Assembly: GCA_958295785.1 (NCBI GenBank)
Contig: OY282377.1
Coordinates: 4,466,896-4,530,895 of the forward strand
Direction of reading: 5' to 3'
Origin: an uncultured Latescibacterota bacterium
GTDB lineage: Bacteria; Latescibacterota; UBA2968
Length of the DNA stretch: 64,000 nt
In this document: positions 1 through 64,000 of the stretch, piece after piece
How the letters are laid out: each line of letters opens with the position of its first letter
Position numbering within the stretch: position 1 is the first letter of the stretch
The notes under the pieces: generated by a model
Told to the model about the DNA's origin: nothing
Databases searched by the model: none
Seen by the model: only the letters and a program-made list of their open reading frames with translations
Position numbers and translations under genes: made by a program

Positions 1-190
1 GGCTAATAGCTGATTGTATCTGGTATCTTCGGGCGAGCACGGGGGGCCTCTCGCTTCTCGTCTATTACCCGCTACGCTGCGTTGTAGGCTACGCCTGTGC
101 GTTGATTCGTCTTGTATCTTGCATTTTCGGGCGGGCACGGGGGCACCGCCCCTACGTTTCTATCCTCGCATCTTTCTTCTGCGGATACCC
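1..190. repeat. Gene-free edge with GC-rich dispersed repeats
   Basis: No gene is visible here. Two copies of a short dispersed repeat occur at about 24-52 and 113-156. The recurring core is a CTTGTATCTT-like lead-in, then GGGCGRGCACGGGGGC, then a CGCCCCTAC tail that can pair with the GGGCG start. The same sequence recurs in many gaps of this window. pckA ends at 191. Confidence 0.6.
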
Positions 191-1771
191 TCACACAGGC
201 CCTGCGTGCAGGATTTCATCGCGGACGCCATCTTCAAATTGCGCGAAGTTTTCCTTGAATAGCCGGGCCAAGTGCGCGGCTCTGGCGTCGTATGCGGCCG
301 GGTTGGGCCATGTGGTGCGCGGCGACAAAATGCTGCCCGTGACATCTGGACAGGTTTTGGGGACGCTGAAGCCAAAGCGCGGATCGGTTTCGCATGGGAT
401 ATTTGCCAGCGCGCCGTTGTGTATGGCCCGAATGATCGACCGGGTATTGGTCAGGGTAATGCGTTTGCCAACGCCGTACCCGCCGCCCGACCAACCGGTG
501 TTGACCAGCCACACATCCGAGTTGTGTTGCTGAATTTTTTTTGCGAGTTGCTCGGCGTATTTTCCCGGATGCCATGCGAGAAAGGGCGCGCCAAAGCAGG
601 CCGAAAAAGACGCCTGTGGCTCGGTAATGCCCATTTCCGTTCCCGCGACTTTGGCCGTGTAACCGCTGATAAAGTGGTACATCGCTTGTGCGGGGGTGAG
701 TTTGCTCACCGGCGGCAAGACGCCAAAGGCATCGCAGGTCAAAAAAATGATGTTTTTGGGATGACCGCTCACGCAGGGAATTTGTGCATTGGGAATATAT
801 TCGATGGGATAGGCCGCACGGGTGTTTTCCGCAATGGCATCATCGTCGTAATTCACCACGCGGGTTTTGCTGTCAAAAACGACATTTTCGAGCACGGTTC
901 CAAAGCGGATGGCGTTGTAAATTTCGGGTTCACGCGCGCGAGAAAGGCCGATGCACTTGGCATAACAACCGCCTTCAAAGTTGAAGATGCCGCGGTCGCT
1001 CCAACCGTGCTCATCATCGCCGATGAGGCTGCGCTGTGGGTCGGCAGAAAGGGTGGTTTTTCCCGTGCCAGAGAGACCAAAAAAGAGTGCCGTATCGCCC
1101 TTGGCACCCACGTTGGCCGAGCAGTGCATGGACAAAACATTTTGTTTGGGCAAGATATAATTGAGAACGGTAAAGATGCCTTTTTTCATTTCGCCCGCGT
1201 ATTCTGTGCCCAAAATGACCATCTCTCGAAATTCAAAGCTCAGGTTTACGCTGGTGGTCGAGGTCATTTTGGCGGTGTATAGATTGGCGGGAAATCGCCC
1301 GGCATTGATGATGGTGTAATCCGGTTCGCCGAAATTTTCGAGTTCTGTGCGCGAGGGCCGCATGAGCATGTTGTGCATGAACAGGGCGTGGTACGCACGG
1401 GCGCAAATCACGCGCACTTTAATGCGGTATTTGGGGTCCCAGCCCGCGTATCCATCCACGACATAGATGCGGTCACAAACGTTGAGATAGTCAATGGCGC
1501 GCACTCTGTTGACGAGAAACGTGTGCTCGTCGAGTTTGATGTTGACCTCACCCCACCAGATGTCGCCTGCGCTGTCCGGGTGTTCCACGATTCGCTTGTC
1601 CCCTGGGCTGCGTCCGGTTTTTTCTCCCGACCGCACGACCAACGCCCCTGTGTTGGTGATGGCCGATCCGGTTTCATGGGTGAGGGCTCCTTCGTAGAGC
1701 ACCGCGGGCGAGGCGTTGCGTAAAACCTTTGGCTTGGTGATGTTGTAGCGTTCCAAACTGAGTTCTGTCAT
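191..1771 (-). CDS. pckA: Phosphoenolpyruvate carboxykinase (ATP)
   Basis: This enzyme converts oxaloacetate and ATP to phosphoenolpyruvate, ADP and CO2, the entry step of gluconeogenesis in the cytoplasm. The 526-residue length is normal for the ATP-dependent family. Visible motifs are RSPGDK at residues 54-59, the kinase-1a P-loop GLSGTGKTT at 232-240 and the metal and phosphate motif DDEHGW at 252-257. The start ATG follows AAAAGGAG at good spacing. It stands alone on the minus strand, and its possible promoter lies about 290 bases upstream beyond a repeat-filled gap. The family call is firm; GTP-type PEPCK has a different sequence. Confidence 0.97.
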
Positions 1772-2185
1772 TTACGCGCTCCTTTTGGGTGTGAGACGTG
1801 AGACGTGAGACGGAAGACGCGAGGAGATGCCTTCTTGTATCTTGTATCTTTGGGCGAGCACGGGGGCGCCGCCCCTACACACACGGCTTGCCTTTTGTGC
1901 CTTTGAACGGGCTGTCGCTCGTTGTACCCCACTCGTGTTTTTTTGGCTAAACTTACATCTTGCCTCTTGTGTCTTGGTGGTCAGCGGTCAGCGGTAAGCA
2001 AAACAAGCGGTAAGCCCATACATCGCTTTGGGCGGATGGGGGAAGGCTGAACGCTGATAGCTTAATATATCACACACGGCATTCCAAGCCAAATGTTACT
2101 CGGCGGTCAAAAATTCCTTCATTTTAGAAAAATACTGATTATATTGCGAGCGTTTCGAGGTTGCCTGTTGATCGGGAGGTGAAAG
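1772..2185. repeat. Repeat-filled intergenic region
   Basis: This 414-base gap between divergent genes has no convincing gene. It holds a GAGACGTGA-type simple repeat (about 1790-1820), a copy of the GGGCG-AGCACGGGGGC-CGCCCCTAC repeat (about 1836-1880) and a GGTCAGCGGTCAGC-type mosaic (about 1978-1998). A candidate minus-strand promoter lies at 2064-2092. The ribosome binding site of the next gene is GGGAGGTGA at about 2174-2182. Confidence 0.6.
2064..2092 (-). promoter_or_regulatory. Candidate sigma-70 promoter for pckA
   Basis: Reading the minus strand, TTGGCT and TATATT are separated by 17 bases. Transcription would start near 2057 and give a leader of about 285 nt that crosses the repeats. 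This is a pattern match only. Confidence 0.4.
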
Positions 2186-3031
2186 ATGTCCAAAAGGTGG
2201 TTGCGCGTTGCTGCCTGTCAGATTTGCACTGATGAAGATATCGAAAAAAATACCTGCGAGATTGTTGATCGACTGCGCGTTTGTGCGCGTGAACAAGTGG
2301 ATGTGGTGGCATTTCACGAAGGGATTTTGTACGGCTATTGCAACCGACCCGATTTTTGGTCACATTTGGATCAGGGGCGGATTGAAAAAGCCGAGCAACG
2401 CATTGTACAAGCGTGTCGAGAAACGGGGGTTGCCGCGGTTGTTGGTTCAACGCATCTAAAAGACGGACAGCGTTACAACAGTTTGCTCGTGATAGACCGA
2501 GATGGCGAGGTGCAGGGTCGCTATGGCAAAATTCATCTGGCGGGGGAACACTGGTGCGTGCCCGCGCAACATCTGCCCATTTACCATCTGTGTGGCGTGC
2601 CGTGTTGCTTTTTGATCTGTCACGATATTCGCTATCCCGAACTGGTGCGGTTGCCGGCTGCGGCCGGTGCAAAAGTTTGCTTTTTTTGCAGTTGTGAGAG
2701 TTCTGTCACCGCAGAACACAAATTGTCGGCCTATCGCGCCATGCCCATCAGCCGCGCAACCGAGAACGGCATTTACGTGGTGATGTCCAACGCGCCCGCG
2801 GATATTTCGGACATCAATCGCACGGGGTCGTCGCACGGGGAATCGAAGATCATCCACCCGGATGGCAATGTGATGGTCGAGGCCGGCATGTTTTCAAATG
2901 AGATTTTAATTCGCAATCTGGATCTCCATCAGGCGTCGGGAAATATCGCGCTGCGGGCCGTGCATGATGAAACGCGCTTGCGCGAGTGGATGCGCGCAGG
3001 CGTGAAATTGGTGAATCGAGCAGGGGCGTGA
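2186..3031 (+). CDS. Carbon-nitrogen hydrolase (nitrilase superfamily)
   Basis: The 281-residue protein belongs to the nitrilase/amidase superfamily, cytoplasmic enzymes that hydrolyse C-N bonds in amides, nitriles or carbamoyl compounds. The catalytic Glu-Lys-Cys triad is visible as Glu45 (in FHEGILYGY), Lys115 (in YGKIHL) and Cys145 (in CHDIRYPE). The supporting second Glu is at 121. The start follows GGGAGGTGA at ideal spacing. Substrate cannot be read from sequence: omega-amidase, N-carbamoyl amino acid hydrolase or other branches are possible. It is the first of a plus-strand run of catabolic-looking genes, but 87 bases separate it from the next start, so shared transcription is only possible. 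Confidence 0.9.
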   Translation: MSKRWLRVAACQICTDEDIEKNTCEIVDRLRVCAREQVDVVAFHEGILYGYCNRPDFWSHLDQGRIEKAEQRIVQACRETGVAAVVGSTHLKDGQRYNSLLVIDRDGEVQGRYGKIHLAGEHWCVPAQHLPIYHLCGVPCCFLICHDIRYPELVRLPAAAGAKVCFFCSCESSVTAEHKLSAYRAMPISRATENGIYVVMSNAPADISDINRTGSSHGESKIIHPDGNVMVEAGMFSNEILIRNLDLHQASGNIALRAVHDETRLREWMRAGVKLVNRAGA

Positions 3032-3118
3032 AAGCGAGTAATAGACGAATAGACGAATCGCAGTGCCCCCATGTCCGCCCGAAGATACAAGATTTCGCGT
3101 TCATTCAAAGGAGCACTT

Positions 3119-4573
3119 ATGAAAGGGTTGAGGCCCAACATTTTGTGGATCTGCACGGACCAGCAGCGGTATGACACCATTGGCGCGTTGGGCAATCCCC
3201 ATGTGGATACGCCCAATATCAATCGGCTGGTCGCAGAGGGAGTTGCATTGACCCATGCGTATTGCCAAAGCCCTATCTGCACGCCGAGCAGGGCGAGTTT
3301 TTTGACCGGGCAATACGCGAGTGCCGTGCATGTAAATGGCAATGGCAATTCGCATTTTCCAGACGCGCCACCGCTGGTCACCAAAATGCTATCAGACGCG
3401 GGATACGATTGCGGGTTGATCGGCAAATTGCATTTGTCGAGCGCGTTTCGGCGCATTGAAAAACGGGTGGATGATGGGTACCGGTATTGGCAATACAGCC
3501 ACGCGCCGCGAGACGATTGGGAGACCGGGCACGATTACGCCGATTGGGTGCGGTCAAAGGGCGAGGTCTTGGGCGAGTTGATCAAAAGCCCTGACGGGGT
3601 GCCCGCAGAATTGCACCAGACGACGTGGTGCGCGGAAAAGACCATTGAATTTATGCGCGAGCAACGCGATGGCCCTTGGCTGGCCTGCGTGAATATTTAC
3701 GACCCGCATCCGCCGTTTAACCCGCCCAAAGCGTACCGCGATAGGTTCGACCCCCAGCAGGTGAATGACCCGCTGTTTCGGGAGAGCGACTCGGCGCAGC
3801 AAAAGAAACTCGAGGCCATCGATTTTCAATCGAAAGGCCGGCACCCGGACGCGCTGGATATTAGAAACCCGGCTGTGCCGCGCTCGCCCGGCAACAATCC
3901 CAGTGCCGAACAAGGCGGCGGACGCGATGCCCGAACCCTGATTGCGGCCTATTACGCGATGATCAAGTTGATCGACGATCAGATAGGGCGCGTGATTGCC
4001 GCATTGGAAGACACGGGACAACGCGACAATACACTGGTCATTTTCACGAGCGATCACGGCGAGATGCTCGGCGACCACGGGCTGGTTCAAAAGGGCTGTC
4101 GGTTTTACGAAGGCCTGGTGCGCGTGCCCCTGATTTTTTCATGGCCGGGGCATGTGAAGTCGGGCCAAAGGAGCGACGCGCTGGTCGAATTGCGCGATAT
4201 TGCGCCGCTCTTATTGGAACTGGCCGGCCTCGAGGTGCCCGCCCGGATGCAACCGCGTTCTTTGTTGCCCGTGCTGAGCGGCGCGCAACCGCCCGACGAA
4301 CACCGCGATTTTGTGCGCTGCGAGTATTACAACGCGCTGGATCAAGCCGATGGGACGTATGCCACGATGTATCGCAACCGGCAGTACAAACTGGTGGTTT
4401 ATCACGGGCACGGCCTGGGCGAGCTGTACGATTTGGCGGCGGACCCGGGCGAGTTTGACAATTTGTGGGACAGCCCCGATCATGTGGGCGTGAAACTCGA
4501 TTTGATGCAGCGCAGTTTTGATGCGTCCATGCTCGCAATGGATGCAGGGCCGGAACGCATTGGGCCGATGTAA
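3119..4573 (+). CDS. Formylglycine-dependent sulfatase
   Basis: This is a 484-residue sulfatase of the alkaline phosphatase superfamily, which hydrolyses sulfate esters. It has the C-x-P-x-R maturation signature as CTPSR, with Cys54 the residue converted to formylglycine. The N-terminal metal-binding aspartate is in ICTDQQ (Asp14), and FTSDHGEMLGDHG supplies further metal ligands. No signal peptide is visible, so it may be cytoplasmic. I chose the ATG at 3119 because AAAGGAG lies six bases upstream. An in-frame ATG at 3071 would add 16 residues encoded partly by a dispersed repeat. It sits before a TIM-barrel epimerase and an oxidoreductase, which suggests use of a sulfated sugar or related organic sulfate. 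A phosphatase or phosphonate hydrolase activity is a less likely alternative. Confidence 0.92.
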   Translation: MKGLRPNILWICTDQQRYDTIGALGNPHVDTPNINRLVAEGVALTHAYCQSPICTPSRASFLTGQYASAVHVNGNGNSHFPDAPPLVTKMLSDAGYDCGLIGKLHLSSAFRRIEKRVDDGYRYWQYSHAPRDDWETGHDYADWVRSKGEVLGELIKSPDGVPAELHQTTWCAEKTIEFMREQRDGPWLACVNIYDPHPPFNPPKAYRDRFDPQQVNDPLFRESDSAQQKKLEAIDFQSKGRHPDALDIRNPAVPRSPGNNPSAEQGGGRDARTLIAAYYAMIKLIDDQIGRVIAALEDTGQRDNTLVIFTSDHGEMLGDHGLVQKGCRFYEGLVRVPLIFSWPGHVKSGQRSDALVELRDIAPLLLELAGLEVPARMQPRSLLPVLSGAQPPDEHRDFVRCEYYNALDQADGTYATMYRNRQYKLVVYHGHGLGELYDLAADPGEFDNLWDSPDHVGVKLDLMQRSFDASMLAMDAGPERIGPM

Positions 4574-4629
4574 TGACGGAATTTGGGCGTCAAATACGAC
4601 ACGCCCAAGTCATTCCACGGAGGTGATAT

Positions 4630-5496
4630 ATGGCAAAAAAGGCGGTTCAAAAACCGAAAATCAAAATTATGGCAGCGGACTGGTCCTTGAGAGATTACCC
4701 GTCTGCGAGACATCCATGGACTGTTCAGACCAAAGTGCGAAAGGTGAAAGAGGCGGGATTTGCCGGCATGTCGGCCGGGGCCAATGCCGAGTTGGCCGCT
4801 GAATTGCACGCAAACGGATTGGAAATGGTGGGTGGGGTGGATGTGGGCGACAAAAAGGAAGCCGAGAAAAAAATAAAAGCATTTGCCGATCTCGGTGTGA
4901 TTCACATCAATGTGCAGTTGTGCGATCACGATACGCGCACCAAAGACGCACGGAAAGTGGCGCGAGCCGTTGTGAAAGCCGGGAAAAAGCACGGCGTCAA
5001 ACCCGCGATAGAGATTCACCGGGATACGTGTACGGAAACGCCGGAAAAGGCATTTGCACTGGCCGAGGCATATCAAAAGAAGTACAAAAAGAAATTGCGG
5101 ATGAATTTCGACCATTCGCATCCGGCCATCATCAAACAACTCCGCCCCGACGAATACTGGGCGCGATTGTCAGAGCGCGTGGATCTCTTGCAGATGCACG
5201 AACTCATCCATTTTCGCCCCTTCACGGGCAGCCATTGCCAAACGCCCGTGACCAATGGCAAAGGGCGATTGGACCGCGATTTTAAGATTTGGTTGGCGAA
5301 CTATCTGGAACCCGCGCTCGATGCGTGGTTGCAGGGCGCGAAACCGGGCGCGACACTCTACGCTGTTCCCGAACTGGGGCCGCAAGGCTCTGGCTACGCG
5401 CTGGCCTGTTTTCCAGATATTTGGCAGGATGCCATTCGAGAAAAAAACGAAATTGTGAAAGTCTGGCGCAGGTTGATGCGAAATTGGAAGGAGTAA
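4630..5496 (+). CDS. Xylose isomerase-like TIM-barrel protein
   Basis: The 288-residue product resembles the sugar-phosphate isomerase/epimerase (xylose isomerase-like) TIM-barrel family. Segments fitting the barrel include GLEMVGGVDVG, IHINVQLCDHDTRT, PAIEIHRDT, RMNFDHSHPAI and LLQMHELIHF. The acidic and His residues at strand ends (EIHRD, NFDHSH) fit metal binding. The start follows a strong GGAGGTGAT. It lies 56 bases after the sulfatase and 3 bases before an oxidoreductase gene, so isomerisation followed by NAD-dependent oxidation of a sugar or inositol-like substrate is likely. The substrate is unknown. Confidence 0.8.
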   Translation: MAKKAVQKPKIKIMAADWSLRDYPSARHPWTVQTKVRKVKEAGFAGMSAGANAELAAELHANGLEMVGGVDVGDKKEAEKKIKAFADLGVIHINVQLCDHDTRTKDARKVARAVVKAGKKHGVKPAIEIHRDTCTETPEKAFALAEAYQKKYKKKLRMNFDHSHPAIIKQLRPDEYWARLSERVDLLQMHELIHFRPFTGSHCQTPVTNGKGRLDRDFKIWLANYLEPALDAWLQGAKPGATLYAVPELGPQGSGYALACFPDIWQDAIREKNEIVKVWRRLMRNWKE

Positions 5497-5499
5497 CAG

Positions 5500-6783
5500 A
5501 TGGCGAGAAAGGTGACGATTGCGCTGATTGGCGCAGGGATGTTTGGTGGCGATATTCACGCGCGGGCGTACGCGGATTTGCAACACAATGGCATCAGCGG
5601 CCTGATGGGGCGCGTCGGTTTGGATGCATGGGCGCGCGATCTGGCGGATGTCGAATTTGAGTTGGTGGCTGTGGGCACGCGCAGCGAGGCGTCCGCGCAG
5701 CACACAAGGGCGAATTTTGAGCAGTGGACCGGGCACGCGCCCAAGCCCTATTGGGGCGAAACCCCGTGGGAAGATGTGTTGCGCGATTTTCCCGACTTGG
5801 ATGTGATGGCCGTTGCCACGCCCGACAATTTGCACACGCCTGTGGTGCTGGCCGCGTTGCACAACAACACGCATGTGATTACGGAGAAACCGATGTGCTT
5901 GTCGATTCGGGAAGCCGATGAGATGGTTGAACTAGCCGATGAAAAAGGGCTGGTCTGTGCGGTGGATATGCACAAACGCTACGACCCCGATCACCTGCGT
6001 ATTCAGCACGATATTGCCCATCGCATTGGCGAGCCACTCTACGGGTTGGCGATGTTGGAAGAACCCCTCGAAGTCTCCACGAGCACGTTTAAGTGGGCCG
6101 AAGACAGCGATCCCTTTTCGTATGTGGGGCCGCATTGGGTCGATTTGTTTTACAATTACTATCGGAGCAAGCCCGTGTCGCTCACAGCGGTGGGGCAAAA
6201 AAAACGGTTGGTGGGCGATGGGATAGACGCTTATGACGCGGTGCAGGTGCGCGTGGATTTTGACAATGGCATGAGCGTTTATTTTCACAACAACTGGATT
6301 ACGCCCGATGATTTTGAAGGCCCGGTCAATCAGGGCCACGAGATTGTGGGCACGGAAGGCAAGGTGGAATCCGACCAGCAGTACCGCGGGTTTCGCTTTT
6401 GGTACGCGGGCGGCGGCAGCCAGAGTTCCAACAATCATTTTACGCGCAATGTCAAACGCCCCGACGGCTCGCAGATTTATGTGGGGTATGGCATAGATAG
6501 CATTACGGTGGCATTGGTCGCGGTCTCTCGCGTGAAGTTTTTGGGCGCGTCTGTCGCAGATGTCAAGGAAATTTATCCCACGGCGGAAGACGGGCGGATT
6601 ACAGCGGCGATTGTCGATGCAACGCGCATTGTCCGCGACCGCAATTTTGAGTACCTCCGCGCGGGCAAAGGCGCGGTTGTGACCGCGCAATTTGGTCCGG
6701 ATGGCATTGTCATTGTCGATCCCTATCGGGCGGATGAAGGCCCGGACGCGGTGTTTGAAAAGATATACGATAGGCCGGTGTGA
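5500..6783 (+). CDS. Gfo/Idh/MocA family oxidoreductase
   Basis: This 427-residue protein is a Gfo/Idh/MocA dehydrogenase, a family that oxidises sugars, inositols and related polyols with NAD(P). The N-terminal Rossmann fold shows IALIGAGMFGGD with the dinucleotide-binding glycines. EKP in VITEKPMCLS is the conserved cofactor and catalytic lysine motif, and DMHKRYDPDH follows. It is longer than the usual 330-390 residues, with about 40 extra residues near the C-terminus. The start follows AAGGAG and is only 3 bases from the preceding stop, so translation is probably coupled to the TIM-barrel gene. Confidence 0.93.
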   Translation: MARKVTIALIGAGMFGGDIHARAYADLQHNGISGLMGRVGLDAWARDLADVEFELVAVGTRSEASAQHTRANFEQWTGHAPKPYWGETPWEDVLRDFPDLDVMAVATPDNLHTPVVLAALHNNTHVITEKPMCLSIREADEMVELADEKGLVCAVDMHKRYDPDHLRIQHDIAHRIGEPLYGLAMLEEPLEVSTSTFKWAEDSDPFSYVGPHWVDLFYNYYRSKPVSLTAVGQKKRLVGDGIDAYDAVQVRVDFDNGMSVYFHNNWITPDDFEGPVNQGHEIVGTEGKVESDQQYRGFRFWYAGGGSQSSNNHFTRNVKRPDGSQIYVGYGIDSITVALVAVSRVKFLGASVADVKEIYPTAEDGRITAAIVDATRIVRDRNFEYLRAGKGAVVTAQFGPDGIVIVDPYRADEGPDAVFEKIYDRPV

Positions 6784-6957
6784 TACGCAGTTGTACCCCG
6801 CCGCTTACTTTTTTTCCTGAAAAAAGTGGCCTACGTGTAGCGCAGGGCCGAAGGCATCGGAGGCAACAAACGAGGAACCATCAACATCAGCTATTGAAAA
6901 GCAACAGCAAAACTGCTCAAAGGTGCGTAACATCAGTTACTAACCACAGGAGTTGAG
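6784..6957. repeat. Dispersed repeat with T/A-rich hairpin
   Basis: The gap contains GTTGTACCCCGCCGC, then CTTACTTTTTTTC facing GAAAAAAGTGG, then CCGAAGGCATC. The same order of words recurs at about 18296-18355 and, inverted, at about 11230-11320. It could form a weak hairpin, but it looks like a repeat fragment rather than a dedicated terminator. No gene is seen. Confidence 0.5.
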
Positions 6958-8331
6958 ATGGGAAAAGAATTTGATATTACCCCGGTTGATGTGCCACGGA
7001 TCGAGACAAAATATCGGCGGATTGTGACGCCATTGCCCCATCCTGATTCGGTGGCCGTATTGGAAACGCTGCACCGGGTTGAACCCATTTCCATGCGCGG
7101 CCAGCCTCCTATTGTGTGGGATCGCGCAGAGGATTGTCAGGTGTACGACAAACACGGCAATATGTGGCTCGATTGGAGTTCGGGCGTTTTGGTTGCCAAT
7201 ACCGGGCACGGGATGCCGGAAGTTCGGCAGGCCATCGTGGATCAGGTGAACAGCGGGCTGTTGCACAATTACGTGTTTCCGTGCGCGGAGCGGGCGCGGC
7301 TCGTGGCGTTTTTGGCGGGACTGGCACCCGATGGGTTGGACAAAGTTTTTCTGCTGACGACCGGATCTGAAAGCACGGAAAACGCGCTGAAATTGGCGCG
7401 CACGCACGGCATTGAAACGGGGGGCGAAAAAAAGATCGGGTTTGTGGGATTTGAACGCGCGTTTCACGGGCGCACATTGGGCGCGCAACAAGTTGGCGGG
7501 ATACCCGGACAAAAAAATTGGATCGGCAACGCAGACCCCGCGATAGTGCAGGTGCCGTTTCCGGACGGGTATTGGACGGAAAATGTGGATTTTGATTTTT
7601 TCTGTTCCTCGCTTGCAGACAGAGGTTTGGCTTCCGACGAGGTGTGCGGGGTGATGCTGGAATCGTATCAGGGGGTAGGCCCCGATTTCGCGCCTGTGGC
7701 TTATGTGCAGGCTTTGGCCGAGTGGTGCAAGGCACACGGGGCGTTGTTGATTTTTGACGAAGTGCAAGCGGGGTTTGGGCGCACGGGTAAGCTGTGGGGG
7801 TTTGAGCATTACGGCGTGGTGCCGGATTTGATATGTTTTGGCAAAGGCGCGAGCAGTTCGCTGCCGATAGCGGGCGTGATCGGCAGGTCTGAAATTATGG
7901 ATATCTATCCCCCCGGATCGATGACGAGCACCCACACGGGCAATCCGGTGTGTTGCGCGGCGGCGCTGGCGAGTTTGAAGAAAATTGTCGATGGCGATTT
8001 GACGGGCAATGCGGCGCGGCTCGAGGCGGTGTTGCTAAATGGCATCCAAAAAATTCGAGCCGCGCATCCCGATGTGGTCGGGCATGTGACCTGCAAAGGG
8101 CTTGTGGGCGGCGTGCAGATGGTCAAGGCCGGTCGCAAAGAACCCGATCCGGATTTGGCACACGAGGTTGTGTTGCGGTGTTTTCACAAAGGGTTGCTGT
8201 TTTTTGCCCCTGTGGGCGCGTGGGGGCAAACCGTGAAAATCGCGCCGCCATTGACGATTGGACGAGACGCGCTCGAAGATGGGTTACAGGTGCTTTATGA
8301 GGTGGTGGACGCCGTTTGCAATTCCCGTTGA
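6958..8331 (+). CDS. Class III PLP aminotransferase
   Basis: The 457-residue enzyme is a pyridoxal-phosphate fold type I aminotransferase of class III (omega-amino acid, acetylornithine, GABA group). FDEVQAGFGRTGK contains Asp267, which contacts the pyridine nitrogen. Lys296 in CFGKGASSS is the Schiff-base lysine. TTGSESTENALKLAR is the cofactor phosphate region. The start follows AGGAG. Candidate activities include 4-aminobutyrate or beta-alanine aminotransferases and 2,2-dialkylglycine decarboxylase-like enzymes; sequence alone does not choose. It is followed 14 bases later by a transporter gene. Confidence 0.92.
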   Translation: MGKEFDITPVDVPRIETKYRRIVTPLPHPDSVAVLETLHRVEPISMRGQPPIVWDRAEDCQVYDKHGNMWLDWSSGVLVANTGHGMPEVRQAIVDQVNSGLLHNYVFPCAERARLVAFLAGLAPDGLDKVFLLTTGSESTENALKLARTHGIETGGEKKIGFVGFERAFHGRTLGAQQVGGIPGQKNWIGNADPAIVQVPFPDGYWTENVDFDFFCSSLADRGLASDEVCGVMLESYQGVGPDFAPVAYVQALAEWCKAHGALLIFDEVQAGFGRTGKLWGFEHYGVVPDLICFGKGASSSLPIAGVIGRSEIMDIYPPGSMTSTHTGNPVCCAAALASLKKIVDGDLTGNAARLEAVLLNGIQKIRAAHPDVVGHVTCKGLVGGVQMVKAGRKEPDPDLAHEVVLRCFHKGLLFFAPVGAWGQTVKIAPPLTIGRDALEDGLQVLYEVVDAVCNSR

Positions 8332-8345
8332 TAGTGAGGTTGTGT

Positions 8346-9515
8346 ATGGCAAATGAAAAATGCGCTGGGCGATTGCGCGAGGTAGCCGCCTTGTTTTTTA
8401 AGCTGGGCGTGATTGGTTTTGGCGGGCCGGCCGCGCATATTGCGTTGATGGAAGACGAGGTGGTCGAAAAGCGCGGGTGGCTCTCGCGCGAGCGGTTTTT
8501 AGATCTCGTGGGTGTGACGAGCATTATCCCCGGCCCAAATTCGACTGAGATGGCGATTCACCTGGGGTTTTTGCGCGGTGGTTGGCCAGGGCTGTTGCTG
8601 GCCGGCGCGTGTTTTATTGTCCCCGCTGTTTCCCTGACGACATTGCTCGCATGGGCCTATATGACGTATGGCGCGATCCCCCATGTTGCCGATTTGCTTT
8701 ACGGCATTAAGCCCGCGGTCTTGGCTGTGATTTTGGGCGCGCTGTGGCGGTTGGGTCAAAAGGCCATCAAGGGGTGGCGGTTGACTTTTCTCGGCGTGGC
8801 TGTGATGCTGGTGGGCCTCACGGAATTTAGCGGTGTGCGGGCTTTGCTCGGCGGGGGACTTTTGGGGATGTTCTGGTTAAAAATGACGCGGTCAAACGAC
8901 CGGGATCATGTGGCTGTGCTCGCGCCGATAGCAGGTACCGGCGTGTCGATGCTGGCAAGCCAGGGCGCGGTGGTCGGCGCGCCGACCCTGTGGGCACTGG
9001 GGTTGTTTTTTCTGAAAATTGGCGCGATTCTCTACGGTAGCGGCTATGTGCTGGTCGCGTTTTTAGAAGAAGAACTCGTGTATGGCTATGAGTGGCTGAC
9101 GAAAGAGCAATTGCTGGAGGCCATTGCTATCGGGCAGTTTACGCCAGGGCCGGTATTATCTACGGCGGCTTTCATCGGTTATCTCGTCAGCGGCGGCAAG
9201 TTGTCGTGGGCACTCGTTGCGGCTGGCGCGATTTTTTTCCCGTCATTTGTGTTTGTGGCCGCCCTGAATCCCGTGTTGCCCCGGCTGCGCGAATCCCAAT
9301 GGGTGGCATCTTTTCTCGACGCGGTGAATGTGTGTGCCGTGGGCTTGATGGCCGCTGTGGTGCTGAACTTGGGCTATGTAACGCTGGACGCCGTGCCCAA
9401 AATGATGATTGCAGGCGGCGCGGCGATTTTGGGATTGTGGCGCGGTGTAGGGGCGGTGTGGCTGGTCGTTGGCGGGGCTGTTGCGGGTTGGTTGATCCTC
9501 GCAATTGGATGGTAA
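8346..9515 (+). CDS. chrA: Chromate transporter (CHR family), two-domain form
   Basis: The 389-residue membrane protein has the two repeated CHR halves typical of long-chain ChrA. The first half carries GFGGPAAHIALMEDEVV and PGPNSTEMAIHLGF. The second carries a matching FLEEELVYGYEWL and FTPGPVLSTAAFIGYLV. About ten hydrophobic segments are visible. Family members export chromate, but many chromosomal copies may move other oxyanions. The ATG at 8346 follows AGTGAGG; an in-frame start at 8316 would overlap the aminotransferase and adds no domain. It is probably co-transcribed with the aminotransferase. Confidence 0.9.
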   Translation: MANEKCAGRLREVAALFFKLGVIGFGGPAAHIALMEDEVVEKRGWLSRERFLDLVGVTSIIPGPNSTEMAIHLGFLRGGWPGLLLAGACFIVPAVSLTTLLAWAYMTYGAIPHVADLLYGIKPAVLAVILGALWRLGQKAIKGWRLTFLGVAVMLVGLTEFSGVRALLGGGLLGMFWLKMTRSNDRDHVAVLAPIAGTGVSMLASQGAVVGAPTLWALGLFFLKIGAILYGSGYVLVAFLEEELVYGYEWLTKEQLLEAIAIGQFTPGPVLSTAAFIGYLVSGGKLSWALVAAGAIFFPSFVFVAALNPVLPRLRESQWVASFLDAVNVCAVGLMAAVVLNLGYVTLDAVPKMMIAGGAAILGLWRGVGAVWLVVGGAVAGWLILAIGW

Positions 9516-9853
9516 AAAGTAAGAGGCGAGACGTGAAAGGCGAGCGGGAAGATCCGGACGCGAAGGCCGTGCGTCACTCGGGCGAAAGCTAAATGCCAGT
9601 GACTTTCGGTTTTTCCCAAATCGTCGCCTCCGGGCAATGTTGAACATCTCTTGATGGGTGGCTCTGCTGTGGGGTGTGACCCCCGTAAAAAAACGCCATC
9701 GGCAAATCGCTGATGGCGTTTTTGTTTTCCTATATTTTTCGTCTCTGATATACCCCATCCGTTTCACTGTTGCTCTCTTTCTTATCAAAAAAGCCCGTAA
9801 TACCCTGTTCCTTCTGCTGAACAGGGGTGTTTGTGTTCAGCAAGGGGAGTTCG
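9516..9853. other. Intergenic region between convergent genes
   Basis: No gene is supported in this 338-base gap. It begins with a short GGCGAGACGTGAAAGGCGAG-type repeat. A weaker hairpin CGAAAG with CTTTCG, followed by GTTTTT, lies at about 9581-9618. The strong bidirectional terminator is at 9685-9727. A further CCCTGTTC/GAACAGGG hairpin lies at about 9804-9827. Confidence 0.55.
9685..9727. terminator. Bidirectional intrinsic terminator
   Basis: The stem AACGCCATC (9692-9700) pairs with GATGGCGTT (9712-9720) around an 11-base loop. It is flanked by an A-run on the left and a T-run on the right, so it can end transcription from both the chrA side and the minus-strand peptidase. Confidence 0.8.
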
Positions 9854-11089
9854 TCACTCGAGTGAAGCCATTGGGCCGAGTGCGACTCGGGCGGGGTCCG
9901 CGTCGAGGGGATATTGCTCGAGGTAGGATGCGATGCGGTTTGGGGTGACAGCGTCGATTTCTGCGCGTTCTTCTGCGAGGGTCTTGAGCGGGGTGCCCGT
10001 GCTCAGGCTGCCCACGATTTGCGAGAAGCGCGACAGGCCGTTTTCCCCGCTGCATATCAACCCGGTCGCCTGTTTGGTTTTGGCGCGTTGGAGCGCGTCG
10101 TTGTCAATGCCGTTTTTTAAGTCGGCCATTTCGCGGCGCACAATGTCGAGCACGCGGGATGCGTTTTGCGGATCCACGGACAGGTACACGTAAAAAAGCC
10201 CGGCATCGCTAAAATCGATGTATTCTGCCGAGGCTTCATCCGCGAGGCCCTGTTGTATCACAGACCAATAGAGGCGGCTGTTGGTCAATGCGCCCAAATA
10301 AATGGCAAGCAGGTCGGCTGTGGGCGCGTGATCGTCGGCTGATGGCGGCGCGGGAAAGCCGAGGGCGATGTGTTCGCGCGCCACGTTCTCGCGCTGCACA
10401 ATGCGGGTTGAGGGATGGAAAATGGGCGCGGGTTGTTCGCGGGCATTGTCGGACGTGTGCCAGTTGCCGCACTGGGCTTCAACCTCACGAATGATCTCTT
10501 TGCGGTCAAACGCGCCCGTGATGACAAAGGTGAGGTTGTTCGCGCCATAGCGGCGTTGATGGTATTGTGCCATGCAATCCCGGCTGATGCCCCGCACCGT
10601 GTCCACTGTGCCCAACACGCTTTGTCCCAGCGGGTGATCCCCAAAGGCTTCCTGAATGAGATCATCCACAATGAGCGCGTCTGGCTGGTCGTGATACATG
10701 GCAATTTCTTCGAGAATGACTTGTTTTTCCGTGTCAAACTCGGCCGGGGGCAAGTTGGCGCGCATCATGTCGCTGAGGATTTCAATGGCATGGGTCGCAC
10801 GGTCGCGTTGCACCCAATGAAAATAGGCCGTGCCCTCCCACCACGTATAGGCGTTCCACATCGCGCCCAGGTCATCCACGTCGAGCGCGAGTTGTTGCCA
10901 GTCGCGCTTGGGCGTGCCCTTAAAACACATGTGTTCGAGAAAATGCGAGATGCCCAACAACTCAGGAACTTCGTCGCGCGATCCGGTTTGAACAAAAAAC
11001 CCCAATGCCGCGGATCGAATGCGCGGAATGGTTTCAAAAACGAGTTTGAGACCGTTGTCGAGGGTGTGGGTTGAAAAAGGTGATGACAT
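9854..11089 (-). CDS. M16 family zinc metallopeptidase
   Basis: This 411-residue protein is an insulinase/processing-peptidase-like M16 enzyme, similar to bacterial single-unit forms such as YmxG/PqqL relatives. The inverted zinc motif HxxEH appears as HFLEH at residues 49-53, and the distal glutamate region is ILEEIAMYHDQP. The start is the ATG at 11089, seven bases or so after AGGAGT. A longer frame starting at 11110 has no such site. Its neighbours do not reveal a substrate. It ends facing chrA with a shared terminator between them. Confidence 0.92.
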   Translation of the reverse strand: MSSPFSTHTLDNGLKLVFETIPRIRSAALGFFVQTGSRDEVPELLGISHFLEHMCFKGTPKRDWQQLALDVDDLGAMWNAYTWWEGTAYFHWVQRDRATHAIEILSDMMRANLPPAEFDTEKQVILEEIAMYHDQPDALIVDDLIQEAFGDHPLGQSVLGTVDTVRGISRDCMAQYHQRRYGANNLTFVITGAFDRKEIIREVEAQCGNWHTSDNAREQPAPIFHPSTRIVQRENVAREHIALGFPAPPSADDHAPTADLLAIYLGALTNSRLYWSVIQQGLADEASAEYIDFSDAGLFYVYLSVDPQNASRVLDIVRREMADLKNGIDNDALQRAKTKQATGLICSGENGLSRFSQIVGSLSTGTPLKTLAEERAEIDAVTPNRIASYLEQYPLDADPARVALGPMASLE

Positions 11090-11101
11090 TAAAAACTCCT
11101 G

Positions 11102-11577
11102 TAATACCAATTTGCTTTCAAGTTGTCCACATCCTGCCTGCCATCAGGGAGGAATGAGGAATGAGGAACAGACGTTCTGTACGGATCATGGGTTGCTTGT
11201 CTCAAGCATTTGGCCCTACAGCATCGGTTGTTGCCTTCGATGCGTTGGCTACGCCTGTGCCTACGGCGTGCGGCGACCGACTTTTTTTCACCAGCAAAAA
11301 AAAGTAGGCAAAAAATGCCGCTCTCAAACGCCGAGAGGCTGGCACAGCGCAAAGCGCTTTTGTAACAGAACGACATGTGCTGGCCTGCCAAGTGGGTTGC
11401 AAAATAGAGGTGGGTTGCGAGACGGCCTTGCGCGCTGTGCGTGATGGTTTTGTCTGAGGGTCTTTTGGGATGGCCTGGTTGCAATGGCTTCTCTGAATGC
11501 CTGCGTAAGGTCAAGGGAATCATTTGCGGGTCGCAGATCGCATCACATTAGGACAACAGCAATTCAATTTGGTATTA
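11102..11577. mobile_element. TIR-bounded non-autonomous element (about 476 bp)
   Basis: The ends at 11102-11128 and 11551-11577 are imperfect 27-base inverted repeats (about 21 matches), starting TAATACCAA and ending GTTGTCC. The interior holds no transposase. Most of the right half (about 11260-11577) is repeated in inverse orientation at 18018-18345. It behaves like a miniature inverted-repeat element. No target duplication was identified with confidence. Confidence 0.55.
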
Positions 11578-11730
11578 GAAGCCGTCTTAAAATTATCGGG
11601 ACCTACCCCCCTAACCCCGTTATTCGCTCCGCTCATTGTAGGGTATGGCTACGCCATGCCTGCGGCGTGCGCCTGTGCCTACAAGGAAGGGGGAATCAAG
11701 ATTCCCCTTCAAGAAAGGGGATAGAACATC
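11577..11730. repeat. Dispersed repeat, AGAAGCC-TCTTAAAATTATCGGG type
   Basis: The sequence begins AGAAGCCGTCTTAAAATTAT and runs through CCCCCCTAACCCCG, CGCTCCGCTC and GCCTGTGCCTACAAGGAAGG. A second copy in the same orientation starts at 20101. Its first bases match the terminal repeat of the small elements at 22558-22667 and 31946-32043. Confidence 0.55.
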
Positions 11731-11794
11731 TTCCCGCCCCGTTTTCGAGGATGGGCCGGGGGAGGGGGCCAAATGTATTTTATCAATACGTCCG

Positions 11795-12439
11795 TTACGC
11801 CAAAACGAGCGAAACCGCGAGCCAACCGCCAACCGGGATGATGTTGGAGACGAGTTTGGGGTGGTTGGCAACGCGGCGGTTGTAGTCCTGTATGCCGCGG
11901 CGCCCATCGCCTTCGGGAAGTGCGCGGTGGGCGTGCCCGTGCCCATTGGCATTGTCGGCAATGATGAGGCCGCCCGGGCGCGTGTTTTCAAGGGCAAAGT
12001 CGAGGTACGTGGGATAGCTTTCTTTGTCTGCGTCGATGAAGACGAGGTCAAAAGGGCCGTCCTGCACCGCGTCTTTCATCAGGGTTGCCCCGTCGCCCAA
12101 GCGCACTTCCGTTCGGTCTGACAGCCCGGCGTTTTCGTAATTGCGCCGCGTGACCTCGGCGTGTTTGGGCTCAATTTCCAAAGTGATGAATGTGCCATCT
12201 GCGGGCAGGGCGCGGGCGAGCCAGATGCCCGAATAGCCGGCGAGCGCGCCAAATTCGAGGATTTTTTTCGCGCCGATGGTTTTGGCGAGCAAATACAGGG
12301 TCTGCCCGGCTTCGGGGCTGACGGAGATGCGCGGAATGCCCCGTTCAACGGCTGCGGGCATAAGGCCCTTGAGCAACTCATCTTCCCGAGCGAAAACCTC
12401 CCGCCTGTACGTGTCGAGATCCGGATAGGATTGGTGCAT
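11795..12439 (-). CDS. Class I SAM-dependent O-methyltransferase
   Basis: The 214-residue protein matches the catechol/caffeoyl-CoA O-methyltransferase (Methyltransf_3) family. Motif I for S-adenosylmethionine binding is ILEFGALAGYSGIWLA, followed by LEIEPKHAEV and the metal and substrate motif DLVFIDADKESY, with NANGHGHA near the end. It acts on small hydroxylated substrates in the cytoplasm; the substrate is unknown. The ATG at 12439 follows AAAGGA. The open frame continues upstream in phase through a toxin-gene remnant, so an automatic caller may extend it wrongly to 12532 or 12637. Confidence 0.88.
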   Translation of the reverse strand: MHQSYPDLDTYRREVFAREDELLKGLMPAAVERGIPRISVSPEAGQTLYLLAKTIGAKKILEFGALAGYSGIWLARALPADGTFITLEIEPKHAEVTRRNYENAGLSDRTEVRLGDGATLMKDAVQDGPFDLVFIDADKESYPTYLDFALENTRPGGLIIADNANGHGHAHRALPEGDGRRGIQDYNRRVANHPKLVSNIIPVGGWLAVSLVLA

Positions 12440-12532
12440 GGGGTGTCCTTTGAATAAGGGTTGGCGTTGAAAAAATAAAACTAACAGTTCCCGCAGTTTC
12501 CACGGCACTGATTCATCGAGAAGCATTTTCAT
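12440..12532 (-). pseudogene. Truncated DUF5615-like (PIN-like) toxin remnant
   Basis: A start at 12532 gives MKMLLDESVPWKLRELL, which matches the usual beginning of DUF5615 PIN-like proteins (M-K-x-L-L-D-E-x-x-P). The similarity then stops, and after about 31 codons the frame runs into the methyltransferase. It overlaps the end of the DUF433 gene by 20 bases, the arrangement expected of an antitoxin-toxin pair. I infer that most of the toxin was deleted. The recognition rests on only about 17 residues. Confidence 0.5.
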
Positions 12533-12965
12533 AAGCGATTCCTTCCAAGACCTCTCTTGCCAAGTGAAGGGCCTGTACTGTCTGCTCGCGGCTTGCAGAA
12601 GGGAAATCGTCGAGAAACACCTCCAAGTTCTGCCCATCCGCCAAGTAATCGAACAGATTCCTCAACAGCAGACGAGTCCCCGTAAAAACGGGCGCGCCGC
12701 TCATCATCTCCGCGTCGCTGTGAACGACGCGGCTCGTTTCCCGATGCGCGTTTTTTTTGAGTGCATCAAGGGCCTGCTCGCGGCTCACGGATGGAAAGTG
12801 GTCCAGAAAGAGATACAAGTTGCGCCATTTTTCCATGTAGTCAAACAGCCTTTGCGTCGGCACATCTGTTCCTTCAAACATGGGGCCGTTGCCCGCGAAT
12901 TTCTCGTCGCTTTGAACAACGCCATCCCCAGTTGCGAGGGTCGCGCTTTTTGTCGTTTGTGCCAT
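12513..12965 (-). CDS. Tandem DUF433 protein (antitoxin-like)
   Basis: The 150-residue protein contains two DUF433 units. The first is at about 18-71 (FEGTDVPTQRLFDYM and FLDHFPSVSREQALDAL). The second is at about 81-141 (FTGTRLLLRNLFDYL and FLDDFPSASREQTVQAL). DUF433 proteins are small helix-turn-helix-like partners of DUF5615 toxins in predicted toxin-antitoxin pairs and usually have one unit. The start follows a GGAG site. It lies 15 bases after an oxidoreductase gene and overlaps a beheaded toxin start. Whether it still has a partner elsewhere is unknown. Confidence 0.8.
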   Translation of the reverse strand: MAQTTKSATLATGDGVVQSDEKFAGNGPMFEGTDVPTQRLFDYMEKWRNLYLFLDHFPSVSREQALDALKKNAHRETSRVVHSDAEMMSGAPVFTGTRLLLRNLFDYLADGQNLEVFLDDFPSASREQTVQALHLAREVLEGIAYENASR

Positions 12966-12980
12966 GGCAAATCTCCTCTC

Positions 12981-14030
12981 TCAATCCCGAAAATAAATTC
13001 GGCGGCCTTCTTTGGCCGATTGATAGGCAGCGAGAATCATTTCCACGGAAACGCGCCCGTCTTCCGGGGAAACGCGCTCGTCGCTCAGGCCGCGGATGTA
13101 GTCGATAAATGGCCGGGGAATGGCCGCGATGCGCTCGCCCTGACCTTTGGGAATGTCCATTTTGAACTCGGTCCATCGATCGTCGCCGCGCCGAATGTAT
13201 TTGAGCGGCACAGCGTCTTGCGGACGCGGCGCAGAGGTGGAAGGCGCGTCCCCGTAGTCTTGGATGAGGCTGCCCTCGTCGCCGTAGATTTCCGTGGTGT
13301 TGACGCCCGCGACAGTGGTCGAGCCGTTGAACAAAATGCCCATCATGCCGCTTTCAAACCGGAAAATGGCGACGCCATTGTCATCGGGCGCGCTGTCGGT
13401 CACGATGCTGTCGATTTCGGCCATCACAGACACGGGCCGGCCAAAGATCCAGTAGAACCAGTCTGCGGCATGGGTGGCATCGTCGAAATACATGCCGATG
13501 TTGGCGACCGGATCGAGGTGCCATTTAGATGCTCCTGTGACAAAGTGGGGATTGAGCAACACCGGGATGCAATGCCTCCGGCGCACAACCGCGATCTTGC
13601 CCACCGCGCCGCGCTCGACGAGGGCTTTGATTTTGCGATTGACCGGATCCCGCCGCATCTGAAAGGCCATGCTAAACATGACGCCCGAGTCGTTCACCGC
13701 GTCGATGATGTGGTCGCAATCTTCGAGGGTGGTGGCCATGGGTTTTTGAAGCAGGATATTTTTTCCCGCCTGTGCGGCCATCAGCGCGTATTCTGCGTGC
13801 CGATTGGTCTCGATGCCGATCATGACCGTGTCGATGTTTGGATCGCCGAGCACCGCGTCTGCCGATGCGCGAAATTCCAAGCCAAATTTGTCGGCGTTTG
13901 CGCGCCCGCGGTCTTCATTGTCGTCCCAGGTTGCGACGAGTTCCACGTCGTCAAAATGTTGCATCTGCCCGCAATAGGTGTTGATGTGCCCGTGCGCGTG
14001 GCTGATGACGCCGATGTGAACTTTGTCCAT
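12981..14030 (-). CDS. Gfo/Idh/MocA family oxidoreductase, atypical N-terminus
   Basis: This 349-residue protein has the overall Gfo/Idh/MocA layout: a Rossmann-like N-terminus, then LLQKPMATTLEDC in place of the usual EKP motif, then AFQMRRDPVNRKI. The dinucleotide-binding loop is unusual. It reads GVISHAHGHINTYCGQM, which lacks the GxGxxG pattern of its neighbour. NAD binding may therefore be altered or lost. It lies 12 bases after the gene at 14043-15035 and was probably transcribed with it. Substrate is unknown. Confidence 0.85.
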   Translation of the reverse strand: MDKVHIGVISHAHGHINTYCGQMQHFDDVELVATWDDNEDRGRANADKFGLEFRASADAVLGDPNIDTVMIGIETNRHAEYALMAAQAGKNILLQKPMATTLEDCDHIIDAVNDSGVMFSMAFQMRRDPVNRKIKALVERGAVGKIAVVRRRHCIPVLLNPHFVTGASKWHLDPVANIGMYFDDATHAADWFYWIFGRPVSVMAEIDSIVTDSAPDDNGVAIFRFESGMMGILFNGSTTVAGVNTTEIYGDEGSLIQDYGDAPSTSAPRPQDAVPLKYIRRGDDRWTEFKMDIPKGQGERIAAIPRPFIDYIRGLSDERVSPEDGRVSVEMILAAYQSAKEGRRIYFRD

Positions 14031-14042
14031 GATTACCCCTAT

Positions 14043-15035
14043 CTATTTTACGTGAACAACGGTTTCGGTATCCAGCGATTCTATGGCTGCGGCAATGACC
14101 TTTTGCGCGGCGAGGGCGTCTGCCGCAGACCCGTCGATAGCCTCGGGCGCGACCCCGTCGCCGACCTCGCGGAGAAAGGTGTCAATGCGGTCTCGGAACG
14201 TGTCGATAAAGTCGCCAAACCCGCCAAATGCCGGGTCCGTGTACACTGTTTTTTCCAAATTGCCCGCGGGATACAGGGTGAGTTCGTGCCACATGTCTTC
14301 AAGGACAAACCGCCCGCCTGTGCCGGCGACTTCGCAGCGCTCCATTGGATGGCCGCGCTCGATATCGTAACTGCCCGTGAGCGAGCCGACCACGCCGTTT
14401 GTGAACCGCATGTTGAACTGCGCGGTGGACCAGATCGTGCGCCCCGGTGCTTTGGTGGCAAAACAGTGAACCGCTTCCACATCTCCGCAAAAATAGCGCA
14501 TCACGTCAATCGTGTGTGGGTGCAGGGCTTTGAGGTGGTAATACGGCGAACTCTCTGCCGGGTTCATGATCCACATCGCCATGTTGACAAAGAGCAGATG
14601 GCCCAAGCGGCCCTCGTCAACCCATTTCTTGGCGAGGCGGGCCGCAGGCGTAAAGCGGTGGTTGAGGTCAATGCCATAACACACGCCCATGTCCTCGGCT
14701 TTGGCGACCATCTCCTCGCCGTGGGCAATGCTGTTGGAGATGGGCTTTTCGCCCAAGACGTGGCAACCGGCTTCGAGTGCTTGCATCGTGGGCGCGTAGT
14801 GGTCGCTGCTGTATTCATACCCGCCCGTGGCCACGCTGACCACATCGGGCCTACATTCATCGAGCATTTTTTGCACATTGTAAAACGCGGTCACGCCCAG
14901 GCGGTTGGCGGCTGCATTGGCGCGGGTTTCGTCAATATCGCACACGCCGATGAGCGCGGATCGCTCATTTTCAACGTAAATATCAGCGTGCCGGTTGCCA
15001 ATTGGCCCCAGCCCGATGACGCATACACGTAGCAT
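14043..15035 (-). CDS. Gfo/Idh/MocA family oxidoreductase
   Basis: The 330-residue protein has a canonical GLGPIGNRHA dinucleotide-binding loop, the GEKPIS catalytic motif and IDLNHRFTPAA. It is a probable NAD(P)-dependent sugar or polyol dehydrogenase. The start is the ATG at 15035 behind TTGGAGA. The longer frame to 15197 translates a repeat-rich spacer. It forms a pair with the atypical homologue at 12981-14030; one may supply activity and the other a partner or a different substrate. Confidence 0.92.
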   Translation of the reverse strand: MLRVCVIGLGPIGNRHADIYVENERSALIGVCDIDETRANAAANRLGVTAFYNVQKMLDECRPDVVSVATGGYEYSSDHYAPTMQALEAGCHVLGEKPISNSIAHGEEMVAKAEDMGVCYGIDLNHRFTPAARLAKKWVDEGRLGHLLFVNMAMWIMNPAESSPYYHLKALHPHTIDVMRYFCGDVEAVHCFATKAPGRTIWSTAQFNMRFTNGVVGSLTGSYDIERGHPMERCEVAGTGGRFVLEDMWHELTLYPAGNLEKTVYTDPAFGGFGDFIDTFRDRIDTFLREVGDGVAPEAIDGSAADALAAQKVIAAAIESLDTETVVHVK

Positions 15036-15178
15036 AGTTGGTCTCCAAGTCAGCGGTAAAAGGCGAGAAGCGAGAAGCGAGAAGGCCGCCCAACCCCATC
15101 CGCCGTCGGAACAGGCCCCTGTGCTTGTCCTCGTACTCGGCGGCAGATGGATGGGGGCTGAAAGCTGAAAGCTAATTC

Positions 15179-16081
15179 TCAGTCCATCCGCTCCCATGCC
15201 CCTCGGATGATATACCGCATCAAATCGGCGTCGGCTTCGTAGAGCGCGTCTAAAACGTGTCCGACGATGGGATCTTCGATCATCGCGCTTGGCCTCTCGC
15301 CCATCACCGCATCGTCGGAAAAGAAGCGGTGTCGGGGAAGCGAGGCCACGATATCATTCATGCCCAGATTCTTCACATGCGGAATCAGGGCTTCTTCGAG
15401 CAACTCGGGATCCACGTTGTGCAGCAACTCGGCGCGCTTGTTCACATCGCGCAGGTCAGCCAATGCCCGCAACCACTCGAATGACACTTTTGACCGGGCC
15501 TCGGCATTGTCCATTGGATCTAGCGTATCTTCCACAGCGCGGCGAAACGTGCCCGGCGTCATGGCGCGGATCAAATGCGTGTTGAACCCCCGTCGCTCTG
15601 GATCGTAGTCGATCAATCCGGTCAACATCTCGGTGGGCAAACGCGCCACCACTGCTGTCGAATAACCCGGATTGCCATTTTCATCCACATCCGTCAGAGA
15701 CAAAACTTCTTCGGGGTCTTCGTCCAAAACGACGAGCGCGGCCTGCGCTTCAACGGTCAATGTATGCACCAGTGCCGCGGCATCTTCTCTTTTGCCCGCA
15801 CGGAGCAAGTTGCGTATCTGGCTACTCTGCGTGGTCAATTCCAAAAATCCGGCCGACCACGCGCCGGTCACCAACCGGTCATCTTGAACCTCGATGGGCG
15901 TCGCGTCGGGTTCTTCTGTCCAACCCGCTTTTGAGGCACCGAGACGCATCATCCCCTTTTCCACCTTGGCCTGACACACAACGCACAAGCGCGTATTCGA
16001 AACGGCCTCGAGGCGTTGTGCTGGAATAACCGCCTCGCACATCACACACTTGACCCCTGTCCGGCCTTCAAGCGGCTGCAT
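15179..16081 (-). CDS. Hypothetical protein with N-terminal C4 zinc knuckle
   Basis: I do not recognise the 300-residue protein as a whole. Residues 12-36 carry CVMC and CVVC separated by 17 residues, as in TraR/DksA-type zinc fingers. The remainder is acidic and helical, with repeated segments such as VVARLPTEMLTGLIDYDPE and LLHNVDPELLEEALIPHV that suggest helical-repeat packing. The ATG at 16081 follows GGAGG. A good promoter at 16125-16153 lies just upstream, so it is likely a single-gene or first-gene unit. DksA itself is much shorter, so an RNA polymerase role is not implied. Confidence 0.7.
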   Translation of the reverse strand: MQPLEGRTGVKCVMCEAVIPAQRLEAVSNTRLCVVCQAKVEKGMMRLGASKAGWTEEPDATPIEVQDDRLVTGAWSAGFLELTTQSSQIRNLLRAGKREDAAALVHTLTVEAQAALVVLDEDPEEVLSLTDVDENGNPGYSTAVVARLPTEMLTGLIDYDPERRGFNTHLIRAMTPGTFRRAVEDTLDPMDNAEARSKVSFEWLRALADLRDVNKRAELLHNVDPELLEEALIPHVKNLGMNDIVASLPRHRFFSDDAVMGERPSAMIEDPIVGHVLDALYEADADLMRYIIRGAWERMD

Positions 16082-16124
16082 ATTGGCCCTCCATTGAGAT
16101 GAGACGAAGGAAACAGCGGGGATA

Positions 16125-16153
16125 AATGTAACCGAACAAGCGCGAAATGTCAA
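16125..16153 (-). promoter_or_regulatory. Promoter for the C4-zinc protein
   Basis: On the minus strand TTGACA (16153-16148) and TACATT (16130-16125) are spaced by 17 bases. The predicted start near 16118 gives a leader of about 37 nt before the ATG at 16081. Confidence 0.65.
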
Positions 16154-16187
16154 CATCCAACCTACTGTTTACAAAAGATTTACAAAC

Positions 16188-16216
16188 TTGACAAACAGAG
16201 CGAATTTCGCTATATT
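16188..16216 (+). promoter_or_regulatory. Strong plus-strand promoter with no gene behind it
   Basis: TTGACA (16188-16193) and TATATT (16211-16216) are separated by exactly 17 bases. The expected start near 16223 is immediately followed by a perfect terminator hairpin, so the product would be a tiny RNA or an abortive transcript. Confidence 0.6.
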
Positions 16217-16224
16217 ACAACCAT

Positions 16225-16266
16225 CGCCGAAAAGATCACATCCGACCTTTTCGGCGTTTTTGTTTT
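16225..16266 (+). terminator. Intrinsic terminator directly after the promoter
   Basis: CGCCGAAAAG (16225-16234) pairs perfectly with CTTTTCGGCG (16247-16256) around a 12-base loop, followed by TTTTTGTTTT. It is oriented on the plus strand, yet no plus-strand gene precedes it. Confidence 0.75.
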
Positions 16267-16280
16267 CATCCGAGTCCGCG

Positions 16281-16327
16281 CCCCAAAAAACAAAGGCGCG
16301 ATTCAAAAATTTTGAACCGAGCCTTTG
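16281..16327 (-). terminator. Intrinsic terminator of the SLATT-like unit
   Basis: On the minus strand CAAAGGC pairs with GCCTTTG, with an inner TTCAAAA/TTTTGAA pairing, and TTTTTT follows. It ends transcription coming from 16437-16958. Confidence 0.75.
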
Positions 16328-16331
16328 AGGA

Positions 16332-16435
16332 TTAAGCATTCTCATCTTTTTTGGCGATTCCTTTTGCGGTGGTTGTGGCCTTGGCGGTGGTTGTGGCCTT
16401 GCTGGACTCCCACTCCGTTCCTCCAATCTTTCCAT
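16332..16435 (-). other. Possible tiny downstream reading frame, start unclear
   Basis: Right after the SLATT-like stop, the same frame stays open for 34 codons and encodes GGTEWESSKATTTAKATTTA followed by KGIAKKDENA. It stops five bases before the terminator stem. It contains an 18-base tandem repeat. No standard start exists in this frame, but one extra A in the AAA of ATGGAAAG (16435-16428) would join the ATG at 16435 to it. It may be a frameshifted small gene, a read-through tail or chance. The overlapping proline-rich frame runs through the terminator and is not preferred. Confidence 0.3.
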
Positions 16436-16436
16436 A

Positions 16437-16958
16437 TTATGCCTGTGTTGATATGCTCTTATGTGCATATCGGTCCTCCATGACTTTATACGCATCGGCG
16501 GCATGTATCTCGTTCAACTTCTGATCTTCCCGAATATCCGCGTACCCCGCGTTACCGGTCAAACTCGTAATTCTCTGCAACAGTTGTCTATTTCCCTCTA
16601 AAGCCTCCTCATTCGCAATTGTCCCATCGTCAACACTGCGCCACAATGCGTGCCATTCGCTTTCCAATTCGCTACATTGCAACCTAATCGCATGCAGGAT
16701 TGCAGCTTTTCGTCCATAATCAGAGACAAAATCCCAAGCAATAATCAGCGCGATTCCCATCCCAGAGATGAGTTGCGCGATTGGCGGCAGTGCATCTAAA
16801 AATGCGGCAATGCCACTCGTCGCTGCGGCAAAAAGCAAAACCCGCACGATGTTGTAGTTGCGTTTGTAACGGTCGGAAAGCGCGGCATAGTATCGGACGA
16901 GCCGCGTAACATCCAAGAGGTCTTGCCAAACCTCATTTCTAATTTCATCGGAAACCAT
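16437..16958 (-). CDS. SLATT-like two-TM membrane protein
   Basis: The 173-residue protein has a short N-terminal helix, two hydrophobic segments at about 41-58 and 62-80, and a long soluble C-terminal helix region. This layout resembles SLATT domain proteins, predicted membrane effectors in nucleotide-signalled defence systems, but I recognise it by architecture rather than by a diagnostic motif. It has a good Shine-Dalgarno (AGAGGTGG), its own promoter (16994-17022) and its own terminator. No nucleotidyltransferase sensor is adjacent. A generic small membrane protein is the alternative. Confidence 0.55.
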   Translation of the reverse strand: MVSDEIRNEVWQDLLDVTRLVRYYAALSDRYKRNYNIVRVLLFAAATSGIAAFLDALPPIAQLISGMGIALIIAWDFVSDYGRKAAILHAIRLQCSELESEWHALWRSVDDGTIANEEALEGNRQLLQRITSLTGNAGYADIREDQKLNEIHAADAYKVMEDRYAHKSISTQA

Positions 16959-16993
16959 ATCGCCACCTCTTTGTCATTTACGCTACCTGCTAT

Positions 16994-17022
16994 TTTGTAA
17001 GTTATGCGAACCGATCTGTCAA
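16994..17022 (-). promoter_or_regulatory. Promoter for the SLATT-like gene
   Basis: On the minus strand TTGACA (17022-17017) and TACAAA (16999-16994) are 17 bases apart. A second TTGACA overlaps just upstream, giving a direct repeat of the -35 hexamer. Confidence 0.5.
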
Positions 17023-17045
17023 TGTCAAGCGAATCTTCTATTTTT

Positions 17046-17897
17046 TCAAAACAACATGCTGATGTCCAACGCCTTCACAGAATGCGTCAGCGCGCCGATA
17101 GAAATAAAATCCACGCCGGTTTCGGCAACGGCCCGCACGCCTTCTAACGACACATTGCCCGAGGCTTCCAACTCGGGTTTTTTGCCCTTGACTTGGCGCA
17201 CCTTTTGCACGGCTTCGCGCATGTCGTGCAGGCTCATATTGTCCAGCATCACGCGATCCGCACCCAACACGAGCACCTCGTCGAGTTCGGACAGGGTCTC
17301 CACCTCCACCTCCACGGGCACGTCTCGGCCCTCAAAATCCATGCCTTTCCACACCGCCAAAAGCGCGGGGCCAATGCCATCTGCTGCTTCAATGTGATTT
17401 TCCTTGATCAACACCATATCGTACAGGCCCGCCCGATGATTCGCGCCGCCCCCTGCTGCGACTGCGTATTTGTCCAACACCCGCAACCCGGGCGCGGTCT
17501 TGCGCGTATCCAAAATTCGCGCCTTTGTTCCCCGCACTGCTGCTACAAATTGCGCGGTCATCGTTGCAATGCCCGACATGCGCTGCAAAAAATTGAGCGC
17601 GACCCGCTCGCCTGTCAACAACCCGCGTGCAGAGCCGGAGACCTCTGCCAAAATATCACCTGCGCCAACGCGGTCCCCATCTTTCACCCGCGCCGCGAAT
17701 ACTATCGCCTCGTCAATGGCTTCAAACACCCATTGCGCGACGCCCAATCCCGCGACCACACCATCTGCTTTGACAATGATTTTGGCGTCTGCGCGCTTGG
17801 TGAATGGCACGGTCCATTTCGTCGTTATATCCCCATCCCCCACATCCTCTGCCAACGCCCGCGCAATGATGGGCATCGCATTTCCTCGACTTAACAT
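17046..17897 (-). CDS. nadC: Nicotinate-nucleotide pyrophosphorylase (carboxylating)
   Basis: This 283-residue quinolinate phosphoribosyltransferase converts quinolinate and PRPP to nicotinate mononucleotide, CO2 and pyrophosphate in de novo NAD synthesis. Family motifs are present: EDVGDGDITT near the start, NFLQRMSGIAT, DTRKTAPGLR, KYAVAAGGGANHRAGLYD and the phosphate-binding end DFISIGALTHS. The ATG at 17897 is preferred; a TTG at 17918 lacks a Shine-Dalgarno. No nadA or nadB is nearby, so the pathway genes are scattered. Confidence 0.96.
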   Translation of the reverse strand: MLSRGNAMPIIARALAEDVGDGDITTKWTVPFTKRADAKIIVKADGVVAGLGVAQWVFEAIDEAIVFAARVKDGDRVGAGDILAEVSGSARGLLTGERVALNFLQRMSGIATMTAQFVAAVRGTKARILDTRKTAPGLRVLDKYAVAAGGGANHRAGLYDMVLIKENHIEAADGIGPALLAVWKGMDFEGRDVPVEVEVETLSELDEVLVLGADRVMLDNMSLHDMREAVQKVRQVKGKKPELEASGNVSLEGVRAVAETGVDFISIGALTHSVKALDISMLF

Positions 17898-18384
17898 TTC
17901 AAAAGTTCTCTTTGTCAATGGAGGTAGCCGGTGGTCATTGGCCGGTGGGTACGTGGACAGGCACGGGGGCCTGTCCCTACGGGTGATGGGACTGGGCGGC
18001 CTTCTCCCCTCTCCCTCTTATACTAAATTGATTTTCTGTTGCCCTAATGTGATGCGATATGCGACCCGCAAATGATTCCCTTGACCTTACCTAGGCATTC
18101 AGAGAAGCCATTGCAAAAATGCCATCACAAAAGACCTTCCGATAAAGCCATCGCGCACAGCGCGCAAGGCCGTCTCGCAACCCACCTCCCTCTTGAAATT
18201 CCCTTCGCAGGCCAGCGCATGTCGTCCTATTACAAAAGCGATTTGCGCTGTGCAAGCCTCTCGGCGTTTGAGAGCGGCATTTTTGAACTGCTGGGGCAGT
18301 TGTACCCCGCTCGCCTACTTTTTTTTTGTTGAAAAAAAGTAGGCCGCCGAAGGCATCAGGCGCGGGCTGACCACTGACGTTCCC
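17898..18384. other. Gene-free 487-base region of repeats
   Basis: No gene is supported. A GGACAGGCACGGGGGCCTGTCC repeat lies at about 17953-17974. An inverted copy of the 11102-11577 element occupies 18018-18345, and a GTTGTACCCCGCTCG / CTACTTTTTTTTT word set ends it. Confidence 0.55.
18018..18345. mobile_element. Second, inverted copy of the TIR element
   Basis: The left end TTATACTAAATTG...CTGTTGCCC (18018-18044) matches the right terminal repeat of the element at 11102-11577. The next 230 bases align closely with its reverse complement. The far end diverges and lacks a clear second terminal repeat. Both copies contain an open frame beginning MIPLTL, but the differences are not codon-biased. 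Confidence 0.55.
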
Positions 18385-20064
18385 CTACTCCTCCCGCTCA
18401 ACCCGCACGATCTGATACCGCCCGATTTTCCACACATAAAAATAAATCCGAACGGACTTATCCGCCCAACCGGGCCTCAGCGTCCGAATCTCGATTCCGC
18501 AATATTGCCCCTCGGGCAAATCGGTCGGGATGGGGATGGGGCCTTGCGTATCGAGATGACGGGCGACACCTCGCGCTTTGCCATCGCCATTGACAAACCG
18601 GTACGCATATCGCGTCTCTGCTGCGGTTGCCAACCGCCCCGCGATAGCCAAATCCTCAAAGTGCAATCCCCGGCTGTTCACCCAAAAGCGATCCAGGGGG
18701 TTTGCGCGCCGAAACCAGTAATTGCCCACCTTATCGCGGCGTTCTTTCAAAAGTTGAACGAGATGCTCTTCGGCCTTTTTGTCGGGCAATTGCCCCGCCT
18801 TCACAATGGCCTTCAAATCGCCATCGCCAAATGCCATCACAATTTTCGCGCCCCAATAGCCATCGCGATTTGTACACTGCTGAAACGCCGGATTGGGATA
18901 ATTAGGGGACCATCGCCCGGGCGAAAACACATCGCTTTCCAAATACCCGACAGATCGAAAGGGCATGGGACGCGCTTCTTCCCACGCCTTTCGATACAAC
19001 CCCAAGCTCAAAATGGATCGGGTAATATAGCGAACATCTACGAAATACTCATTGCCCGTCTTGGGCATTCGGGGCCTCACTGTGCTGCTGCCCAAAGTCG
19101 CGCCCATATCGATCAAATAGTGTTTGATATATTGGCGGCCCTGCTCATCTGTCACTAACAGATTCAGGGTATTGGCAGCGCGCCTGTCCACATCGTTGAT
19201 CCATGAAGAGATCGCGCGCAGGCCGCGTAGCTCCCGCCGGTGCTCGTGCAACACGCGGTCATTGGGATCGTCTTTGCGCCGCCCGTGAAAGTCAAAAACC
19301 CCGACCGGAACCCCCGGCAACAACGCGCTCGCCATACACCGGACGCGCCCGTCGGCCTGCTTTTGAATAGAATCCAATACATCTTGCAAGTCTGCCTCTG
19401 TCATGGGCCTGCGGCCGCCCTCCTCATCGGATACCTGCGCCTCAGAACCGATGGTGAGCCACTCGGGGAAGAAAAAAACAACGGAATTTCGCGGCACATG
19501 ATACCCCGCCGCGTACAAAATTTTTGTCGAAACCACCTCGGCAGCGGTCGCCAGGCCATCGTACCCTTTGGGGTCAAACTTCAAAAAGTAAATTGCCCCT
19601 TTCGCATCCCGCACCGTGAACCCGGGCGCCAACCCCTCAAATTTTCCCGATATAACTTCCCACGAACCGCTCGTATCCGGTTGTGCATGTCCCGGCCCTT
19701 GGGCCAATGCAGAGGCATCCATACGCCTCATGAAATGCCGATTGGTGTACCACGATGAATTGGGCACTTCATCCAAAACATTGATATTGTCTGCCTGACG
19801 CCGCGGCGCGACATTCAGCATGTTGCCAACCCGCCGCGCGCTCCATCCCAAATCCAGCACCTTGCCCATCTGGTAAAAAAAGGTGTGATCGACAATGTCC
19901 CAAATGAGATTCTCCTCAATCTCTTTGGGCTTGGGAATGCTCCGATTATCGGGGTCAAACCACTTGATCGGCGCTGTCGATAACGAGCGATCATCCGCGT
20001 CAACCGCAACGGCGATACACGTCACCAGCGCAACTATCCAGAGTTTGTTCAAGAGTGTTTTCAT
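18385..20064 (-). CDS. Secreted atypical kinase-like protein
   Basis: I cannot name this 559-residue protein. It starts with a clear signal peptide (residues 1-23), so it should be exported. The centre looks like an atypical (HipA/PI3K/FAM20-like) kinase fold. SGKFEGLAPGF at 139-149 suggests a nucleotide loop, Lys162 in YFLKFDP a phosphate-binding lysine and Glu176 in TAAEVV its partner. WINDVDRRAANTL at 288-300 has Asp and Asn catalytic candidates, and HYLIDMG with Asp319 is a DFG-like metal site. Kinase activity is inference from this order of residues. It closes a minus-strand cluster with nucleotide-carrier-like proteins and a barrel; the upstream gap holds a repeat. Confidence 0.6.
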   Translation of the reverse strand: MKTLLNKLWIVALVTCIAVAVDADDRSLSTAPIKWFDPDNRSIPKPKEIEENLIWDIVDHTFFYQMGKVLDLGWSARRVGNMLNVAPRRQADNINVLDEVPNSSWYTNRHFMRRMDASALAQGPGHAQPDTSGSWEVISGKFEGLAPGFTVRDAKGAIYFLKFDPKGYDGLATAAEVVSTKILYAAGYHVPRNSVVFFFPEWLTIGSEAQVSDEEGGRRPMTEADLQDVLDSIQKQADGRVRCMASALLPGVPVGVFDFHGRRKDDPNDRVLHEHRRELRGLRAISSWINDVDRRAANTLNLLVTDEQGRQYIKHYLIDMGATLGSSTVRPRMPKTGNEYFVDVRYITRSILSLGLYRKAWEEARPMPFRSVGYLESDVFSPGRWSPNYPNPAFQQCTNRDGYWGAKIVMAFGDGDLKAIVKAGQLPDKKAEEHLVQLLKERRDKVGNYWFRRANPLDRFWVNSRGLHFEDLAIAGRLATAAETRYAYRFVNGDGKARGVARHLDTQGPIPIPTDLPEGQYCGIEIRTLRPGWADKSVRIYFYVWKIGRYQIVRVEREE

Positions 20065-20399
20065 GGTTGCCAGCCGCCTGTTGTCAGTTGCCTGATTCTA
20101 AGAAGCCATCTTAAAATTATCGGGGCCTATCTCCCTAACCCCGTTACTCGCTCCGCTCGTTGTAGGCGGACGCCTGTGCCTACAAGGAAGGGGGGAATCA
20201 AGACCTCCCTACGAGAAAAGACGGGGGCACCTGCGATTACCTTTCATCCGAGCCGTGTCCATCTGTGGTTGCTTCTTGTATCTTTGGGCGAGCACGGGGA
20301 CATCGCCCCTACACACACTGCGCGTCTTTTGTGGCTAAACTTCCATCTCGCCTTTTGAGTGGCTGGACGGGGACTGATCACGGGTCACGGGATCATAGT
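20065..20399. repeat. Repeat-filled gap upstream of the kinase-like gene
   Basis: No gene is supported in this 335-base stretch. It contains the second copy of the AGAAGCC-TCTTAAAATTATCGGG repeat (20101 to about 20215) and a CTTGTATCTTTGGGCGAGCA-type GC-rich repeat (about 20274-20315). The kinase-like gene probably starts transcription within or beyond these. Confidence 0.55.
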
Positions 20400-22685
20400 T
20401 TATCCCGCTTTGTCCATTGACAGGGGTAAGCGAATGGTGAAGGTCGTGCCCTTTCCGACCTCGCTCTCTGCGCGGATGCTGCCCTTGTGGTCTTGAATGA
20501 TCTGATAACAGATCGACAGGCCCAATCCGGTTCCCACGCCCACGCCTTTGGTCGTAAAACCGGGATCGAACACGCGCGCCAGATTTTCTCGTGGAATGCC
20601 TTTGCCAGTGTCTGAAATCGCAATTTCGATCTCATTGTCTATCAGGCGAGTCGATATCCCAATTTTGCCCTTTCCCTCAATGGCCTGCTCTGCATTGACC
20701 AACACATTGAGAAACACCTGATTTAATCGACTTGGAAAACAAATCATGGTGGGAATATCGCCGTATTCCCGCACCACTTCAATGCGATTCTTGAAATCGT
20801 GACGAACCAGCGTCAGGGTCGTTTCAATGCCCTCGTGGAGATTGGCCTCTTTCATCTCCGCTTCATCCAGACGTGCAAAACTTCGCAGGCTGTGTACAAT
20901 CTCCGTCACGCGCTCTGTCCCCGTTGCGATCACGCGATTTGCGTCCTGAATGACCTGCAAGGCCGCGCGTATGGCGCGATTATTTTTTAACAGGTCGCGG
21001 TATTTCGTCTCCAAAACGCCTTTGAGCCGATCAACGGCCCGCATCAAGGTCTCGTGCATCCTGTTGATGTCGCCGACCGGTTGATTGATTTCATGGGCAA
21101 TCCCCGTGACCAGATTGCCCAACGAGGCCATCTTATCGGACTGCACCAATTTGACCTGTATCTCCTGGAGTTCCCAGTTTTTCTGCTGAAGCGACTCGTA
21201 AATCAATAGCTGTTCTCGCGCCTCTTCCAACGCCAATTCTTTCATCGCATTGTCTCTTTCGAGCTGTCGCTGTTTTTTTCGGTCTTCCTCTGCGCGTTCT
21301 TCAAGCCTTCGCGCTTCGCGTTCCCGTTCCCGTTCCCGCTCCGCCAATTCCTCGGCCTGCGCGAGTTGTGCTCTCAAATTCTGATAGGTGCGCGCAAAAA
21401 TTTGGGCGAGATAAATCGACATCGCCAACATCAGCGCGAGCGCGCTGTAAATATACGGAAAAAAGAGCACCAAACTGTCGATGATGCCCAGTGCCACGAG
21501 TCCCTGGTACATATTGCTTATGACGAAAATCAACACCCCAAACCCCACAATGCGTACGCCGGGGCGCTTTTGGAAAAGCGCGCGAAAAACATGGGCCAGG
21601 GCTTCGGGATAGGTCATCAACAAAAACACGTAATAAATCTCGACATCCAAGGTCCACACAAAAAGACCGAGCGCGCAACCAATGGCGGCAAGCACCTTAA
21701 AAGACCTGTTGAACGCGCCTTGAAAAAAGTGACAGATGAACCAGAGTTGAAACACACCCGTGGAAACCAAAGAGAACTTAAACAGCGCGTCCAAATAAAA
21801 AATCGCGTCCAAATCGCGCGTCAACGCCCCCCATATTGGCAAAAAGATCAGGCCCGTAACACTCATTGTAAAAAGGGCGCAATAGAGGTATTCGCGATTG
21901 CCCGGCGCAAACAAAAAAAGTGTGAAATGCGCCAGCGCAATGCCCAAAGGGATCGCGAGAATTACTTTGTGCCCGGCAATAGATCGCCTGATCGGCGCCT
22001 GCAAAGCCGCGCTGGATTCGCGCTCTGACAACATCAGCACAAAGCCCTTGGGGCTGTACAAATTGGAAAAACACACCGCGAGCACATGCTCGGGGCCTTC
22101 GCCCAAACGCACGGGCACATAAGACATTGCATTGGCAATCGCGTTTCGCTCTCGGGCGGTCGCGCTTTTGCCCACAGTCGCAAATTCCCCGATGCGTTTG
22201 CCATCCAGATAAATTTGACTGGTGCCAATTTGCCCAACGACCAAAATGAGGGGCTTGTGCGCCAGTTCTTTCGCGGTCTGAAACCGAAACCGAAACCAGC
22301 CCTTGCCGCCCCAATGCACTTGCTGCCAACCCTTCAAATCGACCTCGTCTGACCAGTAATCCCAAGTGCTATCATCCCATTCGGGCAAAGCCCAGGCCGC
22401 ATTATCCCCGGCCTTAAACTTCCATCCAGCGTCAAAAACATACCCGTTTTTCAGAAATTCCGAATGGTATTGTCGCAACGCCTCCAAGTCGATAACGGCC
22501 TGGTCGTCTGCACATTCGACCGGCGCGGACAACCACGCGCTGAAAAGCAAAAGTGCAAGAAGCTGTCTTAAAACGAAAGATGACCCCTCCCCGCAACGCG
22601 GAGGGGAGACGTAATTCCCTCCTTCTTCGCGGGAAGTAGGGGGGCCGATAAAACCAAAACAGCTTCTAAAAAACAAATATTTCAT
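20400..22685 (-). CDS. 7TMR-DISM sensor histidine kinase (first)
   Basis: The 761-residue membrane kinase has a signal peptide, a periplasmic jelly-roll sensor (about 80-190, with GKGWFRFRF and YLDGKRIG), seven hydrophobic segments, an RE-rich coiled coil, a DHp domain with His531 in GIAHEINQP, and an ATPase domain with NVLVNAEQAIEG, DTGKGIP and GVGTGLGLS. It should autophosphorylate and pass phosphate to a receiver, possibly the one at 25164. The ATG is 3 bases after the stop of the paralogue, so translation is coupled. Codons 7 to about 43 coincide with a 110-base TIR element (22558-22667) inserted in frame within the signal peptide region; removing it leaves a standard signal peptide. Confidence 0.93.
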   Translation of the reverse strand: MKYLFFRSCFGFIGPPTSREEGGNYVSPPRCGEGSSFVLRQLLALLLFSAWLSAPVECADDQAVIDLEALRQYHSEFLKNGYVFDAGWKFKAGDNAAWALPEWDDSTWDYWSDEVDLKGWQQVHWGGKGWFRFRFQTAKELAHKPLILVVGQIGTSQIYLDGKRIGEFATVGKSATARERNAIANAMSYVPVRLGEGPEHVLAVCFSNLYSPKGFVLMLSERESSAALQAPIRRSIAGHKVILAIPLGIALAHFTLFLFAPGNREYLYCALFTMSVTGLIFLPIWGALTRDLDAIFYLDALFKFSLVSTGVFQLWFICHFFQGAFNRSFKVLAAIGCALGLFVWTLDVEIYYVFLLMTYPEALAHVFRALFQKRPGVRIVGFGVLIFVISNMYQGLVALGIIDSLVLFFPYIYSALALMLAMSIYLAQIFARTYQNLRAQLAQAEELAEREREREREARRLEERAEEDRKKQRQLERDNAMKELALEEAREQLLIYESLQQKNWELQEIQVKLVQSDKMASLGNLVTGIAHEINQPVGDINRMHETLMRAVDRLKGVLETKYRDLLKNNRAIRAALQVIQDANRVIATGTERVTEIVHSLRSFARLDEAEMKEANLHEGIETTLTLVRHDFKNRIEVVREYGDIPTMICFPSRLNQVFLNVLVNAEQAIEGKGKIGISTRLIDNEIEIAISDTGKGIPRENLARVFDPGFTTKGVGVGTGLGLSICYQIIQDHKGSIRAESEVGKGTTFTIRLPLSMDKAG
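22558..22667. mobile_element. 110-bp TIR element inside the signal-peptide codons
   Basis: The ends AGAAGCTGT (22558-22566) and ACAGCTTCT (22659-22667) are perfect inverted repeats. The interior has a GC-rich hairpin (CCCCTCC-GCAACGC-GGAGGGG). A related element sits at the same place in the barrel gene (31946-32043). No target duplication could be defined. Confidence 0.6.
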
Positions 22686-22688
22686 CGC

Positions 22689-24983
22689 TCAATCCATCTG
22701 CGCCTGCGTGGGTTGGTCAATCGGCAACACAACCGTGACTGTCGTGCCCTTTCCGATCTCGCTCTCAACGAGAACGCGCCCATTGTGTTCTTCCGCAATT
22801 TGGCGGCACATCGACAGGCCCAACGCGCCTTTTCCATCGCTTTTGGTCGTAAATTCCAAATCAAAAATTTTGGGCAACACCTCTTTGGCAATCCCTTTTC
22901 CCGTGTCCGCAATCGCAACAGACACTTCGCCGTTCTCTGCGCGCGTTTGAATGGTAATGCGCCCGGTGCCCTCAATGGCCTGCACTGCATTGACCAGCAA
23001 ATTGAGGAAAATTTGATTGAGCCGCCCCGGAAAACAAGTCACCTGTGGGAGTTGGCCGTAATCCCTTACCAACGCGATTCGGTCTTCCAATTTGTGGCGC
23101 ACAAGCGCGAGCGTGCTCTCGATCCCTTCGTGGATATCCACCTGTTTCCATTCCGCTTCATCTAAACGCGCAAAATTCCGAAGGCTCAAAACGAGTTCTC
23201 GCACGCGCTCTGTGCTGGCCGTGATAACGCGATTCGCCTCGCCTATCTCTTGCAGGGATGCCCGAATCACATTGCGATTTTTGTCCCCATCGTCATCAGG
23301 GGTCACATCTTCTTTGAACAGGGCCACCACCCGTTTCAAGGTCATGTGCATTCTGCCGCGATTTTTGTCCCTATCATCTGCCAGATAGGGCGCCATTTCC
23401 CCTTCGAGATTTGCCACCGCGCGTTTCAGAGTATCGTGCATGCTGTTAATCGCCCCCACCGGCGTGTTGATCTCGTGCGCGATTCCCGCGACCAAATTCC
23501 CGAGTGCCGCCATCTTTTCGGTTTGAACCAACTGCATCTGCCTTTCCTCCAATCTCCGGTTGGCTGCTTTTAATTTTTCTGCCATGCGCTGCCGCTTGTT
23601 GGCTATTTCCAATTCTCTCTCTAAAATTTTCCATTCTTCTTCAGCGCGTTCGCGTTCCCGTTCGGCTTCCCGCGAGCGGCGTTTTTGTTCTGCACCGCGC
23701 GTTTGTTGCGCCACCGCACGTCTTGTTAAATTCCGAATCTCAACAGTCTGTTTTTTTATTTGCCGGTTTGTGCGATCAAATGTATAGGCCAAAAATGCCG
23801 ACATACTCGCGACCAGGCCGAGAAAGCCATAGATGTACACAAAAGATATATCGCGCGGCAAAACACCCAGTTCGGTCAACAGTTGATAAGCCCACGCCAA
23901 AATAAACACCCCAATACCCGCGCCGATGATTCGCGCCCCCGGCTTTTTTTTCCAAATCGCGATCAAACATATACGCAACAATTCGCAAAATCCGATCAGC
24001 CCAATCAAAAACACAATGGGCACTGGCATGGCCCAAGCCCCCAAACACAGAATCCCGCTCGAAATGGAAACGGCGCGCCAGTTGCGCGGCAAGCCGCCGA
24101 AAAAAGCAGTATAGGAAAATTTCAGCCCAAACAGCACTGTGAGAATGAGTATGGTTTTGCCCACGCCCAATAAAATGACCAGAATTGTGGGTCGAAAGAT
24201 CACTTCAATGGGAATGAAAATGAGGAGGGAAATGCAAGTGGCAAACGCCACATAAGAGAGACTGCCGCGCAATTTGGCGCGAAACAAATACATCAAAAAG
24301 TGAACCAGGGCAAACGTGAGGGACACGCCGGCCAACAACTGGAGCAGGGTTTGGTCGCGCACATGCCGATCGCGCTGCTGGTGGGCGTCGATATAGTCGG
24401 CAAGCCCTAGGCCCCACCATGTCGGCAACCCGAGAAAGTGATAGTCCATCGCGCGAAAATTTGAATAGCGAACAGCCAAAACGCATTTGGACTCTGTCAG
24501 CGGCGGCAACAAAAACAAAAACGGCAAATCGGGCAACACGGTCTCTGGCACTTCACCCCGGCCATTTTGCCCAACGCGCCCGTGGGAAAACAACCGCTTG
24601 CCATTCAAAAACACATCCAACGCGCCCGAATGGTACAACAGCAGGGCCAAATCCCGGTGCAACACAGACGCATCAAATTCGAGGTGCAGCCGAAACCAAC
24701 CCGTGCCAGCCCAAGACATCCCATCGGGCATATTCACATACCCATACGCCTGGGTCAAAGGCGGCAATTTTGCCCAGTGGCGATCATCAAAATCAGGAGA
24801 TGCCCACGCAGGATCATCTCCCTCATGATATACCCATCCGGTCAACTTGAGCACCTGATAGCCCCAAAAACTCGGGTCCGCATCTCGTTTTGGCTTGAGG
24901 TCATCCGCCATCACCGTCATTTGGGCCAAACCGACCCCTGGCAACAACCAAAGCAAAACCGCCAAACGCATTGCAAATCGCAT
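22689..24983 (-). CDS. 7TMR-DISM sensor histidine kinase (second)
   Basis: The 764-residue protein repeats the architecture of its downstream neighbour: signal peptide, jelly-roll sensor (TGWFRLHLEF, FLNGKRLF), seven membrane segments, charged coiled coil, DHp with His503 in GIAHEINTP, and ATPase domain with NLLVNAVQAIEG, DTGKGIA and GKGALGLSM. A 30-residue tandem duplication lies just after the phosphorylated helix: MHDTLKRAVA at about 515 and MHMTLKRVVA at about 545, each unit ending D-x-DKNR. The start is the ATG at 24983 behind GGAGGAGG. The two kinases arose by gene duplication and may form homo- or heterodimers. Confidence 0.93.
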   Translation of the reverse strand: MRFAMRLAVLLWLLPGVGLAQMTVMADDLKPKRDADPSFWGYQVLKLTGWVYHEGDDPAWASPDFDDRHWAKLPPLTQAYGYVNMPDGMSWAGTGWFRLHLEFDASVLHRDLALLLYHSGALDVFLNGKRLFSHGRVGQNGRGEVPETVLPDLPFLFLLPPLTESKCVLAVRYSNFRAMDYHFLGLPTWWGLGLADYIDAHQQRDRHVRDQTLLQLLAGVSLTFALVHFLMYLFRAKLRGSLSYVAFATCISLLIFIPIEVIFRPTILVILLGVGKTILILTVLFGLKFSYTAFFGGLPRNWRAVSISSGILCLGAWAMPVPIVFLIGLIGFCELLRICLIAIWKKKPGARIIGAGIGVFILAWAYQLLTELGVLPRDISFVYIYGFLGLVASMSAFLAYTFDRTNRQIKKQTVEIRNLTRRAVAQQTRGAEQKRRSREAERERERAEEEWKILERELEIANKRQRMAEKLKAANRRLEERQMQLVQTEKMAALGNLVAGIAHEINTPVGAINSMHDTLKRAVANLEGEMAPYLADDRDKNRGRMHMTLKRVVALFKEDVTPDDDGDKNRNVIRASLQEIGEANRVITASTERVRELVLSLRNFARLDEAEWKQVDIHEGIESTLALVRHKLEDRIALVRDYGQLPQVTCFPGRLNQIFLNLLVNAVQAIEGTGRITIQTRAENGEVSVAIADTGKGIAKEVLPKIFDLEFTTKSDGKGALGLSMCRQIAEEHNGRVLVESEIGKGTTVTVVLPIDQPTQAQMD

Positions 24984-25163
24984 GAACACCTCCTCCCACC
25001 CAACCGCGCTCCCAAGTGGTCAGTGGTCAGTTCCCGCTCGTCCATCCCCAAAACCCCACGCACTTCGATGACCTGCTCGCGCAGTTGTACTCCGTGCCGC
25101 TTGTTGTAGGCTGTGTCTGTCCGTTTTGTCGTGTACTGTGGAACGGGGGTTAAGAAAGTAAGG

Positions 25164-25637
25164 TTACACAAAGGTCTTGAGCACCTCTTGCTGGATCGCT
25201 TGCAACTCGCTATACGCCCGATTGATCTGCTCTATTTTGTTTTCGAGTTGCTCCATCAGCAGCCTTTTTTCCAAGCCATTGCGAATGATAATATTCAAAT
25301 CCTCGTTGTCCCACGGCTTCTCGATATATTGATAGATGCCGATATCGTTAATCGCCTTGATCGCATTTTGCTTGTCTGCATAGCCCGTCAAAATGATGCG
25401 CGTCACTTCTGGCCTGAGCTTTTTGACCTCGCCCAAAAACTGAATGCCGTCCATGTCGGGCATCAGATAGTCGGAAATGACGAGATCGACCTCGTTTTCT
25501 TGAATAAAATCGAGCGCGGCTCTCGGATGCGAAAAAGTCTTCACCTCGTAATTGGTCTCGAGCGTCAAAAAGGAATGGATGCTGATCAAAACCATTTCTT
25601 CATCATCGACAATCACGATATTTCTTCTCTTATCCAT
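25164..25637 (-). CDS. Response regulator: receiver with coiled-coil tail
   Basis: The 157-residue protein is a single receiver domain followed by a helical tail (about 118-157). Phosphoacceptor Asp56 is in ISDYLMPD, the acidic pair is Asp11-Asp12, and Thr84 and Lys107 complete the site. There is no DNA-binding or enzymatic output domain, so it probably acts through protein contacts or is one half of a larger relay. RpfG-type receivers are similar in sequence. The start is the ATG at 25637 behind GGGGGATGG. It lies between a cyclic-nucleotide-binding gene and two histidine kinases, its likely partners. Confidence 0.93.
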   Translation of the reverse strand: MDKRRNIVIVDDEEMVLISIHSFLTLETNYEVKTFSHPRAALDFIQENEVDLVISDYLMPDMDGIQFLGEVKKLRPEVTRIILTGYADKQNAIKAINDIGIYQYIEKPWDNEDLNIIIRNGLEKRLLMEQLENKIEQINRAYSELQAIQQEVLKTFV

Positions 25638-25666
25638 GCCATCCCCCAAAACCAAAAAAGCCTCAG

Positions 25667-26089
25667 TTATTGAACGCGCTCTACCAAACCGCGCAGATGC
25701 TTGGTCATAGCGCGTAAAACGCCCTGCGTAATCTCCACATAATCCGCCAACAAATGAATAAAATTATCGCGCTCAATACACAACACCCGGCTCGTTTCGA
25801 GAACAGTCGCGGTCACCACGCGCGGCTCGTCATCAAACAGTGCCCATGTGCCACAAACATCATTTGGCCCCGCAATGGTCACATCGAGATCGCCGCGGTG
25901 CAACCGAACCCGGCCCTCCAAAATGAGATACATAGCGAGGGGTGGGTCCGCCTCTTTATAGAGCACATCGCCCGTGCGGCAAGCGATCTCTTCTGCAATA
26001 ACGGCCAAATGCGCCAAGTGTTGCGTGGAGACTTCGGAAAAGACATCCACATTTTGCAAGGCCATCACTTTTTCAATCACGGTCAACAT
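25667..26089 (-). CDS. Free-standing cyclic-nucleotide-binding domain protein
   Basis: The 140-residue protein is a cNMP-binding (CAP-like) domain with no DNA-binding helix-turn-helix. The beta-roll is visible as VDVFSEVSTQHL, GDVLYKEADPPLAMYLILEGRVRLHRG and VCGTWALFDDEPRVVTATVLETSRVLCI. The phosphate-binding cassette arginine (R109 or so, in DDEPRVVTA) suggests a ligand could bind. The ATG at 26089 is chosen because the frame to 26149 translates spacer. It lies directly after the HEAT-tailed carrier; similar carriers elsewhere may carry such a domain fused, which would make it a detached regulatory subunit. Confidence 0.88.
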   Translation of the reverse strand: MLTVIEKVMALQNVDVFSEVSTQHLAHLAVIAEEIACRTGDVLYKEADPPLAMYLILEGRVRLHRGDLDVTIAGPNDVCGTWALFDDEPRVVTATVLETSRVLCIERDNFIHLLADYVEITQGVLRAMTKHLRGLVERVQ

Positions 26090-26179
26090 AACTATATCCA
26101 ATTTACACAAAAAGCACAAAGCATGTAGGCCCCTGTGCCCGCCCACCAAGTGGTCAGTCGTCAGTCCCCGCTCACCCCC

Positions 26180-28849
26180 TCAAAGCCGCTCAACCACGCG
26201 CTCCGCAGTCTCGGTGATCAGCGGGTGTGCGTGGGTGCGGCACGCCTGCACGCGGGCAATCAGCGCGGCTGAATCGCCTGCATCCACGCAATTGAGCGCA
26301 CAGGCTTTGAGCCATAACTCATTGCCATCGATCAAATACAACATCCCATCTTCGCACGTCCGCAGGTCGTCGCGGAAAAAATTCCGCCCATAAGACAGGG
26401 CATCTTCCACCGCATCGGCATCGATCAGCACAGGCAAAATCGCTTTCCACTCGTGGTGCCGGTCGAGCACATTGTCCAAAAACTCCAGCGCGTTTGCGCG
26501 CTTTGTCTTGTCAGAACTGACAATGCCCAAATACGCGCGGTACATATCCCCGAGCGAATACTGAAGCCCCAGCAGCAAAAAAATTTGCTCCAGCGTCCCA
26601 TCGCGGTATTCCCGCAATGCCTGCTTGAGCAACGCAAAGGCTTTGCCCCTCGCGCTTTCAAAAATCTGCAACAACCGCGTCATCTCGTAATACACCCCGG
26701 CCTGCGCCATCAAAATGCGATCCACGCGATCCTCGTCGCAATGGAGACGCGAATCTGAGACGCGCAATTTGCACAACGCCTGAATGAGCGCGAGGCTATC
26801 GCCGGAACTCGCATTTTTCAACTTGTCCAACAGAAAATCGACAGCCCTTTGCACGGGGATCTCGGCCGCGACCCGGGGGATTTGCAACCGCAGGCGCGGC
26901 GAAGAATCCCACGCGGTTTTGAGCGCGGGCAAGGCAGCTTCCCCCATTTTTGCGAGGGCATTGCGTGCGTCAATGCGATAGCGCGGCTCTGCCAAGCGGT
27001 CGAGCAACCAAGCCGTGTACTCCGCGCTGCGATAGTCAAAACTGCGAATTACTTCCCTGACCACCTCGGCATCTGCATCGCGCCTGAGTTCCAAAAGAAA
27101 CGGTGCTAATTCTTTCATGTTGCCGATCACCCGAACCAGCAACACGCGCTCTTCGGGAACGCCCGAACCGAGGACGGATTCTACAAACGCCTTGTCGATC
27201 AACCCCTTTTCACGGGCCTTGCCATACCGAGAAATATACCCCAATGCGGTCGTGCGGATTTTTGGATCGCCATCTTGCAAATCATGCCGCAACGCCTCCA
27301 AATCCGCAGACAGAGTTTGTCGGCGCAGAAAATGCAGGGCCTCCACGCGCACATCCGTGTTTTCATCGCGCAACAGCCCGCGCACCAGGGGTTGCAAATC
27401 CACAGGCAGGGAAGGGCGCATCGCCAACAATGCCAACCGCTGCACGTCGGCATCTGCGTGTTGAATCAACGGCGCGATTTCGCTGGTTAAGTCCTCATCC
27501 GCTGTCCCCAAAAGTTCCAGCGCGTACGCCACATGCCGGGGATTTTCGGATTTCAACGCCTGAACGAGCACCGCAATCACGGCCCCATCGAGTTGTACGC
27601 GAAAATCGTCGATCTGAATTTCCCTGCGGTCGAGCGCGACTCGAAAGGCATCGACATAAGCCCTTCGCAACCTGACCAAATTCCAAAGCCACACCGCGAC
27701 GAGCCCCAAAGAGAAAAACGAAAGATGGGGATATAAAACACCGAACCCGGCCTGCAAAATGAGGACGACCAACGCGCCCAATCCCGTGGCCAAATTGTCA
27801 ACCGTCGTGTCGATAAAAACTTTTGACCGCTTTTTGAGTTCAGAAGGCACCGGCAGAAACAGGACTTCAATCGCTGCCTTGTGGATGGAGTGGCGAAAAC
27901 CAACATCGCCGACCTTCACCGCGACCCCGCCCCACAACCCGGCCATCAAAAGCACGCCCCACGCGCCGAGTGCCATGCTCACTGGCAAAAAAAACAGCGC
28001 GCAACCAACCCCAAATCGCTTGAGTATCCACGGGGTCATGAGCAATTGGAACACGAAGGAAAACCCATTGAGATAGGCAAAAAAACGACCGAAAAAAGCG
28101 GTCTTTTCGTCCTTGGTTTCAAAAGCCGCATTGACGATCTCATTAAACTGTATGTCTGCCACAACCGCGACAACCGCGACCAACGCGCCCATGCCCGCGA
28201 TGCGCTTGAGCAGTGCCGAAGACATCACCGCTTGCAGCGCGCCCCCTTCTGTTGACGCTTTCACAGACAGCGTCCCCACAGGCACCGTGCAAACCAACCC
28301 CGTGCTCGCCGCGATCAACCCCGCGCTGATCAGCAACAAATTTTCCGTGCCCAGCCAATTAGCGGCCCATCCCGTGAACAACCCCCCCACCACGGAGCCG
28401 GCAATGCCGCCCGTGCCGATAAACCCAAAAAGCCGTCGCGCTTCTCGCGCATCAAAGACGGCATTTGCCAGCAGCCAGAGCAGAGAAACCGCGAGCACCC
28501 CATAGAGATTGACCCATACGTAAAACAGGTAGTAAATCCAACCGCCGGAAACCGTGAACAAATAGCGAAAAATCGCCAAGTGCGCGATCAGCGCGATAAA
28601 TGTGCCCGGTATCAGGCGATTGAGACGCATACTGCCCATCAATTTGGAATACAAACTCGAAATGCCCCCGCCAATCAGCGCGACGAGAATCAAAACATAA
28701 GGCAATTGTGCAATGCCCAATTGATCCAAAAACAGGGCATTGCGGGCGGGCTTTAAGACATAGATAGAAGACAGGATGAGCGTGTAGGCCATCACAAGTG
28801 GCATCAGACGCCGCAACTCGGTCGGCCGGATATCGATGATTCTGTTCAT
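26180..28849 (-). CDS. ATP/ADP-translocase-like carrier with HEAT-repeat tail
   Basis: The 889-residue protein has about twelve membrane segments in residues 1-420, resembling the nucleotide (ATP/ADP, NTP/NDP) translocase family, with RRLMPLVMAYTLILSSIYVLKPARNALF at its start being typical (basic residues beside the first helix). Residues from about 440 on are soluble HEAT-like helical repeats. Classic members exchange nucleotides in plastids and intracellular bacteria; in free-living bacteria the cargo is unknown. A smaller homologue is the upstream neighbour at 29128-30444. The ATG at 28849 or the one at 28864 could be used; no strong Shine-Dalgarno decides. Confidence 0.82.
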   Translation of the reverse strand: MNRIIDIRPTELRRLMPLVMAYTLILSSIYVLKPARNALFLDQLGIAQLPYVLILVALIGGGISSLYSKLMGSMRLNRLIPGTFIALIAHLAIFRYLFTVSGGWIYYLFYVWVNLYGVLAVSLLWLLANAVFDAREARRLFGFIGTGGIAGSVVGGLFTGWAANWLGTENLLLISAGLIAASTGLVCTVPVGTLSVKASTEGGALQAVMSSALLKRIAGMGALVAVVAVVADIQFNEIVNAAFETKDEKTAFFGRFFAYLNGFSFVFQLLMTPWILKRFGVGCALFFLPVSMALGAWGVLLMAGLWGGVAVKVGDVGFRHSIHKAAIEVLFLPVPSELKKRSKVFIDTTVDNLATGLGALVVLILQAGFGVLYPHLSFFSLGLVAVWLWNLVRLRRAYVDAFRVALDRREIQIDDFRVQLDGAVIAVLVQALKSENPRHVAYALELLGTADEDLTSEIAPLIQHADADVQRLALLAMRPSLPVDLQPLVRGLLRDENTDVRVEALHFLRRQTLSADLEALRHDLQDGDPKIRTTALGYISRYGKAREKGLIDKAFVESVLGSGVPEERVLLVRVIGNMKELAPFLLELRRDADAEVVREVIRSFDYRSAEYTAWLLDRLAEPRYRIDARNALAKMGEAALPALKTAWDSSPRLRLQIPRVAAEIPVQRAVDFLLDKLKNASSGDSLALIQALCKLRVSDSRLHCDEDRVDRILMAQAGVYYEMTRLLQIFESARGKAFALLKQALREYRDGTLEQIFLLLGLQYSLGDMYRAYLGIVSSDKTKRANALEFLDNVLDRHHEWKAILPVLIDADAVEDALSYGRNFFRDDLRTCEDGMLYLIDGNELWLKACALNCVDAGDSAALIARVQACRTHAHPLITETAERVVERL

Positions 28850-29127
28850 AAAAAAAATGTGCAATCACTTATTGGTATTTCATCCCCGCAACGGGGAGGG
28901 AAGATGTGAAAAGCTATCGGCTTTCGGCAATCAGGTCTCAGCTATCTTCCCCTGCCATTCGCCCAAAGCGATGTATGGCCTGACCACTTGTTTTGCTGAC
29001 TGCTGATACGCTGATAGCTAAGATACAAGACCTTGTGACACAATAAAGCATTTTTCAGCAAAATTGCGTAACCAGTTACTTTTTTTACATAGGAAGGGAG
29101 ATTATAGGAGGATGGGTCCAGAAAATT
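28850..29127. repeat. Gap with mosaic repeats
   Basis: This 278-base gap separates the two carrier genes. It contains a CCCCGCAACGGGGAGGG piece like the interior of the 22558 element and AGCTATCGGC / GCTGATAGCTAAG words that recur in other gaps. No gene or clear promoter was found. Confidence 0.4.
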
Positions 29128-30444
29128 TTATCGAGATTCCAAACGCTGGAAAGAACGCCCCACATACCGCACGGCCAAAAGCCAAACCGCGAGCAACCCC
29201 GCGCTGATCAACGACAACCACCGCATGTGCCCAAAGCCCGTGAGCACCAGTGTAATGCCCAGACTTAGGCCAACGGCCAATGCTTTGGCAAACCGCTGTA
29301 CAAACATGTCGATAAAGGCTTTGGCCTTGTACTTTTCGTCGCGTGTCGTCGGCACGTAAAGCACCTCTTTTGCCGATTGGTTGATCGAATAGCTAAACCC
29401 ATTGTCACACGTATTCAGCGCGCTGCCAACCCACAATACCGGAAAACACAGAAAACCCATCGATCCGATCATGGCCGCAACGGGCAAAAACATCAACGCT
29501 ATGCCGACCCCAAACCGCGTCATCACAAAACTAGTCAGCGCGATTTGCACAAAAAACGCAAACCGATTGGTGAACGCAAAAACATCTGCAAATTGCTTTC
29601 CTATTGCATCGCCCTCGAGATGGTGGGCAATCGTTGCTGAAAACTGGAAATCCATAATGGTCGAGACCATTTCATAAATGCCGACAATCGCCACAATCGA
29701 CAAAAGATATTTCGACCCAAAGACCAAGCGGGCGCCTTCTAGTGCTGGATTGTCGTTCGCCAATTCCTCTTTGGATTCCGATTCGACCGCAGGCGCGGGT
29801 GGCAAATGCCGCGCCACCAATCGCCCGGCCGCACTTGCAAAGGCGACGATCACAACGCCAATGCCCAAGCAAACCCACATCCAGTCGGACGCGGTCAGGT
29901 CATCGATCATCGCACGCAAAACTTCCGACCCAAACCATCCCCCACTCACGCCGCCGAGACCGATCAGCCCATACAGGCGTTTGGCCTCATCCGGGGCAAC
30001 GCTATCGTTCAAAAAGGCAAAAAAGGTCGCCACCATCAGCGTGCTGTACAAATCGCCAAACAAATAAAATGTCCAAACCGTCCAGTCGCCCGCAGCGGCG
30101 AGCATCGCGGCGTAGATCACATAGCAAACGCCAAAAAACGCGGAAAAGATATAGGTCAACTGCTGTCGCTGAAATGACCGCACGAGCAGGGTAAAAATCG
30201 AAACAGCCAGAAAAGCGACGACCATATTCAAGACTTTGGCGATCAATTCGGCCTGCGCCGCAGTCATATACAGGCCAAAAGCGCGGAAACCCTCCGCATC
30301 GTAAAACGCGATAAAAAGCCCTTTTTTTAGCGGCTTCAGAATCCAGAAACTCGCAATCACGAGAAAAAAATAGCCGAACATCAACACCGCGAGGGGGGCT
30401 TCAGATCGGCGAATATCCAAGATATGTTTGATCGGGTTTGACAT
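29128..30444 (-). CDS. ATP/ADP-translocase-like carrier, short form
   Basis: The 438-residue protein has about twelve membrane segments and matches the nucleotide translocase-like branch of the major facilitator group. Features shared with the HEAT-tailed paralogue include the early FWILKPLKKGLF motif, the RLYGLIGLGGVSGGWFGS loop and the late SINQSAKEVLYVPTTRDEKYKAKAFID segment. It lacks the HEAT tail. Carriers of this family can exchange ATP for ADP, but bacterial relatives outside pathogens are uncharacterised. It lies 78 bases after the barrel gene. Confidence 0.82.
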   Translation of the reverse strand: MSNPIKHILDIRRSEAPLAVLMFGYFFLVIASFWILKPLKKGLFIAFYDAEGFRAFGLYMTAAQAELIAKVLNMVVAFLAVSIFTLLVRSFQRQQLTYIFSAFFGVCYVIYAAMLAAAGDWTVWTFYLFGDLYSTLMVATFFAFLNDSVAPDEAKRLYGLIGLGGVSGGWFGSEVLRAMIDDLTASDWMWVCLGIGVVIVAFASAAGRLVARHLPPAPAVESESKEELANDNPALEGARLVFGSKYLLSIVAIVGIYEMVSTIMDFQFSATIAHHLEGDAIGKQFADVFAFTNRFAFFVQIALTSFVMTRFGVGIALMFLPVAAMIGSMGFLCFPVLWVGSALNTCDNGFSYSINQSAKEVLYVPTTRDEKYKAKAFIDMFVQRFAKALAVGLSLGITLVLTGFGHMRWLSLISAGLLAVWLLAVRYVGRSFQRLESR

Positions 30445-30522
30445 GATTCAGTTCATTTTTTGGAATAGTACTGAATGAGGACTCCTCCCTCGGTCCTTCC
30501 CCGCAACTCGGGCAGTGCCTCA

Positions 30523-32067
30523 TCAAAACGCCTGACGCATCGTAAATCCGATGAGCAGACGCGCGGCAGTGCTGTGCCCAATTTTGATCTTGCCGAGCAA
30601 GCCGAGTTCCGTGCGAAATGAAATGCCGCCGCCATAAGAAGAATGGAAACCGCCCCATCTCAAATCGCCAAAATGATCGAAAATCTGGCCCTCGTCCCAA
30701 AACAAAAACGCATTCCAATAATCCCAGATCGGATACCGATACTCCGCGTTGAACAGCAAAGCACCCTGCCCGCGAAAATGACCGCGTCTGTATCCGCGTG
30801 CCGATAGGTTGCCCCCTAGATGAATCAACTCGGTATAGGGCACAAAGCCATCCCCCAATGACCGCACCTTATCCAACTGGGCGTGCAGAACCAAAATTCG
30901 ATTCTTCCAGAACAACGTGACATAACGGGCCGCTTCTGCACGTATCTGATAAAACCGAATGCGATCCGGCCCTGTCGCCACGTCCGCTTTCAACGCGATA
31001 AATCCACCGCGCTCGGGATACCCGGTATCGCGTGCAAAGTAAAACTGATCGCCAAATTGTGCGACCACGCGGCCGGGAAATCGGTAATCAACCGGCAGAG
31101 AAAGTTGGCGTGTCGGCCGCTTAAAATCGCGGTCGTCATACACCACCTGAAACCCAAAGCGGTAAAATGTGAACGCCGCACCCAATCCCTTGAGCAAGCG
31201 CGCTTGGGGCGAGGATCCCGGATCGGAAAGCGGTTGCAATCCGCCCATAACCGGCCTGAAATCGCGCCGCACAACCCCCAGCGTGCCCACCAGTTTGACC
31301 TGCGGCACATAAGACGCGATCTCGCCCTTTTTCAACCGCCACTCAACAGCAGTTTCCACATCGATCTTTTTGAGTTCAAAAAGCCTTGCGTCATTGTTTT
31401 TTACCGCGCCGTTTATCGTGGCACCTCTGTTTTTCGTTTGCAAAAACCCCCCCTGAATTTTCCAAACGAGCCCCTTGCCCAACACATCGGGCGCAACGTA
31501 CAACCCTTCGACAAATTGTCCTTTCCTCCCCGAATAAATATAGTGCGCCGCGATTGTATTCTCGCGCCCGAACCAATTGGTTTGAAAAAGACGCACCCCA
31601 ACCCCTGTACCCGTTTCACCTCCCAATTGCCCATGCGGAAAAAGACCAAACGTACTCCCTTTATTGGTGAACAATTTATAGTAGCGAACCCATAGCTTTG
31701 CGTGCTCTGCATAAACGGCAAATTTCCCCAACGGATTGACCACCATCAGCAAGGCATACCGGGGCAAGCCCAACAAATGATTCACGGGTGTCACTTTTGT
31801 AACAGAGACATCCGTACTGTCGGCAACCTCGCCCTGCGATATATCGTAGGGATCGTGCTTATACAGGCTATCAGCCTCAGCCGACGAAGCAGAGGCAGGC
31901 GCGTCTTTGGACATGCACAACAGGCCAAAGACAAAAAGGAAGGTAAGAAGTTGTCTTAAAACGCAGCGGGGAGACCTGATCCCCCCTTCCCCGTAGGAAG
32001 AGGGGTTAGAGGGGTAGATCAAAAAAAAATTAAAACAACCTCTAAATGGGCGCATCACGGTTCTCAT
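30523..32067 (-). CDS. Omp85/BamA-like surface antigen barrel
   Basis: The 514-residue outer-membrane protein has a signal peptide, a plug or linker region to about residue 100 and a beta-barrel with alternating hydrophobic strands. The LIHLGGNLSARGYRRGHFRGQG segment is the L6-loop RGY-type motif of the Omp85 (bacterial surface antigen) superfamily, and the chain ends in Phe, as outer-membrane barrels do. Only a short N-terminal region precedes the barrel, so it has no room for five POTRA domains. Residues 9 to about 41 are encoded by a 98-base TIR element. It is the first gene of the signalling cluster, downstream of the promoter at 32218-32247. Confidence 0.88.
   Translation of the reverse strand: MRTVMRPFRGCFNFFLIYPSNPSSYGEGGIRSPRCVLRQLLTFLFVFGLLCMSKDAPASASSAEADSLYKHDPYDISQGEVADSTDVSVTKVTPVNHLLGLPRYALLMVVNPLGKFAVYAEHAKLWVRYYKLFTNKGSTFGLFPHGQLGGETGTGVGVRLFQTNWFGRENTIAAHYIYSGRKGQFVEGLYVAPDVLGKGLVWKIQGGFLQTKNRGATINGAVKNNDARLFELKKIDVETAVEWRLKKGEIASYVPQVKLVGTLGVVRRDFRPVMGGLQPLSDPGSSPQARLLKGLGAAFTFYRFGFQVVYDDRDFKRPTRQLSLPVDYRFPGRVVAQFGDQFYFARDTGYPERGGFIALKADVATGPDRIRFYQIRAEAARYVTLFWKNRILVLHAQLDKVRSLGDGFVPYTELIHLGGNLSARGYRRGHFRGQGALLFNAEYRYPIWDYWNAFLFWDEGQIFDHFGDLRWGGFHSSYGGGISFRTELGLLGKIKIGHSTAARLLIGFTMRQAF
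31946..32043. mobile_element. 98-bp TIR element inside the barrel gene signal region
   Basis: AGAAGTTGT (31946-31954) and ACAACCTCT (32035-32043) are inverted repeats with one mismatch. The interior resembles that of the 22558-22667 element (CCCCTC...GGGGAAGGGGGG, TTTTAAGACAACTTCTT at one end), and both have the same orientation relative to the host gene. Confidence 0.6.
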
Positions 32068-32119
32068 GAAATTATCAATGACGGGTTGAACGACTAAAAG
32101 GAGCAGGCATGTGCAAGCA

Positions 32120-32174
32120 CAACGTCATGAAAGCTGGCGTTCAGCCTCTCTGGATTCCGGCTTTACTGACGTTG
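32120..32174. repeat. Hairpin-forming repeat in the barrel-gene leader
   Basis: CAACGTCA (32120-32127) and TGACGTTG (32167-32174) are perfect inverted ends, and AAAGC/GCTTT extends the stem. It lies in the predicted 5-prime leader of the barrel mRNA. A GCGTGCGTCGGAATGACGG word follows. It resembles short interspersed repeats of many bacteria. Confidence 0.55.
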
Positions 32175-32217
32175 TTCTTCGCGTGCGTCGGAATGACGGA
32201 TACCCACTTTGAAAAAA

Positions 32218-32247
32218 AATATAACACCACAACCTAGACGATGTCAA
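32218..32247 (-). promoter_or_regulatory. Promoter of the barrel/carrier cluster
   Basis: On the minus strand TTGACA (32247-32242) and TATATT (32223-32218) are 18 bases apart. Transcription would start near 32211, about 145 nt before the ATG at 32067. Confidence 0.65.
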
Positions 32248-32315
32248 TATCTTTGATCCGTGCTAACGCGATCCAAACCCAATGCACGGGTTTATCCGTA
32301 CGCGAATATTTACGC

Positions 32316-32344
32316 TTGACTTCTCGGCCTAAAGGTGTTATTTT
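32316..32344 (+). promoter_or_regulatory. greA promoter
   Basis: TTGACT (32316-32321) and TATTTT (32339-32344) are spaced by 17 bases. The predicted start near 32351 leaves a leader of about 97 nt before greA. Confidence 0.65.
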
Positions 32345-32447
32345 TTTGCCATATAGACAACGGACAGCGATTATCGCTGCATCAAAAGTCTATCTCGGAA
32401 CTCGCGATTGGGTTCGAGATAGATTTTTTATTTCTTAGGATAGTTTT

Positions 32448-32921
32448 ATGAACCGCGTTTACCTCACCAAAGACGGATACGAGAAAATCCGCGCCGACCT
32501 CATTCGCCTGCAAACCAAAGAGCGTCCAAACGTCATTGCGGCGATTAGAAAGGCACGCGAATTTGGCGACCTGAGTGAAAATGCCGAATACCATGCCGCC
32601 AAAGAGCGACAGGCATTTCTCGAAAAGAAAATTGCCGAACTCCAGGAAAAACTCACCAACTCGGAAATCATTGACGAAAGTCAGATTCCCAAAGACAAAG
32701 CCTATCTGGGCGCGACGGTCAAGTTGGAAGACAAAAAGAGCGGCAACAAAATGCAGTACACGCTGGTGACAGTGGATGAAGCCGATTTTGACCAGCACAA
32801 GATATCGACCGCGTCTCCCATCGGCAAGGCTCTGTTGGGCAAGCGCGTTGGCGAGATTGTGGATATTCAAGTGCCCGTCGGCACGCTCACGTATGAAATT
32901 CTCGATATCTCGAGGGACTGA
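32448..32921 (+). CDS. greA: Transcription elongation factor GreA
   Basis: GreA enters the RNA polymerase secondary channel and stimulates cleavage of backtracked transcripts. The 157-residue length is standard. The N-terminal coiled coil carries the active tip acidic pair in the GDLSENAEYHAAKERQ motif (Asp and Glu), and the C-terminal FKBP-like domain ends with PVGTLTYEILDI. It is a single-gene unit with its own promoter and a strong terminator 20 bases after the stop. Confidence 0.98.
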   Translation: MNRVYLTKDGYEKIRADLIRLQTKERPNVIAAIRKAREFGDLSENAEYHAAKERQAFLEKKIAELQEKLTNSEIIDESQIPKDKAYLGATVKLEDKKSGNKMQYTLVTVDEADFDQHKISTASPIGKALLGKRVGEIVDIQVPVGTLTYEILDISRD

Positions 32922-32940
32922 ATTTTTTCCATCCAAATCA

Positions 32941-32973
32941 AAAAGGCGACAGTGATCCTGTCGCCTTTTTTTT
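32941..32973 (+). terminator. greA intrinsic terminator
   Basis: AAAAGGCGACAG (32941-32952) pairs with CTGTCGCCTTTT (32958-32969) around a 5-base loop, and a T-run follows. Confidence 0.9.
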
Positions 32974-33178
32974 CAGACGCGAATAGACGAATCGGCGAGT
33001 CAATAAATCGTAGGGACAGGCCCCTGTGCCTGTCCTCGCAATCAGCGGTCAGCGATCAGTCTCTATCCTACCCCCTAACCCGCCGCACTTTGATGAACTG
33101 CTATCGCAGTTGTACCCCGTTCCACATAGAGGTCACATCAAATCGGTTGCCTCAGCATGACAGGCTGTTATATCACAA

Positions 33179-33222
33179 CCAAAAAATAAAAGGGCAAATC
33201 GACATTCGTTCGATTTGCCCTT
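33179..33222 (-). terminator. Terminator of the ribosomal superoperon
   Basis: On the minus strand AAGGGCAAATCGA (33222-33210) pairs with TCGATTTGCCCTT (33202-33190): 13 bases, 7-base loop, then TTATTTTTTGG. It lies 20 bases after the rplQ stop and ends the 29-kb run. Confidence 0.92.
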
Positions 33223-33241
33223 AAAAAATGCCTGCACAAAA

Positions 33242-33673
33242 TCAAGCGTCTTTCTCGTCCTCTTTGGCCCCCTCCGTCTCGTCTTTTGTTGCGATTTCCG
33301 CATAATCGGAACTGGCACCATCTGTTACGAGCTCGATCAAACACAATTCGCTGCTGTCACCGCGCCTGGGGCCGAGTTTGAAAATGCGCGTATAGCCGCC
33401 ATTGCGGTCGGCAAATGAAGGGCCAATTTCGTCAAACAACTTGGTGACCACCACCTTGTTCTGAATGCGCCGCAACACTTGGCGCCGCGCGTGCAAGTCG
33501 CCGCGCTTGGCAAAAGAAATCAATCGCTCGGCAACGCCGCGCAATTCTTTGGCCTTGGGCAATGTGGTGCGTACTTTGCCATTGTCAAACAGGGATGTCG
33601 CCATATTGTTGAGCATGGCTTTTTTGTGGCTCGCGGTGCGGCCCAGCTTTCGACCTCGTTTTCCGTGCCTCAT
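33242..33673 (-). CDS. rplQ: Ribosomal protein bL17
   Basis: The 143-residue large-subunit protein has the conserved start MRHGKRGRKLGRTASHKKAM and lines the peptide exit side of the 50S subunit. It is about 20 residues longer than typical bL17 because of an acidic C-terminal tail (EIATKDETEGAKEDEKDA). The start follows GAGGAAA. It is the last gene of the alpha section, 11 bases after rpoA and just before the operon terminator. Confidence 0.97.
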   Translation of the reverse strand: MRHGKRGRKLGRTASHKKAMLNNMATSLFDNGKVRTTLPKAKELRGVAERLISFAKRGDLHARRQVLRRIQNKVVVTKLFDEIGPSFADRNGGYTRIFKLGPRRGDSSELCLIELVTDGASSDYAEIATKDETEGAKEDEKDA

Positions 33674-33684
33674 GGGTTTCCTCG

Positions 33685-34701
33685 CTAAAACTCGTCATCT
33701 AAAATCGAGAGGTGCTCAGACTTGTCAGCGACTCCTCGATATTTACTCACGTCAATCCCGAACGCAAGACCCAAACTTTCGAGAATGGCGGTCAATTCAT
33801 TGAGCGATTTGCGGCCAAAATTGCGGAACTTGAGCATCTCGTTCTCTGTTTTTTGCACGAGATCTTCAAGGGTGATAATATTGGCCGCTTTTAGGCAATT
33901 GGCCGACCGCACCGACAATTCCAACTCGTCGACGGACATCTGGAGCAGTTTTGCGATTCGGCGCGTTTCCTCATCGACAACTTCCTCTAATTCCTCTTTT
34001 GGCTCTTCTTCAAAGTGGATAAACAATTTGATATGGTCTTTTAATATCCTTGCGGCATGCGCCACGGCATCGTCTGGGCGCACAACGCTGTTTGTCCAAA
34101 CTTCAAGAGAAAGTTTGTCGTAGTCGGTCTGTTGCCCCACGCGCGCATTATCGACTTCGTAATGCACTTTGCGAATCGGAGAAAAAGCCGCGTCCAACGC
34201 AATGGTGCCCATGGGCTGATCTGCATGCTTGTTCGCCTCTGCCAGCACATAGCCCCGGCCCTTTCCAACCGTGATTTCCATGTCGAGCACGGCATCTTTG
34301 TCGAGTGTTGCAATATGCAGGTCGGGATTCATCACTTCGATATCGGCATCAACTTGCAAATCCCCAGCCGTGAGTTTGCCCGGCCCCTCTTTTTTTACAT
34401 ACAGCAATTTGTCTTCCTCTGCATGCACATGCAGGCAAACTTCCTTGAGATTCAAGACGATCTCCGTCACATCCTCGACCACGCCTTCAACCACCGTAAA
34501 CTCGTGCTGAACCCCTTCAATTTTTACAGCCTTGACAGCGGCCCCTTCAATAGAAGAAAGCAAGACGCGTCGCAGGGCATTGCCAAGTGTTGAACCAAAC
34601 CCGCGCTCGAGAGGCTGCAAACTAAACAGGCCGTGATCGTCACTCAGGCTTTCTTCGTCGATCTGCACAGATCGAGGCATCTGAAAATTTTTTGCTTCCA
34701 T
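33685..34701 (-). CDS. rpoA: RNA polymerase alpha subunit
   Basis: Alpha dimerises to nucleate RNA polymerase assembly and its C-terminal domain contacts promoter DNA and activators. The 338-residue protein has the N-terminal assembly domain with ERGFGSTLGNALRRVLLSS and the C-terminal domain with ELSVRSANCLKAANIITLEDL and RNFGRKSLNEL. The ATG at 34701 is used; TTG six bases earlier is possible. It lies between rpsD and rplQ in the usual alpha order. Confidence 0.98.
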   Translation of the reverse strand: MEAKNFQMPRSVQIDEESLSDDHGLFSLQPLERGFGSTLGNALRRVLLSSIEGAAVKAVKIEGVQHEFTVVEGVVEDVTEIVLNLKEVCLHVHAEEDKLLYVKKEGPGKLTAGDLQVDADIEVMNPDLHIATLDKDAVLDMEITVGKGRGYVLAEANKHADQPMGTIALDAAFSPIRKVHYEVDNARVGQQTDYDKLSLEVWTNSVVRPDDAVAHAARILKDHIKLFIHFEEEPKEELEEVVDEETRRIAKLLQMSVDELELSVRSANCLKAANIITLEDLVQKTENEMLKFRNFGRKSLNELTAILESLGLAFGIDVSKYRGVADKSEHLSILDDEF

Positions 34702-34727
34702 ACACAAAAACTCCTGTTGCGCGTCTC

Positions 34728-35357
34728 TTACTTGGAGTAAAGTTCGACGATGAGTTGCTCTTCAACCGGCGTGGGGATAGCATCTCGCTTTGGATATTCG
34801 ACGAGTGTGCCACTCAAATTCACTTTATCGACCGAAATCCAGGCCGCTTGCCCCGCATCACCTGCGCGCTTGAGCGAATCGTGAATGAGTTGCAATTGAC
34901 GGCTTTTTTCTGTCACCTGCACCGTATCGCCCGGCGAAACCTGAAATGAGGGAATATCCACGGTGCGGCCATTGACGGCAATGTGGCGATGCCGCACGAG
35001 TTGCCGCGCTGCTTTTCGGGATGGCGCGAAGCCCAAACGATAGATCATGTTGTCCAAGCGGCATTCGAGCATCTGCAAGAGCAACTCGCCCGTCACGCCC
35101 TTTCTGCGTGCGGCTTTGGAATAATACGTGCGAAATTGGTTTTCCAGCACCCCGTAAATGCGCTTGGTTTTTTGTTTTTCCCGAAGTTGAAGCGCGTATT
35201 CCGACGGCTTTCGGCGCATGTTCTGCCCGTGCATGCCGGGCGCGTAGCTCCGGCGGTCAAACGAACATTTGTCCATGTGGCAACGCGCGCCTTTGAGAAA
35301 CAATTTCATGCCTTCTCGGCGACACAGTTTACAATTTGGGCCAGTATATCTCGCCAT
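34728..35357 (-). CDS. rpsD: Ribosomal protein uS4
   Basis: The 209-residue protein starts 16S rRNA folding and in many bacteria represses its own operon. It is the zinc-binding form: Cys9 and Cys12 (CKLC) and a second pair in the ARCHMDKCSF segment. The S4 RNA-binding domain is seen as RLDNMIYRLGFAPSRKAARQLVRHRHIAVNG. The start follows GGAGC. Confidence 0.98.
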   Translation of the reverse strand: MARYTGPNCKLCRREGMKLFLKGARCHMDKCSFDRRSYAPGMHGQNMRRKPSEYALQLREKQKTKRIYGVLENQFRTYYSKAARRKGVTGELLLQMLECRLDNMIYRLGFAPSRKAARQLVRHRHIAVNGRTVDIPSFQVSPGDTVQVTEKSRQLQLIHDSLKRAGDAGQAAWISVDKVNLSGTLVEYPKRDAIPTPVEEQLIVELYSK

Positions 35358-35381
35358 TCAATAGCTCCCTGTTTTCTTTTG

Positions 35382-35765
35382 TTAAACGCGCCGGCGTTTG
35401 GGCGGGCGGCACCCATTGTGTGGAATTGGCGTGACATCTTTGATCGCTGAAATTTCCAACCCCGCGCCCTGCAATGATCGCACGGCAGCTTCTCGCCCAA
35501 CCCCAGGGCCCTTGACCCACACTTCCACTCGGCGCAACCCCAGTGCCATGGCCTCTCTAGCCGCATCGTTCGCAGCCAACTGAGCAGCATAAGGCGTGCT
35601 CTTTCTCGACCCCTTAAATCCGACTTTTCCGGTTGATGACCATGAAATTACTTTGCCATCGCGGTCGGTCAGAGTCACAATGGTATTGTTAAAACTGGCA
35701 TTGACATGGGCAACGCCATTGGCCTCAACCCGTCTGGTCCGTCGTCTCCCTTTTCTCGGTGGCAA
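35382..35765 (-). CDS. rpsK: Ribosomal protein uS11 (TTG start)
   Basis: The 127-residue small-subunit protein forms the platform with uS7 and uS21 neighbours. Conserved segments are [31 protein letters not shown] and [19 protein letters not shown] place the start at TTG 35765 because AAAGGAGGAG (35779-35770) sits just upstream and the resulting N-terminus ([12 protein letters not shown]) has the family length. The open frame continues to an ATG at 35852, but that would overlap rpsM by 59 bases and add 29 unrelated residues. Confidence 0.95.
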
Positions 35766-35793
35766 AGGACTCCTCCTTTGATTGTGCGTTTGA

Positions 35794-36168
35794 TTATCCA
35801 CTTCGTCTGCGGCTGCCAATACCGGGCTTGGGGCCTTTGCGCGTTCTGGCATTGGTGCGCGTCCGCTGCCCCCTCACCGGCAAGCCGCGACGCCATCGCA
35901 AACCGCGATAGCACCCAATATCCATCAATCGCTTGATGTTCATGGCAACTTCGCTTCTCAGGTTGCCTTCAACTTTGTATTGGCCTTCGACAACCGAGCG
36001 CAATTTGGCGACTTCCTCATCCGTCAAAGCATCTACGCGCGTATCAGGCGAAATCTGCGTCTGCGCCAGAATTTTTTGCGACGTGCTCAAACCAATGCCC
36101 AAAATGTACGTCAACGCGACTTCCACGCGCTTTTCTCTGGGAATATCTACACCTGCAATTCGGGCCAT
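35794..36168 (-). CDS. rpsM: Ribosomal protein uS13
   Basis: The 124-residue protein sits in the 30S head and contacts the P-site tRNA and the 50S subunit. [20 protein letters not shown] and the [18 protein letters not shown] basic tail are diagnostic. The start follows AGGAGA. It follows rpmJ as in most bacteria. Confidence 0.98.
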
Positions 36169-36186
36169 GCGAAGCGTCTCCTGTGG

Positions 36187-36303
36187 TTATCCCTGTCGCT
36201 GTTTGTGCCGCGGATTGGCTTTGCAAATCACGCGCACCACACCGCGGCGGCGAATGATCTTGCAGTGATTGCAACGACGGCGAACAGATGATTGGACTTT
36301 CAT
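36187..36303 (-). CDS. rpmJ: Ribosomal protein bL36 (zinc form)
   Basis: This 38-residue protein was too short for long-frame searches. It reads [20 protein letters not shown] then [18 protein letters not shown]. Zinc ligands Cys11, Cys14, Cys27 and His33 are present, so it is the C+ type. It lies 26 bases after secY and 18 before rpsM. infA, adk and map, often found here, are absent. Confidence 0.96.
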
Positions 36304-36329
36304 AACAAATCTCCAGCGTTTTTGGTAGG

Positions 36330-37670
36330 TCAGGCTCGGCGGCCCCGAATGCGGCCCTTTTTCATAAACCCATCGTAGTGGCGCATCAGCAAATGCGATT
36401 CGACCTGCTGTAAGGTGTCGAGTGCCACGCCGACCATAATCAACAATCCCGTGCCGCCAAACACTTGTTCGAGGCCCGGATGCACGCCCATGGAATTGAT
36501 AATAAAATATGGACCGACAGCGATTGCGGCTAAGAAAATCGAGCCGGGCATGTTGATTCGCGTGAGCACCCGGTCGATAAAATCAGACGTGCGCTTGCCC
36601 GGTCGAACTCCGGGAATAAACCCGCCCTGACGTTTCATGTTGTCGGCTAGATCAATCGGATTGAACACAATAGCCGTGTAAAAATAAGCGAAGAAAATCA
36701 CGAGCAATGAGTAAATTGACCAATAGGGCAACGACACCCAGGACATACTCGGCGTAAAAGCAGCCGCGAGATTTTGCATAAATTCGTTGTTGGGGGCAAA
36801 CCCGGCCATTGTCGCGGGCAAAAACATAATGGCCTGTGCAAAAATAATGGGCATCACGCCAGACGTATTGACTTTGAGCGGGATGTGCGTGCTCTGCCCG
36901 CCATAGACTCGCCGCCCAACCACGCGCTTGGCGTATTGTACCGGAATTTTGCGCGTGCCTTGCGTGATCAACACCACCAGCGCGGTCAGTGCAACAACGA
37001 TAACTAAAACAGCTATCTCGATCAAAATGGCCTTGTCATTGGTCACAAAATCTCGATACTCCTGCCGCACGACAAAGGGCAATGCCGCAATAATGCCGAT
37101 AAAAATGAGCAACGACATCCCATTGCCAATGCCGTGGGCATCGATCTGCTCGCCCAACCACATAATAAACACCGTGCCGGCGGTAATGGTCAAAACAGTC
37201 AACAACCGGAAGCCCCATCCTGAATAGAGCACGACTGGAAGCCCGGTTGCAGGAGACTGAAGGCTTTCCAAAAAAAAGCTCACGCCCAAAGATTGGGCAG
37301 CAGCCAGCGCGACAGTGCCATACCGCGTGTATTGAATAATTTTCTTGCGCCCGGCCTCGCCCTCTTTTTGCAGCTTTTGCAGGGATGGCACCACAGCACC
37401 CATCAATTGAAAGATAATGGACGCGCTGATATAGGGCATAATCCCCAGCGCGAATACGGTCGCACGGGTAAATGCCCCCCCCACGAACATGTCGTAGAGG
37501 CCGAAAATGGTCTGCGTGGTGCCTGCAAAAAACTCACCCAGCGCGACCCGATCTATACCCGGAATGGGAATTTGCCCACCCAAGCGATAAATCGCCAAAA
37601 TACCCAGCGTGAACAACACCTTGTTACGCAGTTCTGGGATCTTAAAAACGCTTTTGACACTCTCGAGCAA
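36330..37670 (-). CDS. secY: Protein translocase subunit SecY (TTG start)
   Basis: The 446-residue core of the Sec translocon has ten membrane segments. Visible landmarks include the [14 protein letters not shown] plug and TM2 region and [20 protein letters not shown] near TM8-9. The start is TTG 37670 behind GAAAGGAAG. It works with SecE, encoded at 61728 in the same long operon, to export the signal-peptide proteins seen in this window. Confidence 0.98.
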
Positions 37671-37692
37671 CGCCGCTTCCTTTCACCTGCAC

Positions 37693-38157
37693 TCAGTTGG
37701 TTTTGACCGCGCCACCGGCGCGAACTTCAACGCTTCCGCCTGCGGCAATAATTTTTTTTGCAGCCGACGCCGACATCGCCTGAACCCGAACCTGCAAGGG
37801 GGTAGAAATTTCACCGCGTCCCAAAATTTTCACAGGGCGCTTTACAGAGGCGATCAACCCCGCGCCTTTGAGCACCTCGGGCGTAATCTCGCCAGAGAGT
37901 TCTCGGGAAGCCAAATCAGCGAGATTGACGATCTGATAGGTCACGCGAAAGGGATTGTTAAACCCAATTTTGGGCAAGCGCTGTTGCAAGGGCATTTGCC
38001 CCCCTTCAAACCACGCTTTGCGCTTAGACCCCGACCGCGACCGCTGCCCTTTGTGCCCCTTGCCCGCGGTTTTGCCCGTTCCAGAGCCAGGGCCAATGCC
38101 CAGGCGTTTCTTTTTTGAAGTCGCCCCTTTGGGCGGCGAGAGATTTCCAAGTTTCAT
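37693..38157 (-). CDS. rplO: Ribosomal protein uL15
   Basis: The 154-residue large-subunit protein has the glycine-rich basic start (KRLGIGPGSGTGKTAGKGHKG) typical of uL15 and the end AAKKIIAAGGSVEV. The ATG at 38157 gives the family N-terminus MKLGNLSPPKG. A TTG at 38178 overlaps the rpmD stop but has no good ribosome site. It precedes secY as usual. Confidence 0.96.
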   Translation of the reverse strand: MKLGNLSPPKGATSKKKRLGIGPGSGTGKTAGKGHKGQRSRSGSKRKAWFEGGQMPLQQRLPKIGFNNPFRVTYQIVNLADLASRELSGEITPEVLKGAGLIASVKRPVKILGRGEISTPLQVRVQAMSASAAKKIIAAGGSVEVRAGGAVKTN

Positions 38158-38174
38158 TTTCGCGTTCCAGAATT

Positions 38175-38363
38175 TCAATTTTCTTCGACTGCGACCAGAT
38201 GTGCGACAACCGCCAGCATGCCGCGCACTTGCGGCGAATCGATGTGTTCTACCGTATGCCGAATGCGGCGAATGCCCAACGCATCCAGGGTCCTCTGTTG
38301 TTTTTTGGGTCGCTTGATCGCACTGCGGACCTGCGTAATCCGAAGTGTTTTTTGGTCAGCCAT
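38175..38363 (-). CDS. rpmD: Ribosomal protein uL30
   Basis: The 62-residue protein shows the family pattern [20 protein letters not shown] and [20 protein letters not shown]. The start follows GAGGG and overlaps the end of rpsE by 8 bases, so translation is coupled. Confidence 0.96.
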
Positions 38364-38880
38364 CGCGCCCTCGCTCAGGAATCAATTCGGATTCTTCCAC
38401 GCCGCGCAATTGTGCAAACATCCCCGCATCTTTCAGCCGCGTCAACCCTTCCATTGCGGCTTTGACAGCATTTTGGGGATTTTGAGAACCCAATGACTTT
38501 GTCAACACATTTTGAATACCGGCCAGTTCCAAAACCGCACGCACGCCGCCGCCTGCGATGACCCCTGTACCAGGCGCAGCGGGTTTGAGCAACACGCGAG
38601 ACGCGCCAAACCGACCAATAATCTCGTGGGGTAGTGTGCCATCGACAACGGGCACGCGCACCAAATTCTTTTTCGCATCGTCGGTTGCTTTGCGAATGGC
38701 CTCAGAGACGTCGCCCGCTTTTCCCATCCCAACCCCCACAATGCCTTTTTTGTCGCCAACCACGCAAAGCGCGTTAAATGCAAAACGCCGCCCGCCCTTG
38801 CGAACGTGAGATACCCGTTTGATGCTGTTGTTGATGACGATTTCCGTCAGGTCTAAACCCGTGGCTTCAATTCTACCCAA
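38356..38880 (-). CDS. rpsE: Ribosomal protein uS5 (TTG start)
   Basis: The 174-residue protein is part of the 30S mRNA entry and helps decoding accuracy. [22 protein letters not shown] is the double-stranded RNA-binding-like loop where spectinomycin mutations map in other species; [19 protein letters not shown] follows. TTG 38880 is the start, 8 bases after AAGGAG, and gives the expected length. It overlaps rpmD. Confidence 0.97.
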
Positions 38881-38896
38881 AACCCGCTCCTTAGCA

Positions 38897-39265
38897 TTAA
38901 AATTTCAACCCGCCTTCGCGCATGCCTTCTGCCAATGCTTTGACGCGACCGTGATAGAGATACCCAGCGCGGTCAAAAACGACCTGCGAAATGCCGGCTT
39001 CTCGCGCTTTGGCAGCCAGAACTTTGCCCACCTCGCGGCTCTTATCGCATTTGCCCTCGATATCTTTCAACTGATCTTTGAGGGCATTTGACGAAATGCC
39101 GAGTAGTGAACGCCCGCTCGCATCGTCGATCAGTTGCGCCTGAATGTGTTTGAGGCTGCGAAAAACCGTCAGACGAGGTCGGTCTGCGGTTCCAAAGAGC
39201 CGCTTTCTAATTCGCATCTGACGACGCTTGTGCATCTTTTTCTTTTTTATCTGCTTATCTGCCAT
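38897..39265 (-). CDS. rplR: Ribosomal protein uL18
   Basis: The 122-residue 5S rRNA-binding protein has [20 protein letters not shown] and [20 protein letters not shown]. The ATG at 39265 gives the family length. A longer frame reaching 39508 lies over rplF and is ignored. The ribosome site is weak, consistent with coupling to rplF, whose stop is 22 bases upstream. Confidence 0.97.
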
Positions 39266-39287
39266 TGAACAACCGCCCGTTTCAAAT

Positions 39288-39854
39288 TTAACCGACTGCC
39301 GCCTTGCCGGCCTTGCGTCGCACGTATTCGTCGCTATAACGGATGCCTTTCCCCTTATAGGGTTCGGGAGGCCGAATACTTCGGATTTTTGCCGCTGTGC
39401 GCCCCACGAGTTCTTTGTCTGCGCCGCTGACCTTAACCAATGCCTGGGCATTTTCGATCTCGGAGGGCGGGTTATCAATGCCAAATTCAATCCCCTGAGG
39501 TGCTTCAACGGTTACCGAATGGCTGAACCCCACATTGAGATCCAAATTTTTTCCCTTCATATCTGCGCGATATCCCACTCCTACAACGACCAAGTTCTTT
39601 TCAAAACCAGTCAATACCCCCTGAACGGCATTGGCCAACAAAGCGCGTGTGAGCCCCCAAATGGACTTGTGGTGCCGGTCTTCGGGGTCTTGCACGGTGA
39701 CGGAAAGCGCGCCATCCTCTTGATTGACATGTGTAATGGCGTGCAAAGACACTTGCAACTTCCCCTTAGGACCGGTTACTCGCGCTTGTGAAGCCTCAAT
39801 TTGCACATTCACGCCACCGGGAATCGCGATTGCCTGTTTGCCTATTCTCGACAC
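39288..39854 (-). CDS. rplF: Ribosomal protein uL6 (GTG start)
   Basis: The 188-residue protein sits near the GTPase centre of the 50S subunit. It begins MSRIGKQAIAIPGGV and ends with the PPEPYKGKGIRYSDEYVRRK motif. GTG 39854 follows AAGGAG. The neighbours are rpsH and rplR in standard spc order. Confidence 0.98.
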   Translation of the reverse strand: MSRIGKQAIAIPGGVNVQIEASQARVTGPKGKLQVSLHAITHVNQEDGALSVTVQDPEDRHHKSIWGLTRALLANAVQGVLTGFEKNLVVVGVGYRADMKGKNLDLNVGFSHSVTVEAPQGIEFGIDNPPSEIENAQALVKVSGADKELVGRTAAKIRSIRPPEPYKGKGIRYSDEYVRRKAGKAAVG

Positions 39855-39866
39855 AACGCTCTCCTT

Positions 39867-40262
39867 CTACCAAACACTGCAAATCACTTCGCCGCCAACA
39901 CCTTCTCGGCGCGCAACGCGATCTGTCAAAACGCCTTTTGATGTAGATAAAATAGCCATGCCCAAGCCATTGAGGATGCGGGGAATTTCGTCTTTGCCCA
40001 CATATTTTCTCAGACCAGGACGACTTTCGCGCTTCAACCCCTGAATCGCGCTTTCCTCGTCTGAACTGTATTTGAGATAAAGGCGCAAATACCCCTGCCT
40101 ATTGTCCTCGATATACGCGTAATTGTGAACAAAACCGCGTTCTTTCAAAATGCGGGCAATCTCGCGCTTCACCGTCGAACTCGGGATATCCACCTTGCGA
40201 TGTCCAGCGCAACATGCATTTCGCACCCGCGTCAACATATCGGCAATCGGATCCGTCATCAT
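39867..40262 (-). CDS. rpsH: Ribosomal protein uS8
   Basis: The 131-residue 16S rRNA-binding protein has [13 protein letters not shown] and the C-terminal [20 protein letters not shown] motif. In enterobacteria uS8 represses the spc operon by binding mRNA near rplE; no such site was identified here. The start ATG is one of two adjacent ATGs. Confidence 0.97.
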
Positions 40263-40277
40263 AATCGCACATCCCCC

Positions 40278-40463
40278 TTACCAACTCGCCTTTGTCACGC
40301 CGGGAATCTCACCGGCGAGTGCCAACTCGCGGAAACAGATACGGCAAACGCCAAATTTCCGCAAATAACCGCGCGGCCTGCCGCACCTGTGACACCGATT
40401 GTAGCGGCGAACCGCAAATTTCTGTCTTCGCTTTGCTTTGGCAATCATAGATTTTTTTGCCAT
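40278..40463 (-). CDS. rpsN: Ribosomal protein uS14, zinc type
   Basis: The 61-residue short form (type Z) has two zinc pairs, in RCHRCGRP and [11 protein letters not shown]. It starts at ATG 40463, one base after the rplE stop, which implies translational coupling. The longer frame to 40544 overlaps rplE and is not used. Confidence 0.97.
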
Positions 40464-40464
40464 A

Positions 40465-41034
40465 TCAGTCCTGACCTTCTGTTGTTCGGTCTCGATTTTG
40501 AAACGGCATGCCCATCCCACTGAGCAATTCCAACGCCTCTTCATCCGTAGAGGCCGTCGTGACCAAAGTCACATCGAGGCCGCGAATTTTGTCGATTTGA
40601 TCGTAGTTAATTTCGGGAAAAATGATCTGTTCCTGGATGCCGACCGTGTAGTTGCCCCGGCCGTCAAATGAGCGCGTTGAAAGCCCGCGAAAGTCGCGGA
40701 TGCGCGGCACGGAAAAATTGAAAAAACGGTCGAGAAATTCGTACATGCGCGTTCTGCGGAGGGTGACAGCACACCCGATGGGCATGCCCTGCCGCAACTT
40801 AAAATTTGAAACGGCTCTCCTCGCCCTGCGAATGGCGGGCCGCTGTCCTGCAATGCGGGTCAAATCTTCAACCGCACTTTCAATCACTCGGGCATTGAGC
40901 ACGGCTTCGCCAACGCCCATATTCAAAACGACCTTTTCCATTTTGGGCACCTGCATGCGATTTTTATAGCCAAACCGCTGGATGAGCGCGGGTACAACTT
41001 CGTTTTCATAGTGTTCTTGCAATCGCGTTGCCAT
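40465..41034 (-). CDS. rplE: Ribosomal protein uL5
   Basis: The 189-residue protein binds 5S rRNA and contacts the P-site tRNA. Family segments are [28 protein letters not shown] and [20 protein letters not shown]. The ATG at 41034 follows GAGGA and gives [13 protein letters not shown]. An in-frame ATG at 41055 overlaps rplX. Confidence 0.98.
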
Positions 41035-41044
41035 ATCGTCCTCG

Positions 41045-41365
41045 TCATTCGACATCGGGAATTTGCTCGCCACTTTTTTTTGCGATACGCACGCACGAGC
41101 CATCTTCGAGCCGCTGAATGCGAATGCGGGTTCGCTCATCGGTTTGTGGATCGACGATCATGAGATTCGACACATGCACGGGGGCTTCCTTTTCTACAAT
41201 CCCGCCTTGCTGGTTGGTGGGATTGGGTCGCGTATGGCGCATAACCGTGTTGATCCCTTCCACGAGCACGCGATCTTTTTTAGGCCAGACATTCAAAACG
41301 CGCCCCCGTTGCCCGGCATAGACGCCGCTGATGACCTCGACTTGATCGCCTTTGCGGATTCTCAT
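41045..41365 (-). CDS. rplX: Ribosomal protein uL24
   Basis: The 106-residue protein is an early 50S assembly factor near the exit tunnel. The KOW motif is [40 protein letters not shown] is also typical. ATG 41365 gives MRIRKGD; the longer frame overlaps rplN. Confidence 0.97.
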
Positions 41366-41381
41366 TTTACAGCCTTTCTCG

Positions 41382-41750
41382 TTATATGACTTCAGGGGCC
41401 AAAGAGACAATCCGCATAAATCGCCTCTCGCGCAACTCGCGGGCCACAGGCCCAAAGATGCGCGTCCCGCGGGGTTCGCCTTCTTGACTGATCAAAACAG
41501 CGGCATTGTCGTCAAATCGAATATACGACCCATCTGCCCTGCGCGTTTCTTTTTTTGTGCGAACGATCACCGCACGGGCAACATCGCCGCGCTTCACGCC
41601 GCTGTTTGACTGTACATCTTTCACCGAAACGACAACGGTATCCCCGAGTTTGGCGTACTTGCGTTTGGTGCCTCCCAAAATGCGAAAGCACATGACCTTT
41701 CGGGCACCTGTGTTATCGGCGCAATTCAATATCGAATATTCCTGAACCAT
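41382..41750 (-). CDS. rplN: Ribosomal protein uL14
   Basis: The 122-residue protein forms an intersubunit bridge. [20 protein letters not shown] and the end [15 protein letters not shown] are diagnostic. The start follows GGAGAGG. The order rpsQ-rplN-rplX is standard. Confidence 0.98.
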
Positions 41751-41764
41751 GACCTCTCCACAAC

Positions 41765-42031
41765 CTAACGCGCTTTTTTGACAATTTCCACCAACCGCCA
41801 GCGTTTGGTCTTGCTCAAAGGCCGGGTCTCGGCAACCAGCACCTCATCGCCGGCTCCGGCTTCGTTGTTCTCATCGTGCGCTGTCAATTTTGAACGCCTT
41901 TGCACAATTTTTCCATACAGGGGGTGCGGCACCTGCCGCCTCACCTCAACGACAATTGTTTTATTGGATTTATCGCTGACCACCTGCCCTACTCGCGTTT
42001 TGCGGTGCCTGCGGGTTTGCACTTGTGCCAT
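41765..42031 (-). CDS. rpsQ: Ribosomal protein uS17
   Basis: The 88-residue primary 16S rRNA-binding protein has [20 protein letters not shown] and the [14 protein letters not shown] end. The start follows GGAGAAA. Confidence 0.97.
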
Positions 42032-42051
42032 ACGCTATTTCTCCAAAAAAA

Positions 42052-42264
42052 TTACGCATTGGGAAGTGTGCGGATGCCGAGCTCGTGTTCGCGCAACACA
42101 GTCTTGAGCCTGGCGAGATCCCTGCGCGCATCTCGAAACACAATGGGATTATCGAGTTGGCGCGTCGCCAACTGAATGCGGAGATTGACGAGTTCCGCTT
42201 CTTGTTCCCCAATTCTTTCCCGCACATCGCTCGCCGTTAGATCTCGAATTTCATTCGGTTTCAT
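42052..42264 (-). CDS. rpmC: Ribosomal protein uL29
   Basis: The 70-residue helical protein lies at the tunnel exit near uL23. It shows [17 protein letters not shown] and [15 protein letters not shown]. Its ATG overlaps the rplP stop by 4 bases, so the two are translationally coupled. Confidence 0.97.
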
Positions 42265-42680
42265 TCGTCGTGCCCCCCGCGTTCTACAAATCGAACTTTA
42301 ATGGGCAATTTCTGGCCCGCCAATTTGATGGCGCGTTGCGCGCTTTCGCGCGGCACCCCTTCAATTTCAAACATAATGCGCCCGGGTTTGATCACCGAGA
42401 CCCAGTATTCGGGATTGCCTTTGCCCTTTCCCATGCGGGTTTCAGCGGGCTTCACAGTCAGGGGTTTGTCCGGGAAAACGCGAATCCAAATTTTGCCGCC
42501 GCGGCCCAAAGATCGCGTAATCGCCACGCGCGCCGCTTCAATTTGCCTGTTGGTGATCCATCCCGGTTCGATGGCCTGCAAACCGTATTCGCCAAAAGAA
42601 ATACTGGCCCCGCGAGAGGCCACACCTCTGAGACGCCCTCGTTGCTGTTTTCGCCACTTGACTCGCTTTGGCATTAACAT
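42261..42680 (-). CDS. rplP: Ribosomal protein uL16
   Basis: The 139-residue protein sits near the A-site tRNA elbow. It begins [19 protein letters not shown] and has [26 protein letters not shown] lies 7-8 bases before the first ATG; the second ATG (42674) is nearly as plausible. Confidence 0.98.
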
Positions 42681-42705
42681 AATCGTTGCTCCTCTCCCGC
42701 GGGTC

Positions 42706-43356
42706 TCACGTTGATAGATGGGCGTCCGGCCCCATTTTTTCTCCGTGACAGATCCAAACCTTTACCCCCACAGTGCCCGAGGTGGTATAAGCAGTTGAGC
42801 GGGCATAGTCGATATCGGCGCGAAGGGTGTGGAGCGGGACGCGGCCTGCGGGTTCTGATTTTTCAACGCGAGACATTTCCGCCCCGCCAAGACGACCACC
42901 ACACACGACTTTAATTCCTTCAGCGCCCATGCGAACCGCAGAGGCAACGGCTTTTTTTAGTGCGCGGCGAAACGAGACGCGCTGCTCCAATTGCCGGGAA
43001 ATATTGTCGGCGACGAGTTGTGCGTTGAGTTCGGGACGCTTGATTTCATTGATGTTGATATAAATTTCTTTGCCCGTCAGGTGTTTCAACTCATCTCGCA
43101 ATTTATCGACCTCCGCGCCTTTCCGCCCAATGACAATGCCGGGGCGAGCGGTGTGAATCGAAATGGTCACCCGCCTGGGCGTGCGCTCAATATCTATTTG
43201 TGCAACGCTTGCCCGCAGTAAACGGCTGTTAATATATTGCCTGAGCATGAGGTCTTCCTGTAGCAAGGTGGCAAAATCGCGATTGGCAAACCAGCGGGAA
43301 TGCCAGTCTTTGACAATGCCCAACCGCACGCCGATTGGATGCGTTTTTTGGCCCAA
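42706..43356 (-). CDS. rpsC: Ribosomal protein uS3 (TTG start)
   Basis: The 216-residue protein guards the mRNA entry. It has [20 protein letters not shown] at the start and a KH domain ([19 protein letters not shown]). TTG 43356 follows AGGAGA and gives the conserved N-terminus. It lies between rplV and rplP as in the S10 operon. Confidence 0.98.
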
Positions 43357-43365
43357 AGTGTTCTC

Positions 43366-43707
43366 CTATGGCTCGTCTGAAACGACCAGCGTGATGTGGC
43401 TATATCGCTTGCGAATCAATCCGGCAGCCCCGCGAGGCTGCGGACGCAACCGCTTCAGCGCGATGCCACCGTCGACATACGCCTCTTTCACAAAAAGCTC
43501 TTCTTCCACGACAACTTCTTCTTCGCGGTTGAGCGCATTTGCAACAGCAGATTGCAAGGTGCGCTCCACAATGCGCGCGGCCTTTTTGGGGGTAAATCGC
43601 AGGATGTGAAACGCCTCTTCCACATCTTTGCCCCGCACGAGATCGACCACCTGCCTCGCCTTGCGCGGCGAAATTCTCGAATAGCGCAATACCGCCCGAG
43701 TTTCCAT
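43366..43707 (-). CDS. rplV: Ribosomal protein uL22
   Basis: The 113-residue protein lines the exit tunnel with a long hairpin (KRLRPQPRGAAGLIRKRYSHI), the region where macrolide mutations occur. RYSRISPRKARQVVDLVRGK is the signature. ATG 43707 is preferred over a TTG at 43725. Confidence 0.97.
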   Translation of the reverse strand: METRAVLRYSRISPRKARQVVDLVRGKDVEEAFHILRFTPKKAARIVERTLQSAVANALNREEEVVVEEELFVKEAYVDGGIALKRLRPQPRGAAGLIRKRYSHITLVVSDEP

Positions 43708-43728
43708 TTGCAATTCCAATCCCAAATA

Positions 43729-44016
43729 TCACTTCAGTGAAGTGGCGCGTTCAGTCGATCTGCCCCTGCTGCCTCGATGCGTGCGCGTGGGGGCAAATTC
43801 ACCGAGTTTGTGCCCAACCATGTTCTCGGTAATATAGACGGGGATAAATTTATTGCCATTGTGTACAGCCAGCGTATGGCCCACAAACTCCGGCGCGATT
43901 GTCGAACGCCGCGCCCATGTCTGAATCACGCGCTTATTGCCGGTCTTATTCATCTGCTCGATCTTTTTTGAGAGACTCGGCTCGATAAAAGGCCCTTTTT
44001 TGATTGACCGTGCCAT
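43729..44016 (-). CDS. rpsS: Ribosomal protein uS19
   Basis: The 95-residue 30S head protein has [20 protein letters not shown] and the [21 protein letters not shown] motif. ATG 44016 lies seven bases after GGAG. rplB ends 15 bases upstream. Confidence 0.97.
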
Positions 44017-44031
44017 AAACAATGCTCCTGA

Positions 44032-44856
44032 TTACTTGCGTCGCTGAATGATCATCCGATCGGATTTGTTCTTCTTTTTGCGCGTTTTGTACCCCTTTGT
44101 GGGTTGCCCCCAAGGCGTCACTGGATGTCCGCCGCCTGAGGCCCTGCCTTCTCCGCCACCGTGTGGATGATCGATGGGGTTCATTGCAACGCCGCGCACT
44201 TTCGGGCGTTTGCCCAACCAGCGATTCCGTCCGGCTTTTCCAACAACGACATTTTCGTGTTCCAAATTTCCAACCTGCCCAATGGTCGCATAACACGATA
44301 CCAAAACCAATCGACGCTCGCCAGAAGGCAACCGAAGGGTTGCAAAATTGCCTTCTTTGGCCATCACTTGAATTTCCGCGCCTGCCGAGCGGCCCAGTTG
44401 CCCACCTTTTCCGGGCTTGAGTTCGACATTGTGTACATTGCTGCCCAAGGGAATATTCGCCAAGGGAAGCGCGTTGCCCGGTCGAATCTCTGCATCGGCG
44501 CCAGATGTGACCTCATCGCCAACATTCAACCCAATCGGCGCCAGAATATAGCGTTTTTCCCCATCGACATAATGCAAGAGCGCGATGCGTGCGGACCGGT
44601 TGGGATCGTACTCAATGCCGTGTACAATTGCGGGCACCCCCATTTTGTCGCGTTTGAAATCAATGCGCCGATAATTGCGCCGATGCCCGCCACCGCGACG
44701 ACGACTCGTAATGCACCCCCGATTATTGCGCCCCCCCGATTTTTTGTTCGGCTCAACAAGGGATTTCTCAGGCGAAGATTTTGTGATCTCGTCAAAAGAA
44801 GAGACGGTCTTAAATCGCAATGAAGGCGTTAGTGGGCGAAACTTTTTGACGGGCAT
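44032..44856 (-). CDS. rplB: Ribosomal protein uL2
   Basis: The 274-residue protein is essential for subunit joining and peptidyl transfer. The conserved C-terminal [17 protein letters not shown] contains the critical histidine. ATG 44856 gives [15 protein letters not shown] and the standard length; the longer frame runs antisense to nothing and in a second frame over rplW. Confidence 0.98.
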
Positions 44857-44860
44857 GAGA

Positions 44861-45148
44861 TTATCCTTCAAAGAAGTCGATGCTGTGTCCATCGGCAAGG
44901 GTGACAACCGCTTTTTTCCAATTGGAACGACGGCCTTGAAACCGCCCGAGGCGTTTGATCTTGCCATGCACTGTGCTCGTATTGACCTTGATGACCTCAA
45001 CGTGAAACAGGGACTCAACGGCACGCTGAATATCGACCTTGTTTGCGCGGCAGAGAACTTCAAACACGTATTTGTTGTGACTTTCCTGCAAATTGGAAGC
45101 CCGCTCTGTAATGATGGGACGCCGAATAATCTGCATAGAATTTTTCAC
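44861..45148 (-). CDS. rplW: Ribosomal protein uL23 (GTG start)
   Basis: The 95-residue protein docks trigger factor and SRP at the tunnel exit. [14 protein letters not shown] and [20 protein letters not shown] are typical. I chose GTG 45148 because GTGA overlaps the rplD stop and GGGGGG precedes it; ATG 45136 is the alternative. Confidence 0.95.
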
Positions 45149-45777
45149 GAGGCCCCCCACAGGGATTGAATGCGAGAAACCGCACTGCGCGTGAGAATGA
45201 GCACATCTGCATTGATCAGGTCATAAGTTGAAACTTGCGCGACGGGCAGGACGGAAAGTTTGGGGATGTTGCGACAGGATTTGACCGTGTTTTCAGCGAC
45301 ACCATCCGTCAAGAGCAATGCTTTTTGCCCTTGAATTTCGAACATGTGTGTCAGGTGCGCCATTCGCTTTGTTTTGGGCACTTCGAGCTCAAAATCTTCC
45401 AGAACAGATATGGCTTCGCCGACTGCTTTTTGCGAAAATGCCGAACGCATGGCCAGCTTTTTGACTTTTTTGGGCACGCGCTCCCGAAAATTTTTGGGTC
45501 TCGGGCCGTGCGCCACCCCACCGCCGATCAAAATAGGCGATCCGGCCGTTCCCTTGCGGGCACGCCCCGTGCCTTTTTGGCGATACATCTTGCGCTTTGT
45601 CCGATTGACTTCCGACCGGGTTTTCGTGGAGGCATTGCCCTGTCGCTGATTGGTCAAACGCGCTTTGACCGCGTAATAGATCGCGTCGGCAGATGGCTCA
45701 ATGCCAAAAACGGTTTCGGGTAAATCCATTGACCCGACTTTTTCACCTGCGAGATTCCAAACCCCAACCGATGTCAT
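45145..45777 (-). CDS. rplD: Ribosomal protein uL4
   Basis: The 210-residue tunnel protein has KMYRQKGTGRARKGTAGSPI in its extended loop and GVAHGPRPKNFRERVPKK. In enterobacteria uL4 regulates the S10 operon by attenuation; no matching leader is visible. ATG 45777 follows GAGGGAA. Confidence 0.97.
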   Translation of the reverse strand: MTSVGVWNLAGEKVGSMDLPETVFGIEPSADAIYYAVKARLTNQRQGNASTKTRSEVNRTKRKMYRQKGTGRARKGTAGSPILIGGGVAHGPRPKNFRERVPKKVKKLAMRSAFSQKAVGEAISVLEDFELEVPKTKRMAHLTHMFEIQGQKALLLTDGVAENTVKSCRNIPKLSVLPVAQVSTYDLINADVLILTRSAVSRIQSLWGAS

Positions 45778-45792
45778 ATCGCATTCCCTCAA

Positions 45793-46416
45793 TCAGTTGC
45801 GTTTCTCAATAACGACGAGCGACCCCTTGCCGCCTGGCACGGCACCTTTCAAAACCAGCAAATTTTGCTCGGTATCCACGCGCACGACCCGCAACCCGAG
45901 AACCGTTACCCGGCGGTCTCCCATGTGCCCGGCCATACGCATGCCCTTAAACACGCGCGAAGGCGTCGAGCTTTGACCTATCGAACCCGGCGCGCGATGC
46001 CGGTCGGATTGTCCATGTGTTTTGGGACCGCCCCTGAATCCATGGCGTTTGACACTGCCTTGGAATCCGCGACCTTTGGACCGCCCCGTCACATCGACAA
46101 CCTCGCCGACTTCAAACATGCCGACATCGAGTGCCTCACCCGTGGAATATTCCGAGACATTATCAACGCGAACTTCCGCAAGGCCCCGATGGAGGGCGAC
46201 GCCGACCTTTTTGAAAATACCTTGATCTGCGCGGTTGAGCCGATTCGCCCGCGTCTTGTGGTAGGCAACCCGCAATGCCGTATAGCCATCCGAATCCCGG
46301 TCTTTGATCTGCACAATAGGACACGGAACCACTTCGAGCACCGTGACGGGCGTCAGCAATCCCGCTTCGTCAAACGCCTGCGTCATACCGATTTTTTTTC
46401 CGATCAATCCGAGCAC
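45793..46416 (-). CDS. rplC: Ribosomal protein uL3 (GTG start)
   Basis: The 207-residue protein reaches the peptidyl transferase centre. It starts MLGLIGKKIGMTQAFDEAG and contains GSIGQSSTPSRVFKGMRMAGHMG with the loop near the active site. GTG 46416 begins 2 bases after the rpsJ stop. Confidence 0.98.
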   Translation of the reverse strand: MLGLIGKKIGMTQAFDEAGLLTPVTVLEVVPCPIVQIKDRDSDGYTALRVAYHKTRANRLNRADQGIFKKVGVALHRGLAEVRVDNVSEYSTGEALDVGMFEVGEVVDVTGRSKGRGFQGSVKRHGFRGGPKTHGQSDRHRAPGSIGQSSTPSRVFKGMRMAGHMGDRRVTVLGLRVVRVDTEQNLLVLKGAVPGGKGSLVVIEKRN

Positions 46417-46418
46417 GA

Positions 46419-46727
46419 TTACACCTTAATTTCAATGTCGATACCCGCGGGCAGATCCAACTTCATCAGGGCATCTACCGTTTGGGGCGTTGAGTTGTGA
46501 ATGTCAATCAGGCGTTTGTGGACGCGCATCTCAAACTGCTCTCGCGACTTTTTATTCACATGCGGCGACCGCAACACCGTGTAGAGCGAGCGTCGCGTCG
46601 GCAACGGAATGGGGCCGGAAATCAGTGCCCCAGTCCGTTTTGCCGTGCGAACGATTTCCTCAGCAGAGCGATCCAACGCATGGTGATCGTATGCTTTCAG
46701 TCTAATTCTAATTTTCTGAGCAGGCAC
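46419..46727 (-). CDS. rpsJ: Ribosomal protein uS10 (GTG start)
   Basis: The 102-residue protein is part of the 30S head and of the NusB antitermination complex. [20 protein letters not shown] and [20 protein letters not shown] are diagnostic. GTG 46727 follows GGAGAG. No promoter separates it from tuf, so the S10 genes are joined to the str genes. Confidence 0.98.
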
Positions 46728-46747
46728 GAGACATCTCTCCGCGATTC

Positions 46748-47941
46748 TTACTCAACGATTTCAGTAATCACGCCCGAACCAATGGTGCGACCACCTTCCC
46801 GCACGGCAAATCGCAACTCGGTTTCCATGGCGATGGGCGTCAGCAATTCCACATTCATGGTCACATTATCGCCGGGCATCACCATTTCCACGCCTTCGGG
46901 CAACTGCACTTTGCCAGTCACATCGGTGGTGCGAAAATAGAACTGCGGTTGATAGCCAGTAAAGAAGGGTTTGCTACGCCCGCCCTCTTTGTCTGTCAGC
47001 ACATAAACTTCGCCGACAAATTTTTTGTGGGGCGTCACAGACCCCGGCTTGGCAATCACCATGCCGCGTTCGATCTCGCTTTTATCCACGCCGCGCAACA
47101 ACAACCCGACATTGTCGCCCGCCATGCCCTCGTCGAGCAACTTGCGGAACATTTCCACGCCGGTAACGGTCGTCTTACGGCTCTCGCGGATGCCCACGAT
47201 CTCGACTTCCTCGTTGACATTGATCACGCCGCGTTCAATGCGCCCCGTGCCCACTGTGCCGCGTCCGGTGATCGTGAAGACATCCTCAACCGGCATCAAA
47301 AAGTCTTTATCGACCTCGCGCACAGGCTCCGGGATATGCTCATCCACCGCCTCCAGCAATTCCCAAATACAGGCGCAATCTGAGGAATCCGGATCGTCGG
47401 ATTCCAACGCCTTGAGGGCAGACCCTTGAATCACGGGCACATCATCGCCGGGGAATTTGTATTGATCCAACAACTCGCGGACCTCCAGATCGACCAGTTC
47501 GAGCAATTCCTCGTCATCAACCATATCGACCTTGTTCATAAACACCACGATAGAAGGCACATTGACCTGGCGCGAAAGCAGGATGTGCTCGCGGGTCTGG
47601 ATCATGGGGCCGTCTGCGGCACTCACGACGAGAATCGCGCCATCCATCTGCGCCGCACCCGTGATCATGTTTTTCACATAGTCCGCGTGTCCGGGGCAAT
47701 CCACATGGGCGTAGTGTCGGTTTTCCGTCTGATACTCCACATGCGCCGTGTTGATGGTGATCCCGCGCTCTTTTTCCTCGGGCGCTTTGTCAATGTCGTC
47801 AAAAGGCATATAATCGGCAAGCCCCTTGGCGGCCAGCGTTTTGGTGATGGCCGCTGTCAGCGTGGTTTTGCCGTGATCCACATGCCCAATGGTGCCGATG
47901 TTGACATGGGGTTTGTCCCGTTCAAACTTCTCCTTCGCCAT
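46748..47941 (-). CDS. tuf: Elongation factor Tu
   Basis: EF-Tu delivers aminoacyl-tRNA to the ribosome with GTP hydrolysis. The 397-residue protein has the P-loop GHVDHGKTT, the [10 protein letters not shown]3 motif and NKVDM G4 motif. The start follows AGGAGGAG. Only this copy is in the window; there is none between the tRNA-Thr and tRNA-Trp genes, where enterobacteria keep tufB. Confidence 0.99.
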
Positions 47942-47989
47942 GTTCTCCTCCTAAGAAAGACCGAACGGAATAAAGCGTTCGCTATCGAA

Positions 47990-50083
47990 TTAAGCTGCAA
48001 ATACATTGACCGAAGACAGAATTTCCTCGGCGATGTGCTTTGGCATTTCCTCAAATTTGGAAAATTCCATCGAATAAATCGCGCGGCCCTGCGTGAGAGA
48101 CCGCAACTTGGTGGCATAACCAAACATTTCACTCAGCGGCACAGTGGCCGTAATGACCTGTGCATCGGGGCGATTGACCATGCCCGCGATATTGCCGCGA
48201 CGCGCATTCAGATCGCCTATGACATCGCCCATATAATCTTCGGGCACGACGACCTCCACGTCAAAAATCGGTTCCATCAAATACGCTTTCGCCCGTCTAG
48301 TCGCCTCTTGAAAAGCCATGGACCCCGCAATTTTGAAAGCGATTTCAGAAGAATCGACCTCGTGATAAGACCCGTCGAACAACTCGACTTTGACGTCGTC
48401 TATGGGATACCCGGCCAAAATCCCACCGGTCATGGCCTCCTGAATGCCCGCCCGCACCGCGGAGATGTATTCGGTGGGAATCGCGCCGCCGGTAATTTTA
48501 TTTTCAAAAACGAAGCCCGATCCTGGCTCACCGGGTTCCACGTCGATGACCACATGCCCGTATTGACCGCGCCCCCCGCTTTGCCGCACAAAACGCCCGT
48601 GGACATTTTGCACCGCGTTGCGAATGGCCTCTTTGTACGTCACCTGCGGCCTGCCCACATTGGCTTCGACTCGAAATTCGCGTTTGAGGCGATCCACGAT
48701 GATCTCCAAGTGCAATTCGCCCATGCCCGAGATAATGGTCTGCCCGGTATCTGGATCGACGGCCATGTGAAACGTCGGGTCTTCCTCGGCCAACTTGCCC
48801 AGTGCCAAGCCGAGTTGATCCTGATCAACCTTGGTCTTGGGTTCAATCGCCACGGAAATCACGGGCTTGGCAAATTCCATGGATTCCAATATCACCGGGT
48901 CTTTTTCATCGCATAGGGTCTCGCCTGTCGCCGTGTCTTTCAACCCAACAACTGCGGCGATATCGCCTGCGAACACCGCATCGATCTGTTCCCGTTTATT
49001 CGCGTGCATTTGCAACACGCGGCCAATGCGTTCGCGCTTGCCCTTGTTGGCGTTGAGCACATAAGAACCCGTGTTTAATCGCCCGGAATACACGCGGAAA
49101 TACGTCAACCGCCCGACATAAGGATCCGTCATCACCTTAAAAGCCAGAGCGGAAAAAGGCACTTTGTCGGAAACCGGGCGAGAAATGCGAACATCGACAT
49201 TTTTGGCATCGTGCCCCACGATTTCGGGCACATCGAGAGGCGAGGGCAAAAATGAGACAATGGCATCTAACAACCGCTGCACGCCCTTATTTTTGAATGC
49301 GGATCCACAAAGCACGGGCACGGCAGCATTGTTGATCACAGCCTGGCGCAATGCCGCTTTGATCTCGCCTTCGCTGATATCTTCGCCTTCGAGAAATTTT
49401 TCCATCAAGGTGTCATCGAAATCGGAAACCGCTTCCAGCAATTGCTCGCGGCCTTCATAAGCGCGTTCTTCCAGATCGTTGGGAATGCGATCTTCCACAA
49501 ACATGGTGCCCAAAGAATCGTCTTCGTAGGTCACGAATTTCATCTTGATCAAATCGATCAACCCCGTGAACATCTCTCCTGACCCGACCGGCAACTGAAC
49601 CGGAACGAAGTTGGCTACCAACCTCTCGCGCATCATTTCGACGACGCGATCAAAATCAGCTCCCGTGCGATCCATTTTATTGACAAATGCAATGCGAGGT
49701 ACCGAATATTTATCGGCCTGACGCCAGACGGTTTCGGATTGGGGTTCAACGCCCCCAACCGCGCAAAACAGCCCCACAGCCCCATCCAAAACCCGCAACG
49801 ACCGCTCGACTTCGGCGGTAAAATCGACGTGCCCGGGCGTGTCGATGATATTGATGCGGTGGTCATCCCAAAAACACGTCGTGGCCGCCGATGTAATGGT
49901 AATGCCGCGCTCGCGCTCTTGCGCCATCCAATCCATGGTGGCCGCGCCATCGTGAACCTCGCCCATTCTGTGCAAAATACCCGTATAGTAGAGAATGCGC
50001 TCGGTCGTGGTCGTTTTGCCCGCGTCGATATGCGCCATAATTCCGATGTTTCGGGTGCGCTTCAGGTCGTATTTTTTTGTCAT
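47990..50083 (-). CDS. fusA: Elongation factor G
   Basis: EF-G drives translocation on the ribosome. The 697-residue protein has P-loop [28 protein letters not shown] and [10 protein letters not shown], and the domain IV loop ([17 protein letters not shown]). The ATG at 50083 lies 8 bases after the rpsG stop; an in-frame TTG at 50098 is less likely. Confidence 0.98.
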
Positions 50084-50091
50084 TTTATTTT

Positions 50092-50559
50092 TTACCAACG
50101 ATAATGTGCAAATGCGCGATTGGCCTCTGCCATGCGGTGGGTTTCTTCGCGCCGTTGCATCGCGCGTCCTTGTCCATTTGCCGCGTCCATAAATTCACCG
50201 GCCAACCGCTGCGCCATCGTCTTTTCACCGCGTTCTTTGGCAAACAGAATCAACCAGCGAATAGACAGCGCGAGACGCTCGTCTGGCCGCACTTCTTCGG
50301 GCACTTGATAAGTCGCGCCACCGACCCGGCGCGACCTCACCTTGATAACCGGCTTGACATTGTCGAGTGCTTTTTCAAAAACCTCTAAACCGGAATTTTT
50401 GCTCCGCGCTTCGATCAGATCTAGGGCCTCGTAAAAAATCCGCTCGCCCACGCTCTTTTTGCCTTTGCGAAACAAGCAGTTGACAAAGCGCGTCACCAAC
50501 AAATTGCTGTATTTGGGGTCTGGGGCCAAATGCCGTTTTTCCGCTCGTCGTTTTCGCAT
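50092..50559 (-). CDS. rpsG: Ribosomal protein uS7
   Basis: The 155-residue protein nucleates the 30S head. [20 protein letters not shown] and [20 protein letters not shown] are family motifs. In E. coli uS7 represses its own cistron by binding the rpsL-rpsG spacer; here that spacer contains a strong hairpin (50587-50616). Confidence 0.98.
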
Positions 50560-50586
50560 CTTGGGAACGACCTTTTTTTACTATAA

Positions 50587-50616
50587 GGGGGATACGCCAC
50601 CTCGGTGGTATCCCCC
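50587..50616 (-). promoter_or_regulatory. rpsL-rpsG intercistronic hairpin
   Basis: GGGGGAT pairs with ATCCCCC and inner CCACC with GGTGG across a TCG-type loop. No T-run follows on the minus strand, so it is not a simple terminator. Its place matches the uS7 autoregulatory target of E. coli, a role inferred from position only. Confidence 0.45.
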
Positions 50617-50642
50617 ATGTTTATCGAATAATAGGTGCTCAA

Positions 50643-51014
50643 TTAACCCGCTTTTTTGGTGCCGTATTTGGAACGGCCCTGTTTGCGGTCATCCACGCCC
50701 GTCGTGTCGAACACGCCCCGAAGAATCTGATAGCGCACCGAGGGCAAGTCTTTGACGCGACCACCTCGGATGAGTACCACAGAGTGCTCCATGAGATTGT
50801 GCCCTTCGCCCGGAATATAGGCTGTCACTTCAAGGCCATTGGTCAACCTGACGCGCGCGACTTTACGCAGGGCTGAATTGGGCTTTCTGGGCGTGGTGGT
50901 ATAAACGCGGGTGCAAACACCGCGTTTTTGAGGACACCCTCTCAGAGCGGGTGCAGAAGAACTCTTGCGCTTGGCTTTTCGGCCCTTCCGAACCAGTTGA
51001 TTAATTGTGGGCAA
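50643..51014 (-). CDS. rpsL: Ribosomal protein uS12 (TTG start)
   Basis: The 123-residue decoding-centre protein has [34 protein letters not shown] and [15 protein letters not shown] place the start at TTG 51014, 5 bases after GGAGG, because the N-terminus then matches the family; the ATG at 51026 forms part of that Shine-Dalgarno. Residue 43 (Met = 1) is Arg where streptomycin-sensitive bacteria have Lys, in [13 protein letters not shown]. Its promoter overlaps the rpoC stop. Confidence 0.97.
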
Positions 51015-51046
51015 CTCAACCTCCATAGAGCGTTTGCGTATGGGAG

Positions 51047-51064
51047 ACTTGCAATATAGCAAGT
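51047..51064. promoter_or_regulatory. Palindrome over the str promoter -10
   Basis: ACTTGC and GCAAGT are perfect inverted arms on either side of AATATA, which is the -10 hexamer read on the other strand. A repressor or the start-site DNA structure could use this symmetry. Confidence 0.4.
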
Positions 51065-51081
51065 GCATTGGTAGTTGTCAA
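51053..51081 (-). promoter_or_regulatory. str/S10 operon promoter
   Basis: On the minus strand TTGACA (51081-51076) and TATATT (51058-51053) are spaced by exactly 17 bases. The -35 overlaps the rpoC stop codon. The predicted start near 51046 leaves about 32 nt before rpsL. Confidence 0.7.
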
Positions 51082-54000
51082 GCATTAATCGGTGGCAAAC
51101 CCATGCTTTCCGCGCGCTCCTCTGCAAGCGTTTCAAAAACCTGCGATTCTTTCACGACCTCTGTATCCAAACCCCGGTATTTCACCGCACCCGTACCCGC
51201 GGGAATGAGGTGTCCGATGATCACATTTTCCTTCAACCCCGCCAGCGTGTCAACCTTGCCTTGCACCGAGGCTTCGGTCAGCACGCGGGTGGTTTCTTGG
51301 AAAGACGCCGCAGAAATAAAACTCTCGGTCAAAAGCGCGGCGCGGGTAATGCCCAGTAAGACCGGATTGTGCGTTGCCGGATCGCCGCCTTCGGCAATCA
51401 CCTTGTCATTTTCATCTAAGAAGCGGAACCGATCCACGAGTTCGTCTTCGAGAAAATTGGTATCCCCAGGGTCTGTCACCTGCGCTTTTTGCAACATCTG
51501 ACGGACAATGGTTTCAATATGCTTGTCATTGATTTTCACGCCTTGGAGGCGATACACCTGCTGAATTTCATCCACGAGATATTCCTGAACCTTCCGATCA
51601 CCCAAAATAGCCAGAATATCGTGTGGATTGATCGATCCTTCAGACAGGCGATCCCCCGCGACGACGCGATCTCCTGCTTGCACGCGCAGATGCCGCCCGT
51701 AGGGAATGGTGTATTTTCTCTCATCGCCTTCATCCGCCGTGACCAAAACCGTGCGCGATCCCCTCACCAACCCACCAAAGCTCACCACGCCGTCAATTTC
51801 CGTCACCACAGAAGCCTCTTTGGGACGGCGCGCTTCAAAAAGCTCGGCCACGCGCGGCAACCCACCTGTAATATCTCGCGTTTTGCTGCGTTCGCGCGAA
51901 ATTTTCGCCAGCGTGTCGCCCGCCGCCACTTGATCGCCATCGCGCACCACCAGTCGCGCGCCCAAGGGAATGATGTAATTGCCCAACTCGTTTCCATTTT
52001 CATCAATCCGAATGTGCGGCGACAAGGTGCGGTCTCGGTGCTCGATCACGACCAGTCCGGCAATGCTGGTGGTCTCGTCGATCTCTTCGCGGTATGTCAC
52101 CCCTTCCACGAGATCGCCAAACTGAACCGTGCCCGCGTTGGGCGAAATAATGACATTGTTGTAAGGGTCCCATTCGTAGAGTGCTTGGTCCTCTTCCACA
52201 TCTTGCCCATCTTGCACGCGCAACACGGCCCCGTGCGGCACATGGTAGTGCCCGCCCCGCACTCGGCCCTGGTCGTCTTGCACTTCGAGTTCGCCATTTC
52301 GACCGACCACAACCCACGAATCTTCTGTGCGCGGGACAAATTCGAGATGCTTGAAGAAAACCTTTCCCGCGCGCTTTGCACCGATCACGGCTTGCTCGGC
52401 AATGCGGCTGGAAGTGCCTCCAATGTGGAACGTACGCAATGTGAGTTGCGTTCCGGGTTCGCCCACACTCTGCGCGGCAATAACCCCCACGGCCTCGCCA
52501 ATATCCACGGGTTGCCCCGTGGCGGGATTGCGCCCATAACAGGCTATGCACACCCCCTGGCGGTTTTCACACGTCAATACAGAGCGCACGGGAACGCATT
52601 CAATACCCGCATCGGCAATTTTGTCGGCCAATTTTTCATCCAACAAAACGCCGGCTTCAACAATGCGTTCACCCGCAATGGGATCTGCTACATCCTCGAG
52701 CACCGTGCGGCCCACAATGCGGTCAGACAGCGGCTCGACGACTTCTTCGCCCTCTTTCAGGGCCTCCATATCAATGCCCAATATCGTTCCGCAATCCGCG
52801 TCGGAAATAATCACATCTTGCGAGACATCCACCATGCGCCGCGTCAAATAGCCCGCTTCGGCGGTCTTCAATGCCGTATCGGCCAACCCCTTGCGACTGC
52901 CGTGCGTTGAAATAAAGTATTCGAGCACGCTCAGCCCTTCTTTGAGTGACGAAATAATCGGGGTTTCAATAATCTCGCCAATGGCCCCGGTCAATTTCTT
53001 TTGGGGCTTATTCATCAGGCCGCGCATGCCCCCGAGTTGTTTGATCTGATCGTCATTGCCCCGCGCGCCGGAATCCTTCATAATCCAAATTGAATTAAAG
53101 CCCTCCTCGGCTTTCTCAAAGGTGCCGATCATCGCCTGTGCAATGCGATTGGTCGTATGCTGCCACACGTCGATCACTTTGTTGTAGCGTTCGCCCTCGG
53201 TGATCGCCCCGATAGCGTGTTGTTGAATGATTTTTTTCACTTCGTCCATTGCATGGGTAATCAATTCTTCCTTTTCCCCGGGCACGACCACATCGCTCAC
53301 CGCAATTGAAATCCCCGACCATGTGGCATAATCGTATCCCAACTGCTTCACGCCATCGAGAAAATCAGTCGCAGTGCGATTGCCGTATCGGCTGTGGACT
53401 TCGGAAGCAACTTTGCGAATCCCCTTATCATCGATCAATTCATTGATAAACGGCATGGTATCGGGCGTAATCTCATCAAAAATAACGCGCCCAACCGTGG
53501 TGGTCAAAAGTTCGCCATCGATGCGAACGCGCACGGCTTCGTGCAAATCAATGCGCCCGTATTCATACGCCATGTGGGCTTCTTCGGCACTGCTGAAGGT
53601 TTTGAGATTTTTTTCATCGCCGTGAATCATTTTTGTCAGATAGTACAGCCCCAGTGCGATTTCTTGGGGTTTATCGGCCACGACGGGCGACCCGTCCGCG
53701 GGTTTGAGCAAATTGTTCGACGACAGCATCAACACCCGCGCTTCGATCTGCGCCTCAAAAGAAAGGGGCAAATGCACGGCCATCTGGTCGCCGTCGAAAT
53801 CGGCATTAAACGCCGCGCAGACCAGCGGATGAATGCGAATGGCTTTGCCCTCGACGAGCACGGGCAAAAAAGCCTGAATGCCCAAGCGGTGCAGCGTGGG
53901 CGCGCGATTGAGCAAAACGCAGTGATCTTGAATAATTTCTTCGAGAATATCCCACACTTCAACGCGCTCGCGTTCCACCAGCTTTTTGGCACTTTTAACC

Positions 54001-55163
54001 GTTTGCACGAGGCCCTTTTCCTCGAGCCGCCGGATGATGAATGGCTTGAACAATTCCAGGGCCATGTGCTTGGGCAAGCCGCATTGGTACAATCTCAAAT
54101 GGGGATCGACCACAATCACCGACCGCCCCGAATAATCGACCCGTTTGCCCAAAAGATTTTGGCGGAACCGCCCCTGTTTTCCCTTGAGCAGATCCGAAAG
54201 CGATTTGAGGGACCGGTTGCCATCGCCGCGCACCGCACGAGACCGACGACCATTGTCAAACAGGGCATCTACGGCCTCTTGAAGCATGCGTTTTTCATTG
54301 CGTAAAATGACTTCGGGGGCCTTGATTTCGATCAGTTTTTTGAGCCGGTTATTTCTGTTGATCACGCGGCGATACAGGTCGTTGAGGTCAGACGTTGCAA
54401 ACCTGCCGCCCTCTAAGGGTACGAGCGGGCGCAAATCCGGCGGGATGACCGGGATCATGTCGAGGACCATCCACTCGGGCTGATTGTCCGACTGGCGGAA
54501 CGCTTCCACGACCTTGAGGCGTTTGAGTGCCTCTTGCTTGCGCTGCACCGAAGTCTCGAAACGGGCTTGCGTCCGCAATTCGGCAGACAAATCCTCGACA
54601 TCGATATCCGACAGCAATTTTTTGATCGCGTCGGCGCCCATCTCGACCTCAAACGAATGCCCCTGGTCTTTGAGTTCGATCACCTCATCTTCGGTGAGCA
54701 ATGCCTTGAACTCGATGGGCGCGTCGCCCGGATCGAGCACCACATACGATTCGTAGTAGATGATCCGCTCGAGATTGCGAACCGAAAGATTGAGCAAATA
54801 GCCCATGCGGGACGGCAGCGACTTAAAAAACCAGATATGCGTCACTGGAACCGCCAATTCAATATGCCCCAGCCGTTCTCGTCTGACCTTCGATTGGGTC
54901 ACTTCAACTCCACACCGGTCGCAGACCACGCCGCGATACCGAATGCGCTTGTACTTGCCGCAATGGCATTCCCAGTCCTTGACAGGCCCGAAAATGCACT
55001 CGCAAAACAACCCATCGCGCTCGGGCTTAAAAGACCGGTAATTGATGGTTTCGGGCTTGGTAACTTCGCCGCGCGACCACCCGCGAACGGTATCCGGCGA
55101 AGCCAGTTGAATGCGAATGGAATTAAAATTGAAGGGTCGATTGGCAAAATGGGTATCGGCCAC
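51078..55163 (-). CDS. rpoC: RNA polymerase beta-prime subunit (GTG start)
   Basis: The 1361-residue catalytic subunit has the zinc-ribbon region near the N-terminus ([21 protein letters not shown]), the rudder and lid regions and the absolutely conserved NADFDGD metal loop for the active-site magnesium, plus the second zinc cluster ([16 protein letters not shown]). GTG 55163 follows AAGGGGG; a TTG at 55181 is in frame but lacks a site. It follows rpoB by 29 bases. Confidence 0.98.
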
Positions 55164-55192
55164 GGGGAACCCCCTTTTCAAATCTTAGGTCA

Positions 55193-58100
55193 TCAGTCGA
55201 TCTGCGCGTTTTCGAGCACCACGTCCAAACACAGGCTTTGCAATTCTTTGACCAGCACATTAAAGGATTCTGGCACGCCGGGTTCGGGCGGGTTTTCGCC
55301 CTTCACAATGGTCTCGTAAATTTTGGACCTGCCCGCCACATCGTCGGATTTGACCGTGAACATTTCCTGCAACATGTGTGCAGCGCCATAAGCTTCAAGT
55401 GCCCAAACTTCCATTTCCCCAAAGCGCTGCCCGCCAAACTGCGCCTTGCCGCCCAAGGGCTGTTGCGTAACCAGGGAATAGGGGCCAATGGACCGCGCGT
55501 GAATTTTGTCGCTGACCAGATGCGACAGTTTCAACATATAAATGATGCCGACCATCACTTCTTTGTCAAACGCTTTCCCAGTTTTGCCATCGTAAAGGCG
55601 CGTTTTCCCACTTTCGGGCAACCCCGCTTTTCGCAACATTTCTTGGATATTGTCCATGCTCGCGCCGTCAAACACAGGGGTCGCAAAATGGAGATCCAAT
55701 TTGTGGGCCGCCCAGCCCAAATGGGTCTCGAGAATTTGCCCGATGTTCATGCGCGAAGGCACGCCGAGCGGGTTCAAAACCAGATCGATGGGCGTGCCGT
55801 CGGGCAAATAGGGCATGTCTTCTTCGGGAACGATAATCGAAATTACGCCCTTGTTGCCGTGCCTACCGGCCATTTTATCCCCAACCATCAACTTTCTTTT
55901 TCGCGCGACATACACCTTGACCAGTTGCACAATGCCCGGCGGGAGTTCATCGCCGCGCGCGATCTTTTCGAGCTCGCGCTCGAGTTCTTCCTCGGCCTGA
56001 TGAATCAAGTGATCGGCCAGTTCGATCAGGCGGTCCACTTTTTGGCTCGTCGCGGGGCTGTCGCACCAGTCGCCATCTGGCTTGACGTCGCGCAAGTCAA
56101 ATTTTTCCAGTGTCTTTTTCGTCAAAGTGCTGCCGGCTTGTACCGCTACCGCGTCGTCTTCAACGCTGCGAAGCGCATTGATTTTGCGGTTTTTGAGCAG
56201 GGCCAAAACCTGCTGATCCCGGCTTTCCTGCAAGGATGCGATCTTATCGGCAGCGCGCTTTCTCGCGGCTTGGGTCTTTTCCCTGTCTTCTTTTTTTGTT
56301 TTTTCATCGCGCTCTTTGCGGGAAAAAACTTTCCGATCCATCACCACGCCATCCATGCCCGGAGGGGCTTTGAGCGAGGCATCGCGCACATCGCCCGCTT
56401 TTTCGCCAAAAATCGCCCGCAACAACCGCTCTTCGGGCGACAATTCGGTTTCGCCCTTTGGGGTCACTTTGCCCACGAGAATATCGCCTTGATTGACTTC
56501 GGCGCCTATGCGAATGATGCCGTGCTCGTCGAGATTGCGAACAGCCTGCTCGCTCACATTGGGAATTTCGCGCGTAATTTCCTCTGTGCCGCGCTTGGTA
56601 TCGCGCACCTGAAGCTCAAATTCCTCAATGCTCACGGATGTGAAAATATCCTTTTTGATGAGGCGTTCAGAAACGATAATCGCATCTTCAAAATTGTACC
56701 CGTGCCACGACATAAACGCCACGAGCACATTCGCACCGAGCGCGAGGTCGCCCCTGTCTGTGGCACAACCATCGGCCAACAACTGGCCTTTCTCGACTTT
56801 GTCGCCAACCTGCACGGCAGGGTGCTGGTTGATGCAAAAATCTTGATTGGATCGCTTGAATGTGGTCAGTTCGTAAACGTCCTCATCCGACAGGGAAAGC
56901 GTTTCAATACTGCGGCTCTTTTTGCGCTTCACGACGATTTTGCTGGCACTGACATACGTCACAACGCCGGCGTTTTTTGCAATGGCCACGGCTTTTGAAT
57001 CAATGGCGACTTTGCGCTCGAGGCCCGTTCCAACGCGCGGGGCATCCGTGATGAGGAGGGGCACGCCTTGCCGCTGCATATTCGACCCCATCAAAGCGCG
57101 GTTGGCCTCGTCGTGCTCGAGAAAGGGAATCAGCCCGGCCGCAGCACTGACGAGTTGAAAGGGCGAAACATCCATGTAGTCAATCGCTTCGGGATCGACC
57201 ACGGGAAAATCGCCCCGCTGCCGCGCCTGCACCACATTATTTTCAAACGCGCCATCGGACTTGAGCACCATATTGGCCTGCGCGATGGTGTGGCGGTCTT
57301 CTTCATCGGCGGGCAAATACTCAATTTTCCCCGTCACTTTGCCATTTTCGACCACCCGATAAGGCGTCTCGAGAAACCCAAAGGGATTGACCTTGGCATA
57401 GCTTGCCACAGATACAATCAGACCGATATTTGGCCCCTCGGGCGTTTCGATGGGGCAGATGCGACCGTAGTGCGTGTGGTGGACATCGCGCACCTCAAAC
57501 CCGGCGCGGTCGCGCGTCAAGCCCCCCGGCCCCAGCGCGGACAACCGGCGTTTGTGGGTCAGTTCGTCCAATGGATTGATTTGCTGCAAAAACTGCGACA
57601 ACTGGCTGCTGCCAAAAAACGCCTGAATCACTGTGGAAACCGTGCGCGCATTGACCAGATCTTGAGGGGTCAATTGCTCGGAATCGCGCAAACTCATGCG
57701 CTCTCTGATCGTGCGCGCCATGCGCGCCAAGCCAATGCTGAATTGCTTCGAGAGCAACTCGCCAACCGAGCGCACCCTGCGATTGCCCAAGTGATCGATA
57801 TCATCGATAAATCCCTCCCCTAGGGCCAAGCGGATCAGATATTCGATGACCTTGATAAAGTCATCGATGCACAGCATGGTAAAATCGAGGGGAATATGAT
57901 CGACCATATTGAGGCGCTGGTTAATGCGATAGCGCCCAACAGCGCCGAGTTGATAACGCCTAGGGCTAAAAAAGTGCCGCTCGAGCAACCCCCGCGCCGT
58001 TTCGATATTGGGCGGGTCCCCGGGGCGCAACAGGCTGTAAATCCGCGAGAGTGCTTCTTCTTCGTTGTCGCACGGATCTTTGGCCAGGGTATTGGCAATA

Positions 58101-58969
58101 ATCCCCCCATCGTTTTCCGGGTCGATATCCATCGCGGTGATTTTGCCGATCCGATTTTCCCGAAGGGCTAAGAGATGCTCTTCCGTCAATGTGGTATAGG
58201 CTTCGACGATCACCTCGCCCGTTTTTTTGTCGATGACATCTTCGGTGACAATGCCACCGATGCGTTCTTCGCTGACTTTGACCGAGACATCGCCGTGAAA
58301 AATCCCCAAAATTTCCTCGGATTTGTCAAAGCCCAAAGCCCGCAACAAAGTCGTAACCGGCAATTTGCGTTTGCGGTCGATATGCACGTACATAATGTCG
58401 TTGATATCGAGGCTAAACTCGATCCACGCCCCGTTGTCGGGAATAATGCGCGCCGAAAACAAACGCTTGCCATTGGGATGAATGGTATCGTCGAAAAACA
58501 CGCCGGGCGACCGGTGCAACTGGCTGACGATCACGCGCTCTGATCCATTGACGACAAACGTGCCTTCATCGGTCATGAGGGGCAACTCGCCCAAAAACAC
58601 GGCCTGCTCGACGATGTCTTTGACGCGAAATTCGCCGTTTCCCTGCTTTTCCCGAGAAATCAGACGCAGCGTTGAACGCAGCGGCACGGCATACGTCGTG
58701 CCGCGTTCGAGACATTCTTGCACATCGTATTTGGGCGTGCCAACGGAATAATCGACAAACTCCAAGGAATAGAGATTGTGCGCGTCTGAAATCGGAAAGA
58801 TACTATGGAAGACCGCCTGGAGGCCCTGTTTTTCGCGCGCGCCAGGCGGTGTATCCTTCTGCAAAAACCAGTCGTAGGAATCCAGTTGGATATCCAGCAG
58901 ATTGGGCATTTCAATTGCAGACGTGAGTGTTCCGTACGATTTCCGGTTGATAAATCCTCTATCTGCCAA
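55193..58969 (-). CDS. rpoB: RNA polymerase beta subunit (TTG start)
   Basis: The 1258-residue subunit has the conserved [10 protein letters not shown] and [16 protein letters not shown] segments, the [10 protein letters not shown] active-site lysines and the C-terminal [20 protein letters not shown]. The rifampicin pocket reads [20 protein letters not shown], differing from E. coli at several contact positions (515, 516, 518, 522). A charged helical stretch ([20 protein letters not shown]) is a lineage insertion in the later part. Start TTG 58969 lies after AGGAG at slightly long spacing. Confidence 0.98.
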
Positions 58970-59039
58970 GTGCTCACGCTCCTGTGCTGGAAGGCTAACG
59001 GTCAGTTACGGATTTGTGCTGCACAAACTTGCGACACCC

Positions 59040-59411
59040 CTACTTGAGCTCCACCACCGCACCGGCTTCTTCCAGTTCTGCCTTGAGCTGTTCGGCTTCT
59101 TCCTTATCCACGCCTTCTTTGACGGGATTGGGCGCACCATCCACGAGGGCCTTGGCTTCTTTGAGACCCAAAGAGGTGATGCTGCGAACAACCTTGATCA
59201 CTTGGATTTTCTTGTCTCCAGGAGACGACAAAATCACGTCAAACTCGGTCTGCTCCTCAACTTCGGGCGCGGCTTCACCGCCGCCACTGGGCGCGGCAAC
59301 AACGGCGGCCTGCGCTGTCACGCCAAACTTTTCCTCGAGTGCTTTGACCAATTCGGCCAACTCGAGCACCGAGAGTTTTTCAATTTCCTCAATAATGGAC
59401 TCAACAGCCAT
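59040..59411 (-). CDS. rplL: Ribosomal protein bL12
   Basis: The 123-residue stalk protein recruits translation GTPases. It has the N-terminal dimer domain ([18 protein letters not shown]), an alanine-rich hinge and the C-terminal [23 protein letters not shown] 59411 follows GGAGG. A 70-base gap follows before rpoB. Confidence 0.98.
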
Positions 59412-59456
59412 GGAAACGCCTCCATCCAGCAATAAATTGGGATTGTTACGAGCGGT

Positions 59457-59990
59457 CTATTCGCCGCCCGCTTCCTGTTTTTTTTCGACAACAGCCTGCA
59501 ATGTGCCGACGAGTTTTTGCAAAATGCCATTCAGCGTGAATGCGAGGCCGCTGATTGGGCTTTGCATTGCCGAGACCATCTGCCCCAACAGAACATCGCG
59601 CGGAGGGATTTGGGCCAGCCTTTCGATCTGGTCATCGACAAAAATATCGCCATCGACATACCCGGCTTTAATCGCGGGCTTGCCATCGCCTTCTTCGGCA
59701 AATTTGGACAGCACGCGCGCCGGGGCTACGGGGTCTTCATCCGCGCAAACAAGACCCGTAGGCCCGCGCAACACATCGTCGAGCCCCTCGATCCCAGCTT
59801 GTTTAATCGCCAATTTGCCCAACCGATTTTTGATCACCCGATAGGAAATCGATTCTTCGCGGAGTTGCTTCCGCAACAGGGTCAACGAGGGCACGTCCAA
59901 CCCCGTAAAATCGGTCAAATACACCCCTTTGGCCCGTTTTAAGACATCCGTCAACTCTGCGACAACAGCCTCTTTTTCAGCAGTTGGCAT
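59457..59990 (-). CDS. rplJ: Ribosomal protein uL10
   Basis: The 177-residue stalk base protein anchors bL12 dimers through its C-terminal helix. [20 protein letters not shown] and [17 protein letters not shown] are typical. ATG 59990 is preferred to one at 60011 that overlaps rplA. Only 17 bases separate it from rplA, so the long uL10-binding leader of E. coli is absent. Confidence 0.97.
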
Positions 59991-60007
59991 TTCTGCACCT
60001 TTCTCGA

Positions 60008-60709
60008 TCAATTGACCGATAGTGTCGCGCGGTCCAGGCGAATGCCCGGCCCCATTGTGGTCGATAATGTGACCGAACGCATGTATTGCCCTTTTGTCGC
60101 GGCTGGACGTGCTCGAATAATCGCGTCGATCAACACCTGTGCATTTTCCCGAAGACGCTGTACATCAAAAGACGCTTTGCCCACCGGCGTATGCACATTG
60201 GCCGTTCTATCGACCCGATACTCCACGCGCCCCGCTTTGGCCTCTCGCACCGCACGCCCCGCATCGGGCGTCATCGTGCCGCTCTTGGGATTGGGCATCA
60301 GGCCGCGCGGCCCGAGAATGCGCCCCAGCCGCCCGACCTGCCCCATCATATCGGGCGTGGCAACGGCCACATCGAAATCCGTCCACCCGCCACTGATCTT
60401 TTCCACGAGGTCTTCCGCGCCCACAAAATCCGCGCCCGCCGCTTCGGCCTCGGCAGCGGCCTCGCCCTTGGCAAAAACCGCAACGCGCACGGATTTCCCC
60501 AAGCCGTGGGGCAAAACGACCGTGCCGCGCACGAGTTGGTCAGCCTGCCGGGGATCGACGCCGAGGCGAAACGCGAGTTCAACGGTTTCGTCGAATTTCC
60601 GCGTGGGCATTTGCTTCAATATCTCAACCGCTTCGGTCAAGCTGTAATGCGTTTGGCGGTCGAAAAGCTCGGCCGCTTGTTTGTAGCGTTTGGATTGCTT
60701 CCGTGCCAT
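60008..60709 (-). CDS. rplA: Ribosomal protein uL1
   Basis: The 233-residue L1-stalk protein helps release the E-site tRNA and represses rplK-rplA in many bacteria. [20 protein letters not shown] and [20 protein letters not shown] are diagnostic. ATG 60709 follows GGAGGGAG. Confidence 0.98.
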
Positions 60710-60720
60710 ACTCCCTCCGG

Positions 60721-61146
60721 TCAATTTTCAACAGTGAGGCCCATGCTGCGCGCCGTGCCCGCAATCATGCGCTTGGCGGCCTCCACGCTGGCCGCGTTGA
60801 GGTCTTGAACTTTCATCTCTGCAATTTCCCGAAGTTGGGCATCGGTTACAGATCCCACTTTGTCGCGGTTGGATTCTGCCGACCCTTTGGCGATCCCAGC
60901 CGCGCGTTTGAGCAACACGGCCGCAGGTGGGCTTTTGAGCTCAAAAGAAAAGCTCCTATCCGCGTAAACCGTAATAATCGCGGGAATGATCAACCCCTGT
61001 TTGTCCTGCGTTTGTGCGTTAAACGCCTTGCAAAACTCCATGATGTTCACGCCGTGTTGCCCCAAAGCCGGCCCCACCGGAGGAGTGGGCGTCGCCTGCC
61101 CCGCGGGAATTTGCAACTTAATTGTCGTGAGAACTTTTCTCGCCAT
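60721..61146 (-). CDS. rplK: Ribosomal protein uL11
   Basis: The 141-residue GTPase-centre protein begins with [20 protein letters not shown] (proline-rich thiostrepton-binding switch) and has the C-terminal RNA-binding domain ending [10 protein letters not shown]. It is 12 bases after nusG. Confidence 0.98.
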
Positions 61147-61158
61147 TGCCGCCTCTCG

Positions 61159-61698
61159 TTATCGCGCTTCAACCGCTTCTTCGACTTGCAACACATCCAA
61201 TTCCACCGGCGTATTGCGCCCGAAGATGCTCACCATCACTTTGATCTTGCTCTTTTCTGGATTGATGTCATCGACCAGCCCAATAAAATCGCTGAAAGGC
61301 CCGTCGATCACCTTGACCCGGTCGCCCACTTGATAGGGCACATCCGAGGTCTCTTCAACCGGGCGACGCTCGATTTGCCCCAAAATGCGGTTCACTTCCT
61401 CTTCGCGCAAAGGCTGTGGCTTCCGGCCCGGCCCGACAAAGCTCGTCACCCCCGGCACACTGGTCACAAAATAGAGGGACTCTTTATCCATATCGAGTTC
61501 GACCAAAAGATAGCTGGGTAAAAATTTCTTGAGCGCGGTCGTTTTCCGCCCGTCCTTCATCTCGACCACTTCCTCGGTTGGCACAATCACCCGACCGATT
61601 TTGTCGCCGACACCCACGTTTTCTTTCGTGGCCTCAATATAGGTCTTGACCTTGTTTTCGTGCCCAGAATACGTGTGGACAACGTACCATTTTTTCAT
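61159..61698 (-). CDS. nusG: Transcription termination/antitermination factor NusG
   Basis: NusG links RNA polymerase to Rho or the ribosome. The 179-residue protein has the NGN domain (MKKWYVVHTYSGHENKVKTY, FLPSYLLVELDM) and a KOW domain (GDRVKVIDGPFSDFIGLV). ATG 61698 is chosen over upstream in-frame codons that run over secE. Confidence 0.98.
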   Translation of the reverse strand: MKKWYVVHTYSGHENKVKTYIEATKENVGVGDKIGRVIVPTEEVVEMKDGRKTTALKKFLPSYLLVELDMDKESLYFVTSVPGVTSFVGPGRKPQPLREEEVNRILGQIERRPVEETSDVPYQVGDRVKVIDGPFSDFIGLVDDINPEKSKIKVMVSIFGRNTPVELDVLQVEEAVEAR

Positions 61699-61727
61699 TG
61701 GGAAAAGGTCTCCTATCCAAAATCCCG

Positions 61728-61913
61728 TTAGATCAGGATAAACTCCATAATACCGGCCAAGAAAGTGTCGATAATATAAATGAACACAGCCAGTGCAATC
61801 GACAGCGCGAGTACAATTGCGGTCGATGACTTGAGTTCTTCGCGGGCCGGCCAAGTGACCTTTCCCATCTCAACGCGCACTTCGCCGAGAAATTGACTGA
61901 TTTTGCCGAACAT
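61728..61913 (-). CDS. secE: Protein translocase subunit SecE
   Basis: The 61-residue short SecE has one membrane helix (TAIVLALSIALAVFIYIID) preceded by the amphipathic EVRVEMGKVTWPAREEL motif. It clamps SecY in the translocon. ATG 61913 is right after the tRNA-Trp gene; a longer frame extends into the tRNA and is rejected. Confidence 0.95.
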   Translation of the reverse strand: MFGKISQFLGEVRVEMGKVTWPAREELKSSTAIVLALSIALAVFIYIIDTFLAGIMEFILI

Positions 61914-61927
61914 AGTCAGATCAAAAA

Positions 61928-62003
61928 TGGCAGGCCAGGCAGGACTTGAACCCGCAACCCTCGGTTTTGGAGACCGATGCTCTACCCGTTGAGCTACTGG
62001 CCT
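61928..62003 (-). tRNA. tRNA-Trp(CCA)
   Basis: The cloverleaf folds with acceptor arms AGGCCAG and CTGGCCT, anticodon loop CTCCAAA, T-loop GTTCAAG and an encoded CCA end. The anticodon is CCA. Confidence 0.95.
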
Positions 62004-62013
62004 ACGCAAAAAA

Positions 62014-62089
<76 letters not shown>

Positions 62090-62114
62090 GTTGGAAAATC
62101 TTCACAGGAGGTTT

Positions 62115-62191
62115 TGGAGCGGGAAACGGGACTCGAACCCGCGACCCTCAGCTTGGAAGGCTGACGCTCTGGCCAACTGAGCTATTCCCGC
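62115..62191 (-). tRNA. tRNA-Gly(TCC)
   Basis: The acceptor strands are GCGGGAA and TTCCCGC, the anticodon loop CTTCCAA gives anticodon TCC, and CCA is encoded. Confidence 0.95.
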
Positions 62192-62202
62192 TCGGCTACA
62201 TT

Positions 62203-62234
62203 GGATAAAAAACAACCCTTTTTCTAAAAAAGGG
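62203..62234 (-). terminator. Weak A/T-rich terminator between tRNA genes
   Basis: On the minus strand CCCTTTTTT pairs with AAAAAGGG (62234-62216), then TTGTTTTTTATCC follows. It lies between the promoter at 62270-62298 and tRNA-Gly, so it could end tRNA-Tyr transcripts or attenuate the downstream genes. Confidence 0.45.
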
Positions 62235-62269
62235 ATTGGTATTGCCCCAAAAAATTTTCGAGAATTGAT

Positions 62270-62298
62270 AAGGTATGAAAAAGAGAGTCTGAGGTCAA
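62270..62298 (-). promoter_or_regulatory. Internal promoter before tRNA-Gly
   Basis: On the minus strand TTGACC (62298-62293) and TACCTT (62275-62270) are 17 bases apart. It would drive tRNA-Gly, Thr, Trp, secE and beyond. Confidence 0.45.
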
Positions 62299-62363
62299 GA
62301 GAATTTTGTATAAACTCAAACTCGCGATGGATGGAAAAATGAGAGGAAAGTCATCGGAGATTT

Positions 62364-62449
62364 TGGTGGGGGGTGGCGGATTCGAACCACCGAAGGCATG
62401 AGCCAACAGATTTACAGTCTGCCCCAGTTGACCGCTTTGGTAACCCCCC
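62364..62449 (-). tRNA. tRNA-Tyr(GTA)
   Basis: The 86-base gene has acceptor arms GGGGGGT and ACCCCCC, anticodon loop CTGTAAA with anticodon GTA, a long variable arm (class II) and an encoded CCA end. Confidence 0.95.
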
Positions 62450-62465
62450 GACCTATTGGGCCAAA

Positions 62466-62494
62466 AAAATACCAGAAGGTATATGGATAGTCAA
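62466..62494 (-). promoter_or_regulatory. Promoter of the tRNA-Tyr / ribosomal run
   Basis: On the minus strand TTGACT (62494-62489) and TATTTT (62471-62466) are spaced by 17 bases. The start would lie near 62459, ten bases before tRNA-Tyr. Confidence 0.65.
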
Positions 62495-62523
62495 GGCCAA
62501 AATCGCACGCGGTCAATTGCAGA

Positions 62524-62552
62524 TTGACAAACCCGCCCACCTTTGCTACTTT
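62524..62552 (+). promoter_or_regulatory. Promoter of the isomerase-like gene
   Basis: TTGACA (62524-62529) and TACTTT (62547-62552) are spaced by 17 bases. It is divergent from the tRNA promoter, 29 bases away, with a predicted start near 62559. Confidence 0.6.
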
Positions 62553-62607
62553 TCGAGTCCGTTTCCGCAGTTTCTATCCCTCCTATACGAAAGGAGCATC
62601 TGCCGCA

Positions 62608-63522
62608 ATGACCGAACCCATTCAACACTATGCGCGTATTGGTATTGTTCACTTTATGGCCTATAAAGCCTGCATTGGCGGCGAAGGCCCCATTGTCGAA
62701 ACCCTGGAAAAAATCGCCACCGATCCCTATTTCCAAGTCGTTGAAGTCACGCACATGAAAGATCCGCAAGTGCGGGCACAGGCACGCGACCTGCTCGCCG
62801 CGGCCCACATGGACGTGGCGTTTGGCGCGCAGCCCATTTTGTTGGTCGACCAACTCGACATCAACTCGCCCGATGCGGCCCACCGCCAAAGCGCGGTTGA
62901 CGCTATCAAAGCGGGTATTGACCAAGCCGAAGAACTCGGCGCGCCGGGGTGCGCCCTGCTGTCCGGGGCCGATCCGGGGGACGAAGCCCGGGAAGCAGGT
63001 CTCGATTTGCTGATCGATTCTTTGAGCCAACTCTGCGATTACGCAGGCGAAAAAGGTATGGATATCGTCCTCGAAACATTTGACCGCGTGCCTTATGGCA
63101 AAAATTGCATCGTTGGCCCCAACGCCCTCGCGGTCGAGGTTTCTAACCGCCTCAGACGGCAATATCCCAATTTTGGGCTGATGCTCGATTTGAGCCATTT
63201 CCCCTTGCAGGGTGAAAACACGGTTTACGCCCTCAACATCGCTCGGGATCACATCGTACACATGCACGTTGGCAATTGCGTGATGTCCAACCCCGATCAC
63301 CCGGCTTATGGCGACAATCACCCGCGCTTCGGCTGCGAAGATGGGGAAAATGACGTGCCCGAAGTCGCAGAATTTCTCCGCGAGTTGCTCAACATCGGCT
63401 ATCTCGATCCCGATAAGCGACCCATCTTGAGCTTCGAGGTTTCCCCGATGGAGGGGGAATCTCCAGAAATCATTATCGCCAATGCCAAGCGCGTGCTCGA
63501 CCAGGCCTGGGCACAGGTCTAA
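62608..63522 (+). CDS. Sugar-phosphate isomerase/epimerase-like TIM barrel
   Basis: The 304-residue protein resembles the xylose isomerase-like TIM-barrel family. Strand-end residues fit metal or substrate binding: GIDQAEELGAPGCALLSG, GMDIVLETFDRVPYGKN (Glu), FGLMLDLSHFPLQG (Asp-His), HIVHMHVGNC (His) and ILSFEVSPMEGE (Glu). The ATG at 62608 follows AAAGGAG at a rather long 11 bases; an in-frame ATG at 62524 lies inside the promoter and is rejected. It is only distantly like the barrel at 4630-5496. Its substrate is unknown. Confidence 0.8.
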   Translation: MTEPIQHYARIGIVHFMAYKACIGGEGPIVETLEKIATDPYFQVVEVTHMKDPQVRAQARDLLAAAHMDVAFGAQPILLVDQLDINSPDAAHRQSAVDAIKAGIDQAEELGAPGCALLSGADPGDEAREAGLDLLIDSLSQLCDYAGEKGMDIVLETFDRVPYGKNCIVGPNALAVEVSNRLRRQYPNFGLMLDLSHFPLQGENTVYALNIARDHIVHMHVGNCVMSNPDHPAYGDNHPRFGCEDGENDVPEVAEFLRELLNIGYLDPDKRPILSFEVSPMEGESPEIIIANAKRVLDQAWAQV

Positions 63523-63587
63523 CCGCATTTTTACCCAGCCAACCGCCGGGCGTTCCAATGGGAATGTCCGGCTATTTTTTATCGCAC

Positions 63588-64000
63588 TCAGTGCCAACGC
63601 CTGTCTATCGGGCGCGGGTCGTCAGACTTGAGCGCGTTGCGAATCAACAGGCCAAAAATGCGGGCAAAAAGCACCATCAAAAAAAATTGAAACACTCCGG
63701 CCAACATCAGGCCCCCCCACGGCAAATAGCTCAACAGCAGATTGCCGAACAGCGATATGCCAAACAGCCCAAAACACGCTTGCACATAGTCATTGCGAAT
63801 AATTTGGCGCATATCCCGCCAGACAGGCCCCGGCTCAAATGCCATCCAAACGCGCCCTTCGGCGGCAAATCGCGCAAAGACAATGGGGAAAAAGCCATTG
63901 TAAAAAATGACCGTGAGCAACACCGGAAGCACGGCCAGTGTCAAACCCAATATCGAAATCACCATTGAAAGCCACGCAATAACAATAACCGTGTATCCCA
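63588..64000 (-). CDS. DUF4013-like membrane protein, truncated by window edge
   Basis: The frame is open from the right edge to the stop at 63588; the first in-window ATG at 63965 is probably internal because hydrophobic codons (GYTVIVIAWLS) continue upstream in frame. Several membrane segments are visible, and FARFAAEGRVWMAFEPGPVW followed by RDMRQIIRNDYVQA matches the repeated pattern of DUF4013 proteins. Function is unknown. It converges with the isomerase-like gene. Confidence 0.6.
   Translation of the reverse strand, partial: GYTVIVIAWLSMVISILGLTLAVLPVLLTVIFYNGFFPIVFARFAAEGRVWMAFEPGPVWRDMRQIIRNDYVQACFGLFGISLFGNLLLSYLPWGGLMLAGVFQFFLMVLFARIFGLLIRNALKSDDPRPIDRRWH

Follow-up and report, generated by a model that had tools for sequence, protein, structure and literature searches.

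We propose that eight clustered genes of an uncultured Latescibacterota bacterium specify a system for envelope phosphorylation, in which an exported kinase (KIN) would act with an Omp85 barrel (BAR) and an ATP/ADP exchanger (TLC). We put the probability of this reading at roughly 0.6, its activity being inferred. The linkage of the genes, their co-occurrence, the predicted fold of KIN, its motifs and the export signals are established for the cluster.

The cluster lies in the window, the 64,000-nucleotide stretch of DNA that was analysed, which belongs to a closed genome of 5.66 Mb that its relatives among named genomes assign to Latescibacterota. The original prediction had placed eight genes on a single strand, and all eight minus-strand ORFs were confirmed at the coordinates that it gave:

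BAR, 30523..32067, minus strand: Omp85-superfamily barrel, partner of KIN (Pfam Omp85, 1.5e-12)
TLC (type A), 29128..30444, minus strand: NTT-family carrier (Pfam TLC ATP/ADP transporter, 2e-19)
TLCH, 26180..28864, minus strand: NTT domain with HEAT repeats (Pfam TLC, 2e-10; HEAT_2)
CNMP, 25667..26149, minus strand: lone cyclic-nucleotide-binding domain (Pfam cNMP_binding, 7e-16)
REC, 25164..25655, minus strand: single-domain response regulator (Pfam Response_reg, 1.4e-26)
HK1, 22689..24989, minus strand: 7TMR-DISM sensor histidine kinase (HATPase_c, 2.8e-25; HisKA, 9e-7)
HK2, 20400..22685, minus strand: 7TMR-DISM sensor histidine kinase (HATPase_c, 1.3e-25; 7TMR-DISM, 1e-7)
KIN, 18385..20064, minus strand: exported protein with a predicted Fam20C-like kinase fold; K162, E176, D293, N298 and D319 (AlphaFold2, Foldseek, motifs)
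Promoter-like site 5' of BAR, 32218..32247, minus strand: TTGACA-18-TATATT (consensus scan alone)

Pfam backs every gene assignment but that of KIN, so that the barrel, the two translocase-like carriers, the lone cNMP domain, the lone receiver and the 7TMR-DISM kinases of the original prediction all held. Read from KIN towards BAR, the intergenic gaps measure 335, 3, 174, 11, 30, 263 and 78 bp, four of the seven being short (3-78 bp). A near-consensus sigma-70-like site (11 of 12 positions, minus strand, 32247-32218) lies close to position 32211, from which a check of co-transcription had been suggested. Since most gaps are short and this site precedes BAR, co-transcription of the cluster is plausible, but it is not shown; over the whole region, such sites were no more numerous than in shuffled sequence. 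Synteny with three congeners stops at about 32314, and in the congener G008 the BAR-KIN pair sits elsewhere, which makes a rearrangement around the cluster likely, the direction of any recent move remaining unresolved. A plasmid search using the ribosomal-protein region as query gave no match.

A scan of named genomes yielded a sample of 54 KIN loci, and KIN homologues occur in about ten phyla. The loci come from records named Latescibacterota, Calditrichota, KSB1, Bacteroidota/Balneolaceae/Rhodothermales, Gemmatimonadota, Krumholzibacteria, Eisenbacteria, Elusimicrobia, Neomarinimicrobiota, Acidobacteria and Myxococcota. BAR is immediately upstream of KIN in at least 43 of the 47 loci with a readable flank, and two further adjacencies overlooked by the script were seen by eye. 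NTT genes lie within 10 kb of KIN at 23 of the 54 loci, compared to about 0.6 expected if 3 NTT genes are assumed per 5 Mb, and a CNMP protein is encoded near KIN at 9. The cluster thus recurs far above chance. Its common order elsewhere is BAR-KIN-TLC-TLCH-CNMP with REC and HK; the window differs in that KIN sits at the far end. The gene-neighbourhood search proposed as a check by the original prediction therefore showed recurrence of KIN with BAR and NTT, and scattered homologues without linkage, which would have refuted it, were not what we found, since the linkage recurs across phyla. Its claim that the parts form one system is supported by linkage for KIN, BAR and the carriers, the two-component part recurring in few loci (an orthologous HK at 7 of 54, REC at 4 of 54). 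Both HK1 and its paralogue HK2 contain 7TMR-DISM, HisKA and HATPase domains, some of them below the Pfam cut-off (e.g. 7TMR-DISM_7TM of HK1, 4e-6). The phospho-acceptor His, the HATPase domain and the receiver are all present in the HK1/HK2/REC set; that the kinases and REC are partners is inferred. The annotated start of HK2 overlaps a dispersed repeat.

No Pfam or NCBIfam family covers KIN, and aligning it by sequence to the PDB gave nothing meaningful. Homology with Fam20 is thus not detectable by Pfam or PDB sequence searches, and we do not class KIN as a Fam20 member. Structure prediction, which had been suggested for the product of the gene at 18385, returned a Fam20-like fold: the AlphaFold2 model built from an alignment of 52 sequences has a pLDDT of 93.2 and a pTM of 0.94, and all eight Foldseek matches in the PDB with E ≤ 1e-3 are Fam20C or Fam20A chains. 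TM-scores are low, at 0.23-0.39 for these eight matches and 0.23-0.41 for Fam20 chains overall, and it was not possible to superpose the active sites. Among 52 homologues, K162 is conserved in 46, D293 in 49, N298 in 46 and D319 in 46. In the model, K162 belongs to strand three of the N-lobe sheet. A helix leads up to D293 and N298, two strands come next, and D319 is located after them; this predicted order is the one seen in the catalytic loop and metal site of kinases. Most homologues therefore possess a protein-kinase-like set (beta3 Lys, catalytic-loop Asp and Asn, metal Asp), and a subset is degenerate at the catalytic residues. Export of KIN is supported by a Sec-type signal sequence at its N-terminus and by a lipobox-like cysteine, which a script detected in 35 of the 54 homologues whose N-terminus could be read. 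The exported protein with kinase-like motifs of the original prediction thus held on predicted fold, conserved motifs and signal sequence; that KIN is catalytically active is inferred.

A kinase fold may host other chemistry, as it does in SelO and SidJ. KIN could conceivably transfer AMP, glutamylate, or act on a non-protein substrate such as a glycan, while still being fed by NTT carriers. Besides the SelO/SidJ precedent, this possibility is favored by Fam20B, which phosphorylates a sugar (PMC5865150), and by the most invariant stretch of KIN, DDPNDRV-H-HRRELRG, which falls outside the usual kinase motifs. Against it, the K-D-N-D set and the order of the loops fit a phosphotransferase, and a phosphoesterase gene recurs near KIN (11 of 54 loci).

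Evidence connecting the carriers to KIN as an envelope kinase comes from 196 genomes of a single class, which includes Rhodothermales and Balneolaceae members, with NTT genes counted at E 1e-20. KIN is present in 34 of these genomes and NTT in 35, with both in 27 (Fisher, 8e-20), and TLC type A never occurs without KIN (20/20). Among the 28 genomes with a canonical KIN, 27 encode an NTT carrier, within 6 kb in 24; catalytic residues were readable in 26 of the 28, the G250 gene being split by a frame change. None of the six genomes having only KIN-II, a second kind of KIN, carries NTT. KIN-II copies, examined as full sequences, have lost K162, E176, D293 and N298, and still adjoin a BAR. Where a genome has both kinds of KIN, as six do, an NTT gene is always found within 1 kb of the canonical copy, and never next to KIN-II. 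When the groups are pooled, 55 of 60 intact KIN have an NTT carrier with them, compared with 0 of 7 degenerate ones (Fisher, 9e-7), carrier thresholds varying somewhat among groups. In Latescibacterota, KIN is present in each of the five genomes that encode TLC type A (p 5e-5). Because the genomes are related, these p-values overstate independence; with the carrier thresholds varying as well, they serve only as guides. As a matter of co-occurrence, the carriers track the catalytic residues of KIN, even within one genome.

Several loci run counter to this pattern. Three congeners (G003, G007 and G008) have BAR-KIN with intact or nearly intact motifs and no strong carriers; their weak carrier match is common to nearly all congeners, whether or not they bear KIN. 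One of the three has D319N, all three have Asp in place of Gly 321, and in each a kinase-Omp85 fusion adjoins BAR-KIN. This fusion occurs in 10 of 10 congeners and is missing from the window genome. In G014, the carrier match is weak only. Myxococcota loci with intact KIN have no NTT neighbor, the background rate of NTT in this phylum being unmeasured. In a second alternative, BAR-KIN is a pair for outer-membrane biogenesis or lipoprotein handling, KIN is mainly structural and the carriers are neighbors on other grounds, for instance because they belong to a common stress regulon. In its favor, BAR-KIN is the constant core, is kept after loss of the catalytic residues, and persists without strong carriers in congeners. 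We consider it unlikely since the carriers go with intact and not with degenerate KIN, even inside a single genome.

Assignment of the carriers to a non-nucleotide family, which would also have refuted the original prediction, did not occur, as TLC and TLCH both belong to the NTT family (PF03219, above the Pfam cut-off). Profile searches matched TLC to 9j3j (AtNTT1, 3e-23) and to 9j3n (5e-22), which we take to be Chlamydia Npt1 and whose record reads ADP,ATP carrier protein 1. Residues K40, D131, D265 and K387 of TLC, invariant in 9 homologues, sit with conservative changes at AtNTT1 positions K155, E245, E385 and K527, the K155 equivalent having been located via the Npt1 motif RDTKD. The corresponding residues in TLCH and its homologues are R, N/S/G, D and T/Q/R; TLCH thus lacks equivalents of E245 and K527 and has Arg at the K155 position. 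Mutation of K155, E245 or K527 impairs AtNTT1 (PMC3306366). The charged positions and the mutant data therefore point to TLC, rather than TLCH, as the likelier ATP/ADP exchanger, although transport itself is inferred. The original prediction had noted that carriers of this family can move ATP; of the two in the window, TLC alone keeps the charged positions. TLCH may transport something else or serve in regulation, and NTT members beyond the characterised clade may likewise have other substrates. The NTT-HEAT class with an adjacent cNBD gene was described in 2017 without a function (PMC5381601).

A third alternative would have the carriers import scavenged or host nucleotides, with KIN and the phosphatase processing them or sensing extracellular ATP. 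The characterised NTTs of intracellular parasites do take up ATP (PMC5381601), and a phosphatase is present in some relatives. However, most of the KIN-bearing genomes that were searched measure 2-11 Mb, which sets them apart from those of reduced intracellular parasites, and import leaves unexplained why carriers are absent where the kinase residues have decayed. We regard this reading as very unlikely.

The envelope-kinase reading also draws on fusion proteins. BAR consists of a C-terminal Omp85 barrel (PF01103), and Pfam detected neither a POTRA nor a PF00149 domain in it. At one locus (L047), phosphoesterase, kinase-like domain and Omp85 barrel are joined in a single protein of 1192 residues, which shares its locus with BAR-KIN-TLC-TLCH-CNMP. 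At another (L023), from the genus of the window, a 908-residue kinase-barrel protein is encoded downstream of BAR-KIN. Long fusion versions occur in 16 of 60 genomes of the order of G078, itself included. Because these parts are fused in some genomes and encoded by adjacent genes in others, we argue that kinase, barrel and phosphatase act together. The kinase region of the fusion (model pLDDT 78) matches the structures of CtkA, CotH and then Fam20C. In an hhalign comparison, KIN and the barrel-fused kinase domain fell short of a significant match (probability 5.5 percent), and the case for their kinship therefore rests solely on fold, motif order and a shared C-terminal helical RRD segment. 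No close phosphoesterase partner was found elsewhere in the window genome (best, 26 bits).

In the mechanism that we propose, KIN would be exported through the Sec pathway, in most relatives as a lipoprotein, to act with BAR as an atypical Fam20/CotH/HipA-like kinase on the periplasmic face of the outer membrane. Its location in the periplasm rather than at the surface is inferred. TLC, in the inner membrane, would swap cytoplasmic ATP for the ADP made by KIN, so that KIN would be fed without net loss of nucleotide; catalysis, ATP as the substrate and the direction of transport are inferences only. TLCH, with its HEAT repeats and a separate cNMP-binding partner, would be a regulatory or second carrier, and HK1, HK2 and REC may set expression or activity, a role that is again only inferred. 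Many relatives encode a calcineurin-like phosphatase lipoprotein, or else a fusion of phosphatase, kinase and barrel, which would reverse the reaction. The phosphorylated target is likewise a matter of inference, and could be a protein or a glycan.

Several systems already described resemble parts of the cluster. Fam20C, Fam20A and Fam20B, of which Fam20C and Fam20A are secreted kinases of the animal Golgi, provide the best PDB fold for KIN; like KIN they are extracytoplasmic, share the pattern of Lys, catalytic-loop Asp and metal-Asp, and would need ATP outside the cytosol. KIN differs in being bacterial, usually a lipoprotein and paired with an Omp85 barrel, in having no detectable sequence similarity to Fam20, and in its low TM-scores and extra domains that remain unaccounted for. 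CotH and the CtkA/HipA-like bacterial kinases share an atypical kinase fold and are the top matches of the barrel-fused kinase domain; to our knowledge, neither Omp85 barrels nor NTT carriers accompany them. Sequence places TLC and TLCH among the NTT carriers, including NTT-HEAT (PMC5381601), but their setting differs from the energy import or exchange described for parasites and plastids. The function of NTT in free-living bacteria is open (PMC5381601), and the word kinase does not appear in the main text of that paper. The Omp85 'Metallo' subfamily, catalogued in 2014 (PMC4104836), combines PF00149 with an Omp85 barrel, as does the triple fusion found at a KIN locus. The 2014 survey interprets PF00149 as a protease and makes no reference to a kinase domain, whereas the triple fusion has a kinase-fold domain between PF00149 and the barrel and also exists in a split form. 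PlpD-type patatin-Omp85 proteins (PMC11116518) similarly couple an enzyme domain to an Omp85 barrel, although PlpD is a phospholipase and not a kinase, and has a POTRA domain. The enzyme domain of PlpD remains periplasmic (PMC11116518), which agrees with ATP being supplied from the inner membrane. Literature searches on Fam20-like kinases of bacteria, on periplasmic kinases and on the export of ATP turned up no account of a system of this kind, as the original prediction had stated.

The periplasm is generally held to lack ATP, and an ATP-using enzyme located there therefore needs a supply. If our reading is true, the cluster would represent a widespread bacterial envelope phosphorylation system with its own ATP supply. 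A bolder version, to which we lean neither way, is that some ten phyla own a dedicated extracytoplasmic kinase pathway in which an ATP/ADP exchanger, sending ATP into the periplasm, fuels an outer-membrane-associated Fam20-like kinase and a phosphatase opposes it. The system would assign a role to some of the NTT carriers that are still orphans in free-living bacteria and would add a kinase-fold domain to uncharacterised PF00149-Omp85 proteins (PMC4104836). It would also be a bacterial counterpart to the Fam20-type secreted kinases, with a logic akin to that of the animal secretory pathway.

The annotated start of HK2, a 7TMR-DISM sensor histidine kinase (20400-22685, minus strand), overlaps a short dispersed repeat at window positions 22560-22700, which has 38 further partial matches elsewhere in the genome. 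Because of this overlap, the true start of HK2 possibly lies downstream of the annotated one. In translation, the N-terminus of BAR, the Omp85-type barrel, resembles this repeat-overlapping HK2 start region. Another repeated element, a core of about 34 bp, lies between greA and rplQ (window near 33090-33123) and occurs in many copies in the congener genomes. The congeners G001-G008 and G010 also keep a weak TLC-like ORF of ~424-442 aa and uncertain family (e.g. at L086), whether or not the exported kinase-fold protein KIN is present.

A single locus, L032, contains two BAR-KIN pairs, one of which is adjoined by carrier (NTT) genes. In the class of G070, the catalytic residues have disappeared from a second kind of BAR-KIN (L163-L170, L191, L192), which appears to be a pseudokinase lineage; carriers are absent from its surroundings. 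Most catalytic residues are also gone from some Myxococcota KIN homologues (L065, L066, L068-L071).

Kinase and barrel also occur fused (e.g. L023:14001-16709): all ten congeners searched (G001-G010) carry a kinase-Omp85 fusion that the window genome lacks. A longer arrangement also occurs:

L047:15422-18991, phosphoesterase-kinase-Omp85 triple fusion

Since this protein joins all three parts, some of the Omp85 'Metallo' proteins of the literature (the PF00149-Omp85 subfamily of PMC4104836) may conceal a kinase-fold domain.
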